Assembly: GCA_016845175.1 (NCBI GenBank)
Contig: JAERTD010000011.1
Span: forward strand, 124,001 to 188,000
Length of the DNA: 64,000 bases
Direction of reading: 5' to 3'
Source of the DNA: Bacteroidota bacterium
GTDB lineage: Bacteria > Bacteroidota > Bacteroidia > Bacteroidales > F082
The first letter of the stretch is position 1. Each line of letters starts with the position of its first letter. The notes under the pieces are model-generated. The model saw only the letters and a program-made list of their open reading frames with translations. It was not told the DNA's origin and made no database searches. The position numbers were made by a program, and so were the translations under genes. Below are positions 1-64,000 of the stretch, piece by piece.

Positions 1-1077
1 ATTACGGGTGCCACCATTGTTTCTGTTGGATGAAAATATGAGCTTCTTGCCATCATAGGAGAACATGGGAAAGGCATCAAATATTTTATCGTAGGTGATT
101 TTTTCCAGGCCACTACCATTGATATTGATCATAAATAAGTTGAACTCAAAGCCTCTTTGACTGGAATGATTGGAACTGAAAAGGATTTTTTCTCCAGAGG
201 GGTGGAAAAAGGGTGCCCAATTGGCTTTTCCAAGGTGGGTTACCTGAGTCAGTTCTGACCCATCAACATTACACACATAGAGTTCCATATTGGTTGGTTT
301 TACCAATCCTTCCTTCAACAAAGACTTATACTCAGCGATATCCTCTGGCGTAGTTGGTCTGGATGACCTGAATACCAACTTGCTGCCGTCGGGTGAAAAG
401 AAGGCGCCACCATCATAACCAAGTTCAAAGGTAATCTGCCTGACATTACTCCCATCCATATCGCAGGTATACAGTTCCAAATCACCACTTCTGTCAGAGG
501 TAAAAACAATTTTATCGCCTTGGGCAGACACAGTAGCCTCAGCATCATAGCCAGGGCCACTTACCAAGGTATCGATGACTTGACCTTTCAGATTAGCCAC
601 ATAAATATCAAAATCGGGGTATATGGGCCATACATATTTTCCATCCGACCTTCTTTCGGGTTCAGGGGGACAGTTATCACTTCCTGAACGGGTTGAAGCA
701 TATAAAATACTGGTATCACCAGGCATAAAATAAGAGCAGGTTGTCCTTCCCAGGCCTTCACTAATCAGTTGGGGCATATCATCTTTCATATGACCATCAG
801 CAAAACTAAATTGATAGATTTGATCACAGGGAGCATTCCAATCAGGGTTTTTCGCCTGAAAAGCTATCATGCTGTTGTCGAAACTGAAATAGGCTTCTGC
901 ATTATCACCACCGAAGGTGAGCTGCTTAATATTCGCCAGATGCTTCTCCTGAGGGTAATGCACTGTGGTGTCAATTTTCGTTGTTTTTTCCGAGTGCTGC
1001 TTAGCTTTATGTTGTGATCCTCCACAGGACACCATGAGGATTGAGATTAGAAGTATGAAGCTTAATTGAATTTTCAT
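1..1077 (-). CDS. PD40/TolB-like beta-propeller lipoprotein (C-terminus beyond the window)
   Basis: The frame is open from an ATG at 1077 down to base 1, giving 359 residues with no stop, so the C-terminus lies outside the window. The N-terminus is a lipoprotein signal ending ILMVSC, with lipidated Cys at about residue 18 followed by GG. After that come repeated beta-propeller blades of the PD40/TolB type; four are clear, each of the form SxDGxKIxFxSxR (for example FFSPDGSKLVFRSSR and MFSYDGKKLIFSSNR). The family usually acts in the periplasm or at the membrane as a binding scaffold or as the propeller of a peptidase. No catalytic domain is visible in the part seen, so a fused C-terminal domain cannot be excluded. 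The neighbour, uvrA, lies on the same strand 66 nt upstream and is probably unrelated in function. Confidence 0.8.
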   Translation of the reverse strand, partial: MKIQLSFILLISILMVSCGGSQHKAKQHSEKTTKIDTTVHYPQEKHLANIKQLTFGGDNAEAYFSFDNSMIAFQAKNPDWNAPCDQIYQFSFADGHMKDDMPQLISEGLGRTTCSYFMPGDTSILYASTRSGSDNCPPEPERRSDGKYVWPIYPDFDIYVANLKGQVIDTLVSGPGYDAEATVSAQGDKIVFTSDRSGDLELYTCDMDGSNVRQITFELGYDGGAFFSPDGSKLVFRSSRPTTPEDIAEYKSLLKEGLVKPTNMELYVCNVDGSELTQVTHLGKANWAPFFHPSGEKILFSSNHSSQRGFEFNLFMININGSGLEKITYDKIFDAFPMFSYDGKKLIFSSNRNNGGTRN

Positions 1078-1143
1078 AGTGATTTTCTAGTTGATGGTTT
1101 TTTAAAAATATTAATAAATGACTGTTGAATATGCTGAAAGGAT

Positions 1144-3990
1144 TTAGAGCTTTGCTTTAAGAAAACGTCCGGTATGAGATTTTTTTATTTTTTCTAATTC
1201 CTCAGGCAAGCCCTCAAAGATCACCTTTCCACCGGCATCACCACCTTCAGGACCCATGTCAATGATCCAGTCGGCACTTTTTATGACTTCCGTATTATGT
1301 TCAATAACCACGATGCTGTGATTGGTTTCAATTAAGGCCTGAAAGGATTGTAATAATTTGCTGATATCGTGAATATGCAAGCCAGTGGTGGGCTCATCAA
1401 AAATAAAGAGTGTAGGAGCTCCATTTTCTCCTTTGGAAAGGAAATATGCCAGTTTAATTCTTTGTGCTTCTCCACCGCTTAAGGTATTGGAGGCTTGTCC
1501 CATTCGAAGATATCCCAGACCAACATCCTGAAGCGGTGTAATTTTTTCTGCAATTTTTTTGTCGAGCAATGACTTGGCAGCATCCACCGAGAAGAACTCA
1601 ATGGCCTGATCAATGGTCATTTCCAGCACATCAGTGATTGATTTTCCGCGGTAAGTTACTTCCAGTACTTCATCCTTAAAGCGATGGCCATCACAAGCAT
1701 CACATTTCAGATGAATATCTGCCATAAATTGCATTTCAACTTTTATCTGACCTTCCCCTTCACATTGATCGCATCTGCCTCCGGCAATATTAAAGGAGAA
1801 GTATCCCGGTTTGTAACCTCTTAGCTTGGCCAAAGGCTGTTTGGCGTATAACTGACGGATTTCATCAAAGGCTTTCAGATAGGTGGCAGGATTAGATCTT
1901 GAAGACTTGCCAATGGGGTTTTGGTCCACATATTCAACCGCTTGAATGCTGTTTACATCACCCTCAAGTATGCCGAATTTTCCTGTCTTATCAGCATAAC
2001 CTCCCAATCGCTTTCTCAGTGCGGGGTACAGAATATCCTTAACCAAAGTAGATTTACCGGATCCACTGACTCCAGTGATCACTGTAAGGATATTTAAGGG
2101 TATCTTAACATCAATACTCTTCAGGTTGTTTTCAGAGGCTCCTTTAATTTCCAGATAATTACGCCAGTTCCTTCGGGCTTTTGGCAATTCAATTTTCTTT
2201 CTGTTGGTCAGGTAAAGAGCTGTATAGCTGGTATCATTGGAACCTAGATCGTTATAAGAGCCTTGATAAACCAATTCTCCGCCGTGCTCTCCAGCAGCGG
2301 GCCCAATATCAATGATATCATCTGCTTCCTGAATGATTTCTTCATCATGTTCCACTACGATTACTGTATTGCCTATATCCCTTAGTTTTTTCAGAACTTT
2401 GATCAATCGGTTGGTGTCGCGGGGATGTAGTCCGATACTAGGTTCATCAAGAATATACATAGAGCCAACCAGACTGCTTCCCAGTGAGGTGGCCAGGTTG
2501 ATGCGCTGCGACTCACCTCCTGATAGTGTGTTGGACAAGCGATTCATGGAAAGGTAACCCAAGCCCACATCGTTTAAAAACTGCAGTCGGTTGTTTATTT
2601 CAATAAGCAGTCGCCTGGCTATCTTCTCGTCATGTGCATTTAATTTCATGGACTTAAAGAAGGTCAGGGCTTCATCCAGTTGCATTTTAACAATATCTGT
2701 AATCGATTTGCCTGATACCTTTACGTAGGTAGCATCTTTCCTTAGCCGGGTTCCTTTACATTCAGGACAATTGGTCTTGCCCCTGTATCTGGAAAGCATG
2801 ACGCGGTATTGAATCTTATAGGTTTGTTCCTCAACGTGGGCAAAAAAATCATGAATACCACTGAAATAACTATTGCCGTTCCATAGCAACTCTCGCTCCT
2901 CCTCAGAAAGCTGGTAATAAGGTTTATGAATGGGAAAATCAAAATGGTAGGCAGTTTCCAATAAACGATCCTTCCATTCACTCATTTTCTCACCCTTCCA
3001 GCAAGCTACGGCCTCATCATACACTGACACACTTTTATTTGGAATAACCAGGTCTTCATCAATACCTATTATGCTCCCAAAGCCTTCACAAGCCTTACAT
3101 GCACCATAGGGATTATTGAAGGTGAACATATTCACACTGGGTTCTTCGAAATTAATTCCATCCAATTCAAAGCGTCTGGAAAAAGAGACCTTCTTAGTCT
3201 TGTCATCCAACTTGTATTGAATATTACAAATGCCACTTCCCTCATAAAAAGCAGTTTGTATGGAATCAGCCAATTGGGCATCCAGATCGTGATTGCCATG
3301 ATCCACTCTGATGTTATCGATCACCAGATAACAATCCTCAGGTTTGGACTTTTCATCGGCCTCTTCTACAACCGCTTCAATTTTTCGGATTTCACCCTTG
3401 CTCATAACCCTGCTAAAACCCTGCTGCATTAATATCTGCAGATGCTGAGTTAACTGACGGCCTTGATGGATGATTAGCGGAGCATAAATCAAAACGGAAG
3501 TGTCAGCAGGCAGATCCTCCACAAATTCAACGATATCTGCAATGGTATGTCGTTTAACCAATCTTCCTGAAAGAGGGGAGTAGGTTTTACCTATCCGGGC
3601 AAACAAAAGCTTTACGTATTCATAGATTTCAGTAGAAGTTCCTACAGTGGAACGAGGGTTTCTGGTTTTTACCTTTTGCTCTATGGCAACGGCCGGAGAG
3701 ATACCTGAAATGGCATCCACATCAGGTTTATCCATTTTCCCCATAAATTGCCGGGCATAGGAGCTTAAGCTCTCCACATACCGGCGTTGCCCTTCGGCAT
3801 AAAGGGTATCAAAGGCCAGCGAAGTCTTTCCTGAACCTGAAAGTCCGGTTATAACCACCAGTTTTTTTCGTGGAATACTAACACTTAAATCCTTTAAATT
3901 ATTAACCCTGGATTTTTGAACATGTATATGGTTCTTATGGCTCGGTTTCTTCACTTTTGCAGTAATTCTATTTTGAAATGGGGTTGACAA
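1144..3990 (-). CDS. uvrA: UvrABC excinuclease subunit A
   Basis: UvrA is the damage-recognition ATPase of nucleotide excision repair; as a dimer it loads UvrB on distorted DNA. At 948 residues it has the family length. Two ABC ATPase modules are visible: Walker A GLSGSGKT at about residues 49-56 and GVSGSGKS near 640, with signatures LSGGESQR near 495 and LSGGEAQR near 840. The C-terminal zinc module is intact, with CDQC near 740 and CDAC near 763. The first zinc module is not: the second pair CKAC near 300 is present, but the stretch before it, where E. coli UvrA has its first CxxC, contains no cysteine. That may mark a Bacteroidota-type UvrA paralogue. The start is the first ATG; a shared short region with the divergent sigma-factor gene lies upstream. 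Identification is firm. Confidence 0.96.
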
Positions 3991-4004
3991 AATTAGAATA
4001 TTTC

Positions 4005-4034
4005 TTGCTTTTCTTTTTTTTTACCATATATTTG
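4005..4034 (+). promoter_or_regulatory. Predicted Bacteroidota-type promoter of the sigma-factor gene
   Basis: A TTG at 4005-4007 is followed after 19 nt by TATATTTG at 4027-4034, a full match to the TAnnTTTG -7 element used by the primary sigma factor of Bacteroidota. It would give a leader of roughly 90 nt before the ATG at 4127. The leader contains a GGAGG run at about 4068-4072, too far from the ATG to act as its ribosome site. Confidence 0.55.
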
Positions 4035-4126
4035 CATTACATAATTGCATATTAACAACAAAACCTCGGAGGACGATTATCGAATAAACATTTACCCTTT
4101 TTGTTAGTAACCACAAAATAGGTACA

Positions 4127-4714
4127 ATGAATTTAGATAGAAGCAGTGAACGAGAGCTGATACAAAGTTATCTGCGCGGTAATCCCTCTAGTCTCCAAAT
4201 TCTTATTGAACGTCACCAGAATAGATTGTATTCGTACATCTTTTTATTGGTGAAAGACAAGCAACTGGCTGACGATGTATTTCAGGATACATATGTAAAA
4301 GTCATTAATACGCTAAAGTTGGGCAATTACAAGGATGAAGGAAAGTTTATACAGTGGGTGATGCGTATTGCCCATAATCTGGTCATAGACCATTTTAGAA
4401 AATCAAAGAAGGTAAGCTTTGTGGAAAGCCACAATGATGAATACAGTGTATTTGATACCATCAAATTCACAGACCCCTCCATTGAAGAGCAATTGGTTTT
4501 AAACCAGATACACAACGATGTAAAAGGTCTAATGGAGTATCTTCCGGAAGAACAGAAGGAAGTGATCTTCCTAAGATGTTATGCTGGACTGAGTTTCAAA
4601 GACATAGCTGAGCAAACTGAAGTAAGTATCAATACTGCTCTGGGAAGGATGCGCTATGCATTGATAAACCTTCGGAAAATGATTGAAGAGAAGAATATCG
4701 TGCTGACCAATTAA
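4127..4714 (+). CDS. ECF-like sigma-70 family RNA polymerase sigma factor
   Basis: This 195-residue protein has the two-domain layout of extracytoplasmic-function sigma factors. Region 2 covers about residues 20-92, with the core-binding stretch DDVFQDTYVKV and a region 2.4-like segment ending in VIDHFRKSKK. A linker follows, then region 4 at about 135-185 with a helix-turn-helix (GLSFKDIAEQTEVSINTALG). No anti-sigma factor gene is adjacent; the only close follower is a small protein of about 61 residues. No specific regulon can be inferred. The ATG at 4127 is chosen because region 2 begins almost at once after it. Confidence 0.9.
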   Translation: MNLDRSSERELIQSYLRGNPSSLQILIERHQNRLYSYIFLLVKDKQLADDVFQDTYVKVINTLKLGNYKDEGKFIQWVMRIAHNLVIDHFRKSKKVSFVESHNDEYSVFDTIKFTDPSIEEQLVLNQIHNDVKGLMEYLPEEQKEVIFLRCYAGLSFKDIAEQTEVSINTALGRMRYALINLRKMIEEKNIVLTN

Positions 4715-4838
4715 GTCAGGATATAAGTCTTTGCTTCTTAACTCCACACTTTCAAAAGAAAGTTTTTTCAGTTTCATATAATAATTAACCTGGGCGGGCG
4801 TTTGTTTGTTAAACACAAGTAACATCTACCAATTGCCT

Positions 4839-5024
4839 ATGACAAATTATTTTACGCCAGAAGATGCTCAGGACATACCAAAAAGTACAAGTTTAAAGCA
4901 AAAAGCACTTAAGATAGAAAACCAGCCCTCGCACATGACAATGAAAATTGTTTTTGGTTATGCAGCTGCACTATCAGTGATCAAAACAAAGTCTTTAGGT
5001 AAAATGAAAGTCCTGCTCAATTAA
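4839..5024 (+). CDS. Small protein of unknown function downstream of the sigma factor
   Basis: An ATG at 4839 opens a 61-residue frame; a TTG at 4806 is possible but less likely. I do not recognise a named family. The N-terminal half is polar with two acidic residues and a Lys-rich stretch, and the C-terminal half is a short hydrophobic helix (IVFGYAAALSVIKTKSLG) ending KVLLN. It lies 124 nt behind the sigma gene and is closed by a strong terminator 30 nt downstream, so the two probably form one transcription unit. A role as a modulator of the sigma factor is only a guess from position. The well-placed terminator supports the frame being real. Confidence 0.55.
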   Translation: MTNYFTPEDAQDIPKSTSLKQKALKIENQPSHMTMKIVFGYAAALSVIKTKSLGKMKVLLN

Positions 5025-5053
5025 CCCGAAAGGCTAAATGGGTTAAAAACACA

Positions 5054-5083
5054 AACCACAATCTCAGGATTGTGGTTTTTTTT
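5054..5083 (+). terminator. Rho-independent terminator after the small protein gene
   Basis: A perfect 10-bp stem AACCACAATC / GATTGTGGTT with loop TCAG is followed directly by at least six T. It ends the sigma factor and small protein unit before nth. The stem also rules out a longer nth frame that would begin inside it. Confidence 0.9.
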
Positions 5084-5102
5084 GTGAATCGAACCCATAC
5101 TA

Positions 5103-5133
5103 TTGTGATTTCAGTCCTTTTCAATCATATTTG
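5103..5133 (+). promoter_or_regulatory. Possible nth promoter
   Basis: TTG at 5103-5105 and CATATTTG at 5126-5133 are 20 nt apart. The second box matches TAnnTTTG at seven of eight positions, and the ATG of nth follows 10 nt later. It sits directly behind the terminator, where a new promoter is needed. Confidence 0.4.
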
Positions 5134-5143
5134 CACTAAAAAC

Positions 5144-5794
5144 ATGACCATAAAACAACGCTTCCAGTCAATCATTACCTACTTTCAGGAACATCAGCCC
5201 ATAGCCGAAACAGAGTTGGATTATGGCACTCCTTACGAATTATTGGTGGCTGTTATCTTATCTGCCCAATGTACTGATAAAAGAGTAAACCTTATTACGC
5301 CTGCTTTTTTCAAGCAGTTTCCCACAGTGAAAGAACTGGCTGAGTCGGATATTGAACTGATTTTCGAGCATATCAAGACTTGTTCCTACCCCAATAATAA
5401 GGCAAAACACCTTTCAGGTATGGCCCGAATGCTGGTAAAGGACTTTCATAGTGAAGTTCCTGAGGATATTGATAGTCTTCAGAAATTACCAGGTGTGGGA
5501 AGAAAAACAGCCAATGTAATTGCTTCGGTTGTGTTTAATAAACCTGCAATGGCTGTAGACACACATGTTTTCCGAGTATCTGCAAGACTAGGACTCACAC
5601 GAAATGCCAAGACACCATTGGAAACTGAAAAGCAGCTGGTCAAATATATCCCTGAGGACTTGATTCCATTGGCCCACCACTGGCTCATACTCCATGGTCG
5701 TTATGTATGTATCGCGCGTAAACCAAAGTGTGATAACTGTGGCTTATCTGAATATTGCAAGCATTACCAAAAGAATTATCCTGTTAATAAATAA
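5144..5794 (+). CDS. nth: Endonuclease III, DNA glycosylase/AP lyase
   Basis: Endonuclease III removes oxidised pyrimidines and nicks the abasic site in base excision repair. The 216-residue product, read from ATG 5144, has the family length. The helix-hairpin-helix reads LPGVGRKTA with catalytic Lys at residue 121, and the second catalytic residue is Asp139 in AVDTHVFR. The 4Fe-4S loop at the C-terminus has the exact spacing Cys189-x6-Cys196-x2-Cys199-x5-Cys205. A longer in-frame start at 5072 would begin inside the preceding terminator hairpin and add residues absent from the family, so it is rejected. Confidence 0.95.
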   Translation: MTIKQRFQSIITYFQEHQPIAETELDYGTPYELLVAVILSAQCTDKRVNLITPAFFKQFPTVKELAESDIELIFEHIKTCSYPNNKAKHLSGMARMLVKDFHSEVPEDIDSLQKLPGVGRKTANVIASVVFNKPAMAVDTHVFRVSARLGLTRNAKTPLETEKQLVKYIPEDLIPLAHHWLILHGRYVCIARKPKCDNCGLSEYCKHYQKNYPVNK

Positions 5795-5839
5795 GTTTTA
5801 GCAACAGTTCTGATTATCCAGTTGAACGGTCAATTTTCT

Positions 5840-5847
5840 TATATTTG
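5840..5847 (+). promoter_or_regulatory. Candidate -7 element for bcp-recA
   Basis: TATATTTG matches TAnnTTTG exactly and lies 23 nt before the bcp ATG. A TTG at 5822 is only 15 nt upstream, closer than usual, so the -33 part is uncertain. Confidence 0.35.
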
Positions 5848-5870
5848 TCATCTAATAAATTTCACCTAAT

Positions 5871-6329
5871 ATGTTAAAAATTGGAGATAAAGCACCTGAT
5901 TTCAAGGGTGTTGATCACAACGACAATACCATAACACTTTCTGACTTTAAAGGAAAAAAACTCATCCTCTTCTTTTACCCTAAAGACAATACTCCTGGTT
6001 GTACAGCGGAAGCCTGTAACCTGAGAGATCACTATGATCAATGGTTGAACAAAGGCTATCAGATAGTAGGAGTAAGCCCGGATAGTGTTACATCCCATCA
6101 AAAATTTATTACCAAACATGAACTGCCTTTTCCTCTCATTGCCGATACGGAAAAAGAAATCATAAAAGCCTTTGGCGCCTGGGGCCCAAAAAAGTTATAT
6201 GGCCGCGAATATGAAGGATTGCTTCGCACCACATTTGTTGTGAGTGAAGAGGGGATAATTGAACAAGTCTTTACAAAAGTGAAGACCAAAGACCATACAA
6301 ACCAGATTCTAGCCACCTTAAATATATAA
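5871..6329 (+). CDS. bcp: Thioredoxin-dependent thiol peroxidase (Bcp/PrxQ)
   Basis: Bcp is a cytoplasmic peroxiredoxin that reduces H2O2 and organic hydroperoxides using thioredoxin. The 152-residue protein carries the family active site PGCTAEACN, with peroxidatic Cys44 and resolving Cys49, the C-x4-C arrangement of atypical two-cysteine PrxQ enzymes. The thioredoxin fold is recognisable from GDKAPDF at the start and [10 protein letters not shown] near the end. The gene stops only 4 nt before recA, so peroxide defence and recombination repair are probably co-transcribed. Confidence 0.95.
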
Positions 6330-6333
6330 GACT

Positions 6334-7356
6334 ATGACAAGCGACAAGAGCAAAGAAAATCTCGAAAAGGTAAAACTACAGAAACTAAAGGCCCTTGAGG
6401 CTACCCTGGGTAGCATTGAGAAGAATTTTGGCAAGGGTACCATTATGAAATTAGGTGATGATGCCATCGAAAAGCTAGAAGCTGTATCCACAGGATCCAT
6501 TAGCCTGAACCATGCTTTGGGCATTGGCGGGGTACCCAAGGGACGAGTGGTCGAGATCTATGGCCCTGAATCTTCCGGTAAAACCACTTTAGCCCTGCAT
6601 GTAATTGCAGAAAGTCAAAAAAGTGGTGGTATTGCTGCCTTTATTGATGCTGAGCATGCCTTTGATAGATTTTATGCTGAAAAACTAGGCATTGATACAG
6701 AAAACCTCTTGGTTTCTCAGCCTGATAATGGAGAACAAGCCCTTGAAATTACAGACAGCCTCATTCGTTCTGCTGCCATCGATGTAATTGTAATTGATTC
6801 AGTTGCTGCGTTGACCCCGAAAAGTGAGATTGATGGTGAGATGGGAGATTCAAAGATGGGTCTCCAGGCCAGATTAATGTCCCAGGCCTTAAGGAAGCTA
6901 ACAGCAAGCATAAGCAAAACAGGAACAGTTTGCATCTTTATTAACCAATTGAGAGAGAAAATCGGGGTCATGTTTGGAAATCCTGAAACAACCACCGGTG
7001 GTAATGCGCTGAAATTCTATTCATCTGTTCGGCTTGATATAAGACGCATCAGTCAGATCAAGGATGGTGATGAAGTAAAAGGAGGCCGCGTAAGAGTGAA
7101 AGTGGTTAAAAACAAAGTGGCTCCACCATTCAGAAAAGCTGAATTTGACATTGTTTATGGTGAAGGAATTTCCAAAATTGGTGAAATTATTGATCTGGGT
7201 GTTGATTTTAATATTGTGAAGAAAAGTGGTTCATGGTTCAGTTATGGCGAAACCAGACTGGGGCAGGGCAGGGACGCTGTTAAAAACCTTCTGATGGACA
7301 ATCCAGATCTGGTTGAAGAGCTTGAGGATAAGATCAATGAGGCCATGAATGCCTAG
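6334..7356 (+). CDS. recA: Recombinase RecA
   Basis: RecA forms the ATP-dependent filament on single-stranded DNA for homologous recombination and SOS activation. The 340-residue product has Walker [10 protein letters not shown] at residues 77-85, the Walker B-like [10 protein letters not shown] segment, and the conserved loop [14 protein letters not shown] followed by [12 protein letters not shown]. The C-terminal tail is short and acidic ([15 protein letters not shown]). It sits between bcp (4-nt gap) and a TPR lipoprotein (26-nt gap). I saw no LexA-type operator upstream, which fits transcription from the bcp promoter. Confidence 0.98.
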
Positions 7357-7382
7357 CGTTTAAATTTTAGTAGGCTTACATT

Positions 7383-8387
7383 ATGAATAGATTTATCCAG
7401 TTGATTTCGGTTGGTTTACTGTTGTTTGCCATCATATCGTGCAATCAGCCTCTTGAAAAACCTGCAGCACAAGATGTTGCTGTGGACTCTGTGTCCTATT
7501 ACAGCAATCTCATTCAACAGGACTCATCCAATTACAGATATTTCGCCCGTCGGGCTGCTTTATATCTGGAAAAGGAAAATGTGAATGCTGCTTTTCGGGA
7601 TTTAAGCTACGCACTTGAATTAAACGAAACTGATCCGGCACTATTTGTTTTATTGTCAGACATCTATTTTATCATTGGAAAAACTGAGAATAGTATCAAT
7701 TCCCTTGAGAAAGCACTGGAATTGAAGCCTGATTTCGAAGAAGCTCTTCTAAAGCTGTCAGAGATCTATCTCATCCTGAGAGATTATGAAAAATCAGCTC
7801 TTTTCGCCAACAGAACCAGAAGTCTTAACATCGACAACTCGGAAGCCTACTATTTATTGGGAATTGGTCATATGGAACAGGGTGATACCAACCAGGCCAT
7901 TCTCCAGCTTCAACTGTCAGCAAACCTAGACAGTTTACATTATCCGGCCATGATGCAATTGGGCTTGCTTTTCAGTAGCAGGCATGATTCCACATCCATA
8001 GATTATTATGAAATGGCCCTTGAAGCCAAACCGAGAGACGAAGCGGCCTTTTATTATCTGGCATCGGAACATCAGTCATTTGGACATTTTTCCAAGGCCC
8101 TGAGCTTATTTGATAGCCTGACCACTCTTTATCCCACAAGCAGAAGACCGTATTACCATAAAGGCTATATCTATCTGGTTGAGATGAAAGATTATGATAA
8201 GGCGGAGATTTGCTTCACTGAGGCCATTACCGTGGATCCTAGGTATGTTGAAGCGGTATACAATTTAGGGAGAACCTATGAAGCTAAGGGGAATCTAACT
8301 TTGGCAGAAAAGCAATACCGTCAGGCTTTGGAACTCTTGCCCAATTACCCTCTGGCTATACAAGGATTAAACAGAATATTAGAGTAG
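7383..8387 (+). CDS. TPR-repeat lipoprotein
   Basis: The 334-residue product begins with a lipoprotein signal ending FAIISC (Cys20). The rest is a solenoid of tetratricopeptide repeats, about seven to eight units of 34 residues. Typical repeat segments are NAAFRDLSYALELNETDPAL, SINSLEKALELKPDFEEAL and LAEKQYRQALELLPNYPLAI. TPR lipoproteins usually scaffold envelope complexes; no enzyme domain is present and no specific partner can be named. It is the last gene of a rightward run with bcp and recA and converges with the Hpt gene, whose stop is only 10 nt away. Confidence 0.85.
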   Translation: MNRFIQLISVGLLLFAIISCNQPLEKPAAQDVAVDSVSYYSNLIQQDSSNYRYFARRAALYLEKENVNAAFRDLSYALELNETDPALFVLLSDIYFIIGKTENSINSLEKALELKPDFEEALLKLSEIYLILRDYEKSALFANRTRSLNIDNSEAYYLLGIGHMEQGDTNQAILQLQLSANLDSLHYPAMMQLGLLFSSRHDSTSIDYYEMALEAKPRDEAAFYYLASEHQSFGHFSKALSLFDSLTTLYPTSRRPYYHKGYIYLVEMKDYDKAEICFTEAITVDPRYVEAVYNLGRTYEAKGNLTLAEKQYRQALELLPNYPLAIQGLNRILE

Positions 8388-8397
8388 AGTGATTGTT

Positions 8398-8745
8398 CTA
8401 TTCGAAATTGACCTTTAGTACTTTAAGCTCTTCTAACATCGCTTCGGTAAGCAATTTTAGCTTTTCAAATAATTCCTGAGTGCCTTCTTCAATCCCTTCT
8501 GCGCCTTTATTTTCAAGCAGTTTAGCAGTTTCCTGAGCTTCAGGTGCTGCAAAATTAGCAATAACACCCTTAATACTGTGCGCATGAAATTTCAACTGCG
8601 AAAAGTCATTACTTTCCAAACTCTTGGCAATATTTTCTATTCTATCGGGATATTCATCGATAAATATCTCAATAATCTCAGATACAATTTCCTTGTCGAA
8701 ATACTGGAAACTGTTCATAAAAAGCTCTTTGTTTATAACCTCCAT
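8398..8745 (-). CDS. Orphan histidine phosphotransfer (Hpt) domain protein
   Basis: The 115-residue protein, read from ATG 8745, is a single Hpt helical-bundle domain. The phospho-accepting residue is His56 in LKFHAHSIKGVIANF, matching the HxxKG pattern. Upstream residues YFDKEIVSEIIEIFIDEYPDRI form the first helix of the domain. Such proteins pass phosphate between receiver domains in phosphorelays. No sensor kinase or response regulator is adjacent, so its partners are encoded elsewhere. A longer start at 8796 adds residues unlike the family and was not chosen. Confidence 0.88.
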   Translation of the reverse strand: MEVINKELFMNSFQYFDKEIVSEIIEIFIDEYPDRIENIAKSLESNDFSQLKFHAHSIKGVIANFAAPEAQETAKLLENKGAEGIEEGTQELFEKLKLLTEAMLEELKVLKVNFE

Positions 8746-8840
8746 AATGTCAATTTTTATGTGCTCAGGTGCACAGGTACCTATCCTACTAGACAAAGCT
8801 ATAAAAAAATAAGATTTATTGGGGCTTTTTATGCACTAGT

Positions 8841-11357
8841 TTAGAAACCAAGCCAGCTTCCTACCTGATAAACAGCAAAGGATATCACCCAGGCCAGAAT
8901 TGTGGTATATACAGCAAGGAACAATGCCCATCTCCATTGACCTGATTCATTTTTAATGGCAGCAATTACAGCGATACAGGGGAAGTAAATCAGGATAAAC
9001 AACATAAAAGACAAGCCAACAAGTGGTGTGAATACCGGCTCGCCGGCTCTTTCTCCTTCCTTATAACTTTGTTCTTTTAGTTTACCAATCAGGTTCTGAT
9101 CATCCTCAATTTCAGCCTGGTATAACACACCCATGGTACTGATCACAATTTCTTTGGCTGCTGAACCCGCGATTAAGCTTACACCCATCTTCCAGTCAAA
9201 ACCAAGTGGTTCTATAACAGGAACAATAAATTTGCCCAATTTACCGATAAAGGATTGCTCTTGCTTCAGACGAAGTCGGGTTTGATTAAGCGCATGAACT
9301 TCCATATTTTTGTTCTCGGACAATTGAATTTTATCCTCCTCACTTACACCTTCAACCCCTGATTGAATATCATAAGCCAATTCAATTTCAGCTATCTTTT
9401 TATCCATTAACTGATCAACTTCAACACCCCTGGGAAAGTATCCCAAGGCCCAAATCACAATAGATGCCAACAGAATGACTGATCCCATTTTCTTAAGGTA
9501 ATGCTCCCCTTTAAACCAGGTTTGCTTCAGTATTGACCTAAATGGTGGTACGCGATAGGGGGGTAGTTCCATAACAAATGGAATCTTATTGGCCTTAAAC
9601 AGGGTCTTTTTCATGGTCCAGGCCACAATGCCTGAAAGGAAAATCCCAAACATATACAATCCAAATAACAGACTTCCGCGATAACTATCAAAGAATGCAG
9701 AGATAATAAGTACAAAAACCGGATATCGCGCACTACAGGACATAAATGGTACGATCATCATGGTTACCATTCTGTCATTTTTGTTTTCAATAGTCCTGGT
9801 AGCCATTATGGCAGGAACATTACATCCAAAACCCATGAGCATGGGAATAAAAGATTTACCATGCAGACCAATATTATGCATCAGCTTATCTACAATAAAG
9901 GCCACCCTCGCCATATAGCCGGTGGCTTCCATTACGGTGATAAAGAAGAATAAAATGAGTATGTTGGGAAGGAATACGATAACACCTCCTACACCACCCA
10001 GTATGCCATCAATTAGCAAGTCTTTCATCATTCCGTCCGGAATAATTTGTGACAAGCCATCACCCAGCCAGTTTACCGAAGCTTCGATCCACTGCATGGG
10101 GTAATCACCAATCCAAAAAGTAGCTTGAAATATCAACCAGATTACCGCTAAGAAGATGGGGTAGCTCAATAGTTTACTGGTTACAATGGTATCAATGATG
10201 CGACTTTTGGTAATCTTTTGCTCAGCAGTTGATCTTATCAGCGTTTCTTTCAAAGCCCCTTCGATAAACCCATATTTCGCATCGGTAATGATGGTTTCCA
10301 TCTTATCATTCCTGAGGGTTTCGATGACGTTGTTTTCTTTAATGCTGGCTTTAATTATCTCATCAGCATTGTGACATTCTCTAACTCTTTTCGTTTCGGT
10401 TTCATCTTCCTCAAGAAGCTTCAGAGCCAGATAGCGCGGTGATATTTTGCAGGTTAGATCTTCATTACCCGGCTTGTTTATTAAGGCCTGTATATGCTTT
10501 ATTGAGCGTTCTATGCGGTTTCCATAATTAATATGGATATGGCGTACGGAAGGTTCATTGTCCTCGAATACATGAATTATCTTCTCAAAAATGGCTTCCA
10601 CACCAGTTCCCTTTGACCCGGTGGTGGGTAACATAGGTATTCCGATCATTTTTCCAAGAGAATCATAATCGAAGCGATCACCTGCTTCAATAAATTCATC
10701 CCACATATTCAAAGCCATGACCACCCTTAAATCCATGTCGATCAATTGAGTAGTCAGATAAAGATTGCGTTCCAGGTTTGAGGTATCCACCACATTGAGT
10801 ACCACATCGGGCAGTTCATTGACCAAATGATCGCGTACATACAATTCTTCAGGTGTATAGCTGGTGATGGAGTATGTACCAGGTAAATCTACCAGGTTAA
10901 AATTATAGCCCTTAAAACTAAAGTGGGCTTCTTTTGCATCTACCGTAACTCCACCATAGTTACCCACTTTCTCACGAGAATTGGAAGCGAAATTGAAGAG
11001 GGTGGTTTTTCCACAATTAGGATTTCCCACCAGGGCCACATTGATGGTTTTGCCTCCCAGAGGCTTTACAATTTGCAGCGACTGCTCAAGCTCAAGTATG
11101 CCCTGATAGCCTTGATCTCCTTCATTTTCATTTTTATGGGAACTGATCTCCACCAGACTGGCCTCACTTCTTCTGAGAGAAACCTCATAGCCCATGATAT
11201 TATATTCGATGGGATCTTTTAGTGGGGCATTCTTAACGACAATCACCTGTTTGCCAACCACAAAGCCCATTTCGATAATACGCTTTCTAAAGGCACCACG
11301 TCCGCGGACTTTGGTGATAATCCCTTTTTCTCCAGTTTTTAAATCTGAAAGATTCAT
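8841..11357 (-). CDS. feoB: Ferrous iron transporter, FeoA-FeoB fusion
   Basis: This 838-residue protein imports Fe(II) across the inner membrane. Residues 1-75 are a FeoA SH3-like domain, joined by a short polar linker to the FeoB G domain. G1 is GNPNCGKTT at 111-119, the switch region follows in GGVTVDAKE, G3 is DLPGTYS at 157-163 and G4 is NMWDE near 217. The C-terminal membrane half carries the Gate motif MGFGCNVPAIMATRT and a second gate segment with VSLIAGSAAKEIV. FeoA-FeoB fusion is usual in Bacteroidota. The gene is solitary on its strand, 119 nt behind the DUF5063 gene, with a palindrome in its upstream region that may be an iron-responsive operator. Confidence 0.95.
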   Translation of the reverse strand: MNLSDLKTGEKGIITKVRGRGAFRKRIIEMGFVVGKQVIVVKNAPLKDPIEYNIMGYEVSLRRSEASLVEISSHKNENEGDQGYQGILELEQSLQIVKPLGGKTINVALVGNPNCGKTTLFNFASNSREKVGNYGGVTVDAKEAHFSFKGYNFNLVDLPGTYSITSYTPEELYVRDHLVNELPDVVLNVVDTSNLERNLYLTTQLIDMDLRVVMALNMWDEFIEAGDRFDYDSLGKMIGIPMLPTTGSKGTGVEAIFEKIIHVFEDNEPSVRHIHINYGNRIERSIKHIQALINKPGNEDLTCKISPRYLALKLLEEDETETKRVRECHNADEIIKASIKENNVIETLRNDKMETIITDAKYGFIEGALKETLIRSTAEQKITKSRIIDTIVTSKLLSYPIFLAVIWLIFQATFWIGDYPMQWIEASVNWLGDGLSQIIPDGMMKDLLIDGILGGVGGVIVFLPNILILFFFITVMEATGYMARVAFIVDKLMHNIGLHGKSFIPMLMGFGCNVPAIMATRTIENKNDRMVTMMIVPFMSCSARYPVFVLIISAFFDSYRGSLLFGLYMFGIFLSGIVAWTMKKTLFKANKIPFVMELPPYRVPPFRSILKQTWFKGEHYLKKMGSVILLASIVIWALGYFPRGVEVDQLMDKKIAEIELAYDIQSGVEGVSEEDKIQLSENKNMEVHALNQTRLRLKQEQSFIGKLGKFIVPVIEPLGFDWKMGVSLIAGSAAKEIVISTMGVLYQAEIEDDQNLIGKLKEQSYKEGERAGEPVFTPLVGLSFMLFILIYFPCIAVIAAIKNESGQWRWALFLAVYTTILAWVISFAVYQVGSWLGF

Positions 11358-11394
11358 TAATTCTCACTTTGGTTTTGATCAATGCCTTTAAGCG

Positions 11395-11417
11395 TCAGGG
11401 AAATTATATTTCCCTGA
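11395..11417 (-). promoter_or_regulatory. 23-bp palindrome upstream of feoAB
   Basis: Ten-base arms TCAGGGAAAT and ATTTCCCTGA flank a 3-nt centre (TAT) with no mismatch. It lies 37-60 nt before the feoAB start, where an operator or leader hairpin would sit. It is not a classical Fur box. DtxR-family or other metal-responsive control is a guess from position. Confidence 0.5.
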
Positions 11418-11445
11418 AAAATAAAAACAAAATAAGGTGAAATAG

Positions 11446-11473
11446 ACCCACAAATTACTACCCAGATGTGGGT
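11446..11473 (-). other. Weak hairpin between the DUF5063 gene and feoAB
   Basis: ACCCACA (11446-11452) and TGTGGGT (11467-11473) form a 7-bp stem with a 14-nt loop just after the DUF5063 stop. There is no clean T run on the minus strand, so it may be a weak transcript end or a processing hairpin. Confidence 0.3.
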
Positions 11474-11476
11474 ATT

Positions 11477-12034
11477 TTAAAAGAAATTTAAATCCTCAGG
11501 ACTGGTGGAAATATCCGTATCACTGTCATGAATCAAATGGTGAACCTGAGTAGTTATCTGAGCAATTTTGTAACCCCAATGATTGCCAAATAAGGTTCTG
11601 ATTTCCGCTATGGCATTCTCACGAGCTGCATGTGTATTCCTCTGAAACAGTAAGATAAAGTCTTTCATATCCTGATAAATATCAGATAAATGCTCTGCAA
11701 TACTGGCTTTTAGAGGTTCTGTTTCATTAATATGTAAGGGATCAATCAGCCAAAACTCATCCTTTGCTCCAAATTTCGTTCTTAGCATATTAAACACCAC
11801 TTCCCAGTTTTCCTCTGTCACAAACCGCTCATTGGCTTCAGGAAACTCTGCTACTATTTCCGGCATCAGGCTTCCTTTCAGATACATCAATGGAAGAATT
11901 CTATAGATGAACTCAAGAATTCCATCCAGTGATTTATTCTCCACATGATCCAAATAGTGGCAGTATTCATTGGCCACTGTCAACATTTCGAGAGCTGCTT
12001 TATTAAGCGTACTATCTTCACCAATCTCACTCAT
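11477..12034 (-). CDS. DUF5063 domain protein
   Basis: The 185-residue protein looks all-helical and acidic, without signal or membrane segment, and resembles the DUF5063 family found mostly in Bacteroidota. Recognisable stretches are EYCHYLDHVE near the N-terminus and FGNHWGYKIAQITTQVHHLI near the C-terminus. No catalytic motif is apparent and no function is established. It is the last gene of the leftward nucleotide-sugar operon, starting 19 nt after the phosphosugar mutase stop. Confidence 0.7.
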   Translation of the reverse strand: MSEIGEDSTLNKAALEMLTVANEYCHYLDHVENKSLDGILEFIYRILPLMYLKGSLMPEIVAEFPEANERFVTEENWEVVFNMLRTKFGAKDEFWLIDPLHINETEPLKASIAEHLSDIYQDMKDFILLFQRNTHAARENAIAEIRTLFGNHWGYKIAQITTQVHHLIHDSDTDISTSPEDLNFF

Positions 12035-12053
12035 TTCTATCCGCTAATAAGGA

Positions 12054-13790
12054 CTACAATCCCAATTCCTTTACAATGTTGTTAATTTTTTGATCCAATT
12101 CTTCATTTACATGATCATAATCTTCCACTTGAGCCAGGTGGCCTTTTAAACCAAAATAGAATTTGATCTTAGGTTCCGTACCTGATGGTCTGACACTTAT
12201 TTTACTTCCATCAACGGTAAAAAACTGAAGCACATTTGACTTTGGTAAGTCGATGGTAGTTTGTTGGCCTGTTTTCAGGTCTGTACAGATACTGCTCTGA
12301 TAATCTTTTATTTGCATCATATCAGAACCACCCAGTGATTGTGGAGGATTGGCTCTGAAGTCAGTCATCATTTGTTGTATTTCTTCGGCACCTGATTTTC
12401 CTTTTCGCACAACTGAGATCAGTTTTTCCTTATAAAACCCGAACTCCACATAAATCTGTTTCAATAATTCAAGCATGCCCAAACCCTTATCATGTGCCCA
12501 TGCTGCAGTTTCTGCAATCATAGCACAGGAGATTACCGCATCCTTGTCACGGACAAAGTCCCCTACCAGGTAACCATAACTCTCTTCACCACCGCCAATG
12601 AAGGTCTTCTTACCTTCAAGGTTTTTGATAATATCAGCGATATATTTAAAGCCAGTCAGAACATCGAAGTATTCGACATTATTCTTTTTGGCAATATCCA
12701 CCAGCAATTCAGAGGTTACAATTGTTTTGACAATATATTCTTGTCCAGTGAGTTTCTTGTTTTCTTTCCACTTGGTGAGGATGTAATAGATCATCAGCGA
12801 AGCAGCCTGATTTCCGTTGAGCAAAATGAAATCATCTCCATTACGAACTGCAATTCCTACCCTGTCTGCATCAGGGTCTGTAGCCATAACCAGATCAGCC
12901 TGAATACTTTTAGCCTTTTGAATAGCCATTTCAAGCGCAGCAGGCTCTTCAGGGTTTGGAGAAATTACGGTTGGGAAGTTTCCATCTGAAACATCCTGTT
13001 CATCAACTCCATATACTGCTTCAAATCCAAATTCCTTTAATATTTGAGGGACCAGGTCAACACCTGTTCCATGAATGGGAGTAAAAACTATTTTGAAGCC
13101 TTTTTGTCGCTTGATTACTTCAGGTGAAAGGGATAATTCCTTAATTCGGTCCAGATAGATTCTGTCAATCTCTTCACCAATACTTTCTATGAGATCAGTA
13201 TTTCCATCGAAACGTATGGCATCAACAGATTCGATCTTATTTACCTCCTCAATAACCAGTTTGTCATGAGGACTGATTAATTGGCCTCCGTCATCCCAAT
13301 AGGCTTTATAACCGTTATATTCCTTGGGGTTATGTGATGCGGTAATGACGATACCGCCCTGACAACCAAAATGACGGATGGCGAAAGATAGTTCAGGTGT
13401 GGGACGCAAACCCTCAAACAGATAGACTTTAATGCCATTGGCAGAAAATACATCAGCAGTGATTTGGGCAAAATAAGGGCTGTTATTCCTTGAGTCGTAG
13501 GCGATAGCTACCTGAATTTGATCAACATCAGGGAAATTGGCTTTGAGATAGTTTGAAAAACCCTGAGTAGCGGCACCCACGGTATATTTATTCATACGGT
13601 TTGAACCCACACCCATGATTCCACGCAATCCACCAGTTCCAAACTCCAGATCCCGGTAAAAGGATTCTATCAATTCCTGAGGATCATTATCCATCATTTG
13701 CCGGATACTTTTCTTGGTATCCTCATCATAGTTACCATCTAGCCAAAATTTTGCTTTTTCCAGTATTTCAGGTTCAATTGTTGTATTCAT
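12054..13790 (-). CDS. Phosphoglucomutase/phosphomannomutase-type phospho-sugar mutase
   Basis: The 578-residue enzyme belongs to the alpha-D-phosphohexomutase superfamily and interconverts hexose 1- and 6-phosphates. The active-site phosphoserine is Ser152 in TASHNPKEYNGYK, the Mg-binding loop is DPDADRVGI near 304-312, the sugar-binding GGEESYG loop lies near 400, and the C-terminal phosphate-binding motif is VRPSGTEPKIKFY. The length matches the long bacterial PgcA-type phosphoglucomutases. It sits in the ugd/rfbD operon, where it would feed glucose 1-phosphate into UDP- or dTDP-sugar synthesis. Substrate preference (glucose or mannose) cannot be settled from sequence alone. Confidence 0.93.
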   Translation of the reverse strand: MNTTIEPEILEKAKFWLDGNYDEDTKKSIRQMMDNDPQELIESFYRDLEFGTGGLRGIMGVGSNRMNKYTVGAATQGFSNYLKANFPDVDQIQVAIAYDSRNNSPYFAQITADVFSANGIKVYLFEGLRPTPELSFAIRHFGCQGGIVITASHNPKEYNGYKAYWDDGGQLISPHDKLVIEEVNKIESVDAIRFDGNTDLIESIGEEIDRIYLDRIKELSLSPEVIKRQKGFKIVFTPIHGTGVDLVPQILKEFGFEAVYGVDEQDVSDGNFPTVISPNPEEPAALEMAIQKAKSIQADLVMATDPDADRVGIAVRNGDDFILLNGNQAASLMIYYILTKWKENKKLTGQEYIVKTIVTSELLVDIAKKNNVEYFDVLTGFKYIADIIKNLEGKKTFIGGGEESYGYLVGDFVRDKDAVISCAMIAETAAWAHDKGLGMLELLKQIYVEFGFYKEKLISVVRKGKSGAEEIQQMMTDFRANPPQSLGGSDMMQIKDYQSSICTDLKTGQQTTIDLPKSNVLQFFTVDGSKISVRPSGTEPKIKFYFGLKGHLAQVEDYDHVNEELDQKINNIVKELGL

Positions 13791-13828
13791 ATCTTTCGCT
13801 TTTCATCAATTAATATCAATCACAATAA

Positions 13829-14692
13829 TTATGATTGTAATTTCTTTATCATCACTTCCAAACTATCCATCCAATAGGGGACGCTAATACCGATTTCATT
13901 CTTTATCCTGGATTTATTCAGGACACTGTAAAAGGGTCTGTTGGCTTTAGCAGGAAAATCCTTTGATTCAATGGCATTGACTTCGCAATCAACAGATCCT
14001 AAGTCCATAATCGCTTTCGCAAAATCGTACCAACTGATAGCTCCTTCATTGCTATAATGGAAAATCTCCTTTTTAGAGGCATCAATTCTTTTTTCCAGAA
14101 TCTTTAGCAAGGCTGCTGCAAGGTCGGCAGCATATGTCGGGGTGCCCACCTGATCAGCTACCACACCGAGGCTCTCTCTTTCTTCACCCAGGCGCAACAT
14201 GGTTTTAACAAAATTATTTCCGTAGGAAGAATACAGCCATGAGGTCCGCACAACAGCCACCTTAGAAGCATGTGCCAAAACCGCATCTTCACCCTTTAGT
14301 TTGGATAATCCATAAAATGAATTGGGGTTTGGCGTATCATCTTCCTGATAAGGTTTGTGGTTGGTGCCGTCAAAAACATAGTCGGTGGACACATGAATGA
14401 GTAAAGCATCATAGGCTCTACAGATTTTGGCCAGACTTTTCACTGCCTGATGATTAACCAGTAATGTCAGTCCCTGCTCATCCTCCGCTTTATCAACAGC
14501 TGTATAAGCTGCACAGTTGATACAGGCTTGAATATTATTTTTCTTGAAAAAACCATCCACCTTTGATTCAGCAGTTAGATCAAGTTCGTCAATATCTGTA
14601 AACAGGAATTGGTAATCCTTCATCTGACCGGCCAATTCCCTTAGTTCAGAACCCAGCTGACCGTTGCTACCGGTAACTAAAACGTTTCTCAT
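13829..14692 (-). CDS. rfbD: dTDP-4-dehydrorhamnose reductase (RfbD/RmlD)
   Basis: RfbD performs the last step of dTDP-L-rhamnose synthesis, reducing dTDP-4-keto-L-rhamnose with NAD(P)H. The 287-residue product has the short-chain dehydrogenase fold: Rossmann loop GSNGQLGSE at residues 8-16, the family segment [10 protein letters not shown] near 100-109, and the catalytic pair Tyr127-x3-Lys131 in YGLSKLKGE. Its start overlaps the end of the upstream decarboxylase gene by 4 nt (ATGA), indicating translational coupling. The other rhamnose genes (rfbA, B, C) are not in this window. Confidence 0.92.
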
Positions 14693-15630
14693 GATTCTTT
14701 TAGTAGCTGATCAAAGTAAGCAATGGTTTTTTTAAGTCCTTCCTCAAGTGGAATTTTAGGCTCCCAATCCAGTTTCTCTTTGGCAAGACTAATATCTGGC
14801 TTACGCTGCATGGGATCATCAGAGGGTAGGGGTTCGTAAATAATTTTGGACTTACTTCCTGTGATCTCTATGACTTTTTGAGCAAGCTCCAGAATGGTAA
14901 ACTCACCGGGATTGCCAATATTAACGGGGCCTATAAAATCATCGCCGGTGGCCATCATTTTTAGCATCCCATTGATTAGGTCATCCACATATTGGAAACT
15001 TCTGGTTTGGTCTCCCTCTCCGTAAACAGTAATATTCTCCCCTTTTAAAGCCTGAACGATGAAATTGGATACAACGCGTCCATCAGCGGGGTGCATTCTG
15101 GTTCCATAGGTATTGAATATTCTAATGATTTTAATCCGTACATCGTTTTGATCATGGTAATTCATAAAAAGTGTCTCACCCACTCGCTTGCCTTCATCAT
15201 AACAAGATCTTGTGCCGATGGGGTTCACATGCCCCCAATACGATTCTGTTTGCGGATGGACCTGTGGATCACCATATACCTCGGAGGTGGAAGCCTGCAA
15301 GATCTTAGCTCTTATACGTTTGGCTAGTCCAAGCATATTCACTGCACCCATGACAGATGTTTTAACAGTTTTGATGGGATTGTACTGATAATGTACCGGA
15401 GATGCAGGGCAGGCAAGATTATAAATTTCGTCAACTTCAATAAAGAAAGGCATGGTAACATCGTGCCTTACCACCTCAAAGTATGGGTTATCCATCAGAT
15501 GTACTATGTTCTTCTTTTGCCCTGTGAAATAATTATCAAGAGAAATTACTTCATTGCCTTCATTTAAAAGACGTTCACATAGATGTGAACCCACAAATCC
15601 GGCTCCACCTGTCACTAGAATTCGTTTCAT
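14689..15630 (-). CDS. UDP-glucuronate decarboxylase (UDP-xylose synthase-like SDR)
   Basis: The 313-residue protein is an extended short-chain dehydrogenase with NAD-binding GGAGFVGSH at 8-16. Features of UDP-glucuronate decarboxylases are [12 protein letters not shown] at 71-82, the TSEVYGDP segment near 115-122, and SCYDEGKR with catalytic Tyr144 and Lys148. The enzyme would convert UDP-glucuronate to UDP-xylose. The gene directly upstream on the same strand is ugd, which makes UDP-glucuronate, so the substrate link is strong. A GC-rich hairpin fills the 58-nt gap between them. It is translationally coupled to rfbD. Confidence 0.9.
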
Positions 15631-15644
15631 AGAATATAATTAAA

Positions 15645-15679
15645 GTCGGCCACAGACTTGAGATTGGTTTGCGGCCGAC
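15645..15679 (-). other. GC-rich intercistronic hairpin between ugd and the decarboxylase gene
   Basis: GTCGGCC (15645-15651) pairs with GGCCGAC (15673-15679), and inner pairs lengthen the stem after one mismatch. On the minus strand it is followed by TTTAATTATATT, only loosely U-rich. It may attenuate or stabilise segments of the operon transcript. Confidence 0.35.
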
Positions 15680-15688
15680 ATATTAAAC

Positions 15689-17011
15689 TTATGCTTTTTT
15701 GGTTCCTATACCGAAGTAATCAAAACCAGCTTCTGTCATTTCTTCAATATCATACACATTACGTCCATCGAAGACCACATGTTTAAGCATTAATTTCTTC
15801 ATGACCTTGAGATTTGGAAGTTTAAACTCAGGCCATTCTGTTACCAGAAACAGTCCATCCACATCTACCAAAGCATCATATTGATCTTTTGCAAAGGTGA
15901 TAGAGTCACCGAGGATTCTTTTGGATTCTTCCATAGCCACCGGATCATAGGCAATAACTTTTGCTCCTGCTGCCAATAATTTCTTGATGATAACCAAGGA
16001 GGGTGCTTCACGCATATCGTCAGTTTGCGGTTTGAACGACAAGCCCCACATACCAAAGGTTTTTCCTTTAAGGTCACCATCAAAGTATTTCATGGCTTTA
16101 TTGTAGAGCACAGACTTTTGTCTTTCATTGACTTCCTCAACAGATTTCAAAACGGCGAGTTCATAACCCACTTCTGATGCGGTACTGATTAATGCTTTCA
16201 CATCTTTTGGGAAGCAAGAGCCACCATATCCTGTACCTGGATATATAAAATACCTTCCTATTCGTCTGTCAGAACCAATTCCTCTTCTTACGGCATTCAC
16301 ATCTGCTCCAACTATTTCACAGAGATTAGCAATATCATTCATAAAACTAATCTTAGTCGCAAGCATGGAATTGGCTGCATATTTTGTCATCTCTGCGGAT
16401 ACAATATCCATGAAGATTACTGGATGGCCATTCATGGTAAAAGGCTTGTACAGTTTGTCCATGAGCTTTCTGGCTTTGTTGGAGTCAACCCCAACGACAA
16501 TCCTGTCAGGTTTAAGAAAATCATCTACAGCAGCACCTTCTTTTAGAAATTCTGGATTAGAGGCTACATCAAATGATAGATCAGAACCACGCTTTTTCAA
16601 AGCTTCATTCATGGTGGTTCTTACTTTTTCAGCTGTACCAACTGGTACCGTACTTTTGGTTACCATGAGTACGTAATCACTCATATTCTCTGCCACTTCC
16701 TGTGCTACAGCCAACACATACTGAAGGTCTGCGCTACCATCTTCATCTGGTGGAGTACCTACGGCCCCAAAAACCACACTAACACCATCCAGACATTCAG
16801 ATAATTTGGTGCTAAAACTAAGACGTCCTTTTTCTACATTACGCTGAACCATGTCTTCCAAACCAGGTTCATAAATTGGGATGATGCCTTTCTTTAGATT
16901 GTTAATCTTCGCTTCGTCAATATCAATGCAAATCACATCAATTCCAACTTCTGAAAAACAAGCACCGGTAACTAAACCTACATAGCCTGTTCCAACTATT
17001 GCTACTTTCAT
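15689..17011 (-). CDS. ugd: UDP-glucose 6-dehydrogenase
   Basis: Ugd oxidises UDP-glucose twice with NAD+ to UDP-glucuronate. The 440-residue product has the N-terminal dinucleotide loop GTGYVGLVTG starting at residue 7, the catalytic Cys266 in GYGGSCFPKD, and the C-terminal domain with GLSFKPQTDDMREAPS. Length and motifs are typical. It is the first gene of the leftward operon. A TATTTTTG box (minus strand, 17059-17052) lies about 40 nt before the start, but no clear -33 TTG precedes it. Together with the decarboxylase it would supply UDP-glucuronate and UDP-xylose for surface glycans. Confidence 0.95.
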   Translation of the reverse strand: MKVAIVGTGYVGLVTGACFSEVGIDVICIDIDEAKINNLKKGIIPIYEPGLEDMVQRNVEKGRLSFSTKLSECLDGVSVVFGAVGTPPDEDGSADLQYVLAVAQEVAENMSDYVLMVTKSTVPVGTAEKVRTTMNEALKKRGSDLSFDVASNPEFLKEGAAVDDFLKPDRIVVGVDSNKARKLMDKLYKPFTMNGHPVIFMDIVSAEMTKYAANSMLATKISFMNDIANLCEIVGADVNAVRRGIGSDRRIGRYFIYPGTGYGGSCFPKDVKALISTASEVGYELAVLKSVEEVNERQKSVLYNKAMKYFDGDLKGKTFGMWGLSFKPQTDDMREAPSLVIIKKLLAAGAKVIAYDPVAMEESKRILGDSITFAKDQYDALVDVDGLFLVTEWPEFKLPNLKVMKKLMLKHVVFDGRNVYDIEEMTEAGFDYFGIGTKKA

Positions 17012-17085
17012 AATAATTTGTTTTACAAAAAGTGATACTCTATTTTATATTCAAAAATACTATTATTTCGATGGTATTGTATGTA

Positions 17086-18063
17086 TTACTCTATTCTATA
17101 CGTTACGCTAAGTCCAAAGGACTCTTTTAATTGAAGTTTCGGTGATTCTGATACCTTGACCTTTTCACCATCCTCAATGGCATAGACCGGGATCTTAGCA
17201 TTATGGTCGTACTTCATATGGAAGTAGAGTATGGTAGAGAATATTTTATTGATGGTAAAAACCACACGTGTATCCCAGTCCAGATCTATATTCCAACGGT
17301 TGGCGTGATCAGTATCCAGGTAGTTGTTATACAGGTTCAAAGCTGTTTTCACATCAATGTTTTTCATGAGTTTAGCCTTGTAGGATGTGAGCAGGTTTAG
17401 ACCCAATTGTGAGAATAGTTTTTTTCCTGGAACGATTACATTTCCCAGACTGTCCAACTCAGCTTTCCTTACGCCAAATGCTCCTTTGTTGGCTAATTCA
17501 TCGTTCAGGACAAATGTCATTTTCCCTGATATTGGGCTTAAAAAAAGCTGAAAGTCTTTTATGGGTTTATAATTCATCCCCAGCGATACGGTTAAATATG
17601 CTGGTGCCATAAAAGTGGAAATCAGTGTGGAGTCATCAGGATAGGCATAGCCTTCGTCAAATTGTGTTTTAAAAGTTATCAGACCTGTATAATCCCATTT
17701 TTTATTGAGCTTATGACTAAACGCTACCAACAAATTGATCTTATCGTCTGTTTTCTCAATTCGCCTGTCTTTATATCCAACCAGGCCATAGGCCAGATTG
17801 CCATTGTGATTAAAGGTAAATTTGCGTTTTTCATACTTCAGGGTGTATTCAGTTGAAATTAAGCCTGAAATAGAACTTTCACCACCAGCAGCCCAGTTCA
17901 CGAAGGCCATTTGGTTTACAGAAAGCATATTCAAATTATTGAATGTCCAGGCTTTGACAGTATCAATAGGAACTTGTTGATTGCTTGAATCAATTGAAAA
18001 TCCGAAACAGTGAAAATTCAACACAAACAAAAACAGAAAAGATGCCGTCTTAATCCGCTTCAT
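17086..18063 (-). CDS. DUF3078 domain protein, probable secreted or outer-membrane protein
   Basis: Read from ATG 18063 the product is 325 residues with a Sec signal (MKRIKTASFLFLFVLNFHCFGFS). The mature part has DUF3078 features: WTFNNLNMLSVNQMAFVNW followed by alternating hydrophobic strands rich in aromatic residues, ending in FGLSVTYRIE, which is the look of an outer-membrane beta-barrel. No function is established for the family. It lies directly behind the S9 peptidase gene, so the two may be co-transcribed. An alternative ATG at 18081 adds six residues and cannot be excluded. Confidence 0.8.
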   Translation of the reverse strand: MKRIKTASFLFLFVLNFHCFGFSIDSSNQQVPIDTVKAWTFNNLNMLSVNQMAFVNWAAGGESSISGLISTEYTLKYEKRKFTFNHNGNLAYGLVGYKDRRIEKTDDKINLLVAFSHKLNKKWDYTGLITFKTQFDEGYAYPDDSTLISTFMAPAYLTVSLGMNYKPIKDFQLFLSPISGKMTFVLNDELANKGAFGVRKAELDSLGNVIVPGKKLFSQLGLNLLTSYKAKLMKNIDVKTALNLYNNYLDTDHANRWNIDLDWDTRVVFTINKIFSTILYFHMKYDHNAKIPVYAIEDGEKVKVSESPKLQLKESFGLSVTYRIE

Positions 18064-18082
18064 TGGTTTGGTTTCAATCAAA

Positions 18083-20173
18083 TTATTTAAGCCATTTATC
18101 TAACCAATCGAAAAAGGTTCTTTGCCAGAGTATGCCATTTTGTGGTTTCAACACCCAATGATTTTCATCCGGGAAGTAAAGATATTCGGCAGGAACATCC
18201 CTAAGTATGGCAGCGTTGAAGGCAGTCATACCCTGAGTAACTACTACTCTATAATCCAGTTCGCCATGGATGATCAGAATGGGTGTATCCCAGTTTTGCA
18301 CATATTTGTGAGGGGAATGTTTGTAGACTTCCTGAGCTACTTTATTATCCTTTTCCCAGAAGGGACCACCTTTGTCCCAGTTCTCAAACCACATCTCTTC
18401 GGTTTCCAGGTATTGGGCTTCTTCGTTGAATATCCCATCATGAGCAATAAAGGCTTTGAATCGTCCTTCATGGTTACCTGCCAGATAGAACACAGCGTAA
18501 CCACCCGCACTGGCACCTATGGCACCCAAACGGTCATTATCGATAAAGGCTTCCTGTGATACCACATCAATAGCTGTTAAATAATCCTGCATGCTTTTAC
18601 CATGATAATCACCACTGATTTGCTCCTGCCACGCCTGCCCAAAACCAGACACACCTCGTCGTGCCGGAGCCACAATAATATAATCGTTTGCAGCCATTAT
18701 CTGGTAATTCCAGCGATAATGGAAACTCTGACTAAGTGGCCCTTGGGGTCCTCCTTTACAATACAGCAGGGCCGGGTATTTTTTATTTTTATCAAAGTCC
18801 GGTGGGTAAATAACAAATACTTGCATATCCTCACCATCATGAGTCTTGATCCAACGCTCCTCTGTAGCGCCCATATTGAGCTGTGATAACAGGTCTTCGT
18901 TGGTAAATGTAATTTGTGTGGCGTCTCCAGCCAAAGTAACAGCATATAATTCAGTAGGCTGGGCCATGGTTTGTTTGGCACCAATCAATACATCAGCAGC
19001 TACAGCAACGCTTCTAAAATCATGCAAGCCTTCTGTAATCTGTTTGATATCTCCGGAAGCCAAATCAAAGCTGTACATCTGGAAAGCCCCATGCCAATCA
19101 CTTGTAAAATATATGGTTTTGCTATCAGCTGACCAGCTAATACTACCTGCATTTTGGTCAAAATTCTCGGTAGCATAAGTCATATCACCTGTCTTAAGAT
19201 TCAAGATATATAATCTGTTTTTGTCAGATTCGTAACCATCTCGCTCCATACTTTCCCAGGCCATAAAATTGCCATCAGGAGAGAACACAGGAGCCACATC
19301 AAATCCCATCATCCCATTAGTCATATTTTTGGTTACTCCAGTCTCCAGATTATAAAAGTAAATATCAGAGTTGGTTGAAAGGGTAGCTGCTTTTCCGTAA
19401 AGCTTCTTGCAGGTATAAGCTACTACCTTACTGTCGGCAGACCAATCTACCTGCTCAATTCCGCCAAATGGCTTCAAGGGAGCCTGATACTTTTCACCTT
19501 TCATGATATCCATATCGTTACTTACTGTATTTCCATCATAATCAGCAATAAATACATGGCTATAGGTATCTACCCAATGGTCCCAATGACGGTACATCAA
19601 GTCATTCATGAGTCTGCCGCTGGCCTTGGGCAAACCTTCATACAAATGCTCAAAACCTGTTTCAATAACCACTTCCTTGGTATATAACACCTTGCTTTGG
19701 TCAGGTGAATATTTAAAACCAGTGATGCCACCATCAATATGACTAATCTGGGTTCTGCTGCTGCCATCGGGATTCATTTCCCAAATCTGCATACTGCCGC
19801 TTTCGTAGGAAAGGAAGCCTATTTTCTTTCCATCCGGGCGCCATACGGCATTATACTCACTTTTTGGAGTTTCACAGATTTGTGCCAGGCTGCTCCCATC
19901 AGTGGAAACTGTATACAAATCTCTGTTCCCTTTGTTTTTATCAATTGAATAATAACTTACTCCGTAGAGGACAGTTTTGCCATCAGGTGATACTTGAGGA
20001 TCACTTAGGCGGCCAAATGACCACAATACTTCTGGTGTCATCCGGTCAGAATTCAGTGTAATTGACGGTTTGCCAATAACATCTTCTTTCGCAATTTGCT
20101 CTTTAACAGGTGCTTCACAGCTAAACATTGCCATTAAGAAAACAATGGCAATCCAATGGATTTTTGATTTCAT
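18083..20173 (-). CDS. S9 family serine peptidase, lipoprotein (prolyl oligopeptidase fold)
   Basis: The 696-residue protein combines an N-terminal beta-propeller made of PD40-like blades (for example GRLSDPQVSPDGKTVLYG) with a C-terminal alpha/beta-hydrolase domain. The catalytic triad is visible: Ser555 in GASAGGY, Asp640 in HGELDYRV and His672 in ENHWV. It begins with a lipoprotein signal ending MAMFSC, so it should be anchored in the envelope and cleave oligopeptides in the periplasm or at the surface. ATG 20173 is preferred over an in-frame ATG at 20209 because the lipobox fits it and because the intervening DNA holds a palindromic promoter-like site. Confidence 0.92.
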   Translation of the reverse strand: MKSKIHWIAIVFLMAMFSCEAPVKEQIAKEDVIGKPSITLNSDRMTPEVLWSFGRLSDPQVSPDGKTVLYGVSYYSIDKNKGNRDLYTVSTDGSSLAQICETPKSEYNAVWRPDGKKIGFLSYESGSMQIWEMNPDGSSRTQISHIDGGITGFKYSPDQSKVLYTKEVVIETGFEHLYEGLPKASGRLMNDLMYRHWDHWVDTYSHVFIADYDGNTVSNDMDIMKGEKYQAPLKPFGGIEQVDWSADSKVVAYTCKKLYGKAATLSTNSDIYFYNLETGVTKNMTNGMMGFDVAPVFSPDGNFMAWESMERDGYESDKNRLYILNLKTGDMTYATENFDQNAGSISWSADSKTIYFTSDWHGAFQMYSFDLASGDIKQITEGLHDFRSVAVAADVLIGAKQTMAQPTELYAVTLAGDATQITFTNEDLLSQLNMGATEERWIKTHDGEDMQVFVIYPPDFDKNKKYPALLYCKGGPQGPLSQSFHYRWNYQIMAANDYIIVAPARRGVSGFGQAWQEQISGDYHGKSMQDYLTAIDVVSQEAFIDNDRLGAIGASAGGYAVFYLAGNHEGRFKAFIAHDGIFNEEAQYLETEEMWFENWDKGGPFWEKDNKVAQEVYKHSPHKYVQNWDTPILIIHGELDYRVVVTQGMTAFNAAILRDVPAEYLYFPDENHWVLKPQNGILWQRTFFDWLDKWLK

Positions 20174-20190
20174 AGTCCTGGTTTTTATGG

Positions 20191-20208
20191 TGTGTACAAA
20201 AGTACACA
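20191..20208 (-). promoter_or_regulatory. Perfect palindrome overlapping a -7 box before the S9 peptidase gene
   Basis: TGTGTAC-AAAA-GTACACA has 7-bp arms with no mismatch. On the minus strand its centre reads TACTTTTG (20204-20197), an exact TAnnTTTG -7 element placed 24 nt before the ATG. A repressor bound here would block polymerase. No -33 TTG is obvious upstream. Confidence 0.5.
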
Positions 20209-20228
20209 ATAGTCTTATCTTCCGTTAA

Positions 20229-22403
20229 TTAATTGGGCTTAATTTTAATAATTACGGGAATCCCTGATACTTTTATTCTGCTGGATCCTGCATCAGAATC
20301 CACCTCAGGTTTAAACTTTGAATCAACTATCGCACTAATGGATTCCACCTTAAGGTTTTTGGGCAAGCTAATCCATTTTTCATTTAAATGGTCACCACTC
20401 GAAGGAACCCACGCGACGAGGGTATTAAGCTCATTATTCTTATTTGAATAAGCATATATATAGGCCTCCTTATCTTCCTGAATGATATGATCAAAATATT
20501 GGTCCCCTAACAACTCAAATATCTTTTGAAATGCAAAAAACGACAGCTTCTCTTTAAAACTATTGTTGTAATGGGAGGTTAATCCAGAGCGATTGTGCAT
20601 AAAGGAATCATAATCAATATCGATGAAGTAATACCAATACATTTGAGCCACGCCCATCCTGTATAATATTAGTGTTTTACGAACCCCATAAATGGCTTGC
20701 TCAAATTCAGAAACACATTCACTGTGCGTACAATCATCTCCCCCGCCATCACTGTCATAACCATATTCGGTAACATACACCTCACGGGCTGCCATTTTAT
20801 TGATCCGCATATACTTCTGAAGATTAGGTATGCCCCAGGTTTCGGATCTGGGATCTTCCGGGTTTACTGCCAAACGCTCCCCAAATTCATTGAAGATATA
20901 AGAGTAAATATGGGTATTTAAACCCGAGATATGCGCTACATTATTCTTGGTGATATAGGCATCAATGTAATTTCTATTCTCATCCATGGGTGAGTAGGCC
21001 TGTATGGCACAGGGGATCACCACCAAATCAGGATCTGCCTCCTTCAATCCCCGACTCATACCTTTCAAAATGTCCTGATAAACCGGACGGCTGTAATTCC
21101 ATGGTTCATTGCCAACCTCCACCATTTCCACCAGATTGTCTTCCACTGAGAAGTGCTTGCCATAAAGTTTACCAAATTCATAAGCCTGAGACTCAGGCCT
21201 TGTCCATAAGCTGTCCATAAATCCTGGATTCTTAAAAGTGATACTGGCATCAATGGATAAGCCTCCATCTTTCCAGGCATTATACTCGGTATTCCAATTC
21301 ATCCACCAGGTGGATGCCGTACCTTCTCCATTAGCCATGGCACGGTAATCAGGTAAGCTGTCAGGGGTTCTGATGTCCCAATCCAACCGGTGGTAGTTAC
21401 GGGCATTCTTTGTGAGCGCATTAAACTTATATTGTCCCTGACCATGCTTCAGCAGGTCTGAGTACACACTATATCCCCATCCCCAGAAGGCATTAATACC
21501 AAATGACTCTGCATAGGTTCTTTTGGCTCTTCTTGGCGCCTCAGGAGCCACAAAGGGTCCTCTTGGGCCATAGGCAATAACTTCCCACAGTTCTGCCTTA
21601 TTGTAGGGCTCCATGGCCAGTTCAAACTCATATTTTATATATCGGCAACTCACCGTTGGTTTAATGAGTATGGGTACTATAGGTACAACATCTGGTTTTA
21701 GAGAAGCTATTTTACTCCAGTGTTGCTCATCAGAGCTTACCAGGATAGTCACAGTGCTCACGCCACTAATATTGTAGTGCTTGCTATTGATCCATCCCAA
21801 TTCAACCTCCCTGTTCATATCAATAATGGCAAATTCCACAGGTGGTTTGGATAATCCTGCCATTTCAAAGATTCCAAAATACTTATCGCTTTTTATGGTA
21901 ATGGAATTCACCAGAATAGGTGCATCGAACACCGTGGTCATATGCTTAAAATTATCCACCACATTATAGTTTAGATTAACCGTAGTGTCCCTGGCTTGAA
22001 TGCCAATATTAATTAAGGTCTCAGCATGAATCTTAAGAGTGAATAATCGCAAAGGTACCGGCTCATCAAAAATGAGCTCATAGGTACCTGCATTAAAACT
22101 TGCTTTGGTGTCACTATCGCCATCGATGAGGAAATTTACACTACTCAAGGCAGGTGTAATTTTAAAAGGCGCCTGATTAATAAATATATTCTGGTCAGAC
22201 CTACGGATATATCTATCAGGCAGAGGATTTGAAGAATACCAATAGGTATGTTGATTCCCATCGTTAATAAAATGTATGTTTTCGCCCGAACTCACCTGTA
22301 ATTGTGCATTGTCGGTAAAAGGTTTTACAAGTCCTGCATTGGCGTTCCACTGACTGTATACAGCAAAGGGCAGCATAAATAGTATTTGAAGAATAAGTCT
22401 CAT
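20229..22403 (-). CDS. Secreted clan GH-A-like glycoside hydrolase with N-terminal discoidin-like region
   Basis: Read from ATG 22403 the product is 724 residues with a signal peptide (MRLILQILFMLPFAVYSQ). Roughly the first 270 residues are beta-rich and resemble F5/8-type carbohydrate-binding modules. The second half resembles a TIM-barrel hydrolase of clan GH-A: probable acid/base Glu433 in EVGNEPWNYS and probable nucleophile Glu546 in VYVTEYGYDSD, each at the end of a predicted beta strand. I cannot place it in a numbered GH family; GH39 or an unassigned family is possible. No SusC/SusD pair is nearby. An ATG at 22433 would add ten residues before a clean signal peptide and is not preferred. 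Confidence 0.72.
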   Translation of the reverse strand: MRLILQILFMLPFAVYSQWNANAGLVKPFTDNAQLQVSSGENIHFINDGNQHTYWYSSNPLPDRYIRRSDQNIFINQAPFKITPALSSVNFLIDGDSDTKASFNAGTYELIFDEPVPLRLFTLKIHAETLINIGIQARDTTVNLNYNVVDNFKHMTTVFDAPILVNSITIKSDKYFGIFEMAGLSKPPVEFAIIDMNREVELGWINSKHYNISGVSTVTILVSSDEQHWSKIASLKPDVVPIVPILIKPTVSCRYIKYEFELAMEPYNKAELWEVIAYGPRGPFVAPEAPRRAKRTYAESFGINAFWGWGYSVYSDLLKHGQGQYKFNALTKNARNYHRLDWDIRTPDSLPDYRAMANGEGTASTWWMNWNTEYNAWKDGGLSIDASITFKNPGFMDSLWTRPESQAYEFGKLYGKHFSVEDNLVEMVEVGNEPWNYSRPVYQDILKGMSRGLKEADPDLVVIPCAIQAYSPMDENRNYIDAYITKNNVAHISGLNTHIYSYIFNEFGERLAVNPEDPRSETWGIPNLQKYMRINKMAAREVYVTEYGYDSDGGGDDCTHSECVSEFEQAIYGVRKTLILYRMGVAQMYWYYFIDIDYDSFMHNRSGLTSHYNNSFKEKLSFFAFQKIFELLGDQYFDHIIQEDKEAYIYAYSNKNNELNTLVAWVPSSGDHLNEKWISLPKNLKVESISAIVDSKFKPEVDSDAGSSRIKVSGIPVIIKIKPN

Positions 22404-22454
22404 ATGCAAAGCTTTAGAATTCAAAAATAACAATTGTATACTAGGACTTCAATG

Positions 22455-22467
22455 CTCTGCAGCAGAG
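22455..22467. repeat. Short inverted repeat upstream of the glycosidase gene
   Basis: CTCTGC-A-GCAGAG is a perfect 6-bp dyad 52 nt before the glycosidase start, in the 244-nt divergent spacer. It is short, so operator function is weakly supported. Confidence 0.2.
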
Positions 22468-22647
22468 TTGTGAACGTTGATTTGTTGAAGAAAAGTAAAT
22501 AGTATGTATGACCATTAACAATTTACGGGCTTCATTCTTAGCATATTTAATTCTTTAACAATCCTTCAAAATACAAATGACCAGTATGTAGGCTGTTCAT
22601 AAAAATCACGTAATTTTAACATCATTTCCAACAAAACAATTTTTCGG

Positions 22648-24003
22648 ATGAGGAAAAACCAATGGATAGATATTGTATACAAGCCTGCAATAGCTATTCT
22701 TCTGAGTTTAGGTTTTGCCTGGATGAACCCTCTAAGCGGTTTAGCTCAAGCTGGAGACACATTACTATCCACAGAGGTTGACAACTATGAAAGACCTCTG
22801 GAAACAGCAAAACCAAAACCATGCACCCAGAAAGATATCTTCGACTTATTTAAAAGAAAAAACAAAACTCCCAAACCTCCAAAGACAAAGATGTTGCTGG
22901 TGTTACCTAAGATCTCTTCCAACCCAACAAACGGCTTTCAGGTGGGTGTAGGAGCCTCGGCAGGGTGGTCCTTTGGGCCAAAGGAAACTACCAGGGTCTC
23001 ATTTGTAAGTTCAACACTTACGGTGACTACTAAAAAGCAATTTCTTTCGTTTATAAAATCGAATTTGTACACACCTGATAATAAGTTCTTCCTGCAAGGA
23101 GATTGGAGATATTATATTTACAGGGCTCCAACCTGGGGATTGGGTACCAATGCACCGGATACAACCTTCGTGAGCAACAGTTGGATTTGGGAAGGTGCTG
23201 ATTTACAAAATACTGAAGGAGCCTATCCCATGAAATATAATTATTTGAGATTCCATGAAATGGTGAGTTATGAATTGGTTGACAATATTTATCTGGGTAT
23301 GGGCTATCATTTAGACTATTATTTTGATATTAAGGATGATAAGCTTCGATTTGACACCATACCTTATCAACTGACCCCACATTATTCCTACTCAAGAATC
23401 TATGATTTCGATACCACCAATTATATGCTGTCGGGCCTTAGCCTGAATTTTGTTTACGACTCAAGGGATAATTTGATGAATCCCTACAAAGGCTATTATG
23501 CCCATATTAATTACAGAAATAATCAGGAATGGTTGGGGAGTTCTCAAAATTCCTCCTCCCTCTGGCTGGAATTCAGAACTTATATTCCTCTTTCTGAGAG
23601 AACACCCAGGCATTTACTGGCTTTCTGGACCTATGCCAATTTTCAGATAAGTGGTCGACAGCCTTACCTAACTTTGATGTCCGTAGGTGAAGATCAGAAC
23701 AGCAGGTCGGGTAGGGGATATATGGGAGGCAGGTTTAGAGGTGAGGACCTTGTGTATGGTGAGATCGAGTACCGATTTCCTATCAGTCCATGTTCAAAAA
23801 TTCTTGGAGGCGTATTATTCGTAAATGCGGTAAGTGCCAGCAACCGCTACACCGGGGTCGGTCTATTTGATTATATCAGACCTGGAGCAGGTTTCGGATT
23901 TCGGCTAATGGTGAACAAATATTTCAGAACCAATCTGAATCTCGAGTTTGGATTTGGTTATAAATCCAAAGGATTTTATTTATCCGGAACTGAAACGTTT
24001 TAG
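22648..24003 (+). CDS. Omp85/BamA-like outer-membrane beta-barrel protein without visible POTRA domains
   Basis: The 451-residue protein has a signal peptide ending near GLAQA, a short Lys/Pro-rich linker, and then a beta-barrel. The barrel carries the Omp85 loop 6 signature near residue 353 (RGYMGGRFRGEDLVYGEIEY, the VRGF-like element), preceded by FVYDSRDNLMNPYKGYY, a typical bacterial surface antigen segment. The C-terminus ends in alternating hydrophobic strands (FGFGYKSKGFYLSGTETF). There is no room for POTRA domains, so this is a small member that may act as a pore, lipase-associated barrel or assembly factor. Its partner is unknown. Confidence 0.82.
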   Translation: MRKNQWIDIVYKPAIAILLSLGFAWMNPLSGLAQAGDTLLSTEVDNYERPLETAKPKPCTQKDIFDLFKRKNKTPKPPKTKMLLVLPKISSNPTNGFQVGVGASAGWSFGPKETTRVSFVSSTLTVTTKKQFLSFIKSNLYTPDNKFFLQGDWRYYIYRAPTWGLGTNAPDTTFVSNSWIWEGADLQNTEGAYPMKYNYLRFHEMVSYELVDNIYLGMGYHLDYYFDIKDDKLRFDTIPYQLTPHYSYSRIYDFDTTNYMLSGLSLNFVYDSRDNLMNPYKGYYAHINYRNNQEWLGSSQNSSSLWLEFRTYIPLSERTPRHLLAFWTYANFQISGRQPYLTLMSVGEDQNSRSGRGYMGGRFRGEDLVYGEIEYRFPISPCSKILGGVLFVNAVSASNRYTGVGLFDYIRPGAGFGFRLMVNKYFRTNLNLEFGFGYKSKGFYLSGTETF

Positions 24004-24022
24004 TCCCCGCAAATTTGACACC

Positions 24023-24604
24023 TTAATCAGGGGTATCCTTAGTTTTTCTTTCACTTAACCAGAAGAACCACATAGCCAAGACAAAATAAGTCATAATATC
24101 GATGGGGCTTTCTCCTCTTCCCATGGCTGGCTGATACTGCCTGCTTCCAAGTCCACAGACGAACCAAAAGCCTACCATTAGGAAAGTATAGGCAGTTAGT
24201 TTATGGATATTCTCCGTGAACTTTGCTGCATTCTTCCAAAGAATCAGGAAATATAAAACCAACATTATGGTTCCTCCTATTCCAAATAAAAATGGAATAT
24301 GGGGCATTGGACCATTGGCAAAACTGATAAACAAAAAAGTGCCCAATGTACCTAAGGCAAATTTCCATACCTGTTTTCGCTCAGCTTTCCCCATCATTAA
24401 TATTCCTATGGATCCTATGATTAGTGCAAAGGGCACGCTAAATCCCCAAACGGTAAAGCATAAGGCTGGGTAGGTCCAGAATGATTGTGGCAGATTATCT
24501 TCATCAATCTGACAAACTGCCCCCGGATCCCAACTCACTTAAGCTCCCATGATTAAAGCAAGGACCAATCCGGTCCAGAAAAGGCTTATTCCTGTTTTTC
24601 GCAT
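24023..24604 (-). pseudogene. Multi-pass membrane protein gene interrupted by an in-frame TAA
   Basis: From ATG 24604 the frame reads 21 codons of a hydrophobic N-terminus (MRKTGISLFWTGLVLALIMGA), then TAA at 24541-24539. It continues in the same frame from an adjacent GTG for 171 residues to a normal stop. The downstream part has about five membrane segments and no recognised domain. One base change (CAA to TAA) would explain the break. Alternatives are a sequencing error, or real translation from the GTG at 24538, which would lack the first membrane segment. It converges with the Omp85 gene. Confidence 0.55.
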
Positions 24605-24686
24605 TTTTAATGGTTTTTAGGTTAATGGCTGCGTAAAATAACTACAATACTATGATATCACCTGAACGGTTAATTAGGGTGTGTTA

Positions 24687-25178
24687 TTATCTTGGAACCG
24701 TTATTTTGAAGGAGCGACTATCAATAGCTCGCTGGGTGGCTAAAATGCCATCAAGATGATCAATTTCATGTTGAAGTAGCTCCGACAAATCATCAACTAG
24801 TTCCCATTGTTGCTCTATCCAATTTTCATCTTTAAAGGTCAGGGTACAGGTTCTATGCCTTTTAAGTTTCACAAACAAATTCGGGAAGCTCATACAATCA
24901 TCCCATAATTCAATCATTTCCTCACTGCAGTTATGAAGAACAGGATTGTACATAACGTACTTCTTAGCGTTTATATCCAAACACACCAGCCTATTGCCGA
25001 CTCCGATTTGTTGAGCTGCAATGCCTCTTCCTCTACCATAGATATTGCGAAATTCAGCAATAAGCTCGAACATGGTATCAATGTCTTTTGTGAGCTTAGG
25101 AAGATCCGAATAGCTGACCTCTTTCGCTGTTTCGTAAAGAGCAGGATTTCCTAGTGTGAGTATGCGGTCTAATCCCAT
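24687..25178 (-). CDS. Peptide deformylase-like metalloenzyme with altered motif 2
   Basis: The 163-residue protein has the deformylase layout: motif 1 GRGIAAQQIG at 50-59, a cysteine metal ligand in motif 2, and motif 3 LLQHEIDHLDG with His137, Glu138 and His141. Motif 2 reads DDCMSFP (Cys95) rather than the usual EGCLSxP, so ligands and general base are present but the flanking residues differ. It may be a second deformylase with relaxed or different substrate use. It stands 30 nt behind the helical-repeat protein gene on the same strand. The main def gene of the organism is not in this window. Confidence 0.8.
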   Translation of the reverse strand: MGLDRILTLGNPALYETAKEVSYSDLPKLTKDIDTMFELIAEFRNIYGRGRGIAAQQIGVGNRLVCLDINAKKYVMYNPVLHNCSEEMIELWDDCMSFPNLFVKLKRHRTCTLTFKDENWIEQQWELVDDLSELLQHEIDHLDGILATQRAIDSRSFKITVPR

Positions 25179-25208
25179 TATCCGTTAGTTTGAATCCTAT
25201 GTTTCAAT

Positions 25209-25721
25209 TTAAATGTCTTTGTCTATCAATGCCAGCATCCCAGCAATAGATTTCTTAACATTTTCTGATAATCCTTCCATATAATGTGATTCTGTATATA
25301 GGCCAATTTCCTTTGCGAGGTCCAGATGATTCTTCGCAATTCTAAGCATGAGCTTGAACGCATTGAATCGAACAGAAGGCTGCTTAGCAATCTGTTCCCA
25401 TATGCTTACACAGATATCAAACAATTTACCTTCTGAATGCTGCATCAAATCTATTTGTTGCAGGACGATCAACAATTCCCTTTGTTGCTCATCGGGTCTG
25501 TGTGGAAGGATCTCAATAATTCTCTCAATATGTGGCTTTAGCCTTAAGTCATTCTTTTCTAATATACTCCAGAGCAACCATGAGGCTCTCCAGGAATAGG
25601 GTTGCTTATCTGCCAATGCCAATTGTATGACTTCCTCAATATCTTCCGGATGAGTTTCCAGATGAGAAATCAAATCTTTCTTATAGGAGTTTGTCAGTAT
25701 GTATTCGAGCTTTGTCTCCAA
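25209..25721 (-). CDS. Helical-repeat (HEAT-like) protein of unknown function
   Basis: The 170-residue protein has no signal peptide or membrane segment. It consists of amphipathic helices in pairs, for example DIEEVIQLALADKQPYSWRA, RELLIVLQQIDLMQHSEGKL and RFNAFKLMLRIAKNHLDLAK, which suggests a short HEAT or ARM-like solenoid. I do not recognise a named family. It probably shares a transcript with the deformylase-like gene 30 nt downstream, so a role linked to protein maturation is possible but unproven. Confidence 0.65.
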   Translation of the reverse strand: METKLEYILTNSYKKDLISHLETHPEDIEEVIQLALADKQPYSWRASWLLWSILEKNDLRLKPHIERIIEILPHRPDEQQRELLIVLQQIDLMQHSEGKLFDICVSIWEQIAKQPSVRFNAFKLMLRIAKNHLDLAKEIGLYTESHYMEGLSENVKKSIAGMLALIDKDI

Positions 25722-25837
25722 GGAGTTTTAGTGTATTACTATATTGATACTTATTCAAAAATATATATTTCAACAATATTCGATTTCTTTATTTGAATGA
25801 CAATTCAAAGGAAACCCTAAAAACTGAATGCAATTGC

Positions 25838-26191
25838 TCATTTCTTGATAGCGGATATATAATTTTTCGTAGTCTGATCTTCTATCTGATTTAAGGCTGC
25901 CCGGTCGGCCATCGACATTTCTTTCCTGTCAGGTGACCTTCTTTTGGAACGACTCTTTGTTTGCAAAGGTTTATGCGTTTGTGGCCATGCAGTTTTCTGT
26001 TGCTTCATCTCATCCCGGTATCTGTTCTCCAGGATTAAGGCATTGGTTATTAGTTTTGCCGCTTCAAAACAAGCTATTTCCAGCTTGTGCTTGAAAGTTA
26101 CAAGATATTTTTCGCCTTCCTTACGTATGCTTAGCGATAGCCCATGTTTACGGCAGGCCAATAAAATGGCAGATGATTCTTTTTTATTCAT
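25838..26191 (-). CDS. Small basic protein of unknown function
   Basis: The 117-residue product is not recognised. It has a compact N-terminal half (CRKHGLSLSIRKEGEKYLVT and a following helix ACFEAAKLITNALILENRYR) and a strongly basic low-complexity C-terminal half with Lys/Arg/Ser runs (KSRSKRRSPDRKE). It has no membrane segment or signal. The basic tail could bind nucleic acid, but no motif supports this firmly. The gene is alone, with about 115-130 nt of spacer on each side. Two copies of TGATTACA lie at its 5' end (26191 and 26214). Confidence 0.5.
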   Translation of the reverse strand: MNKKESSAILLACRKHGLSLSIRKEGEKYLVTFKHKLEIACFEAAKLITNALILENRYRDEMKQQKTAWPQTHKPLQTKSRSKRRSPDRKEMSMADRAALNQIEDQTTKNYISAIKK

Positions 26192-26221
26192 GATTACATT
26201 CTAATCAAATCTGTGATTACA
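26191..26221 (-). repeat. Paired TGATTACA repeats at the start of the basic-protein gene
   Basis: TGATTACA occurs at 26191-26198 and 26214-26221, 23 nt apart. The second overlaps a small dyad TTACA-A-TGTAA (26217-26227). The two-turn spacing fits a dimeric regulator, but the repeats are short. Confidence 0.25.
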
Positions 26222-26320
26222 ATGTAACAGAAATCCGAATGATTTGTATCGTTAGTTTAAACGAATTGAGTTTTTTTGACTTAATTCTAAATGCCGGAAT
26301 TCATAAGATTTGATTACTTG

Positions 26321-27532
26321 CTATTTATGTACTACAATTTCCTTGAGCACTGCATTTATTATAAAATCTGTATCCGGCAGGTATACGGTGGTATCAATGC
26401 TGGTATAGCCTTCCTTATGATAGTTTATGGTACGTAAACCCATGGGCACATTGAAAATTTCGTAATAACCAGTGGAGTCTGAAGCAGCTACCAGATTGCT
26501 TGCTGAGCCATCAGGATTCAGGTAAACAACTTCTGCATTATAAATAGGACTTAGTGATTGATTGGTAATGACTCCTGACAGTTTATGTGTGTACAACGGT
26601 GATGTCATATTGATGATAAACTCATTCATCCCTGGTTCAATATCCACTTCAAGCGAATAATCGTCGAAACCATCTTTAGCTGCCTTTAATTCATATGTCC
26701 CCGGGCTGATATCAGGAAAGGTATAATAACCGCTATCATCTGTCCATGCATCTAAGTCTCCTATGCTAACCACTGCTCCTGGAATTGGTATGTGGGTATG
26801 AGCAAAGAAAGTATAGCCTCCCACATGGTTGGTCTCAGCGACCTGCATTTCAATTTCAACTTCAATACTGTTTTCCGTGTCATCGGCATTTCTAATCTGA
26901 AAGCTTTCCGAGTACTGCCCACCATTTAATCCAGTTCTCGATACTGTTAAGCTGAGGTATGCGGTATCGTTTTGATTATTTAAGCTTCCTGATAGTGGGT
27001 CTATAGTGAGCCATGAAATCTCTACATCTGCAATCTCCCAATTAAAAGCTCCGGCAGTTATGGCAAATACTTTTATTTGTTTTTCTGTTTCGCTTATTCC
27101 AAAGTTAAGGGTATCAGGAACAGCATGAATGGCAGACATTTCTTCTTCGGTCTGAGTATATACAAGAACAGATTCTGTGACAAGTGTATTTCCGTCACTC
27201 ACCACAGCCGTTATTGAATATGTTTCGTCCGTACTACTCATGGGTGATTTCCAGTGGATAGAAGCCCTGTTTAATTCTCCCACAAATTCACCATATGATG
27301 CTTCCCACAAATAGAACAATTCAGTATTATCAGAATCAGTAGCTTGCACGCTTATTGTAATTTGATCGCCTGCAGCAATAGGTGAAGTCGCTGAATTGAA
27401 TGGGGTAGTAGTCAGCTTATGAATAACTGGTGGCTGGTTGTTTGCATCATCAGAATCCTTGGTGCAGGAGGAAATAATTATGCCTATAGTAACAACTAAT
27501 AGGAGGGCAGTAAATGCAGCATATGATTTCAT
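26321..27532 (-). CDS. BACON-domain lipoprotein with carboxypeptidase-regulatory-like domains
   Basis: The 403-residue protein starts with a lipoprotein signal ending IISSC (Cys23). The mature part is modular. An Ig/cadherin-like domain spans about 35-125 (DQITISVQATDSDNTELFYL). A BACON-like domain spans about 135-230 (FNWEIADVEISWLTIDPLSG). Two CarboxypepD_reg-like beta-sandwiches follow: about 235-310 (GAVVSIGDLDAWTDDSGYYT) and about 318-400 (DSTGYYEIFNVPMGLRTINY). Such proteins are surface adhesins or carbohydrate-binding lipoproteins of Bacteroidota. No enzyme domain is present and no glycan-uptake genes flank it, so its ligand is unknown. Confidence 0.8.
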   Translation of the reverse strand: MKSYAAFTALLLVVTIGIIISSCTKDSDDANNQPPVIHKLTTTPFNSATSPIAAGDQITISVQATDSDNTELFYLWEASYGEFVGELNRASIHWKSPMSSTDETYSITAVVSDGNTLVTESVLVYTQTEEEMSAIHAVPDTLNFGISETEKQIKVFAITAGAFNWEIADVEISWLTIDPLSGSLNNQNDTAYLSLTVSRTGLNGGQYSESFQIRNADDTENSIEVEIEMQVAETNHVGGYTFFAHTHIPIPGAVVSIGDLDAWTDDSGYYTFPDISPGTYELKAAKDGFDDYSLEVDIEPGMNEFIINMTSPLYTHKLSGVITNQSLSPIYNAEVVYLNPDGSASNLVAASDSTGYYEIFNVPMGLRTINYHKEGYTSIDTTVYLPDTDFIINAVLKEIVVHK

Positions 27533-27754
27533 GGGGCTATATTTTATTGATATTCATTTGCTTCTACAATATTAATGATTGCATTTTAAATAATAGGTAT
27601 TGTAGGAGAATAACTTACAAGATCCAGGTTTAGATCATAAAATGGTTCTAAAACCAGGATATTTTCATCTCTGGTCAATTGGGGCTTCAGATGTGGCTAA
27701 TAGTAATTGGCAGCAAGGTATAGACTGGCACCCGCAAACAAGCAAGCACTACCC

Positions 27755-27792
27755 TAAAATAAAAAAAGTCCGAACTGATACAGTTCGGACTT
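27755..27792 (-). terminator. Rho-independent terminator of the tRNA-Lys gene
   Basis: A perfect 12-bp stem AAGTCCGAACTG / CAGTTCGGACTT with loop ATA spans 27766-27792. On the minus strand it is followed by seven or more T. It begins 13 nt behind the tRNA 3' end. Confidence 0.92.
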
Positions 27793-27804
27793 ATAGTTGG
27801 TTTG

Positions 27805-27877
27805 TGATCCCCCTGGGATTCGAACCCAGGACCCACGGCTTAAAAGGCCGTTGCTCTACCAACTGAGCTAGGGAATC
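27805..27877 (-). tRNA. tRNA-Lys (anticodon TTT)
   Basis: On the minus strand the 73-nt gene folds as a cloverleaf. The acceptor GATTCCC pairs with GGGGATC with one G-U, the D arm holds TAGCTCAGTTGGTAGAGCA, and the anticodon arm is ACGGC-CTTTTAA-GCCGT with anticodon TTT. The T arm contains the invariant GGTTCGAATCC. The discriminator base is A and CCA is not encoded. It is preceded by a promoter and followed by a terminator, so it is a single-gene unit. Confidence 0.97.
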
Positions 27878-27893
27878 AGCTCAAAAGCGAGTG

Positions 27894-27923
27894 CAAAAGT
27901 ATATATTTTTTTAAAAAGTCAAA
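27894..27923 (-). promoter_or_regulatory. Promoter of tRNA-Lys
   Basis: On the minus strand TTTG (27923-27920) is followed after 18 nt by TACTTTTG (27901-27894), an exact TAnnTTTG. The tRNA 5' end follows 16 nt later. The same -7 octamer serves the SRP RNA gene. Confidence 0.65.
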
Positions 27924-27938
27924 CAATTTTAAAAAAAA

Positions 27939-28553
27939 TTATTCTATTAAATTTCCTTTCCCCTGACGAATGATTTCAATATCCCCACTGGTACAGTCAA
28001 TCACGGTAGAGGGAATATTTCCTCCAAAACCCCCATCTATCAAGGCATCAATCTGAGAAGCATAATTCTCAAATATGATTTCCGGATCGGTATTGTATTC
28101 CTGAGGCTCTTTTTTATCGTAAATGGATGTGGTTAGCAAAGGCTGCCCCAGTTCTTCTACCAATGCAATGGTGATATTGTTATCAGGTACGCGCAATCCA
28201 ATGGTCTTTTTCTTACTCTGAAACAATTTAGGCACCTTGTTGTTGGCATTTAAAATAAACGTAAAGGGTCCCGGAAGATTTTTTTTCATTAAACGGAACA
28301 GATGATTATCAATGGGCTTGCAAAACTCGGATAACATGCTTAAGCTATTGATGATCAATGAGAACTCAGTCTTATCTTTTTTGATACCTTTAATCTGTGC
28401 AATACGATCCACCGTTTTAATATGCTGCAAACTGCATCCCATGGCATAGACTGTGTCAGTGGGATATATTACAACACCTCCCTTTCTTAATATATCCGCA
28501 GCAGTTTTTAAATTCCTGTGCGACGGATTCTCCTCATAAACCTTTAGTATCAT
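27939..28553 (-). CDS. YrdC/Sua5/YciO family protein, probable threonylcarbamoyl-AMP synthase
   Basis: The 204-residue product, read from ATG 28553, has the YrdC fold. Visible motifs are GGVVIYPTDTVYAMGC near residues 25-40, the KGIKKDKTEFSLII segment, PGPFTFIL, IGLRVPDN and the C-terminal STVIDCTSGDIEIIRQG. These fit the enzyme that makes threonylcarbamoyl-AMP for the t6A37 modification of tRNAs reading ANN codons, though YciO-like paralogues of unknown role share this length. It lies beside tRNA-Lys(TTT), a t6A substrate in many bacteria, but this neighbourhood may be chance. An ATG at 28586 adds 11 residues and is not preferred. Confidence 0.85.
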   Translation of the reverse strand: MILKVYEENPSHRNLKTAADILRKGGVVIYPTDTVYAMGCSLQHIKTVDRIAQIKGIKKDKTEFSLIINSLSMLSEFCKPIDNHLFRLMKKNLPGPFTFILNANNKVPKLFQSKKKTIGLRVPDNNITIALVEELGQPLLTTSIYDKKEPQEYNTDPEIIFENYASQIDALIDGGFGGNIPSTVIDCTSGDIEIIRQGKGNLIE

Positions 28554-28668
28554 TGGCGCTATTTTTTGGGGACCGCTAAAATACAAAAAGGCTTCTCACT
28601 ACAAAACAATGGATTTTCAAATCGTGAAGTAAAAAGGATTGGCTTAGATGAAGGAAACATCCGGGCAC

Positions 28669-28772
28669 AAAAAAAGGGTAAGCTACTTATATCGCACCGC
28701 TACAACCGTCTACCCTTGCTCCGTTCCCGTCCTGGGGGAATTCAACGGGAGCTGGTCGTATAAGACTTACCC
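28669..28772 (-). ncRNA. ffs: Signal recognition particle RNA, bacterial small type (4.5S-like)
   Basis: On the minus strand the RNA starts near 28772 and ends in a U run at 28675-28669. The ends pair: GGGTAAG with CTTACCC, extended by TCTTATA with TATAAGT. The apical domain IV matches SRP RNA closely: CCAGG on the 5' side, a GGAA tetraloop closed by CG pairs, and GGAGCAAGG on the 3' side, forming the symmetric internal loop bound by Ffh. About 97 nt without the tail fits the small bacterial form. Confidence 0.92.
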
Positions 28773-28776
28773 GCGG

Positions 28777-28807
28777 CAAAAGTAAATATTGTATGGACAC
28801 CATGCAA
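28777..28807 (-). promoter_or_regulatory. Promoter of the SRP RNA gene
   Basis: On the minus strand TTG (28807-28805) is followed after 20 nt by TACTTTTG (28784-28777). The predicted RNA 5' end is about 5 nt after the box, as expected for a -7 element. Confidence 0.7.
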
Positions 28808-28852
28808 CTGTATTGAAAGATATTTTTATTTTTACATTTAATTCAGACCACC

Positions 28853-29392
28853 TTGGGAAACATAAGACTTAAACCTACAGCAGTAATCATCGTGTTTAGC
28901 CTTTTCATTGGCTTATTGGTATCTGTCCTGGATATATTGCTGCATATGTCAGGCTTTCAGGGATTCAGAATCCTAAACCTCTTTGTATACGCAGTTTTTG
29001 CCTTTACCATTTATTGGACATCTAAAAACTACCGTGATATGTTCAGAGGCGGTTATATTAGCTATTGGGGCGCATTCAAGAATTGCTTCCTCATTGGCTT
29101 TTGGGCTGCTGTGATTATTGGAGCGGCACGATATCTTTTTCTGGTTTATTTTCAGGAAATCAATATTGAAAGCATATTACAGCAGGCAGAGGAAGAGATG
29201 CTGATGTCTTACCCATGGCTAACCAACAACCAGGTGGATCAGAAGCTGGCGTATTTAGAATACTCTTATAAACCCTTGGTATCTGCAGCACTGTATTTCT
29301 TTATTTACATGGGATGGTCTGTGCTGTTTTCGTTTCTTGCTGCCATATATGTGAAACGCATTGACAGAAATATCTCGGACATTATTGAGTAA
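28853..29392 (+). CDS. DUF4199 membrane protein, copy 1
   Basis: The 179-residue protein has about four membrane segments and the DUF4199 layout: two N-terminal helices, a loop with YRDMFRGGYISYWGAFKNCF, a third helix, an acidic amphipathic stretch (ILQQAEEEMLMSYPWL) and a last helix before a basic tail. The only start consistent with the N-terminal membrane helix is TTG at 28853, since no in-frame ATG precedes it. Function is unknown; the family is common in Bacteroidota. A related gene follows 46 nt downstream, then GT2. Confidence 0.8.
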   Translation: MGNIRLKPTAVIIVFSLFIGLLVSVLDILLHMSGFQGFRILNLFVYAVFAFTIYWTSKNYRDMFRGGYISYWGAFKNCFLIGFWAAVIIGAARYLFLVYFQEINIESILQQAEEEMLMSYPWLTNNQVDQKLAYLEYSYKPLVSAALYFFIYMGWSVLFSFLAAIYVKRIDRNISDIIE

Positions 29393-29438
29393 TTGCACAA
29401 TCACTACATAAATAATTTTTCACTAAACAATTAGCACC

Positions 29439-29966
29439 ATGGAAGAAAATAAAAACTCAGCCTTAATGCCTTCTTTAATGTCCGGCATTTATCTGGCCTT
29501 CGCATTAATCGTTTATAGCCTCCTCATGTACCTGTTGGATATCGACCGTGAATCGCCAATTATGTATATATCCTACGCCATTCTTGCTGGCGGATTGTTT
29601 TGGGCGGTCGTTTCCTATAGAGACAAACACATGGGCGGATTCATTGAATATGGTAAAGCCTTCAGTTCAGGATTTTTAACAGGACTCTTTGCCTCCATTA
29701 TTACTGCCATATTTACTTATATCTATGTGCAATACATCGATCCAGGTTTGGTTGAAGAAATTTTAGCTCAGGCAGAGGAAGAAATGCTGGCTGATAACCC
29801 CAATATGTCGGATGAACAAATGGACCAGGCTTTAAGCATTACAGCTTCCCTAACTTCACCAGTAATGATCAGTGTTTGGGCCTTTCTGGGCAACGTTCTA
29901 TTTACAGTCGTTCTTTCCTTAATAATTGCTATCTTTGCCAAGCGAGAAAATAAGCAAATGGCTTAG
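29439..29966 (+). CDS. DUF4199 membrane protein, copy 2
   Basis: The 175-residue protein has the same four-helix plan as its upstream neighbour. It shares the loop YRDKHMGGFIEYGKAFSSGF and the acidic motif ILAQAEEEMLADNPNM, followed by a Q-x-D-Q-x-L segment present in both. The pair is most simply a tandem duplication that has diverged. It ends 15 nt before the GT2 gene, so it probably belongs to the same operon. A helper role in polyprenyl-linked glycan transfer is possible from context only. Confidence 0.82.
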   Translation: MEENKNSALMPSLMSGIYLAFALIVYSLLMYLLDIDRESPIMYISYAILAGGLFWAVVSYRDKHMGGFIEYGKAFSSGFLTGLFASIITAIFTYIYVQYIDPGLVEEILAQAEEEMLADNPNMSDEQMDQALSITASLTSPVMISVWAFLGNVLFTVVLSLIIAIFAKRENKQMA

Positions 29967-29981
29967 CTAAAATAGCAGGGA

Positions 29982-30941
29982 ATGGATATTTCGGTAGTAA
30001 TACCTTTATATAACGAAGAAGACTCACTTAAAGAATTAAATGATTGGATTGTAGGTGTTATGCAATCCAATCATTTTTCTTTTGAGATTGTTTATATCGA
30101 TGATGGCTCCACTGACCGATCCTGGGAAATCATTGAGTCCTTATCAAATGATCACGAGGCAGTTAAGGGTATACAGTTTAGAAGGAATTATGGCAAATCT
30201 GCCGCTTTAAATGAAGGCTTCAAAGTAGTGCAGGGCCAAGTGGTCATCACTATGGATGCTGATTTACAGGATAGTCCGGAAGAAATTCCTGGTTTATATA
30301 AACAACTGAATGAGGAAAAGCTTGATATTGTTTCAGGATGGAAAAAGAAACGATACGATTCCACTCTAATGAAGAACCTGCCATCCAAACTATATAACTG
30401 GACCACCCGAAAACTCTTCAATACTAAATTACACGATATGAACTGCGGCCTGAAAGCCTATCGCTTACTGGTGGTTCAAAATATAGAAGTGTATGGCGAA
30501 ATGCATCGCTATATTCCAGTAATTGCTAAATGGGCCGGCTTCAGCAAAATTGGAGAGAAGGTTGTTTCTCATCAGAAGCGCAAGTACGGGGTTACCAAAT
30601 TTGGCCTGGACAGGTTTATCAAAGGATATCTTGACCTACTGACCATTAATTTTGTCTCGCGTTTCGCCCAGCGTCCCATGCACTTTTTCGGGGCCATCGG
30701 CACACTAATATTTATGATTGGATTTGGCATTGCCGCCTATCTTGCTTATGAAAAATATATGCTTGAGATCTACAGAATGACCGAACGCCCACTTTTCTAC
30801 TTCGGACTGCTGGCCATGATTCTTGGAACACAGGTATTTCTGGCAGGTTTTTTGGCGGATATGATCAGTCGCAATGCACCCGGAAAAACAAACTATCAAA
30901 TTAAACAATCACTTAATCTAAATAAGAGTTCAGATCAATAG
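29982..30941 (+). CDS. GT2 polyprenyl-phosphate glycosyltransferase (DPM1/GtrB/ArnC-like)
   Basis: The 319-residue enzyme has a GT-A catalytic domain with PLYNEEDSL at residues 8-16, nucleotide-binding DDGSTDRSW from 40, and the metal-binding DAD at 92-94 in MDADLQDSPEE. Two C-terminal membrane helices follow at about 230-255 and 266-290. This arrangement matches enzymes that load a sugar onto undecaprenyl phosphate at the inner face of the cytoplasmic membrane. The next genes are an SDR epimerase and a GT4 enzyme, so it probably serves a surface polysaccharide or glycan modification. Confidence 0.92.
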   Translation: MDISVVIPLYNEEDSLKELNDWIVGVMQSNHFSFEIVYIDDGSTDRSWEIIESLSNDHEAVKGIQFRRNYGKSAALNEGFKVVQGQVVITMDADLQDSPEEIPGLYKQLNEEKLDIVSGWKKKRYDSTLMKNLPSKLYNWTTRKLFNTKLHDMNCGLKAYRLLVVQNIEVYGEMHRYIPVIAKWAGFSKIGEKVVSHQKRKYGVTKFGLDRFIKGYLDLLTINFVSRFAQRPMHFFGAIGTLIFMIGFGIAAYLAYEKYMLEIYRMTERPLFYFGLLAMILGTQVFLAGFLADMISRNAPGKTNYQIKQSLNLNKSSDQ

Positions 30942-30987
30942 AGCCTATCCATGGCTTACAATTAATCATTTCAAATTTATAAGAAGA

Positions 30988-32031
30988 ATGAAAATACACT
31001 TGGTTTCAGGAGGATGCGGATTTGTAGGAAGAAATGTGGTTAAACGTTTGCTGAATACTACAACTGACAAGATATTTATGGTGGATGACCTTTCCATTGG
31101 ACGCCATCCCTCACAATGGCTGGAAGGTGATTTTATCTCCAAAAAAGAAAATGGGCTGGAGATTATAGGCGAAGAAGAGCGCTTGTTTTTCTGGGAAGGT
31201 GACTTCAGAAATCTCTTGTTCTATATGAGGCAGAATCCCAACTATATTCAGGATACTTATAAAATTGATTTTGAAAGATTCAGTGATGTATTTCATTTTG
31301 CAGCCATCGTAGGTGGTCGTTTAAAGATCGATGGGGATCCTTTGATGGTGGCCCTTGACCTAAGTATTGATTCAGAGTTCTTTTATTGGATTACCCGCCA
31401 CAAACCAGCTCGTGTGCTTTATCCAAGTTCCAGTGCAGCTTATCCCACGAGCCTTCAAACCACTGAGGGTGCCATTGCTTTGAGCGAAGGTGATATAGAT
31501 TTTACCAAAAACCTTGGCACACCTGACATGACTTATGGCTGGACCAAATTAACCGGTGAGTTTTTGGCACAGATTGCCGCCAAACATTATGGTATTTCCA
31601 TAGTTTGCATACGGCCATTTTCAGGTTATGGCGAAGATCAGGAAACAGATTATCCTGTCCCTGCCATTGCCTTACGAGCGGCGAAAAAGGAAAATCCATT
31701 TGAAGTCTGGGGAAGCGGAAAACAAGGCAGAGATTTTGTGCATATTGATGACATTATCGACTTCATTCAGCTACTCATGGACAATGTAAGTGATGGTTCT
31801 GCCTATAATATAGGATCAGGCAAACTAACTTCCTTCCTCGACTTAATTGAAGTATTTACCAGTATTGCAGGATATAAGCCCACCATTAAACCCTTATTGG
31901 ACAAACCAGTGGGTGTGCATTCCAGATATTGTAATATGTCGCTGGTGAAAGAAAAATTTGGTTGGGAAGCGCAAATTTCTTTGGAAGAAGGTATGCGCAG
32001 GGTGTATGAAGCTGCCCAGAAAAAGCTATAA
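30988..32031 (+). CDS. NAD-dependent epimerase/dehydratase (extended SDR)
   Basis: The 347-residue protein has the Rossmann loop GGCGFVGRN at 8-16, Ser residues in YPSSSAAYP near 145-153, and the catalytic pair Tyr183-x3-Lys187 in YGWTKLTGE. These place it among nucleotide-sugar epimerases and dehydratases. The substrate cannot be assigned; the family includes UDP-glucose 4-epimerase and GDP- or dTDP-sugar dehydratases. An unusual segment, IGEEERLFFWEGDFRNLLFY near 60-79, inserts between the early strands. It lies between GT2 and GT4 genes, which fits supplying a sugar donor to them. Confidence 0.88.
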   Translation: MKIHLVSGGCGFVGRNVVKRLLNTTTDKIFMVDDLSIGRHPSQWLEGDFISKKENGLEIIGEEERLFFWEGDFRNLLFYMRQNPNYIQDTYKIDFERFSDVFHFAAIVGGRLKIDGDPLMVALDLSIDSEFFYWITRHKPARVLYPSSSAAYPTSLQTTEGAIALSEGDIDFTKNLGTPDMTYGWTKLTGEFLAQIAAKHYGISIVCIRPFSGYGEDQETDYPVPAIALRAAKKENPFEVWGSGKQGRDFVHIDDIIDFIQLLMDNVSDGSAYNIGSGKLTSFLDLIEVFTSIAGYKPTIKPLLDKPVGVHSRYCNMSLVKEKFGWEAQISLEEGMRRVYEAAQKKL

Positions 32032-32060
32032 GCTGAATTTATTCATTCAATACCAAAGCC

Positions 32061-33344
32061 GTGAAGAAAGCAAGTGCTAAAACCATCGTCTGTTTTGGCC
32101 CGGGCCCTATGTTTAAAGGAGGAATTGCCAATTACAATACCTCCCTGGCAAAAGCCTTTGACAAAATGGATGGTGTTCATGTCCACATTGTGTCCTGGAC
32201 CCAGCAGTATCCAGCCATTATTCCACGTGATTTCATTGACAGGAAAAGCAAAACAGATCAACTGGAAGGCACCGGAATCAAGGTTCATTATATCACCAAT
32301 TATAACAATCCTGCTAGTTGGGCAGCCACGGTAAAGCTGATTAAAAACCTAAACCCTGATAAGGTCATATTTCAATGGGCCATTGCCATTCAAGGCATAC
32401 CACTGGGATATATAGCACGCAGATTAAGAAAAGTATCCGGAATTGAAGTATTGTTTGACCTGCATTTTGTCATTCAAAAAGAGGGTAGTGCCTTGGATAA
32501 TAGCTTTACCAGAATGGGCATTAAGCATGCGGATTCCTATGTGGTGCATGCCTATAAGACGGCTGAGGAACTAAAGGTTCTATTTCCAAATAATGAATTT
32601 GACATTGCAGCCAGAGGTGAAACATTCAAAAGCAAAGGCATCCGGGTGCATAAATTATACCATCCGGTATATGATATGTTCAAACCCGATCCCGATTTCG
32701 ATATAACTAAGGTTAAGAATGAGCTTGGTCTAAAAACCTATGTCTTCCTCTTCTTTGGTTTTATCAGAAAATATAAAGGTTTGCATAATGTGATTGAAGC
32801 CTTTGCAAAGCTGAGCCAAGAACGCGATGATGTTTCTTTACTTGTTGTAGGAGAGTCATTTTGGAAGACGCTTGACAATTCAAAACTCAGTACACGCATC
32901 AAAAACCTTACTTTCGGATTGGCCAAAAGTCTTTTTCTTAAAAAGCAGGATGATGAAGGCGAGTATAATCCACTGGAACTGATAAAAACCCACGGTTTAG
33001 AGAATAATGTTTTTGTGGACAATGAATTTGTCCCCAATGAAGAAGTAGCCCGTTATTTCCAGGTGAGTGATAATATCATGTTGTTTTATCTTACTGCCAC
33101 CCCATCAGGAGTAGAATCCATTGGTTATAATTTCAATATGCCCATGTTGGCTACTAATGTGGGACATTTCCCAGAAACAGTAGTGGATGGATATAATGGT
33201 TATCTGGCTGAAGACAACAATATTACCTCCATGACCGAAGCCATGAAGAAATCCATCGAACATCCTATCAACCGCAAGCATGTGGCTGAAACATCAGCAG
33301 AAATGAGCTGGGAGAATTATGCTCTAAAGATCCTTGCAGGATAG
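32061..33344 (+). CDS. GT4-family glycosyltransferase
   Basis: The 427-residue protein has the GT-B fold of group 1 glycosyltransferases. The C-terminal nucleotide-sugar domain begins near 220 (YVFLFFGFIRKYKGLHNVIE), and the signature GVESIGYNFNMPMLATNVG near 355-375 corresponds to the E-x7-E region. There is no signal or membrane segment, so it would act on the cytoplasmic side. Translation starts at a GTG at 32061, the first start codon before the conserved N-terminal strand, with no better ATG in frame nearby. It completes the GT2-SDR-GT4 run. Confidence 0.87.
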   Translation: MKKASAKTIVCFGPGPMFKGGIANYNTSLAKAFDKMDGVHVHIVSWTQQYPAIIPRDFIDRKSKTDQLEGTGIKVHYITNYNNPASWAATVKLIKNLNPDKVIFQWAIAIQGIPLGYIARRLRKVSGIEVLFDLHFVIQKEGSALDNSFTRMGIKHADSYVVHAYKTAEELKVLFPNNEFDIAARGETFKSKGIRVHKLYHPVYDMFKPDPDFDITKVKNELGLKTYVFLFFGFIRKYKGLHNVIEAFAKLSQERDDVSLLVVGESFWKTLDNSKLSTRIKNLTFGLAKSLFLKKQDDEGEYNPLELIKTHGLENNVFVDNEFVPNEEVARYFQVSDNIMLFYLTATPSGVESIGYNFNMPMLATNVGHFPETVVDGYNGYLAEDNNITSMTEAMKKSIEHPINRKHVAETSAEMSWENYALKILAG

Positions 33345-33451
33345 TCATGCCAATGCCTCAAAAGCACCCTATGTAATCCATTAGGCTTTATTACACCACC
33401 AGTTGTTAGCTTTATAGGAAAACATTTGAAGAGTTCAGTTGTATTTCTTTT

Positions 33452-33459
33452 TAGTTTTG
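33452..33459 (+). promoter_or_regulatory. Candidate -7 element before the ClC gene
   Basis: TAGTTTTG matches TAnnTTTG and ends 19 nt before the ATG. The nearest TTTG upstream (33425) is 23 nt away, a little far, so the assignment is tentative. Confidence 0.35.
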
Positions 33460-33478
33460 TAAGTACTGAATTTAAAGC

Positions 33479-35257
33479 ATGCGATGGAATCGGTATTATA
33501 TAAAATTTTTAAGGTGGCGGGCTAATCATGTGTCCGATAAAGCCTTTGTACTCATCCTGAGTATACTTATTGGTTTCTCTGCCGGCATTGCTGCAACGCT
33601 TCTCAAATATGCTGTCTACTCCATTAAGAAATGGATACTTGACCTCTACAATCCTGACGACCAAATACTTATTTTCTTCTTTTTTCCTTTGGTAGGCATC
33701 CTGCTAACTGTTTTCTTTTTAAAGATCATCATTCGTGATAATGTGGGTCATGGAGTACCCAGAATTCTTTATGTGATCTCCAAGCTCGACGGCAGTATGC
33801 GGAGGCATAAACTTTTCTCTTCCCTGGTAGGAGGCAGCCTCACTGCAGGATTTGGGGGATCTGTAGGACTGGAGTCGCCCATTATCTCCACTGGAGCATC
33901 CATAGGCTCCTCCATTGGACAGGGCTTAAACCTGGGGTATAAACACAAAACCCTACTAATCGGTTGTGGAGCTGCGGGTGCAATGGCTTCCATCTTTACC
34001 ACACCCATTGCCGCTGTAATTTTTAGTTTTGAAGTCTTATTGCTGGATTTGTCGGCGGCATCCCTCATACCCCTGCTAATGGCTTCTGTAACAGGTGCTG
34101 TGACTACGAAAATGCTCACCGCCGAACAATACCTCATACATTTTAAAGTTACCGAAGAGTTCATCATTCAGGATATACCATTCTTTATCGTCCTGGGTGT
34201 TATCGCCGGATTCGTTTCCGTATATTTCCATTATATGCATTTTACCATCATCCGTTGGTTCTCAAAAATTAAACGGATATGGGCCAGGGCGATTATTGGG
34301 GGAAGTCTTTTGGGAGTGATATTGTATTTTTTTCCTCCACTTTTCTCCGAGGGTTACGACAACATCAGACTTATTGTTAGCGGAAATGCTGATCAGCTTC
34401 TGCATTATACTGTATTGGCAGATACTCATATCATATGGGCTCTTTTGATATTTACTGTTTTCCTGATTCTTTTTAAAGTTGTTGCCACAACACTCACCAC
34501 GGAGGGTGGAGGTGTCGGAGGTATTTTTGCTCCTGCCGCGGTCATGGGGGGATTTACCGGCTTTGTAATAGCAAGATCCTTCAATGAACTATTCTCGGGC
34601 ATGGGACTCCACGAGAGTAATTTTACCCTGGTTGGAATGGCCTCAGTACTCGGTGGTGTGTTACTGGCACCCTTAACTGCAATATTCCTTATTGCAGAAA
34701 TGGCCAATGGTTATGAGTTGATAGTCCCTCTGATGCTGTCAACTTCCATAGCCTACCTCATTGCAAAAACCTTTAATAAGCACTCTATTTTCACGCAAAA
34801 GCTTGTGGAACAAGGGGATATGTTTCAGTATCGCGATAAAACCGTAATCAAGCAACTGAAGATCAGAGATCATATTGAAAAAGACGTACTAACCATAAAC
34901 TCTGATGCAAGCCTCGGTGATTTGGTCAGGGTGATCAAAAAATCAAAAAGAAACTTTTTTGCGGTAGTGGATAACAGAGGAACATTTATCGGAGGCATAC
35001 TGCTCGATAATGTAAGAGAGGATATGTTCAACCGAAAGTTATACAAGGAACCCATTTCCAGGTATTTGTATACCCCATTGTCGGATGAGAAAGTAAATGT
35101 TCATGATGACGTGCAGGATGTGATTAATAAATTCAACAAAACAGGTAACTATAATATGCTGGTGTTGGATGGTAACCGTTATATCGGTGTAGTGTCCAGA
35201 GCCAATCTCCTAAAGGCCTATCGCGAGAATATGATAGCAGATATCGAGGAGTACTAA
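33479..35257 (+). CDS. ClC-family chloride channel/transporter with C-terminal CBS pair
   Basis: The 592-residue protein has a ClC membrane domain and then a CBS domain pair. ClC signatures appear as GHGVP at 90-94 (the GSGIP position), GLESP at 130-134 with the gating glutamate at 132, and GGVGGIFAPAAVMGG near 345-360. The CBS region spans about 455-590, with MLVLDGNRYIGVVSRANLLK in the last unit. It should move Cl- or a related anion across the inner membrane, possibly with H+ and with nucleotide control through the CBS pair. The heptose genes start about 100 nt downstream, with no functional link evident. Confidence 0.93.
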   Translation: MRWNRYYIKFLRWRANHVSDKAFVLILSILIGFSAGIAATLLKYAVYSIKKWILDLYNPDDQILIFFFFPLVGILLTVFFLKIIIRDNVGHGVPRILYVISKLDGSMRRHKLFSSLVGGSLTAGFGGSVGLESPIISTGASIGSSIGQGLNLGYKHKTLLIGCGAAGAMASIFTTPIAAVIFSFEVLLLDLSAASLIPLLMASVTGAVTTKMLTAEQYLIHFKVTEEFIIQDIPFFIVLGVIAGFVSVYFHYMHFTIIRWFSKIKRIWARAIIGGSLLGVILYFFPPLFSEGYDNIRLIVSGNADQLLHYTVLADTHIIWALLIFTVFLILFKVVATTLTTEGGGVGGIFAPAAVMGGFTGFVIARSFNELFSGMGLHESNFTLVGMASVLGGVLLAPLTAIFLIAEMANGYELIVPLMLSTSIAYLIAKTFNKHSIFTQKLVEQGDMFQYRDKTVIKQLKIRDHIEKDVLTINSDASLGDLVRVIKKSKRNFFAVVDNRGTFIGGILLDNVREDMFNRKLYKEPISRYLYTPLSDEKVNVHDDVQDVINKFNKTGNYNMLVLDGNRYIGVVSRANLLKAYRENMIADIEEY

Positions 35258-35356
35258 GTAAAATTGCTAAGATTAAATAATGCCAATATATTTGTCGGAT
35301 AGTTTAATACTATACCTGAGTGACAAATTAGCTTTAGAATTATAAAACAATCCACT

Positions 35357-35929
35357 ATGAGTATCAAGAAATCCATACAGGAATCCATAGATGTAAAAAC
35401 CAAATTATTGGAAGATGGCAATAATTTGCAGCTTATAAAAGATGTGGCCAATACCTGCGTTACCAGTCTGAAAACCAATGGGAAAATCCTATTGTGTGGC
35501 AATGGTGGAAGTGCAAGTGATGCCCAACATATCGCTGCTGAGCTATCCGGTAGATTCTATTATGACAGAGAACCTTTATATGCAGAAGCCCTACATGTAA
35601 ATACCTCATATGTAACGGCCGTTGCCAACGATTACAGTTATGATGATATTTATGGTCGAATGGTTAAGGCAGCAGCCAGACCAGGAGATGTGCTTATTGG
35701 TTTAAGCACCTCAGGAAATTCAGAAAATGTCATACGGGCCATTGAGGAAGGTAAAAGAAAGGGAATGATTACCGTCGGTCTAACGGGTGAATCAGGTGGC
35801 AAACTGGCTAGTGCTGCAGACATTTGTATAAAAGTGTCTTCCAACAATACGGCGAGGATACAGGAAACCCATATTCTCATTGGACATTTAATTTGTGAGA
35901 TGATTGAAAGCACCCTATTCCCACAATAG
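35357..35929 (+). CDS. gmhA: Sedoheptulose 7-phosphate isomerase (SIS domain)
   Basis: GmhA turns sedoheptulose 7-phosphate into glycero-manno-heptose 7-phosphate, the first step to the ADP- or GDP-heptose used in LPS core or S-layer glycans. The 190-residue protein is a single SIS domain with GNGGSASDAQHIAAELSGRF near 50-70 and the phosphate-binding GLSTSGNSENV near 118-128. It lies 5 nt before a HAD phosphatase matching GmhB, giving the expected pathway pair. The heptose kinase (HldE or HddA) is not in the window. Confidence 0.93.
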   Translation: MSIKKSIQESIDVKTKLLEDGNNLQLIKDVANTCVTSLKTNGKILLCGNGGSASDAQHIAAELSGRFYYDREPLYAEALHVNTSYVTAVANDYSYDDIYGRMVKAAARPGDVLIGLSTSGNSENVIRAIEEGKRKGMITVGLTGESGGKLASAADICIKVSSNNTARIQETHILIGHLICEMIESTLFPQ

Positions 35930-35934
35930 CACCC

Positions 35935-36498
35935 ATGGATAAGGCTTTTAAAAATATTGACCAGACCTGGTCTCTTTTTCTTGACCGGGATGGTGTAATC
36001 AACCAAAGACGCTACAACGATTATGTGAAGTCATGGGACGAATTCATCTTTCTGGAAAATGTGCCTGAAACCATTGCCCGATGCAGTCGTTTTTTTAAAC
36101 ATGTATTTGTGGTTACCAACCAGCAAGGAATTGGTAAGGGGATCATGACCGAAGCTCAACTCCTGACTATCCACCATCAAATGCAACAAAGCATCGTGGA
36201 AGCCGGTGGCAAGCTGGATGGGGTGTATTTTTGCCCTGCATTGGCACAATCAGGAGATAGTTGCCGAAAGCCTGAAACCGGCATGGCCCTGAAGGCCAAG
36301 GCAGATTATCCGGCAGTCGATTTTACCAAGTGTATCATGGTAGGTGACTCCAATAGCGATATACAGTTTGGAAAGAAGGCGGGTATGAAAACCGTATTCA
36401 TAGACCATGGTGATGGAATCCAACTGACTGAAGAGGCTGATGCCATAATCCATGGGTTAAAAGAAGTAATCCAGCTCTTTGATATATCCAAGCCATGA
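35935..36498 (+). CDS. gmhB: D-glycero-D-manno-heptose 1,7-bisphosphate 7-phosphatase (HAD)
   Basis: The 187-residue HAD-superfamily protein carries the DxD motif as Asp17 and Asp19 in FLDRDGVINQ, the VTNQQGIGKG loop near 60-70, and the late motif VGDSNSDIQFGKKAGM near 137-152. It matches GmhB, which removes the C7 phosphate from heptose bisphosphate. Direct linkage to gmhA supports this over other histidinol-phosphatase-like members. Its stop codon overlaps the ATG of the following transporter by 4 nt, so the pair is translationally coupled. Confidence 0.92.
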   Translation: MDKAFKNIDQTWSLFLDRDGVINQRRYNDYVKSWDEFIFLENVPETIARCSRFFKHVFVVTNQQGIGKGIMTEAQLLTIHHQMQQSIVEAGGKLDGVYFCPALAQSGDSCRKPETGMALKAKADYPAVDFTKCIMVGDSNSDIQFGKKAGMKTVFIDHGDGIQLTEEADAIIHGLKEVIQLFDISKP

Positions 36499-37976
36499 GT
36501 CCATCTATTATTCTCATAACCTTTGTTGCCTATACAGGACTGCTGTTTTTGATCGCCTGGTTTACTTCCCGCAAAGCTGACAATCAAAGCTTCTTTATTG
36601 GTAATAGAAAATCTCCTTGGTTTGTGGTTGCCTACGGCATGATAGGTGCTTCTTTGTCAGGCGTTACCTTTATCTCTATACCCGGATGGGTAGGGGACAC
36701 CCAGTTCACCTATTTCGTCATTGTGCTGGGGTATGTGGTGGGTTATGCCATTATTTCTCAGGTGTTGCTCCCCATTTATTATAAGTTGAAACTGACTTCA
36801 ATTTATACTTACCTGGAGCAAAGGTTTGGTATACGGGCCTATAAAACAGGGTCTGTCTTTTTTCTTATCTCCCGTATTGTGGGGGCCTCCTTTCGCATGT
36901 TTCTGGTGGTAACTGTATTGCAGCTATTTGTATTTGACGCCTTTGGCGTACCCTTTTGGTTGAGCGTGGTGATTTTTATGATATTGATTCAACTGTATAC
37001 CATGAAGGGAGGCATCAAAACCATTGTCTGGACCGATACCCTTCAAACAACATTTATGTTACTGGCAGTGCTTATTACGGTTTTACTCATAGTTTCCCAG
37101 TTGAATACCACTGTAAGCGATCTGATGAGTCGTGTGTGGCAAAGTGAGTATGCTACCATAGTTGTTAGCGATATCGATTCATCAAGAAATTTTATAAAAC
37201 TATTCCTGAGTGGTATGTTTATTACCATTGTCATGACCGGGCTGGATCAGGACATGATGCAAAAAAACCTGAGTTGCAGAAACTTAGGGGATGCAAAGAA
37301 AAACATGACCACTTTAAGTCTGATCCTGGTGCCGGTGAATCTTGTCTTTTTATTTCTTGGGGCGGTATTGTTCATCTATGCCCATGAACTTGGAATAAGT
37401 GTTCCTGAATCATCAGACGATTTGTTTCCTACTTTGGTATTTAATCATTTGGGGATGCTGGCCGGTATTGTATTCATTATTGGTTTGATCTCAGCAGCCT
37501 ATTCCAGTGCCGATAGTGCATTAACAGCATTAACTACCAGCTTCACTATTGATATTCTGGGGCTTACGAAACAAGACCAACATGATGATAAGTTGTTGAA
37601 AAAACAGAGACAATGGATTCATTTAGCTATGGCCCTAATTGTTATTTTTGTCATTATAGTTTTCCGAATAATTAATGATGAAGCAGTCATTGCTGCCTTG
37701 TTCACATTTGCCGGATACACATATGGACCTTTATTGGGCTTGTATTCCTTTGGAATCTTCACTAATATAAAAGTCCGTGATAAATGGATACCCTTGGTGG
37801 CCGTACTCTCACCATTTTTATCCTACGGATTAAAGGTATTTATTGAGTACTTATTTACCGACTATCAAGTTGGATTTGAACTGTTGATTATCAACGGATT
37901 AATTACGTTTATGGGCCTACTACTAATAAGTCATAAACCTAATTCTTTATTAACAAAATCACTAAACAATGGCTAA
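36495..37976 (+). CDS. Sodium:solute symporter (SSS family)
   Basis: The 493-residue protein has about 13 membrane helices and SSS-family features: SFFIGNRKSPWFVVAYGMIG near the N-terminus, GASLSGVTFISIPGWVG, the GGIKTIVWTDTLQ segment and the AYSSADSALTALTTSF helix. It takes up a small solute by Na+ coupling; the substrate is not evident. It overlaps gmhB by 4 nt and the glutamine synthetase gene by 8 nt (ATGGCTAA), so it sits inside a tightly coupled operon. That might hint at a sugar or amino-compound substrate, but this is speculative. Confidence 0.9.
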   Translation: MSPSIILITFVAYTGLLFLIAWFTSRKADNQSFFIGNRKSPWFVVAYGMIGASLSGVTFISIPGWVGDTQFTYFVIVLGYVVGYAIISQVLLPIYYKLKLTSIYTYLEQRFGIRAYKTGSVFFLISRIVGASFRMFLVVTVLQLFVFDAFGVPFWLSVVIFMILIQLYTMKGGIKTIVWTDTLQTTFMLLAVLITVLLIVSQLNTTVSDLMSRVWQSEYATIVVSDIDSSRNFIKLFLSGMFITIVMTGLDQDMMQKNLSCRNLGDAKKNMTTLSLILVPVNLVFLFLGAVLFIYAHELGISVPESSDDLFPTLVFNHLGMLAGIVFIIGLISAAYSSADSALTALTTSFTIDILGLTKQDQHDDKLLKKQRQWIHLAMALIVIFVIIVFRIINDEAVIAALFTFAGYTYGPLLGLYSFGIFTNIKVRDKWIPLVAVLSPFLSYGLKVFIEYLFTDYQVGFELLIINGLITFMGLLLISHKPNSLLTKSLNNG

Positions 37977-40158
37977 TTTCAGATTTACTGCACTGGAAAA
38001 AACACTTGACAGACCCATTCCTAAAGTAGAACATCCCAAACTCAAAATAGCTGAATATTTTGGTTCCATGGTATTTAACCAAAGCGTAATGCGCGAATAC
38101 CTGACCGAAGAAGCATTTAGCGTGGTGATGAAAGCTGTGGAAGAAGGCGAAAGAATCGAGCGGAAGATCACCGATCAAATTGCTTCTGCCATGAAGGCAT
38201 GGGCCATGGGAAAAGGCGTGACCCATTATACACACTGGTTCCATCCCTTAACAGGATCTACTGCTGAAAAACATGATGCATTTATCAATCCACTAGACGG
38301 TGGAAGGGCCATTGAGGACTTTCAGGGAGGATCATTAATCCAGCAGGAACCAGATGCTTCAAGCTTCCCCAGTGGGGGCATTAGAAGCACTTTCGAAGCC
38401 CGAGGTTATACCGCCTGGGATCCAACTTCACCGGCTTTTATCATGGAGCATACCCTATGTATTCCCACTATCTTTGTATCCTATACAGGTGAATCTCTGG
38501 ACTATAAAACCCCATTATTGAAGTCGATGAAAGCCCTAAACGATGTGGCTGCTGATGTTTGCAAATACTTTGATAAGAATGTAAACAAGGTATATCCAAC
38601 CCTGGGATGGGAACAGGAATACTTTTTGGTTGATATGGCTTTGTTTTCAGCAAGACCTGACCTGGTACTTACCGGTAAAACAGTTTTTGGGCATTCTTCA
38701 GCGAAAGACCAGCAACTTTCTGACCATTATTTTGGGACCATACATTCACGAGCCCTGGCTTTCATGCAAGAGCTGGAAATTGAGTCCCATAAACTGGGAG
38801 TACCATTGAAAACCAGACATAACGAGGTAGCTCCCAGTCAGTTTGAGTGCGCACCGGTGTACGAAGAAGCCAATATTGCTGTGGATCACAACCAATTGTT
38901 GATGCACCTACTTGATAAGGTAGCCCGCAAACATCATTTCAAAGTATTGCTTCACGAAAAACCATATGCAGGTGTCAATGGCTCTGGTAAACACAATAAC
39001 TACTCATTGGCCACTGATACTGGTGTTAACTTGCTTTCCCCAGGTAAGAACACCAAGGACAACTTCAGGTTTTTAACGATTTTGGTTAATATCCTCAAAG
39101 CAGTGCACGATAACGAGGAGTTGGTAAGAGCAAGTATTGCATCGGCAGGTAATGACCTGCGATTGGGTGCCAATGAAGCCCCTCCAGCCATTATTTCTGT
39201 TTTCATTGGTGAGCAGATTACCCGCACACTAGATGAAATTGAAAAAATGCCTTCCCGACAGGCCATGAACCACAACAACAGTAAGAATGTGAGTCTTGAT
39301 ATACCAAAGATTCCGGAAATTCTATTGGATAATACTGACAGAAACAGGACTTCCCCCTTTGCTTTTACAGGCAACAAATTTGAATTCCGTGCGGTGGGTT
39401 CCTCGGCCAACACTGCCAAACCCATGTTTGTGCTGAATACCATTCTAACTGACCAGTTGTACCAATTCAAACAAGATGTTGATCAACTGATAAAGGAGGG
39501 TAATAAAAAAGACGATGCCATCTTCAATGTCATGAAGCGTTATATTATTGAGTCCAAAAATATCAGATTCGAAGGCAACAGCTATAGCGAAGAGTGGGAA
39601 AGCGAAGCTGCAAAAAGAGGTTTGTCAAACCATAGAACCGCACCTGAAGCCCTCAAGGCCTTTATTTCTAAAAAAAGTGTCGAAATTTTCTCAAAACATA
39701 ACGTGCTGAGTGAAACAGAATTGATGGCCAGACATGAAATCAAGCTTGAAAAATATATTAAGAAAATACAGATTGAAGCCAGGGTTATGGGAGATTTGGC
39801 CATCAACCATATCCTGCCCACTGCCATCTTGTATCAGAACCGGCTCATTGAAAACGCCAAAGGCCTCAAGGAAGTACTTGATTCCAAATCTTATGTTAAA
39901 CTCTCTCGTAACCAGTTAAATACAATCAAAGAAATATCTGATCATATTGCATCAGTTAAAGATGATGTATTGAGCATAGTTGCGGAAAGAAAGAAAGCCA
40001 ATAATATTGAAGATGTTTACGAAAAGGCGATGGCTTACAAAAACAATGTGACAGTGTACTTCGAAATCATAAGGTATCATGTGGATAAACTGGAGCTTCT
40101 CATAGATGATGAGTTGTGGCCCTTACCAAAATACAGGGAGATGCTATTTATCAAGTAG
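37969..40158 (+). CDS. glnN: Glutamine synthetase type III
   Basis: The 729-residue enzyme makes glutamine from glutamate, ammonia and ATP and belongs to GSIII, the long form common in Bacteroidota and cyanobacteria. Visible landmarks are WFHPLTGSTAEKHDAFI near the N-terminus, GWEQEYFLVD near 210, TRHNEVAPSQFECAPVYEEA near 283-302, and the active-site stretch EKPYAGVNGSGKHNNYSLAT near 327-346. Length and motifs leave little doubt. The start codon is embedded in the end of the SSS transporter gene. A strong terminator follows 16 nt after the stop. Confidence 0.96.
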   Translation: MANFRFTALEKTLDRPIPKVEHPKLKIAEYFGSMVFNQSVMREYLTEEAFSVVMKAVEEGERIERKITDQIASAMKAWAMGKGVTHYTHWFHPLTGSTAEKHDAFINPLDGGRAIEDFQGGSLIQQEPDASSFPSGGIRSTFEARGYTAWDPTSPAFIMEHTLCIPTIFVSYTGESLDYKTPLLKSMKALNDVAADVCKYFDKNVNKVYPTLGWEQEYFLVDMALFSARPDLVLTGKTVFGHSSAKDQQLSDHYFGTIHSRALAFMQELEIESHKLGVPLKTRHNEVAPSQFECAPVYEEANIAVDHNQLLMHLLDKVARKHHFKVLLHEKPYAGVNGSGKHNNYSLATDTGVNLLSPGKNTKDNFRFLTILVNILKAVHDNEELVRASIASAGNDLRLGANEAPPAIISVFIGEQITRTLDEIEKMPSRQAMNHNNSKNVSLDIPKIPEILLDNTDRNRTSPFAFTGNKFEFRAVGSSANTAKPMFVLNTILTDQLYQFKQDVDQLIKEGNKKDDAIFNVMKRYIIESKNIRFEGNSYSEEWESEAAKRGLSNHRTAPEALKAFISKKSVEIFSKHNVLSETELMARHEIKLEKYIKKIQIEARVMGDLAINHILPTAILYQNRLIENAKGLKEVLDSKSYVKLSRNQLNTIKEISDHIASVKDDVLSIVAERKKANNIEDVYEKAMAYKNNVTVYFEIIRYHVDKLELLIDDELWPLPKYREMLFIK

Positions 40159-40174
40159 CAAACCCTATCAGCAT

Positions 40175-40210
40175 AAAACCCACAAGCCGCATAAGCATGT
40201 GGGTTTTTTT
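40175..40210 (+). terminator. Rho-independent terminator after glutamine synthetase
   Basis: AAAACCCACA pairs perfectly with TGTGGGTTTT around a 13-nt loop and runs into further T. It ends the gmhA-gmhB-SSS-glnN transcript and lies before the preferred start of the DUF4831 gene. Confidence 0.85.
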
Positions 40211-40250
40211 ATTGGTTTTCGTACATTTGAACTATCCAAAGATAAATCAC

Positions 40251-41354
40251 ATGAAAGTAATCCCATTTGTCCTAATTCTGCTCATTCCATTCTTGTCCTT
40301 TGCTCAGGTGAGGGTAAGTAAAGTTGAGAATAAAAACGTGAATACTTCCTCCGATGGCTTTTTCTATACTTTACCACAAACTGTTTTGAAGATTGAGTTG
40401 GTATTTCAGAAAATTGAACAAATTAAGGGTCCCTTGTCCGATTATACTGAAGACTATCTGGGAACCACAGAATACATCAGGAAAGATGAGCAGCAGTACA
40501 AGGTATTGGATATAAAACTAAGTCAGGAGCTTTCCGCTGATCCCAACCAGATTTACCATGTGCAATTTCCACTGGAAAGATCAAAAGACAATGGCTCTCA
40601 GTCCTTTAGTTTTTCTGATCAAGGTTATTTGTTGGCAGTAAACGATGAAACAGCCCAGGACTACCTAAAAAAAGAAAGCATTAATCATACCCTGATTTTC
40701 CAGGAGGGGGATGATTCATTTCAATATGATGCAGCCTATCACAGGAAACGAAAAGTGGACACTGTAGTTCGAAAAATTACCATAGACACCCTCAGCTTCA
40801 ACAGGTTTTTATTTAAAACTTCCTGGGTTGATAAATCTGCCCGGGAAAAAGCTGATGAAGCTGCCATGCAAATCAATAAAATCCGCGAAAACAGGTTTAA
40901 CCTCATTACCGGCTATCACGAAGTTAACTATGGTGAAGCCATGGCATATATGGATAAGCAACTCACAGACCTGGAACAGGATTATTTAGAGTTATTTCTT
41001 GGAAAAGAAGTCAAATCAACTGAAATACAAACGATTTACTACATCCCTAATCCCAACACCAGTCGCTGGGAATTATATAAATTTCCCGATGGCACGACCG
41101 TAAACATCGATATTAGCCAATCCAGTTTATCGGATCAACTCCCGAGCATTGGTGATCAAAAAATGAATACTGTATATTACCGCATACCATCATCTTCTTT
41201 TATTGAAATCAGCAGTGGAGGAAAACTGATGTATACTTCAAAAATGCCTGTTTGCCAGTTGGGACCTGTGGTGGCTGCACCCATTGATAAAACCAAATTA
41301 CGTTTTGATCCAACAAACGGTAATCTTATAAGAATTGAAAGAAGTAACAATTAA
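40251..41354 (+). CDS. DUF4831 family protein, exported
   Basis: Read from ATG 40251 the product is 367 residues with a signal peptide ending LIPFLSFAQ. The mature protein resembles DUF4831: YTLPQTVLKIELVFQKIEQI near the start, and a C-terminal region with VYYRIPSSSFIEISSGGK. It looks beta-rich with no membrane segment after the signal. The family is confined to Bacteroidota and has no known function. A longer frame from 40116 would run through the glutamine synthetase gene and its terminator and is rejected. It converges with kdsA, 4 nt away. Confidence 0.78.
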   Translation: MKVIPFVLILLIPFLSFAQVRVSKVENKNVNTSSDGFFYTLPQTVLKIELVFQKIEQIKGPLSDYTEDYLGTTEYIRKDEQQYKVLDIKLSQELSADPNQIYHVQFPLERSKDNGSQSFSFSDQGYLLAVNDETAQDYLKKESINHTLIFQEGDDSFQYDAAYHRKRKVDTVVRKITIDTLSFNRFLFKTSWVDKSAREKADEAAMQINKIRENRFNLITGYHEVNYGEAMAYMDKQLTDLEQDYLELFLGKEVKSTEIQTIYYIPNPNTSRWELYKFPDGTTVNIDISQSSLSDQLPSIGDQKMNTVYYRIPSSSFIEISSGGKLMYTSKMPVCQLGPVVAAPIDKTKLRFDPTNGNLIRIERSNN

Positions 41355-41358
41355 GAGC

Positions 41359-42165
41359 CTAAAGGACTTTTTTGATAGCCACTAATTTTTCAAGTATTTT
41401 TTCCAATAATTCCAGTTGAAGCATATTGGCTCCATCTGATTTTGCTATTGATGGATTGGGATGTGTTTCCATAAACAGACCATCTGCTCCTGCGGCAATT
41501 CCTGCTTTGGCAATAGTTTCAATCATTTGTGGCTGACCACCAGTGACACCACTGTCCTGATTTGGTTGTTGTAAAGAATGTGTAATATCCAGAACCACAG
41601 GCACCTGATGCTGTTGCATGATAGGGATATTCCTAAAATCAACCACCATATCTGAATAACCAAACATATTACCTCTATCGGTAAGCATCACTTGCTGGTT
41701 TCCTGTTGATTTGACTTTCTCAACAGCAAATCTCATGGCCTCACCTGATAAAAACTGACCCTTTTTAATATTAACCAAACAACCTGTTTCTCCAGCAGCC
41801 AATAATAAATCAGATTGCCGACAAAGAAAGGCAGGGATTTGCAGGACATCCACATAGCGACTGGCTATGTTGGCTTCTTTAGGACTATGGATATCAGTAA
41901 CTACGGGAATATTTAAACTATCTCCAATGTTTTTCAGTATGTTCAATGCCTTTTCATCACCAATTCCCGTAAAGGAATCCAGCTTAGAACGATTGGCTTT
42001 GCGATAACTTGCTTTAAAGATGAAAGGTATTCCGAGTTTTGAAGTAATTTCTGATATCCTTCCTGCTATGGGCATGGCCATTGTTTCATCCTCAACCACA
42101 CAAGGCCCAGCCAATAAGAAAAAGCTATGGTTGTTTTGAGTTAATTTATCTAGTTTGGGTATCAT
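41359..42165 (-). CDS. kdsA: 3-deoxy-8-phosphooctulonate synthase
   Basis: KdsA condenses arabinose 5-phosphate with phosphoenolpyruvate to KDO 8-phosphate for the LPS inner core. Read from ATG 42165 the product has 268 residues. It carries the family motifs FLLAGPCVVEDE near 15-26, FKASYRKANRSKLDSFTGIG near 50-70, TDIHSPKEA, the MLTDRGNMFGY loop and the C-terminal FMETHPNPSIAKSDGANML. The TTG at 42183 would add six residues and is not preferred. It lies 52 nt downstream of an EamA transporter on the same strand. Confidence 0.94.
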   Translation of the reverse strand: MIPKLDKLTQNNHSFFLLAGPCVVEDETMAMPIAGRISEITSKLGIPFIFKASYRKANRSKLDSFTGIGDEKALNILKNIGDSLNIPVVTDIHSPKEANIASRYVDVLQIPAFLCRQSDLLLAAGETGCLVNIKKGQFLSGEAMRFAVEKVKSTGNQQVMLTDRGNMFGYSDMVVDFRNIPIMQQHQVPVVLDITHSLQQPNQDSGVTGGQPQMIETIAKAGIAAGADGLFMETHPNPSIAKSDGANMLQLELLEKILEKLVAIKKVL

Positions 42166-42217
42166 CAGCAAAGTTTTATTCAAAAATAGAAAAAAGATGT
42201 ACGCCAGATGGCTGGAA

Positions 42218-43111
42218 TTAAGCTGTGGACCTTTCAGTTTTGATACTTACAAAATATACACCAGTAAAGATAAGGACAGCTGCCACCACTTCAGTCCAGG
42301 TCAAATGATCCTTTCCAAAGGACAGGGCTACCACAGTAGCCAGAAATGGTTGCAAATAGATATAGGCACTGTTTACAGTAGGGCTAACCACTTTTAAAGA
42401 GTAATTGTTCAATAAGTAAGCAAATACTGTGGTAAAAATGATCACATAGACTATGGACATCCAAATGTTTGGAGGAATGGCTGCATAATCCGATTCCAGA
42501 GCCAGTGGTACAGATACCGGAATTACAAAGAGCAAGCCAAAACTAAAGACCCATTTCATAATCGTCAATGGACTATAAGTTTTCATCAAAGGCTTTACAA
42601 GCACCAGAAAAATGGCATAGGAAGATGCATTGACTAAAATGAACAGGTTACCAAGAAGGGTATCTGAGCTAAATGAAATCTGCCCTTGTCCAAGTATTAA
42701 GTATACAGCTCCTGAAAAACCAAGGATAATACCCAAGACTTTAGATTTTGAAATCCTATCCCCAAGGATAAAATGCGCCATAACCAATACCAAAATAGGC
42801 GTGCCCACCATAATGATGGATGCATTAATGGGTGTGGTCAGGTTTAATCCTTCGAAAAACATGACCTGGTTAACGAAAATCCCAAAAAACGCACAAAGAG
42901 CCAGGCGTATAATATCCTTTTTTTGCACCCTTTCTTTTGGCATGAAGTAATTGATCAACCAAAAGATGATGGCAGCCCCTAAAATTCGAAACAGGATGAT
43001 TACACGTGGTTCCAAATAGTCAGGCATAATGCCTTTTGCAATCACATAATTGAGGCCATAGATTACATTAGCACCCAATATCGATAGGTGGGCTAGAAAT
43101 GTTCTATTCAT
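42218..43111 (-). CDS. EamA/DMT-family transporter
   Basis: The 297-residue protein has about ten membrane helices in two EamA repeats. Repeat one includes GANVIYGLNYVIAKGIMPDY and ends near SGAVYLILGQGQ; repeat two runs to TVVALSFGKDHLTWTEVVAA and FTGVYFVSIK. Members export or import small metabolites; the substrate cannot be told. Its ATG abuts the stop of the DUF3127 gene with no spacer, so the two are coupled. Confidence 0.9.
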   Translation of the reverse strand: MNRTFLAHLSILGANVIYGLNYVIAKGIMPDYLEPRVIILFRILGAAIIFWLINYFMPKERVQKKDIIRLALCAFFGIFVNQVMFFEGLNLTTPINASIIMVGTPILVLVMAHFILGDRISKSKVLGIILGFSGAVYLILGQGQISFSSDTLLGNLFILVNASSYAIFLVLVKPLMKTYSPLTIMKWVFSFGLLFVIPVSVPLALESDYAAIPPNIWMSIVYVIIFTTVFAYLLNNYSLKVVSPTVNSAYIYLQPFLATVVALSFGKDHLTWTEVVAAVLIFTGVYFVSIKTERSTA

Positions 43112-43465
43112 CTAGAAGGGTAAGTCATCCTCCGGATTACCCATATCTGGTGGTATTTCATCAGGACTTGGAGAAGGGGCTGTTCCCACTTCCGGGCCAC
43201 GTTCAATACGCCAGGCCTTCACATCAGTATACCAGCGAGAATTATACTCCCTCGACTCGATATTGATAGAAACAGTTAATTCATCACCCTCGGTTACTTT
43301 TTCAAGCATGGATACCTTATCGCCCCATAGCATAATACAAACCTTCTTAGGGAACTGCTCATCTGTTTCAATAATAAACTGTTGTTTCTCCCATCTGCCA
43401 TTTCTGCCTTCTCCCGACTGAATGGCAAGTTTTTCAATTAGTTTTCCCTTAAGTTCCAAACTCAT
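43112..43465 (-). CDS. DUF3127 OB-fold protein with SSB-like acidic tail
   Basis: The 117-residue protein matches DUF3127, a Bacteroidota family predicted to adopt a single-strand-binding-like OB fold. Strands are visible in LKGKLIEKLAIQ, QFIIETDEQFPKKVCIMLWG and DELTVSINIESREYNSRWYT. After a Pro-rich linker the chain ends EDDLPF, close to the acidic SSB C-terminal tip that recruits repair proteins. This suggests a DNA-metabolism role, which is not established. It is followed immediately by the EamA transporter gene. Confidence 0.82.
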   Translation of the reverse strand: MSLELKGKLIEKLAIQSGEGRNGRWEKQQFIIETDEQFPKKVCIMLWGDKVSMLEKVTEGDELTVSINIESREYNSRWYTDVKAWRIERGPEVGTAPSPSPDEIPPDMGNPEDDLPF

Positions 43466-43486
43466 AATTCTAAATTTAATAATTTA

Positions 43487-43494
43487 CAAATGTA
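43487..43494 (-). promoter_or_regulatory. Candidate -7 element for the DUF3127 gene
   Basis: On the minus strand TACATTTG matches TAnnTTTG, 21 nt before the ATG. No convincing -33 TTG is seen. It is divergent from and close to a matching box for the zinc-ribbon gene. Confidence 0.4.
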
Positions 43495-43500
43495 AAGCAT

Positions 43501-43508
43501 TATCTTTG
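43501..43508 (+). promoter_or_regulatory. Candidate -7 element for the zinc-ribbon protein gene
   Basis: TATCTTTG matches TAnnTTTG and ends 20 nt before the ATG at 43529. A clear -33 TTG is missing. It lies only 6 nt from the divergent box. Confidence 0.4.
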
Positions 43509-43528
43509 TCCATCTCGAAGAATAGCTC

Positions 43529-44113
43529 ATGGAAAATAAGGAATTTAAACTGGATATTCCGGAAAGATTTTACTCTGATGCAGAAGGAAAACCTTTTGAG
43601 AACTGCAATGTTTGCGGCAAATCTTTGCTGGTTGAAGGTACATCCTATGTGGTTGAGAAGGCCATGAAAAACTATGAGGGCTATGATTTTTCCTCCACAG
43701 TCTATGAATTCGCTATTTGCACCTCATGTCATGGTCAGGTGCAGCAGGGGATGTCCAAAGAATCCCTGGCCAATCTGCAATCCTATTATGCAAAGTTTAT
43801 GGAAGAGAGACAGGGCCAACCTATTTTCATTGATATGAGAAATTTTAATCTTGATAACTGGCTTTCTAAATGTTTCTTTAAGGGAGAGGCCATTCAAGAT
43901 ATGAAAGAGTATCAGATTGTTGCTCAGTTCAATGGTGATAAAATGATGATGAATACGCCTCCCATGATCATTGGCGAGGCTGCCATGGACGAAATGTCCG
44001 CACTGATGTCTGATAAAACCATTGATGAGATGAATGGTTTCAAAGAACGTTTTCTGGGCCCTCCTCCTGAAATCGAAGAATTGATCTATGGTAAACGACT
44101 GATAATGATTTAA
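43529..44113 (+). CDS. Zinc-ribbon-like protein of unknown function
   Basis: The 194-residue protein has two CxxC pairs, Cys26/Cys29 (ENCNVCGKSL) and Cys64/Cys67 (FAICTSCHGQ), consistent with a small zinc ribbon in the first third. The rest is helical and Met-rich, with DEMSALMSDKTIDEMNGFKE before a C-terminal PPPEIEELIYGKR. There is no signal or membrane segment. I do not recognise a named family. It is 20 nt upstream of an exported MsrA and might share its transcript. Confidence 0.7.
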   Translation: MENKEFKLDIPERFYSDAEGKPFENCNVCGKSLLVEGTSYVVEKAMKNYEGYDFSSTVYEFAICTSCHGQVQQGMSKESLANLQSYYAKFMEERQGQPIFIDMRNFNLDNWLSKCFFKGEAIQDMKEYQIVAQFNGDKMMMNTPPMIIGEAAMDEMSALMSDKTIDEMNGFKERFLGPPPEIEELIYGKRLIMI

Positions 44114-44133
44114 TAAGAAAAAAGAGACAAAAG

Positions 44134-44778
44134 ATGTACTTAGCTCATAAAACTGCTTCACTGATACTGCTGATACTTGCCATAGCAGTGCTACCCTTAA
44201 CTAATTTAAACGGACAAGAAATGGATGAAGACATAAACATCGATCGAATACAAACGGCTACTTTTGGCTCAGGCTGCTTTTGGTGCACTGAAGCTATTTT
44301 TGAACAACTAAAAGGTGTTCAGACGGTTACTTCCGGATATTCAGGTGGAGAAATTGATAATCCTACCTACCAGATGATATCCTCTGGAGAATCAGGCTAT
44401 GCAGAAGTCATTCAGCTGACATTTGATCCCAATATTATCAGCTACCAGTCATTGTTGGAGATATTTTGGAAAATGCATGATCCCACCACATTAAACCGAC
44501 AGGGCGCTGATGTGGGTACCCAATACCGTTCAGTTGTCTTCTATCATTCAGATCTTCAAAAGACTACAGCGGAGTTTTTTAAGAATGAACTGGAAAAAGC
44601 CAAGGTATGGGCCAATCCCATCGTTACAGAAATCTCCCCTTACACCAATTTCTATATGGCTGAAAGCTACCATCAGAATTACTATCAAAACAATTCGGGC
44701 AATGCATACTGCAGGACGGTCATCGCTCCAAAACTCAAAAAGTTTGAGCAGGTTTTTGCTGATCGCATCAGAAAATAG
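44134..44778 (+). CDS. msrA: Peptide-methionine (S)-S-oxide reductase, exported
   Basis: MsrA reduces methionine-S-sulfoxide in oxidised proteins. The 214-residue product carries the active site GSGCFWCTEAIF with catalytic Cys48. It also shows GYSGGEIDNPTYQMISSGES near 68-87, and DPTTLNRQGADVGTQYRSVV and AESYHQNYYQNN later on. The first about 27 residues are a Sec signal (LILLILAIAVLPLTNLNG), so the enzyme should act in the periplasm or be surface-associated. No MsrB domain or gene is adjacent. Confidence 0.93.
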   Translation: MYLAHKTASLILLILAIAVLPLTNLNGQEMDEDINIDRIQTATFGSGCFWCTEAIFEQLKGVQTVTSGYSGGEIDNPTYQMISSGESGYAEVIQLTFDPNIISYQSLLEIFWKMHDPTTLNRQGADVGTQYRSVVFYHSDLQKTTAEFFKNELEKAKVWANPIVTEISPYTNFYMAESYHQNYYQNNSGNAYCRTVIAPKLKKFEQVFADRIRK

Positions 44779-44911
44779 TGTTTTATGGCATCGCAACACG
44801 ATGATTTGGGAGCCTGATTTTAGAAAAAAAATTGAAAAAAAACTGATATAATGTGTTTTATATCAAATCTTCTGCTTTCTTTGCACTTATTATTTATTAA
44901 TTATTATTACA

Positions 44912-45103
44912 ATGAAAACCGGTAAAGTAAAGTTTTTTAACAACACCAAAGGGTTTGGTTTCATCAAAGACAATGAATCAGACGAAGAGTATTTTGTACA
45001 TGTAAGTGGCCTAATTGATCAGATCAGAGAAGGCGATGAAGTAACTTTTGATCTTAAAGAAGGCAGAAGAGGAATGAATGCAGATCAGGTAAAACTGGTT
45101 TAG
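44912..45103 (+). CDS. Cold-shock-domain protein
   Basis: The 63-residue protein is a single cold-shock OB fold that binds single-stranded RNA or DNA. RNP1 reads KGFGFIKD at about 13-20 and RNP2 reads YFVHVSGL near 27-34. It lacks any extra domain. A 133-nt upstream spacer without a good TAnnTTTG box precedes it, and a strong terminator follows, so it is probably monocistronic. The gene name in this group varies, so none is given. Confidence 0.95.
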   Translation: MKTGKVKFFNNTKGFGFIKDNESDEEYFVHVSGLIDQIREGDEVTFDLKEGRRGMNADQVKLV

Positions 45104-45128
45104 AAGATAAGATTTCAGATTACTCAAT

Positions 45129-45156
45129 AAAGCTCCAGTTATGGAGCTTTTTTTTT
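45129..45156 (+). terminator. Rho-independent terminator after the cold-shock gene
   Basis: AAAGCTCCA pairs perfectly with TGGAGCTTT around loop GTTA, followed by six more T. Confidence 0.92.
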
Positions 45157-45452
45157 GTCCATAAGTTTGTGACAATCTAAATCTGATCACTGACCAAACA
45201 GTTTAAGATACCTATGCGGGTATAGCTGTGATAAATGCAATATGCCGATCTAGTCCTATGATATGACTCATATCAATGCTATGAATCTGAAATACTGTCA
45301 TATACAATCCACTTTGTATTTATGGAATCATAGTCAAATTTGGAATCTTTCGAAACAAGACAGCAGTCCATGGTTTTCAACTGATAAGCGTCCTTCAAAT
45401 CCCATATTTTAATAGCTTTACAAATCATTTCATAAAAATACCTTACAGGATC
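45157..45452. other. Intergenic spacer before the DUF3857 pair
   Basis: With the terminator, the non-coding gap after the cold-shock gene is 349 nt. Beyond the terminator I see one short dyad, TGATATG-ACT-CATATCA at 45259-45275, and several AT-rich stretches. I find no TAnnTTTG box with a good partner and no RNA structure I can name. Confidence 0.4.
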
Positions 45453-47411
45453 ATGAATAGAACATTAACTTTATTTCTATCGCTCTTAGTATCAGGGCTT
45501 TTTGCTGCTCAGGACCCAAATATTGAACTCCTGGCAACTGTTGGAAACTGTGAAAAATCTGCGAAATACGACCAGATTGTTATCTACGACAGCACCAGTG
45601 TTGACATGCAGGAAAGTGGTTTGAGCTTTGTAAACATCCACAAACTGATTTACGTTGGCACTGCCAAAGGCGCCAAAAGAAATAGTGTGATCATTTACGG
45701 GTACGACCCATTGTCAGCCTATGTTGAAATCAGAGGTGTAAAAATATATAGAAAAGATGGCAGCACCGAAATTCTGGATATGAGTAAGGTTCAGGATTAT
45801 GTAGCTCCAGCCAGGGCCATATACTGGGGTGCCAGTGAAAAAATGATAGAGGTTGGACGACTTGAGGCTGGTGATGCCCTGGAAATATTCCTCTTCAAGA
45901 AAGGCTATACTTATGCCTTGCTTCAGACTGAAGATGGGGATGAAAGATACATACCACCCATGCGTGGGCATTATTATGATATTGTTCCCTTCTGGAGCAG
46001 TTATCCTGTAAAGGAGCAAGTCTATCAGGTAAGTATCCCTGGTGACAAAATACTTCAATACAAATTCTATAATGGAGATATTCGTTCCTCGGCTGAATGG
46101 AGAAACGAACGCATGAATTATACTTTTACCAAAAACGACATCAAGCCTTTCAAAAGAGAATCCAATATGGTAGCTACATCAAATGTGGCACCAAAACTTC
46201 TCTTATCAACCAGTCCAGATTGGGAGGCCAAATCCCTATGGTTTTATGGTGTGAATGAAGATTATGGCGCATTTGAATCCACCCCGGAAATCGATGCGAA
46301 GGTATCTGAGATCGTGAAAGATGCAAGTAGTGAAATGGACACTATTTCTCTGTTAACCCACTGGGTTGCAGACAATATGCGTTACTCAGGCATTTCCATG
46401 GGGCCTGGTGAAGGTTATACCTTACACAATGGGGAAATGAACTTCACCGATCGATGTGGGGTTTGTAAAGATAAAGCCAGTTTACTCATCACCATGCTAC
46501 GTGCAGCTGGTTTCGAATCCTATGCGGCGATGACCATGGCAGGCTCACGGATTGATTATATCCCGGCAGATCAATTCAACCATAGTGTAACTGTAGTCAA
46601 ACTTCGCAATGGTGAGTATAAACTCTTGGATCCAACCTGGGTACCTTTCCTTAGGGAATTATGGTCCAGTGCCGAACAACAACAAAACTACTTAATGGGT
46701 GTACCTGAAGGCGCCGATTTGATGATCACACCTATATCAGATCCTGAAAATCATTATTTTAGAATTAATGTCCATTCTGAAATTCTGGAAGATGGAAGTT
46801 TGAAAGCCCATTATGAATTAACCGCAGAAGGACAATCAGATGCAGCCATCCGACGCTCATTTACTGGAGATAAAAAGGCAAACTGGTATGCTAATATTGA
46901 AAGAGAGATTTTGAGAATATCACCAGCTGCCACCATAACATCAGTGGATTATGGTGATCCTTATAACTATCTCGCCAATCCAATATTAATAAAAATAGAC
47001 TTCGAAATTCCCAATTATGCCTGGGTAGGGGAAAAGGATTTGGTAGTGAAACCTGTCATCTCTCAGCCTGCTTTCGAAAGAGGTATGGCTCACTTATACA
47101 TCAATACCCAGACCGAAAAACGCTCCTATGGATTCAGGGACAGATGCTCCCGTTTGGTTCAGCTGACAGAAACCATGACCGTACCGACGAATTTCCATCT
47201 TCAAAAAGAAGCTGAAGCAGAACACTTTGGTGATGAAATTGCTGCTTTTAAATACAATATCAATCAAAAAGGCAATACCATTAAGCTTTATCAGGAAATA
47301 GAATTGGGAAAGAGAGTTTATGAAGCTGAGGATTGGCCCATGTTTAGAAAAGCAGTACTGGCTCACAAGAATATCAGAAAACAGTCACTGATTCTAAATA
47401 CCAATAAATAA
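45453..47411 (+). CDS. DUF3857 plus transglutaminase-like exported protein
   Basis: The 652-residue protein has a signal peptide (MNRTLTLFLSLLVSGLFAAQ). An N-terminal DUF3857 beta-domain spans about 30-250, and a transglutaminase-like core spans about 295-400. The cysteine-protease-type triad is visible: Cys338 in RCGVCKDKASLL, His377 in FNHSVTVV and Asp393 in LLDPTW. The C-terminal third is beta-rich, resembling DUF2569/DUF3858-type domains of such proteins. Family members may cross-link or cleave peptides in the envelope; substrate unknown. A sister gene with a degenerate triad follows 49 nt downstream. Confidence 0.87.
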   Translation: MNRTLTLFLSLLVSGLFAAQDPNIELLATVGNCEKSAKYDQIVIYDSTSVDMQESGLSFVNIHKLIYVGTAKGAKRNSVIIYGYDPLSAYVEIRGVKIYRKDGSTEILDMSKVQDYVAPARAIYWGASEKMIEVGRLEAGDALEIFLFKKGYTYALLQTEDGDERYIPPMRGHYYDIVPFWSSYPVKEQVYQVSIPGDKILQYKFYNGDIRSSAEWRNERMNYTFTKNDIKPFKRESNMVATSNVAPKLLLSTSPDWEAKSLWFYGVNEDYGAFESTPEIDAKVSEIVKDASSEMDTISLLTHWVADNMRYSGISMGPGEGYTLHNGEMNFTDRCGVCKDKASLLITMLRAAGFESYAAMTMAGSRIDYIPADQFNHSVTVVKLRNGEYKLLDPTWVPFLRELWSSAEQQQNYLMGVPEGADLMITPISDPENHYFRINVHSEILEDGSLKAHYELTAEGQSDAAIRRSFTGDKKANWYANIEREILRISPAATITSVDYGDPYNYLANPILIKIDFEIPNYAWVGEKDLVVKPVISQPAFERGMAHLYINTQTEKRSYGFRDRCSRLVQLTETMTVPTNFHLQKEAEAEHFGDEIAAFKYNINQKGNTIKLYQEIELGKRVYEAEDWPMFRKAVLAHKNIRKQSLILNTNK

Positions 47412-47460
47412 TTCAGTCCCGAATGGGCACAATAATTTCAACTACAGAAAATACTTTGAA

Positions 47461-49275
47461 ATGAAACATATAATCCTTAGTCTATCAATTCTGATGTTTG
47501 GTCTTCAGCTAAGTGCACAAAACGAACAAGCTGATGCCATATTCAAAAACATCACCCATACTTATACACTTCACGCGGATGGCAGCATTGATTATACGCA
47601 ATCCAAGGAGCTAAAGTTATTGACCCACAGGTCGTTTAACAGAATGTATGGAGAAACCTTCATCATTTACAATCCTGACTATCAGGAATTAAAGATCAAC
47701 GAATCCTATACCATTATGGACAACGGGATCAGAGTGGTTACACCATCCAATGCCTTTAACAAGGTTCTGCCACGATATGCGGCAAAAAGCGCTGCTCATA
47801 ACCAACTTATTGAAATGGTGGTCACACATACCGGTTTAGAGGTTGGGGCTAGTATATTTCTCGATTACACTTTGCACACGAAGAAGGGTAGTCTTCCGTA
47901 CCTGATGGAAGAGGTACTTCTTCCCCAAGGCTCACCATGTGAACAGGTGGATGTTATTGTTAATGTCCCAAAGGGAGTTACATTGAACCATAAAACCCTT
48001 CAGATTAGAACAGCACCAGAAATTAATACTCAAGGAGCAATAACTTCCTATCACTGGAAATTTAATGGTCTGGATGCCATGCCAGATGAAGGATTCCAGC
48101 TTGCCTCAAGAAGTTTCTTTCCCAGAATTTTATTTTCCACTGCCAAGGATATGTATTCCACTACCAGCTGGTTCATGAAGAATCCGAATTTTTCCTATCA
48201 GCTTAACGATGCCATCAAAACGACAATTGATAATTATTGTAAGGATGCAGAATCTGAACTAAAGAAGATGAGGCAGTTGCAGAAATTGGTGGTGAATGAC
48301 ATCAACCTCAGCAGAGTGCCACTTGTGGATATGGCCTATAATTTTCGGAACCCAAATGATGTTTGGCAAAGCAATACAGCAACAGAATTTGAAAAAGCGC
48401 TATTACTAACTGCCATATACAATCATTTTGATATAAACGCAAGGGTTGTTGGATTGGTTCCCAACCGCCTCTATGACTCAAAAATAGGCCTGCTTCAACA
48501 TATGGTTTCATATTTGGTTCAGGTAAACCCCAAAGATGAAGCTCAATACTATTTGCGAGTGGATCGACTGAACAAGACTAATGAAAAGTATATGTTGGCT
48601 CCTTATACCATCGTTGAACTTAATAGGGATGCAGAAAGTTTAAGAGCCTATACCATTAAACAGGAAGTAGCAGGAATTGAGGTCAAAGGCTCTATAAGTC
48701 TGGATAATGATCACAAGATCAGTGGCGAAGCTGATGTAAAACTAACAGCTGCTCTTAATCCTTGTTTTGATTATGTTAAGAATATGAAGAAAGCTGTGGG
48801 CATCTTACCTACCTTAAAAGCAGATTCCATACTTGATTCAAGCAGCAATGAATATAAAACGAACATAAGTCTACTTTTTGATCATGCGAAAGGACCTAAG
48901 AAACAGGAAGATGTATTCTTCTGGCCTGTACCTGAAACAGCCAATGGCATCGGACATTGGGGCTTCAATAGATTGCATAAGGATCGAACCACCGCCTTAC
49001 AATTACGTTCTCCTGTAAAGGAGTCCTATGAATACCAAATGGATATTCCCGAAGGTTACTATGTACTTAATAATGAGGTAGAGATTGAGGAAAAGAGCGA
49101 GGTGGGAGATGTGAAAATCAGTATTCGAAAGAAAAAGAATTCGCTACATATCACACGTTCCATTATGATTCACAAACAGTTGATCCCAGAAACTGAATAT
49201 CAGGACTTCCGTACATTGATGAACCTTTGGAATCTGTCATTGTATAAAGAAGTCCTTCTTAAGAAAAACAACTAA
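47461..49275 (+). CDS. DUF3857 protein with degenerate transglutaminase core
   Basis: The 604-residue protein has a signal ending LQLSAQ and the same domain plan as the upstream gene. At the catalytic position the segment reads NTATEFEKALLLTAI where the sister has RCGVCKDKASLL, so the cysteine is replaced. The histidine position is kept (LLQHMVSYLV). It is therefore predicted to be inactive as a transglutaminase and may act as a binding partner or regulator of its neighbour. The two genes are 49 nt apart and probably co-transcribed. Confidence 0.8.
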   Translation: MKHIILSLSILMFGLQLSAQNEQADAIFKNITHTYTLHADGSIDYTQSKELKLLTHRSFNRMYGETFIIYNPDYQELKINESYTIMDNGIRVVTPSNAFNKVLPRYAAKSAAHNQLIEMVVTHTGLEVGASIFLDYTLHTKKGSLPYLMEEVLLPQGSPCEQVDVIVNVPKGVTLNHKTLQIRTAPEINTQGAITSYHWKFNGLDAMPDEGFQLASRSFFPRILFSTAKDMYSTTSWFMKNPNFSYQLNDAIKTTIDNYCKDAESELKKMRQLQKLVVNDINLSRVPLVDMAYNFRNPNDVWQSNTATEFEKALLLTAIYNHFDINARVVGLVPNRLYDSKIGLLQHMVSYLVQVNPKDEAQYYLRVDRLNKTNEKYMLAPYTIVELNRDAESLRAYTIKQEVAGIEVKGSISLDNDHKISGEADVKLTAALNPCFDYVKNMKKAVGILPTLKADSILDSSSNEYKTNISLLFDHAKGPKKQEDVFFWPVPETANGIGHWGFNRLHKDRTTALQLRSPVKESYEYQMDIPEGYYVLNNEVEIEEKSEVGDVKISIRKKKNSLHITRSIMIHKQLIPETEYQDFRTLMNLWNLSLYKEVLLKKNN

Positions 49276-49340
49276 ATATCTCTTATGAAGAGAACTGTTA
49301 GGAAATAATTGAATTGATAAAAAACCCAATAAAACAACCC

Positions 49341-50594
49341 ATGAAAAATCGATTATATCTGTTTACATTGTTGTTTAGTCTGATGATAACTACAATAACT
49401 GTATATACCCAATCTGAACACAATTCATTAACACAAAAAGAAATCGACAACGGATGGATCATGCTTTTCGATGGTCAAACAACTGATGGCTGGAGAAGTT
49501 TTAAACAAGAGGGTATTAGTGGATGGGAAGTAAAGGATGGTCAATTGATAGGCCTTGGTAAAGGAGGAGATTTGGGTGGTGATATTATTACGACGACAAC
49601 CTATGAGGATTTTGAACTCTATCTTGAATGGGCCATAGAGGAGGCAGGAAACAGCGGCATCCTGTACCGGGTGCTTGAAGGTAATTATCCAACAGTTTAT
49701 GCTACAGGACCTGAATTTCAGGTGCTTGATGACGTGGGTTACCCCCATGAATTAAGGGAAGTGCAAAAAGCGGGTGCCAACTATGATATGCATATTGCCA
49801 GCAATAAAACCCTTAAACCGGCAGGTTCTTTCAATTCCACTCGCATCATTATTAAGGATGGACATGTGGAACATTGGCTTAATGGGAATCAGGTGGTTTC
49901 CTATGATTTATGGGATGACGAATGGAAAGATTTGGTTCAGAAAAGTAAGTGGAAGGATTACCCGGCTTACGGTTTAGCCATTTCAGGACATATATCCCTC
50001 CAGGACCATGGTAATGTGGTGAAGTACCGAAACATTAAAATCAGGGATCTGACAGAAACAGGAAATTCCATTTTCAATGGTAAAAACCTTGATGGTTGGA
50101 AAATTCATGGTACCGAAAAATGGTATGTCCAGGATGGTGAATTGCTTTGTGAAAGTGGGCCTGACAAGAAATACGGCTATCTGGCCACTGAAAAGAAGTT
50201 TAAAGACTTTATTCTCAGACTAAAGTTTAAACAGGAAGCTGATGGCAACAGTGGCGTATTCTTCCGCTCTTCATTGGATGGAACCAAAATCAGTGGATGG
50301 CAGGTTGAAGTGGCTCCTGAAGGTCATGATTCAGGTGGTATTTATGAATCTTATGGCAGGGGGTGGCTCTGGAGAATACCCGATGAAAGAGAGCACATCT
50401 TAAAGCCAAATAACTGGAATGACCTTATTGTTAAAGTACAAAAGGACAGAGTGCTGGTATGGCTCAATGGTGATATGATGACAGACCTGAGTGATGATAA
50501 AATCGGGGAAGCCATTGGTGTAATTGCCTTACAGATCCACGATGGTGGTGGGATCAAGGTCAGGTGGAAAGATATATATGTCAGGGAATTATAA
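49341..50594 (+). CDS. Exported protein with two DUF1080 (3-keto-disaccharide hydrolase) domains
   Basis: Read from ATG 49341 the product is 417 residues with a signal peptide (MKNRLYLFTLLFSLMITTIT). Two DUF1080 beta-sandwich domains follow in tandem. The first starts at LFDGQTTDGWRSF, with GNSGILYRV and SLQDHGNVVKYRNIKI. The second starts at IFNGKNLDGWKIH, with GNSGVFFRSS and ALQIHDGGGIKVRWKDI. Pfam names the family for hydrolysis of 3-keto-disaccharides. It opens a cluster with Gfo/Idh/MocA oxidoreductases and a sugar isomerase, which supports that role. The second domain has lost part of the GxEFQVLDD segment seen in the first. Confidence 0.85.
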   Translation: MKNRLYLFTLLFSLMITTITVYTQSEHNSLTQKEIDNGWIMLFDGQTTDGWRSFKQEGISGWEVKDGQLIGLGKGGDLGGDIITTTTYEDFELYLEWAIEEAGNSGILYRVLEGNYPTVYATGPEFQVLDDVGYPHELREVQKAGANYDMHIASNKTLKPAGSFNSTRIIIKDGHVEHWLNGNQVVSYDLWDDEWKDLVQKSKWKDYPAYGLAISGHISLQDHGNVVKYRNIKIRDLTETGNSIFNGKNLDGWKIHGTEKWYVQDGELLCESGPDKKYGYLATEKKFKDFILRLKFKQEADGNSGVFFRSSLDGTKISGWQVEVAPEGHDSGGIYESYGRGWLWRIPDEREHILKPNNWNDLIVKVQKDRVLVWLNGDMMTDLSDDKIGEAIGVIALQIHDGGGIKVRWKDIYVREL

Positions 50595-50617
50595 TTGACA
50601 TCAATAAATTGGATGGT

Positions 50618-51091
50618 ATGAGGTATTCGAATACACAATTGTTTTGGTTGGTTGGTCTAAGAGTGATAATAGGCTGGCATTTTCTTTATGAAGGATTGGT
50701 AAAACTCATCAATCCCAATTGGTCAAGTGTTGGCTTTTTATTGGATTCTGATGGCCCTCTGGGCGATTTTTTTCAAAGTCTGGCTACTTATCCCGATTTA
50801 CTACATTGGATTGATTTGTTGAATATCTGGGGGTTAATTGCGATTGGCGCTGGTTTAATGCTTGGTTTTTTATCGAGAATGGCATTGGTAGCAGGTATAG
50901 TACTCCTGTCGACCTACTATTTGTCACACCCACCATTCATTGGACTCAAATATGCCATGCCCACAGAAGGAAGCTATTTACTAGTGAATAAAATACTTAT
51001 AGAAACCATCGCTCTGGTGGTATTATTACTATTTCCAACCAGTCATCGCATTGGAATTGACAGGTTCATTTTTACAGAAAAAGAAGCTTAA
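50618..51091 (+). CDS. DoxX-family membrane protein
   Basis: The 157-residue protein, read from ATG 50618, has about four membrane helices and the DoxX pattern RVIIGWHFLYEGLVKLINPN near the N-terminus. A conserved later helix reads IWGLIAIGAGLMLGFLSRMA. DoxX and DoxD proteins are linked to membrane quinone or thiol-redox chemistry. It is 23 nt downstream of the tandem DUF1080 gene and 3 nt before a Tat-type oxidoreductase, so a role passing electrons from the periplasmic enzyme to quinone is plausible here but inferred. Confidence 0.82.
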   Translation: MRYSNTQLFWLVGLRVIIGWHFLYEGLVKLINPNWSSVGFLLDSDGPLGDFFQSLATYPDLLHWIDLLNIWGLIAIGAGLMLGFLSRMALVAGIVLLSTYYLSHPPFIGLKYAMPTEGSYLLVNKILIETIALVVLLLFPTSHRIGIDRFIFTEKEA

Positions 51092-51094
51092 CAT

Positions 51095-52648
51095 ATGTCA
51101 GAAGAGAAAGCAAAAGGCTTGAATAGGAGGGATGTAATAAAAGGTTTGGCTACCTTACCTGTAGCTGGTGTTTTTGCCTACAGCTGGTACCAAAAGCAGA
51201 AAATAGACCGTATGCTAAAAAACGCCATCAGTGATGAGGTCAACCTCGAAACTGAACAAATGGCTTTTTCATCCAAACCCAATAATTCACAACAAATAAG
51301 GCTTGGAATTATTGGAGCAGGTGGAAGAGGCAGGTCATTATTAAAAGCTGCAGGATTTGCAGAACCAAGATTTATCGACGACTGGAAATGGCAAGCCAGC
51401 CAGAAGAAGACAGATAAACGTTATGAGGAATATATGCAGCAAGAGGACCTCAATTTGGTTTTAAACGGCATATGTGATATCTATGAGGGCAATGCTGAAA
51501 AAGCCCTCAAAGCAGGTGCCAATCAATACCGTAATGGTGTTGACGGCAAAATGGGAGCCGAACCTAAAAGATATAGAACCTATCAGGAGCTTCTTGCCGC
51601 TGACGATATTGATGCGGTAATCATTGCCACTCCAGATCATTGGCATGGAACCATCACCATAGCTGCTGCCAAAGCAGGTAAGCATGTGTACTGTGAAAAA
51701 CCTATGACATGGACCATTCCTGAAACCTACGAAGTGAGGAAGGTGGTCAAGGAAAACAATATTGTATTCCAATTGGGTCACCAAAACAGACAAACCGAGA
51801 GCCATTATAAGGCCAAACAGGCCTATGAAAAAGGATTGCTTGGCAAAGTAAATCTCATCGAAGTAACCACCAATCGTAACAGTCCGGGAGGTGCATGGCA
51901 GTACCATATACCGGAAGATGCAGGACCTCAAAATATCGACTGGAATCAATTTATAGGACCAGCTCCCTGGCATGATTTCAGTCTGGAACGCTTTTTCAGA
52001 TGGCGCTGTTGGTGGGATTACAGCACTGGCTTATCTGGCGATCTCTTCACTCATGAATATGATGCCATGAACCAAATCCTGAGTTTGGGAATTCCAGAAG
52101 CTGCTATCGCATCCGGAGGTGTCTATTTCTATAAGGATGGACGAACTGTTCCTGATGTATTGCAGATGACATTTGAATATCCTGCACGCGATCTCTCACT
52201 TCTGTACAGCGCCTCATTATCAAGCAATAAGAGACGCGGAAAGCTTATTATGGGACATGATGCTTATATGGAAGTAGGCGGAAATCTGAAACTTTATGTG
52301 GATTCCGGATCAACTAAATATAAAGACAAAATCAAGGAAGGAATCATTGATCCCAAGCTGCCACTGTATTCATTTACACCTGGTATGAAACAGGTAGATG
52401 CCATTACTTCACCCACAGAGCAGTACTTTGCGGGAAGAGGTTTGTTGTATACCTACAGAGGAGGTAAAAGAGTGGATACTTCCCATCTACATATCAAAGA
52501 GTGGGTCGACTGTATAAGAAGTGGCAAGCAACCCAGCTGCGATATTGATCAAGGTTTCGAAGAAGCCATGACAGCCCATATGGGAACCGTTTCCTATCAC
52601 GAAAACCGAAAAGTTTTTTGGGATGCCACCAAGGAAGAAATAGTATAG
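51095..52648 (+). CDS. Gfo/Idh/MocA family oxidoreductase with Tat-like signal (1 of 3)
   Basis: The 517-residue protein begins with a twin-arginine-like sequence (LNRRDVIKGLATLPVAGVFA) and continues into a nucleotide-binding domain with GIIGAGGRGRSLL. The family lysine lies in HVYCEKPMTW. The C-terminal part has WRWCWDY-like aromatic segments and RGKLIMGHDAYMEVGGNLKL. Exported members of this family carry tightly bound NAD(P) and oxidise or reduce sugars in the periplasm, as in glucose-fructose oxidoreductase. With DUF1080 proteins nearby, oxidation of a sugar at C3 is a reasonable guess. The gene lies 3 nt after doxX. Confidence 0.86.
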   Translation: MSEEKAKGLNRRDVIKGLATLPVAGVFAYSWYQKQKIDRMLKNAISDEVNLETEQMAFSSKPNNSQQIRLGIIGAGGRGRSLLKAAGFAEPRFIDDWKWQASQKKTDKRYEEYMQQEDLNLVLNGICDIYEGNAEKALKAGANQYRNGVDGKMGAEPKRYRTYQELLAADDIDAVIIATPDHWHGTITIAAAKAGKHVYCEKPMTWTIPETYEVRKVVKENNIVFQLGHQNRQTESHYKAKQAYEKGLLGKVNLIEVTTNRNSPGGAWQYHIPEDAGPQNIDWNQFIGPAPWHDFSLERFFRWRCWWDYSTGLSGDLFTHEYDAMNQILSLGIPEAAIASGGVYFYKDGRTVPDVLQMTFEYPARDLSLLYSASLSSNKRRGKLIMGHDAYMEVGGNLKLYVDSGSTKYKDKIKEGIIDPKLPLYSFTPGMKQVDAITSPTEQYFAGRGLLYTYRGGKRVDTSHLHIKEWVDCIRSGKQPSCDIDQGFEEAMTAHMGTVSYHENRKVFWDATKEEIV

Positions 52649-52690
52649 AATTGTTTAACTTGTTTGCACTCAAAACCTGATACCCAAGCT

Positions 52691-53530
52691 ATGAAAAGAA
52701 GGTCTTTTATTAAAACAATGGCAGCAGCCTCAAGTATGAGTTTGATATCTCCTGCCAAGTTGCTGGCTGCATCTAAAAAGAAAATGCTGGTAGGGATACA
52801 GCTATATACCATTCGGGATCTCGTGTCAGCAGATTTTCAGGGAACTCTGGAAAAACTAGCAGCCATTGGTTACAACAGCATCGAAGCTGCTGGCTATTCT
52901 GATGGTAAGTTTTATGGATTCAAACCCACAGCATATAAAAAACGATTGGAAGATCTTGGAATGAAACCTCTCAGTTCTCATACCGGACTCACACCTGATA
53001 ATGTAGAGGAGGTAGCTGAACACACCCTGGAAGCCGGAATGTCCTATCTGGTGCTTCCATGGATAGCAAAGGAACGCAGAAGTCTTGACGGCTATAAAAA
53101 GCTGGCTGAAGATTTAAACATTATGGGAGAGCGTTGCAACAATGCCGGTCTACGGTTTGCCTATCACAATCATGATTTTGAATTTTTTGAAACTGAGGGT
53201 GTTATACCTTATAACTTACTTTTGGATGAAACACAGGCCTCCCTGGTAACTATGCAGCTTGATCTCTATTGGATAGTATATGCCGGCTTTGATCCTGTAA
53301 CTTATTTTGCTACTCATCCCGGTCGTTTTGAGCTCTGGCATGTAAAAGATCTGGCCAAAGGAGAGGAGAAGGTTTCCACTGAAATTGGTTCAGGAATAGT
53401 GGATTTTAAAACCCTTTTCAGCAAGAAAAAACAAGCAGGGTTCAAACATTATTTCCTTGAACAGGAACACTTTAGTATGGACCCCATGAAAAGTCTGGAA
53501 ATCAGTTATAACTATCTAAAGCAATACTAA
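52691..53530 (+). CDS. Sugar phosphate isomerase/epimerase-type TIM barrel, Tat-exported
   Basis: Read from ATG 52691 the product is 279 residues. It has an N-terminal Tat-type signal (MKRRSFIKTMAAASSMSLIS) and an AP-endonuclease-2-like TIM barrel. Likely metal or active-site positions are in AYHNHDFEFF, MQLDLYWIVYAG, LWHVKDLAK and FLEQEHF. Enzymes of this type epimerise or isomerise keto-sugars. In this cluster the substrate is probably a 3-keto-sugar released by DUF1080. It is followed with a 1-nt gap by a cytoplasmic oxidoreductase. Confidence 0.85.
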   Translation: MKRRSFIKTMAAASSMSLISPAKLLAASKKKMLVGIQLYTIRDLVSADFQGTLEKLAAIGYNSIEAAGYSDGKFYGFKPTAYKKRLEDLGMKPLSSHTGLTPDNVEEVAEHTLEAGMSYLVLPWIAKERRSLDGYKKLAEDLNIMGERCNNAGLRFAYHNHDFEFFETEGVIPYNLLLDETQASLVTMQLDLYWIVYAGFDPVTYFATHPGRFELWHVKDLAKGEEKVSTEIGSGIVDFKTLFSKKKQAGFKHYFLEQEHFSMDPMKSLEISYNYLKQY

Positions 53531-53531
53531 T

Positions 53532-54575
53532 TTGTCAAATCGTCCCATTAAAACAGCCGTCATAGGTTTCGGTCTTTCAGGTAGGGTCTTCCATTGTCCG
53601 TTCATACACTGCCACCCTGGGTTTGAACTCACAAAGGTAGTGGAGCGACATAAAGAAGACTCAAAGTTGCTCTATCCTGAGGTCAGCATCTGTAAGAGTA
53701 GCCAGGATGTATTGGAAGATCCGGAAATTGAAATGGTAGTGGTGTGCACACCCAATACTTTGCATTTTGAAACAACCAGGGCAGCTCTGGAAGCTGGCAA
53801 GCATGTGGTATTGGAAAAGCCGATGACGAGCACATCAGAAGAAGCCATGGAATTGATAAATATTGCAAAAACACAGAACAAATCCCTTTTGGTGTATCAT
53901 AACAGACGATGGGATGGCGATTTTTTGTTTATCGAAGAACTATTAAATAAGAAGACGCTAGGCACGATCAATTATTATGAAGCCCATTTCGATCGTTTTG
54001 TACCCATAGTCAGTAGTAAAAAGACATGGAAAAATACCAGCTTACCTGCTAGCGGTGTGCTGTTTGATCTGGGCTCTCACCTCATCCATCAGGCCATCAG
54101 TCTTTTTGGTTTACCCACTGCAGTAGAGGCCACCATTGAAACCAAACGGGCAGATAGTCAAGTTACTGATTCCTTCGAGTTAATTATGGATTACCCTGGC
54201 TTAACTGCTGTTATTAAATCTGATATGCTTGTTGAAGATCATGCGCTAAGATTTCTTATTAGAGGTGATAATACCGAACTCAGACAGTATGGTATGGATC
54301 CTCAGGAGGCCAGTCTGGATCAAGGATTAATGCCCAAAGACAAGGACTGGTGTCCCAGCAATCCCTCACATTTTGCTACCTTAGCCCATAAAACCGATAG
54401 CATGCAAACCTTCAATACTGCACCCGGTGATTATATGGCATTTTATGAGAATGTATATGCGGTCATCAGGGAAAATGTTCCCATGATAATAGAGCCTATT
54501 GAAGGAGCACAAGTCATCAAAATTTGTGAACTGGCTATTAAAAGCCACCAGACAAAAAGAAAAATCAAATTATAA
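53532..54575 (+). CDS. Gfo/Idh/MocA family oxidoreductase, cytoplasmic (2 of 3)
   Basis: The 347-residue protein has no signal peptide. The NAD(P) loop is VIGFGLSGRVFH near 10-21 and the family lysine is in HVVLEKPMTS. The middle domain contains FDRFVPIVSSKKTWKN and GVLFDLGSHLIHQA, like many sugar dehydrogenases. It starts at a TTG at 53532, directly after the isomerase stop, the only start that includes the first beta strand. It is the only member of the cluster that looks cytoplasmic and could reduce an imported keto-sugar. Confidence 0.87.
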   Translation: MSNRPIKTAVIGFGLSGRVFHCPFIHCHPGFELTKVVERHKEDSKLLYPEVSICKSSQDVLEDPEIEMVVVCTPNTLHFETTRAALEAGKHVVLEKPMTSTSEEAMELINIAKTQNKSLLVYHNRRWDGDFLFIEELLNKKTLGTINYYEAHFDRFVPIVSSKKTWKNTSLPASGVLFDLGSHLIHQAISLFGLPTAVEATIETKRADSQVTDSFELIMDYPGLTAVIKSDMLVEDHALRFLIRGDNTELRQYGMDPQEASLDQGLMPKDKDWCPSNPSHFATLAHKTDSMQTFNTAPGDYMAFYENVYAVIRENVPMIIEPIEGAQVIKICELAIKSHQTKRKIKL

Positions 54576-54601
54576 CAATCATATCCACCAAAGCATTATT
54601 T

Positions 54602-56089
54602 ATGAAACGGAAAGAAAAAACTACCATTAGCCGACGCAGATTTATCGGAACCGTAGGTACCGCTGCTGCAGGATTAAGCATACTTCCCAACACCGTAATG
54701 GGCGGTCTTGGACGGCTGGCACCCAGTGATAAACTTAATATTGTTGGTGTTGGCGTTGGAGGGGTAGGTAGCACCAATATTAACAACTGTGCCTCACAGA
54801 AAATCATTGGTCTCTGTGATGTGGATTGGGATTATTCTGCCGGGATATTTGAAAAATACCCCAAAGCCAAAAAATACAAGGATTTCCGAAAAATGTTTGA
54901 TGAAATAGGCGATGATATTGACGCTGTGGTAGTGGCAACGCCAGACCATACACACGCCGTAGTTGCGGCACAGGCCATGGAAATGGGCAAACATGTTTAT
55001 GTTCAAAAACCATTAACACATTCTGTTTATGAATCCCGCAAGCTTACCGAAATGGCCAGTCGCTATGGAGTGGCTACCCAAATGGGTAACCAGGGGAATT
55101 CTGGCGAAGGTATCCGTCAGATTTGTGAGTGGATTTGGGATGGAGCCATCGGGGAAATCCGAGAAGCACACGCCTGGACTAACAGACCCATCTGGCCACA
55201 AGGCTTGGAACGCCCCACAGAAACACCTTCAACACCACCCACACTGGATTGGGATCTGTTTATAGGACCTGCGCCCTGGAGACCTTACCATCCTGCCTAT
55301 ACACCATGGAACTGGAGAGCATGGTGGGATTATGGAACCGGTGCTCTGGGTGATATGGGCTGTCATATATTTGATCCTGTTTACAAAGCATTAAGACTGG
55401 GACAACCTGATTATATATACGGAAGTTCCTCACAAGTAAATACGGAAAGTGCTCCCATAGCCTCAACCGTTCATTATGAATTTCCAGCCAGAGAAAAGTA
55501 CAATAAGGTAAAGATGCCTGAAGTTAAGGTCAGCTGGTATGATGGCGGCTTGCTGCCACCACGACCTTCCGAGTTAAAAGATGGTGAGCCCATGGGTGAT
55601 TGGAGTGGAGGATGTCTGTTTATTGGTAGTAAAGGGAAACTAATTTGTGGAGCCTATGGCAGAAACCCAAGATTATTACCTGACGAATTGGATAAGGATT
55701 ACAAACGACCCGAACCAAGCCTTAGAAGAATAGATAAAGCCATGCAAGGCGGACATGAGAATGACTGGATCAGGGCATGTAAGGAGCCTGCAGATAGCAG
55801 AACGGAATGTAGTTCCTACTTTGGTTATTCAGGGCCAATGAACGAGGTAGTGGTCATGGGGAACCTGGCCATCAGACTTCAGGACCTAAAGCGGAAACTG
55901 GCCTGGGATGGAAAGAATATGAAAATTACTAATATTTCTGAAGAGGACGAGATCAGAGTGGTTACCACAGATAAATTTACGGTTATTAATGGCCATCCAC
56001 ATTTCGATACCCAGTACGCTACGATAAATGCCAAATCAGCTGCTGAGGAGTATATTAAACACAATTACAGGGAAGGGTGGAAACTCTAG
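54602..56089 (+). CDS. Gfo/Idh/MocA family oxidoreductase with Tat signal (3 of 3)
   Basis: The 495-residue protein starts with a clear twin-arginine signal (SRRRFIGTVGTAAAGLSI). The nucleotide-binding loop is VGVGVGGVGSTN. At the EKP position it reads HVYVQKPLTH, so the glutamate is replaced by glutamine while the lysine is kept. Later segments LFIGPAPWRPYHPAYTPWNW and DYGTGALGDMGCHIFDPVYK are typical of the large exported members. It lies 26 nt after the cytoplasmic member and 77 nt before a DUF1080 lipoprotein. Confidence 0.87.
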   Translation: MKRKEKTTISRRRFIGTVGTAAAGLSILPNTVMGGLGRLAPSDKLNIVGVGVGGVGSTNINNCASQKIIGLCDVDWDYSAGIFEKYPKAKKYKDFRKMFDEIGDDIDAVVVATPDHTHAVVAAQAMEMGKHVYVQKPLTHSVYESRKLTEMASRYGVATQMGNQGNSGEGIRQICEWIWDGAIGEIREAHAWTNRPIWPQGLERPTETPSTPPTLDWDLFIGPAPWRPYHPAYTPWNWRAWWDYGTGALGDMGCHIFDPVYKALRLGQPDYIYGSSSQVNTESAPIASTVHYEFPAREKYNKVKMPEVKVSWYDGGLLPPRPSELKDGEPMGDWSGGCLFIGSKGKLICGAYGRNPRLLPDELDKDYKRPEPSLRRIDKAMQGGHENDWIRACKEPADSRTECSSYFGYSGPMNEVVVMGNLAIRLQDLKRKLAWDGKNMKITNISEEDEIRVVTTDKFTVINGHPHFDTQYATINAKSAAEEYIKHNYREGWKL

Positions 56090-56166
56090 GCTATGATTGA
56101 GTGTAGAGAAAGACATCGATATAACTAATTTTGAAAATAATTGAAATAATAAGAAAACCAAATCCT

Positions 56167-56967
56167 ATGAAAACCACATCATTTATACTTAGTATACTTG
56201 TTCTCATCACATTCACTTTTGGGTGTGGATCTCCGGTGGAGAAGGACAAGGCTAAAGAAAAAGAAGCCATGGAAATTGAAAATAAAGAAAAAAAGCCTCA
56301 GTTGCCCAATACATTAACCAGAGAAGAAAAGTTGGATGGCTGGATGTTGCTATTCAACGGTAAGAGCGATAAAGGCTGGCGTGGCTATAATAAAGAAGGC
56401 TTCCCAGAAAAAGGATGGGCAGTTGAAGATGGCATGTTACATGTTATGGGATCAGGAGCCGGTGAAGCTGGCGGTGGTGGTGATATAATCTCTACCAGAA
56501 CCTTTAGCGATTTTGAATTGTCACTTGAATGGAAGGTCTCAGAAGGTGGCAATAGTGGCATTTTTTATCTGGCACAGGAAAAAGAAGGTCAACCCATTTG
56601 GAAATCTGCTCCCGAGATGCAAATACTTGATAATGAAAAGCATCCGGATGCTAAATTGGGAATTGATGGTAACCGTGCTGCAGGATCATTATATGATTTG
56701 ATTCCTGGCAATATGGATGTAGTAAAACCTGCCGGGGAATGGAATCATGTCAAAATTCTTGTCTACAGAGGCACCGTGGTACATACTGTTAATGGTGTGA
56801 ATGTACTGGAGTATCATCTATGGACAGATGATTGGAAAGCCATGGTTGCCAACAGTAAATTCAAGGATTATCCTGACTTTGTCAATCCGGCCAAAAATGG
56901 CCATATCGGATTGCAGGATCATGGTGATGATGTCTGGTTCAGAAGCATCAAGATTAAAAATTTATAG
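56167..56967 (+). CDS. DUF1080 lipoprotein (3-keto-disaccharide hydrolase type)
   Basis: Read from ATG 56167 the product is 266 residues. A lipoprotein signal ends FTFGC, then a Lys/Glu-rich linker leads to one DUF1080 domain starting at LLFNGKSDKGWRGY. Conserved points are GGDIISTRTFSDFELSLEWK, GGNSGIFYL, EMQILDNEKHPDA, KPAGEWNHVKI and IGLQDHGDDVWFRSIKI. It closes the cluster and would place a hydrolase on the envelope side, alongside the tandem protein. A terminator follows 22 nt later. Confidence 0.87.
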   Translation: MKTTSFILSILVLITFTFGCGSPVEKDKAKEKEAMEIENKEKKPQLPNTLTREEKLDGWMLLFNGKSDKGWRGYNKEGFPEKGWAVEDGMLHVMGSGAGEAGGGGDIISTRTFSDFELSLEWKVSEGGNSGIFYLAQEKEGQPIWKSAPEMQILDNEKHPDAKLGIDGNRAAGSLYDLIPGNMDVVKPAGEWNHVKILVYRGTVVHTVNGVNVLEYHLWTDDWKAMVANSKFKDYPDFVNPAKNGHIGLQDHGDDVWFRSIKIKNL

Positions 56968-56988
56968 AAATATCAATGCATTGAAATG

Positions 56989-57014
56989 AGCCATCCCTTG
57001 GGGTGGCTTTTTTT
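56989..57014. terminator. Terminator between the DUF1080 lipoprotein gene and aroC
   Basis: AGCCATCCC pairs with GGGGTGGCT including one G-T pair, and seven T follow on the plus strand. It overlaps the aroC stop and lies between convergent genes, so it may serve both. Confidence 0.75.
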
Positions 57015-57987
57015 ATTTCCCATGGATCAGATAAAGGTCTGCAAGTACAATGGCTGTGGCTGCTTCTATAATGGGAGGGACCCTCAGGGCAATACAAGCA
57101 TCGTGGCGCCCTTTGATTTCTTGAGGCTGAACCTCTGAAGATTTCAAATTGATACTATCCTGAGGTATACCTATACTTGAGGTTGGTTTTATGGCCACTC
57201 TGAACACCAAAGGGTTACCATTACTCAAACCGCCATTGATTCCACCTGCGTGGTTAGTGGCAGTTGTACCATCATTTTTGATAATAGCATCATTATGTTG
57301 ACTTCCTTTCATCCGTGCGGATTGAAAGCCTGAACCAAATTCAATGCCTTTAACAGCAGGAATGGAAAAAATCAGATGTGATAACAAAGATTCAAGACTG
57401 TCGAAAAAGGGTTCACCCAAAGCAACAGGCATGGGAGAGGCTTTACATTCAATGACGCCACCAATGCTGTCTTTTTCCTCCAAAGTTTTTTCGATGGCCT
57501 CATCATAAGCACTTTCTCCTCCTGCTTCAATTAGGCTGGCTTCAATGCCAATAGTAGAGACTATCTTCTTTGCGACCACACCAGCAGCTACCAGTGCTAA
57601 GGTCAACCGTCCGGAAAAATGGCCGCCACCCCTGTAATCAGCAAAACCAGAGTATTTCTTGGCTGCCACAAAGTCGGCATGACCAGGTCTGGGTTGTTCC
57701 AACACCTGACTATACTCCTTTGAAATAGCATTGTTGTTTTCAAATAATATGCAAATGGGCGCTCCGCTTGTTTTCCCTTCAAAAACACCACTAATGATGT
57801 TGGGAATATCTTCTTCAATCCTTGGTGTGGTACCACGTGCACCACTCTTTCGTCTTTGAATATCTTTCTCAAAATCGGCCACAGATAGGGAAATTCCGGG
57901 AGGACAACCATCCAGTGTTATGCCCACCGCAGGCCCATGTGATTCGCCGAAAATATGTATCCTGAAAAGACGTCCGAAAGTATTCAT
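57013..57987 (-). CDS. aroC: Chorismate synthase
   Basis: AroC makes chorismate from EPSP with reduced FMN at the end of the shikimate pathway. The 324-residue product has the three conserved blocks: FGESHGPAVGITLDGCPPGI near 14-33, the RPGHADFVAAKKYSGFADYR region with GGGHFSGRLT near 98-130, and GRHDACIALRVPPIIEAATA near 292-311. At 324 residues it is somewhat shorter than the usual 350-360, mostly at the C-terminus. It is a single gene facing the DUF1080 operon. Confidence 0.95.
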   Translation of the reverse strand: MNTFGRLFRIHIFGESHGPAVGITLDGCPPGISLSVADFEKDIQRRKSGARGTTPRIEEDIPNIISGVFEGKTSGAPICILFENNNAISKEYSQVLEQPRPGHADFVAAKKYSGFADYRGGGHFSGRLTLALVAAGVVAKKIVSTIGIEASLIEAGGESAYDEAIEKTLEEKDSIGGVIECKASPMPVALGEPFFDSLESLLSHLIFSIPAVKGIEFGSGFQSARMKGSQHNDAIIKNDGTTATNHAGGINGGLSNGNPLVFRVAIKPTSSIGIPQDSINLKSSEVQPQEIKGRHDACIALRVPPIIEAATAIVLADLYLIHGK

Positions 57988-58126
57988 ATCTCATCGTGTT
58001 TGAACTACGAAAGTACGGAAGATATCCTAGGATTAAAAACACAGCTTCTTATATAACAAAATCTTTGGCTCTCTCTTCCAAATTCCAAATAAAGCATATC
58101 TTCGGCTCTCAAATTATTTTTGATCT

Positions 58127-59296
58127 ATGAATTCACTCATTGCACCCGACAATCATATACTCCTGTTACTTTTTGTATTTGGAGCCGCTGCTTTCGGGAT
58201 CTTTTCTGAGCACAAAAAATGGTTCGGCAAACTATCGGGAATTTTGGTCACGATGATCTCTATGTCATTGTTATCCATGGCCGAAGTAGTACCTGTCGCC
58301 TCCAACCCTCAAATTCAAGTGGATGTGTACGATATGGTTTTTTCATATTTTATCCCCATATCCATTCCCATGCTGCTTTTTAGCACTAATATTCTGAAAA
58401 TTGTGAGGGAAAGTGGGAAGCTTTTATTAGCTTATATGCTGGGTGCTATTGGTATTGTGATAGGTTGCTTTATTGCCTTTAACCTCATCGATTTGGGGGA
58501 TGATGCCGGGAGAACTGCAGGTGTAATTGCAGCCACCTTAATAGGAGGTAGTGTGAATTTTATAGCAGCCGCTGAAATACTTAACTTCAGCACTAATCCC
58601 TTATTCACAGCCACCATCGCAGTGGATAATTTTGTTTCAAATTTATACACCCTCTTTCTCTTTCTAACACCTTCCCTGGTGTTTTTAAGCCGTTTCTTTG
58701 TAAGTCCCAAAGAAGAAAATACAATCTCTCATCAGGGTGGGGTAGAAAGCAAAACCCACCCCATTACCCTGGATCGAATTGCAGTTTCAGTCTTCATAGC
58801 CGTTCTGATTGCCGGACTTGGCAAACTCATCGCACCCTATTTGCAACAACTTATTCAAACCGATTTAAACCTGAGCCTACTTATCATCACAGTCCTTGCC
58901 GTATTGGCCGCCAATCTCTTTCCAAAACAACTCAAGACATTGGAGGATACAGCCTTTTCATTGGGTCTGTGGATGATGTATGTGTTCCTTGCCGTTATTG
59001 GAGCAGCAACCAATCTTGAACAAATTCTAAGTATAGGACCGGCAGTACTGCTATTCTATCTTACCATAATGGTATTTCATTTTCTCTTTCTGCTTTCTCT
59101 GGCGAAACTGTTTAAGCTGGATGTGTATGAAGTAGTCGTCTCTTCTGCAGCCAATATTATGGGGCCTTCAGTCGCTGCTCCCATGGCAGCATCCATGGGA
59201 CAGAAAAAACTGGTTACTCCCGGTATTCTTGTTGGAATCCTGGGCTATGTCATCGGTACTTTTATTGGTGTGAGTATCGCCATGTATTTAAGCTAG
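58127..59296 (+). CDS. DUF819 family membrane protein
   Basis: The 389-residue protein has about ten membrane helices and belongs to DUF819 by its pattern. Recognisable segments are FGIFSEHKKWFGKLSGILVT near the N-terminus, TAGVIAATLIGGSVNFIAAA near 137, LGLWMMYVFLAVIGAATNLE near 278, and SSAANIMGPSVAAPMAASMG near the C-terminus. Members are putative permeases, possibly related to Na+/solute carriers; the substrate is not known. A TATTTTTG box ends only 4 nt before the ATG, so a leaderless transcript is possible. Confidence 0.83.
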   Translation: MNSLIAPDNHILLLLFVFGAAAFGIFSEHKKWFGKLSGILVTMISMSLLSMAEVVPVASNPQIQVDVYDMVFSYFIPISIPMLLFSTNILKIVRESGKLLLAYMLGAIGIVIGCFIAFNLIDLGDDAGRTAGVIAATLIGGSVNFIAAAEILNFSTNPLFTATIAVDNFVSNLYTLFLFLTPSLVFLSRFFVSPKEENTISHQGGVESKTHPITLDRIAVSVFIAVLIAGLGKLIAPYLQQLIQTDLNLSLLIITVLAVLAANLFPKQLKTLEDTAFSLGLWMMYVFLAVIGAATNLEQILSIGPAVLLFYLTIMVFHFLFLLSLAKLFKLDVYEVVVSSAANIMGPSVAAPMAASMGQKKLVTPGILVGILGYVIGTFIGVSIAMYLS

Positions 59297-59563
59297 TTCT
59301 CTCTGTATTAGCTATCAGTTCTTCTTTCATTCAAATCCTAAAAGATGTTAATTATTTTATAAAAAACCTGTTGGTTTATAAAAATGTAAGATATTTGCAA
59401 GTGATCACTCACTTATAATTATAATATGTTGTTTTCATGTCATTTATATCATCCTTCAGAATGTATACAAATGGAAAACAGGATATGTGAGTACATATAG
59501 TATTGTAAAATTCAGCAGTCCTATAGCAAGCCTTAAGCTTCATATGACTCTTATCCGAAATCA

Positions 59564-60652
59564 ATGAACCTATATATAAAAATCCTGATGATCATCCTTT
59601 CCATAGTTATTATTCTAGCCATATTGGTTTACTCTTTTGTTACTTTTCATCCAGTATTTGGTGGCAAGCCCAATGAAGCATCCCTCAAACGCATGAAACA
59701 ATCGCCCTTATATGAGGGTGGAAAGTTTAAAAACCCGGAACCTACAAGCATGATGACCGGTGATAATTCCATGTTCTCTTCCCTAGTGGAATGGATCAAA
59801 GGTCCTGAAAACGGGAAACCAGAAAAGCTCACTACTAAAGCCTTCGACAAGAATGCCTTTGTATCAAAAAATGACAGCACTTTTAAAATGACCTGGTTGG
59901 GTCATTCTAGTGTATTGATCAATACAGGAAGTCAAATCATCCTTACCGATCCAGTATTTAGTAAATATGCTTCACCCTTGCCGTTTACCAATAAAAGTTT
60001 TGTTTATTCAAATGAGTACACAGCTGCTGATATGCCGGCAATCGATGTGGTGCTTATTTCTCATGACCATTATGATCATCTGGATTACAAAACCATAAAA
60101 GAGCTGGACCCTAAGGTGAAATACTATTATGTCCCTCTTGGTGTGGAAGCTCATCTTATGAGATGGGGGGTTAGGAGTGATAAAATAGTTGTGGCCGACT
60201 GGTGGAATGAATTTGCTGTAGCAGATGATTTAAAACTGGTGGCTACTCCAGCCAGACATTTCTCGGGAAGGGGGTTTACTCGAAATACCACATTGTGGTG
60301 TTCCTGGGTTATACAAAGCCCAATGGGAAGTCTGTATTTCGGAGCAGACTCGGGTTATGGTTCTCATTTCAAGGAAATTGGAGAAAAATACGGGCCCTTT
60401 GATCTCACTATGATCGAATGTGGCCAATACAATGCCAATTGGGCAAATATTCATGCCATGCCCGAAGAGTCTGTTCAGGCTCATAAGGACTTAAAAGGAG
60501 AGCAGATGATGACCATTCATTGGGGCAAATTCCAGTTGGCCTTGCATTCATGGACTGATCCCATCGAAAGAGCAAGAGTAGCGGCTCATAAAGAGGGTGT
60601 AGACTTGATGGAACCCATGATAGGGGATATTTTCCAAATCCAGTCCAAGTAA
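59564..60652 (+). CDS. MBL-fold metallo-hydrolase, membrane-anchored (NAPE-PLD/UlaG-like)
   Basis: The 362-residue protein has one N-terminal membrane helix (ILMIILSIVIILAILVYSFV) followed by a metallo-beta-lactamase fold. The metal motif HxHxDH is SHDHYDHLD near 165-173. Further ligand regions are VATPARHFSGRGF and FGADSGYGSHFKEIG, with TIHWGKFQLALHSW near the C-terminus. The closest known relatives act on phosphodiesters such as N-acyl phosphatidylethanolamine. The anchor puts it on the envelope side. It is a single gene with a 267-nt upstream spacer in which I see no clear promoter. Confidence 0.88.
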   Translation: MNLYIKILMIILSIVIILAILVYSFVTFHPVFGGKPNEASLKRMKQSPLYEGGKFKNPEPTSMMTGDNSMFSSLVEWIKGPENGKPEKLTTKAFDKNAFVSKNDSTFKMTWLGHSSVLINTGSQIILTDPVFSKYASPLPFTNKSFVYSNEYTAADMPAIDVVLISHDHYDHLDYKTIKELDPKVKYYYVPLGVEAHLMRWGVRSDKIVVADWWNEFAVADDLKLVATPARHFSGRGFTRNTTLWCSWVIQSPMGSLYFGADSGYGSHFKEIGEKYGPFDLTMIECGQYNANWANIHAMPEESVQAHKDLKGEQMMTIHWGKFQLALHSWTDPIERARVAAHKEGVDLMEPMIGDIFQIQSK

Positions 60653-60702
60653 ATATAATTATGACAGGTTCTTATTACAGGTTAGTGATTTCCTAGGTTT
60701 GT

Positions 60703-61299
60703 TTACAATGGCTTTCTTGCCACCAATCGAATTACAGAGGCCACTCCTTTATGAAAAGTACCTTCATCCAATTCCACTTCGGCACTTAGTACTCTAATGT
60801 CGGCCATAGCTTTGAAATCAGAGCGTAATTCTTCTTCGGAGAACAGCATCTCACTCATTTGTGGACCACCTGAGTTTTTACCCAATTGTTCTTTGGAAAA
60901 GCCTTCCAGTATCACAATACCTCCTGGATTCAAAAACTCTAGCAGCTTTCTATGATAGTTTTCCCTGTGCATTCCTGGCATATGAGCATAGATGAGTCCA
61001 ATACAATCAAATGCTCCTGCACTCTGGAAGGATCCTATATCAGCAACGGTATACTTTAGATCCTGACCAAGTTTCTTTGCCAATTGTAAGGCTTTGGTTT
61101 TGGCCTTCTCACTATAGTCAAATGCTTCTACTGACCAGCCCAATTGAGCAGCGAATACTGCATTACGCCCTTCACCTTCTGCAGGGAGCAGTAGCTTACC
61201 TGGAGTCAAGGTTTCCAATTCCTGTTTAAAAAAACTATTGGGATCAATCCCATAAACATAACTTTCAGTAGCATAGCGCTTGTCCCACATTTCTTTCAT
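60703..61299 (-). CDS. Class I SAM-dependent methyltransferase (TehB-like)
   Basis: The 198-residue protein has a Rossmann-like SAM-binding core. Motif I is LLLPAEGEGRNAVFAAQ near 37-53, the acidic loop is VEAFDYSEKAK, and DLKYTVADIGSF and GGIVILEGFSKEQLG follow. It resembles the TehB/thiopurine methyltransferase group, whose members methylate tellurite, thiols or small molecules. The substrate is not evident. It lies 48 nt downstream of the CDGSH protein gene on the same strand. Confidence 0.87.
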   Translation of the reverse strand: MKEMWDKRYATESYVYGIDPNSFFKQELETLTPGKLLLPAEGEGRNAVFAAQLGWSVEAFDYSEKAKTKALQLAKKLGQDLKYTVADIGSFQSAGAFDCIGLIYAHMPGMHRENYHRKLLEFLNPGGIVILEGFSKEQLGKNSGGPQMSEMLFSEEELRSDFKAMADIRVLSAEVELDEGTFHKGVASVIRLVARKPL

Positions 61300-61347
61300 A
61301 TCTATCTGTAAGTTGTTGTTATTGACAAGTATTTTGTGTGTATATCA

Positions 61348-61830
61348 TTATAAACCGGCATGACTGCCATCGCAGTATGGTCCATTGCCTGTTCTTTTAC
61401 ACATGCATATGGCTGCTTTTTTATTCTCAATGGCCTTGAAGACCGTTGGGGTGATGCCTGTTCCTGCATGGGACCCATCACACCAGGGTTGTTTACTGGA
61501 CCGGCCACAGGCGCACCAGGCATAGCCTTTTCCTGACTCAATATCTACTATTAAGGGTGATTTTCCTGCAACTTTTGAATGTTCCATCGCTTTAGTATTT
61601 TCTTTTGTGTCTTTATGGATATATGACAATGCACCTGAGGGGCAACTATCAATTTGATTGATAAGTGCTTCTGTGTTCATTCCTTCAGGTGTAATCCACG
61701 GTTTGTTATGGGGTTTGTATACCTGTGGGAATGTCTTTACACAGATACCCGCATGAATACATTTTCCGGGTTTCCATACGATATCGATGTCACCTGCACT
61801 ATACGTCTTACTTATCTCATTTTTTGCCAT
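61348..61830 (-). CDS. Iron-sulfur protein with a Fer4-like domain and two CDGSH domains
   Basis: Read from ATG 61830 the product is 160 residues. The N-terminal half resembles a divergent ferredoxin domain (Fer4_19) with Cys24, Cys30 and Cys63 in GKCIHAGICVKTFP and DSCPSGALSY. The C-terminal half has two CDGSH motifs. The first ligands are Cys106, Cys108, Cys117 and His121 (CACGRSSKQPWCDGSH). The second are Cys142, Cys144, Cys153 and His157 (CMCKRTGNGPYCDGSH). Each should hold a 2Fe-2S cluster with 3Cys:1His ligation. Redox or iron-sulfur transfer roles are likely. A longer start at 61983 adds residues foreign to the family. Confidence 0.9.
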   Translation of the reverse strand: MAKNEISKTYSAGDIDIVWKPGKCIHAGICVKTFPQVYKPHNKPWITPEGMNTEALINQIDSCPSGALSYIHKDTKENTKAMEHSKVAGKSPLIVDIESGKGYAWCACGRSSKQPWCDGSHAGTGITPTVFKAIENKKAAICMCKRTGNGPYCDGSHAGL

Positions 61831-61945
61831 AAGCTTAATTATAAAGTTTTCAGTTAAACCAGCTTCATAAATCAATACCTGCGGCATATCAATTGCCCTT
61901 AAGCGGAGCATTAGGGATATACTGTAGGTATTGATAATCTGTTTG

Positions 61946-62530
61946 TTATTTCTGTACCAACTCGAAGTTACAAACGATATCAACTTCTTCTCCCAGCATC
62001 AAGCCACCGGTATCCATGGTGGAATTATATTTCAAGCCCCATTCAGTCCTGTCGATGCTTCCTTCGACTTTGATACCTGCTTTTGTATTTCCCCAGGGAT
62101 CCTTAATGGTTCCCCCATACTTGGCATCCAGGGTGATGGACTTGGTTACTCCGAGCATGGTAAAGTCACCGGTTACTTTGAGCTCCTTTTCTCCTACCTT
62201 TTCAATGGAAGTACTGGTAAACGTAATATTTGGGTATTTTGCAACGTCGAAGAAATCTTCATTCCTGAGGTGATCATCTCTTTTGGTGTTGTCCGTGTCA
62301 ATACTGGCTACATCGATGCTAAACTCGATGGATGCATCTGAAAAATCATCCTTTGTAGTGGTAACTGATCCATCATAAATTCCAAAGTTTCCTTCAACTT
62401 CTGAAATAACCATATGTGTAACAGCAAACCTTACATTCGAATGTGCTGCATCAAATGCCCAATTGCTTTCTTGTGCCTGTGTAAATACAACCAGCAATAA
62501 TGCGGTCATTAATAATCCTAATTTTCTCAT
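61946..62530 (-). CDS. YceI-family periplasmic protein
   Basis: The 194-residue protein has a Sec signal (MRKLGLLMTALLLVVFTQAQ) and a YceI lipocalin-like barrel. Typical points are WAFDAAHSNVRFAVTHMVIS near 24-43, HLRNEDFFDVAKYPNITFTS near 86-105, and IDRTEWGLKYN near 158. YceI proteins bind isoprenoid lipids such as polyprenyl chains and are often induced by acid or oxidative stress. It lies downstream of pirin and MarR genes on the same strand. Three ATAGTTA repeats lie just upstream (62548-62569). Confidence 0.9.
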   Translation of the reverse strand: MRKLGLLMTALLLVVFTQAQESNWAFDAAHSNVRFAVTHMVISEVEGNFGIYDGSVTTTKDDFSDASIEFSIDVASIDTDNTKRDDHLRNEDFFDVAKYPNITFTSTSIEKVGEKELKVTGDFTMLGVTKSITLDAKYGGTIKDPWGNTKAGIKVEGSIDRTEWGLKYNSTMDTGGLMLGEEVDIVCNFELVQK

Positions 62531-62547
62531 TTTAATTGTGTTAGTTG

Positions 62548-62569
62548 ATAGTTAAATAGTTAATAGTTA
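62548..62569. repeat. Three ATAGTTA direct repeats upstream of yceI
   Basis: ATAGTTA occurs at 62548, 62556 and 62563, close to tandem, 18-39 nt before the YceI start. It may be a short low-complexity tract or a binding site. Confidence 0.3.
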
Positions 62570-62660
62570 TTGCCTATAAGTTATATATCATATACCCATC
62601 TTTCCTCTATACTTCATTACCCTCATTCCTCTTACCAGCCTTCAGTCTATTTACAGTAAG

Positions 62661-63542
62661 CTAGTCCACATCGAACTCCTCTATCAAAACCCCCATTTTA
62701 CCCATCTGATAGTCTCTCATGGCTTCCATGATCTCGGTTTGGTTGTTCATGACAAAGGGTCCATAGGTTGTTACTTCCTCTGCGATGGGTTCTCCAGCCA
62801 GTAGAATAGCCCTGCTTTTGGCGTGAGCTTCCAGGTGTACCTGGGTACCGTCGTTGTTAAACCAACTCAAGGTTTTATTTCCTATGGTTTCTGTTGAGTT
62901 GATGGTCAGTGAACCATCTAATTGATAAATAAACGCATTAAAGTTCTTAGCTATGGGTACAGCAAGTTTGGCACCGGCTTTCAACTCAAGGCGCAGGGCT
63001 AATAGGGGTGAATAAGGCTTGATTTTCCCTTCTAAACCCTTGAATAAACCACAAACAACGGCTACCTGTGCATGTCCATCTTCAGTAGTGTAAACTGGTG
63101 TCTCCAGAGCTTGTAAAGGCTGATATGAGGGGATATCCATCTTATGTTTGGCAGGAATATTTACCCAGAATTGTATGATCTCAAAGGCTCCTCCATTTTC
63201 TGCTATCTCTTTGGTAGGCCTTTCGCTATGAACAATTCCCATACCGCTATTCATCCATTGGGTACCACCTGCAGAAACAATACTATTATTATTTCTCGAA
63301 TCTCTGTGATGCACCGCTCCCTTAAATATAAAGGTAACCGGAGCAAAACCACGATGGGGGTGGGGACCTACACCCAGGTCCTGCTGTTTCCTGCCACCGG
63401 TGTGTGTAAGCGCCCAGTGATGTACCAAAAGAAAGGGATCAATCTGATCCACACTCCGGTAAGGTAGTGGTTGTTCCAGCATGATGCCACCCATATTAAT
63501 TTTGGGTGCTATGATTGTTCTTTTTATGGTTCTGTTAGTCAT
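62661..63542 (-). CDS. Pirin-family protein
   Basis: Read from ATG 63542 the product is 293 residues with the bicupin fold. The metal ligands expected in pirins are all present: His61 and His63 in GPHPHRGF, then His105 and Glu107 in GIVHSERP. Pirins may act as quercetinase-like dioxygenases or redox sensors. It follows a MarR gene with a 51-nt spacer that holds two operator-like dyads. ATG 63560 would add six residues and lies inside the first dyad, so it is not preferred. Confidence 0.9.
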   Translation of the reverse strand: MTNRTIKRTIIAPKINMGGIMLEQPLPYRSVDQIDPFLLVHHWALTHTGGRKQQDLGVGPHPHRGFAPVTFIFKGAVHHRDSRNNNSIVSAGGTQWMNSGMGIVHSERPTKEIAENGGAFEIIQFWVNIPAKHKMDIPSYQPLQALETPVYTTEDGHAQVAVVCGLFKGLEGKIKPYSPLLALRLELKAGAKLAVPIAKNFNAFIYQLDGSLTINSTETIGNKTLSWFNNDGTQVHLEAHAKSRAILLAGEPIAEEVTTYGPFVMNNQTEIMEAMRDYQMGKMGVLIEEFDVD

Positions 63543-63550
63543 CTTATCTG

Positions 63551-63576
63551 TTGTTAACAATATATGTTGTAAACAT
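63551..63576 (-). promoter_or_regulatory. Two adjacent dyads between the MarR and pirin genes
   Basis: TTGTTAACAA at 63551-63560 is a perfect 10-bp palindrome, and ATGTT-GTA-AACAT at 63564-63576 is a second dyad of the same TGTT/AACA type. They lie 9-34 nt before the pirin ATG. MarR proteins bind such AT-rich dyads, and the gene just upstream is a MarR regulator. Confidence 0.5.
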
Positions 63577-63593
63577 GTGTTTTAGTAAAATTT

Positions 63594-64000
63594 TTATTTC
63601 CTTATGCGTCTTAGTATTTCTGAGGTTTGTTCTGCCTCTGTCACTGACACAATATCTTCAAAATAGCGACCCAATACTTTTTGAAACTCAGGCGTGATGG
63701 CTTCCAGCATCTGCAAAGCTTTATCGGTAATGGTGACATCTATTTTTCTTCGATTTTTGGGGCAGGTATTTCTGCACAACAAATCCTTGTTTACCAGCCT
63801 GTCAATCAAGCGCGTTACATCCGAATTCGTAAACATGATGGTGTCTTTTATCTCCTTTACCGAAAGTGGTTCCGGGTGAGCAAATTGCACATTTTTCAGG
63901 ATGTTGAATTGGGCATGTGTAATTCCAAATCCCTTCAATACCTTAGATATTTTCTCATCAATCCAGTTGGAAGTGTGGATAATATCGATCACCATGCGTT
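63594..64000 (-). CDS. MarR-family transcriptional regulator (N-terminus beyond the window)
   Basis: The frame is open to the right edge; an ATG at 63995 is available but the reading continues past it, and MarR proteins usually have about ten more residues. The winged-helix pattern is clear: FGITHAQFNILKNVQ, then the recognition helix MFTNSDVTRLIDRLVNKDLL and the wing RNTCPKNRRKIDVTITDKA. A cysteine in the wing (NTCPKN) could give redox sensitivity but this is untested. It precedes pirin and YceI genes on the same strand, and the dyads between suggest it controls them. Confidence 0.85.
   Translation of the reverse strand, partial: RMVIDIIHTSNWIDEKISKVLKGFGITHAQFNILKNVQFAHPEPLSVKEIKDTIMFTNSDVTRLIDRLVNKDLLCRNTCPKNRRKIDVTITDKALQMLEAITPEFQKVLGRYFEDIVSVTEAEQTSEILRRIRK

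Follow-up and report, generated by a model that had tools for sequence, protein, structure and literature searches.

DUF3127, a predicted second SSB-type protein of Bacteroidota with the acidic tip of bacterial SSB

We analysed a DUF3127 gene located in a 64 kb stretch of Bacteroidota DNA, which in its entirety is referred to here as the window. The evidence presented below makes it likely that DUF3127 is a second SSB-type protein, a diverged sister of the canonical SSB that would act as a hub in the family designated f6. The anatomy of the protein, the conservation of its tip, its OB homology to SSB, its co-occurrence with SSB and the pattern seen in f6 were observed, whereas we infer that it binds ssDNA and docks partners, as well as its assembly state and its role as a hub. 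A previous sequence-only reading of this gene, which gave no strand (the ORF is on the minus strand, 43465-43112), had proposed that its product could compete with or supplement SSB, or be an SSB derivative serving a particular repair or replication step; as a whole, that interpretation was partly supported. The features of the locus are as follows.

43112..43465, minus strand: DUF3127 coding sequence, 117 aa plus stop, with an ATG start, the stop TAG at 43114-43112, and matches to PF11325 and phrog_4932.
43199..43465, minus strand: SSB/PriB-type OB domain, residues 1-89, assigned from the AlphaFold2 model, PDB matches to SSB and PriB, and an OB-only profile match to SSB.
43133..43198, minus strand: Pro-rich disordered linker, residues 90-111, with pLDDT <50 over 92-101 and 103-109, assigned also by composition and by low conservation across the DUF3127 family.
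43115..43132, minus strand: SSB-type acidic tip EDDLPF, residues 112-117; PEDDLPF also ends the genome's own SSB, and the tip is kept in 82/84 genera.
43487..43494, minus strand: TACATTTG, a match to TAnnTTTG, the -7 motif of Bacteroidetes promoters, located 22 bases upstream of the DUF3127 start.
42218..43111, minus strand: transporter, presumably EamA-type, as we named the product from its sequence; it starts directly behind the DUF3127 stop.

The window protein matched the full DUF3127 profile (PF11325, positions 1-85) with an E value of 5.4e-33 and 113.5 bits, against a cut-off of 27. Its residues 3-117 were also aligned to positions 1-117 of the 117 in phrog_4932, described as 'single strand DNA binding protein' (E 1.9e-26). 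The C-terminus reads ...GNPEDDLPF*, and the Pro-rich linker between the OB part (1-89) and EDDLPF has 22 residues. A genome search revealed one copy of the gene. Given that the two strands of the 64 kb window together contain 70 matches of the TAnnTTTG type, TACATTTG is weak evidence by itself. The transporter gene is probably co-transcribed with DUF3127, and a functional link between the two products is not thought likely. At 1.4 kb from DUF3127, on the plus strand (44912-45103), we observed a 63-aa protein that by eye is of the cold-shock type, a small OB-fold nucleic-acid binder.

The resemblance of EDDLPF to the SSB tip, pointed out in the sequence-only reading, extends to identity, since the last seven residues, PEDDLPF, are the same in the window protein and in the main SSB of its own genome. 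A genome-wide search for [DE][DE]xPF followed by a stop found four sites in the 3.9 Mb genome: the main SSB (PEDDLPF), DUF3127, a PIN-domain protein and one site without any ORF of at least 90 aa ending there. Because the nucleotide pattern GANGANMTNCCNTTYTRR skips the TTA/TTG leucine codons, GANGANHTN... and GANGANNTN... were used instead, and rows ending in TGG, which are not stops, were excluded from the counts. The second SSB of this genome has 112 aa and no tip. The PIN-domain protein (328 aa; PIN_12, E 5.7e-21) is encoded on the window's contig about 58 kb before the window start (G000:C11:66329; L175, 532-1518); it ends in DEDELPF, the third SSB-type tip in the genome, and shows a weak match to the PADLOC candidate PDC-S34 (3.2e-8).

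DUF3127 was present in 222/395 genomes and in 84/171 sampled genera; in the window's class, among the rows listed, 96 genomes have it (the window's own included) and 2 do not. When one copy per genus was read from these 84 genera, the -PF ending was found in 82, so that the tip, whose variability would have argued against the earlier proposal, proved to be conserved. It is missing in L141 and L179, both of the family f14 genera read, which have an acidic end without PF, and the SSBs of these genomes end in DDDLPF (L199, L228). The wider set gave a PF end in 235/242 rows, with the window protein counted twice and one of the other seven cut by a contig end. The mean pairwise identity, calculated from 80 of the 242 rows, was 86% for the last five residues, 40% for the OB domain and 12% for the linker. 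As anticipated by the earlier description of a Pro-rich linker, this region contains 15.8% Pro across the family, and the spacer between OB and tip covers 6-45 residues (median 28). The extra copies found in G394 (three copies, L187-L189) and G351 (L190) have about 100-140 aa and lack both the linker and the tip. A chance resemblance was ruled out by the rarity of the pattern in the genome, its presence in 82/84 genera and its conservation across the family. These data indicate that the acidic tip is a hallmark of the DUF3127 family.

The tip alone does not prove SSB function, since these genomes encode several other proteins, unrelated to SSB in function, with an SSB-like tip at the C-terminus. 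DnaB, the replicative helicase, has DDDMPF, DDMPF or DDEMPF as its C-terminus in four f6 genomes, G331, G396, G408 and G423 (L360, with a DnaB_C match at E 2.4e-107, and L369, L387 and L389, identified by like tails), so that the helicase bears an SSB-like tip in several f6 genera. The exonuclease VII small subunit of G007 (L375) ends in NEDLPF, and the SSB of this genome has no tip. An OLD-family ATPase/TOPRIM protein of G423 (L364; PADLOC Old match, 6.6e-24) ends in NDDLPF, and a 315-aa DUF4062 protein of G409 (L374) in EEEDDDLPF.

A small OB-like fold had also been predicted, and the AlphaFold2 model of the window protein, of moderate confidence (pLDDT 74.6, pTM 0.55), agrees with this prediction. 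It contains strands at residues 2-12, 16-20, 23-34 and 41-47, a helix at 48-55, and strands at 62-74 and 77-89. The best PDB matches obtained with Foldseek were mycobacterial SSB, B. subtilis SsbA and PriB (E 2.7e-5). VIA-align placed yeast mitochondrial SSB, PriB and SSB in its best rows (Z 12.8 to 11), with Rim1, the yeast mitochondrial SSB, at Z 12.8 (rmsd 2.1 over 87 residues), PriB at Z 12.4 (rmsd 2.2, 86 residues) and 12.1, and M. tuberculosis SSB at Z 11.9. According to the model, the fold is an SSB/PriB-type OB. By sequence, no solved homologue was found at E<=1, and the profile search gave one chance-level match only.

The comparison of the DUF3127 profile with a profile of 49 Bacteroidota SSBs gave an hhalign value of 93.9% with the tip included, and 86.8% (E 4.3e-6) when tip and linker were cut from both sides to leave the OB alone; when the columns of the SSB profile were shuffled, the highest value in 30 trials was 4.6%. 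This OB-only comparison and its shuffle control rule out a resemblance restricted to the tip. From the profile evidence, the OB domain of DUF3127 is homologous to SSB independently of the tip, in agreement with the suggestion that the protein is an SSB derivative. The distance is considerable: the Pfam profile search for PF00436 gave no match to the window protein at E<=1, and for this reason the protein is not filed as a canonical SSB. Among 64 DUF3127 relatives, two matched PF00436 at E<=0.1 (best 0.016). Two sequences bridge the families: the DUF3127 copy of G290 reaches PF00436 at E 9.3e-4, and that of phage Fpv5 reaches the SSB alignment profile at 1.1e-5. Three of the four ssDNA-stacking positions of SSB, for which we assumed the E. 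coli SSB numbering, align to F38, W47 and Y74 of the window protein, and an aromatic residue is found at these positions in 237/242, 130/242 and 236/242 rows, respectively; F38 and Y74 thus favour an SSB-type protein, and W47 speaks against it. The four aromatics are described as essential in SSB (PMC5945547, in the portion dealing with them).

The structural matches also bring into consideration a replication-restart factor similar to PriB (primosomal replication protein N), that is, an OB protein descended from SSB that would cooperate with PriA and the helicase loader, and whose tip would dock at SSB partners without forming the bulk coat. The model is matched equally well by PriB and by SSB structures, PriB being within one Z unit of the best row; the OB part is of similar size, and phage DUF3127 genes are found near primase/helicase and replication initiation genes. 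However, the tip is the most conserved part of DUF3127 and is present in 235/242 rows, whereas PriB is not known to have an acidic tip or a linker, and the PriB chains among the PDB matches (about 90-110 residues) stop after the OB fold. The taxa in which PriB occurs are also others than those of DUF3127, and a restart factor would leave unexplained the six f6 genomes in which no other SSB was found (see below). We therefore regard this explanation as unlikely.

As far as seen, DUF3127 is restricted to Bacteroidota and a few MAGs that bear other labels, together with the phages of these bacteria. We searched for the canonical SSB in 70 DUF3127-bearing representative genomes (of the 84 genera), and it was present in 70/70; 62/72 SSB ORFs read, including the two of the window's genome, have a PF end. 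Most of the phylum would thus have, in DUF3127, a second SSB that bears the tip. These results fit the idea that it supplements SSB across most of Bacteroidota; the alternative of competition is less apt for f6, where DUF3127 may replace SSB as a hub rather than compete with it.

The f6 search comprised 148 genomes, 140 of them good. DUF3127 was found in 146/148 (140/140 of the good ones) and canonical SSB, detected with PF00436, in 141/148 (134/140). Many of these genomes have as their only SSB a protein of about 113 aa that stops right after the OB fold. In the 34 genomes picked for having one short SSB, it was the only strong match in 34/34 (one with an extra fragment), and the tip was absent in 27/27 of the short SSB C-termini read. 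The f6 DUF3127 ORFs end in DDLPF in 46/46 read, and those of two additional genera in DGLPF. A long SSB with the tip is also retained in other genera of f6 (e.g., L270, L279 and L284), and in three the tip is borne by an SSB of a different type (L367, L368 and L373). The tail-bearing SSB thus appears to have been lost within f6.

In addition, six f6 genomes (G396, G399, G407, G408, G424 and G473, with completeness of 99%, 79%, 99%, 99%, 93% and 99%, respectively) gave no SSB with the Pfam profile or, at E<=1, with two SSB alignment profiles. In these six genomes the SSB alignment profiles matched the DUF3127 gene, and in G407 also its second DUF3127 copy. A seventh candidate, G410, was discarded because it has a diverged tip-bearing SSB (L365, PF00436 E 3.1e-8) that had been missed by the Pfam profile and the first alignment profile; a similar miss or an assembly gap is possible in the other six, and their SSB is considered not detected, rather than proven absent. 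In f6 genomes with a tipless or undetected SSB, DUF3127 was the only tip-bearing SSB-type protein found. The pocket of SSB partners that receives the tip buries its last Phe, and E. coli does not survive without the tip or this residue (PMC10164576, in the sections concerned), so a bacterium with a naturally tipless SSB needs another tip carrier. Since SSB is often tipless or not found in f6, DUF3127 may replace it there as the docking hub.

The f6 data are also relevant to the idea that DUF3127 is a tip-donor subunit, forming mixed assemblies with the tipless SSB and giving them a docking tail without coating ssDNA by itself. A tipless SSB and a tip-bearing DUF3127 are indeed the two SSB-type proteins in 34/34 f6 genomes with one short SSB. 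This role would be left without a recipient in the six genomes that have DUF3127 and in which no SSB was found, and would be redundant elsewhere, where DUF3127 coexists with a tip-bearing SSB; we consider it quite improbable, somewhat more so than a restart factor.

Regarding the genomic context, the neighbours of DUF3127 in 80 related loci plus the window are metabolic and variable in close relatives, and an EamA-type homologue is nearby in 21 of these loci, the window included. No conserved operon with a DNA-maintenance gene was found among the 80 close-relative loci, and the neighbours in the window are not replication genes either. The sliding clamp gene dnaN is the divergent neighbour in 4/5 same-order genomes besides the window's own (L002, L008, L013 and L019; the exception is L004), and these loci belong to another family of the window's order. 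It is also the divergent neighbour of DUF3127 in Bacteroides finegoldii, and in Phocaeicola massiliensis the DUF3127 gene has a dnaN homologue in its vicinity.

DUF3127 also occurs in 77 Bacteroidota phage records, with RecT-like, Erf-like, exonuclease, NinG, DnaA-like and primase/helicase genes as neighbours; in LoVEphage, Dulem virus 40, Fpv5 and filifjonk this context is poorer or different. All phage copies read (10/10) carry the tip. Three of these ten stretches (L195, L196 and L395) contain, where the primase/helicase is annotated, an ORF of about 610-625 aa that has DEVPF or SDVPF as its C-terminus and adjoins the tip-bearing DUF3127 gene. The dnaN adjacency in one same-order family and the recombination neighbourhoods of phages only hint at the particular repair or replication step evoked in the sequence-only reading.

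Given these phage copies, DUF3127 could be a phage-derived gene retained in chromosomes as a counter-defence or anti-phage part, but this seems highly improbable: almost all genomes of the class have it (96 with and 2 without among the rows listed), as a single copy as a rule, no defence neighbours were seen in the 80 related loci plus the window, and phages more probably took DUF3127 from their hosts. A defence role was rejected, as the window protein has no PADLOC match. There is equally little chance that the C-terminal LPF is a ClpXP degradation tag instead of a docking tip, because, although the last three residues LPF of Streptococcus mutans SsbA make a protein a ClpXP substrate in that species, the ClpXP of E. 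coli, S. gordonii and S. sanguinis is described as not recognising LPF (both in the relevant part of PMC5143411), and a tag would not need the OB fold, the linker and the acidic residues kept alongside it across the phylum.

Among known systems, the canonical SSB (PF00436) has the same OB type, a disordered linker and an acidic tip ending in DDLPF; the OB part of DUF3127 is, however, about 20 residues shorter and lacks most of the insert that holds the TEWHN stretch. The members of phrog_4932 match over the full length, and DUF3127 proteins carry the name single strand DNA binding protein in the RefSeq records of phages, but these are phage-encoded and, as far as seen, their function rests on annotation. 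SsbB/SsbC of Firmicutes and Actinobacteria also represent a second SSB beside the main one, but these are of the PF00436 type by sequence and often tipless, as treated in part of PMC5945547; DUF3127, in contrast, is far diverged and keeps the tip, and in f6 it is the PF00436 protein that often lacks it. The only paper found to mention DUF3127 by name, PMC8004638, describes it together with an SSB domain in gp25 of Pantoea phage AAS23; gp25, however, comes from a phage of Gammaproteobacteria and matches E. coli SSB strongly.

Taken as a second SSB-type protein, DUF3127 would work through the same design as SSB, an OB fold, a disordered linker and a docking tip. Its OB domain most likely coats or caps ssDNA, and its EDDLPF tip most likely recruits the partners that dock on the identical tip of the main SSB. 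In most of the phylum it would work beside a tip-bearing SSB and might be devoted to one specific step at the fork or in repair. In f6, where the canonical SSB is often tailless, DUF3127 would supply the tip and become the docking hub, and in a few f6 genomes it may be the only SSB. A more far-reaching version, in which DUF3127 is a core SSB of Bacteroidota that took the hub role from the tail-less SSB in f6 and is the sole SSB in a few genomes, is put forward tentatively, with the odds somewhat against it; it would amount to the displacement of one of the most universal bacterial replication proteins.

That DUF3127 is an SSB was already stated by PHROGs and phage records, and a search of the open-licence literature found no paper on the bacterial protein. 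What the sequence comparisons add is a putative phylum-wide second hub in bacteria and the f6 pattern. The SSB tip is where the replication and repair proteins of bacteria dock in common (PMC10164576, in the text on the tip); an unstudied second protein with this tip appears to be present throughout the phylum, and f6 appears to keep the tip there instead of on SSB. If true, this would explain how life with a tipless SSB is possible and would give a name to a gene that almost all genomes of the class possess.
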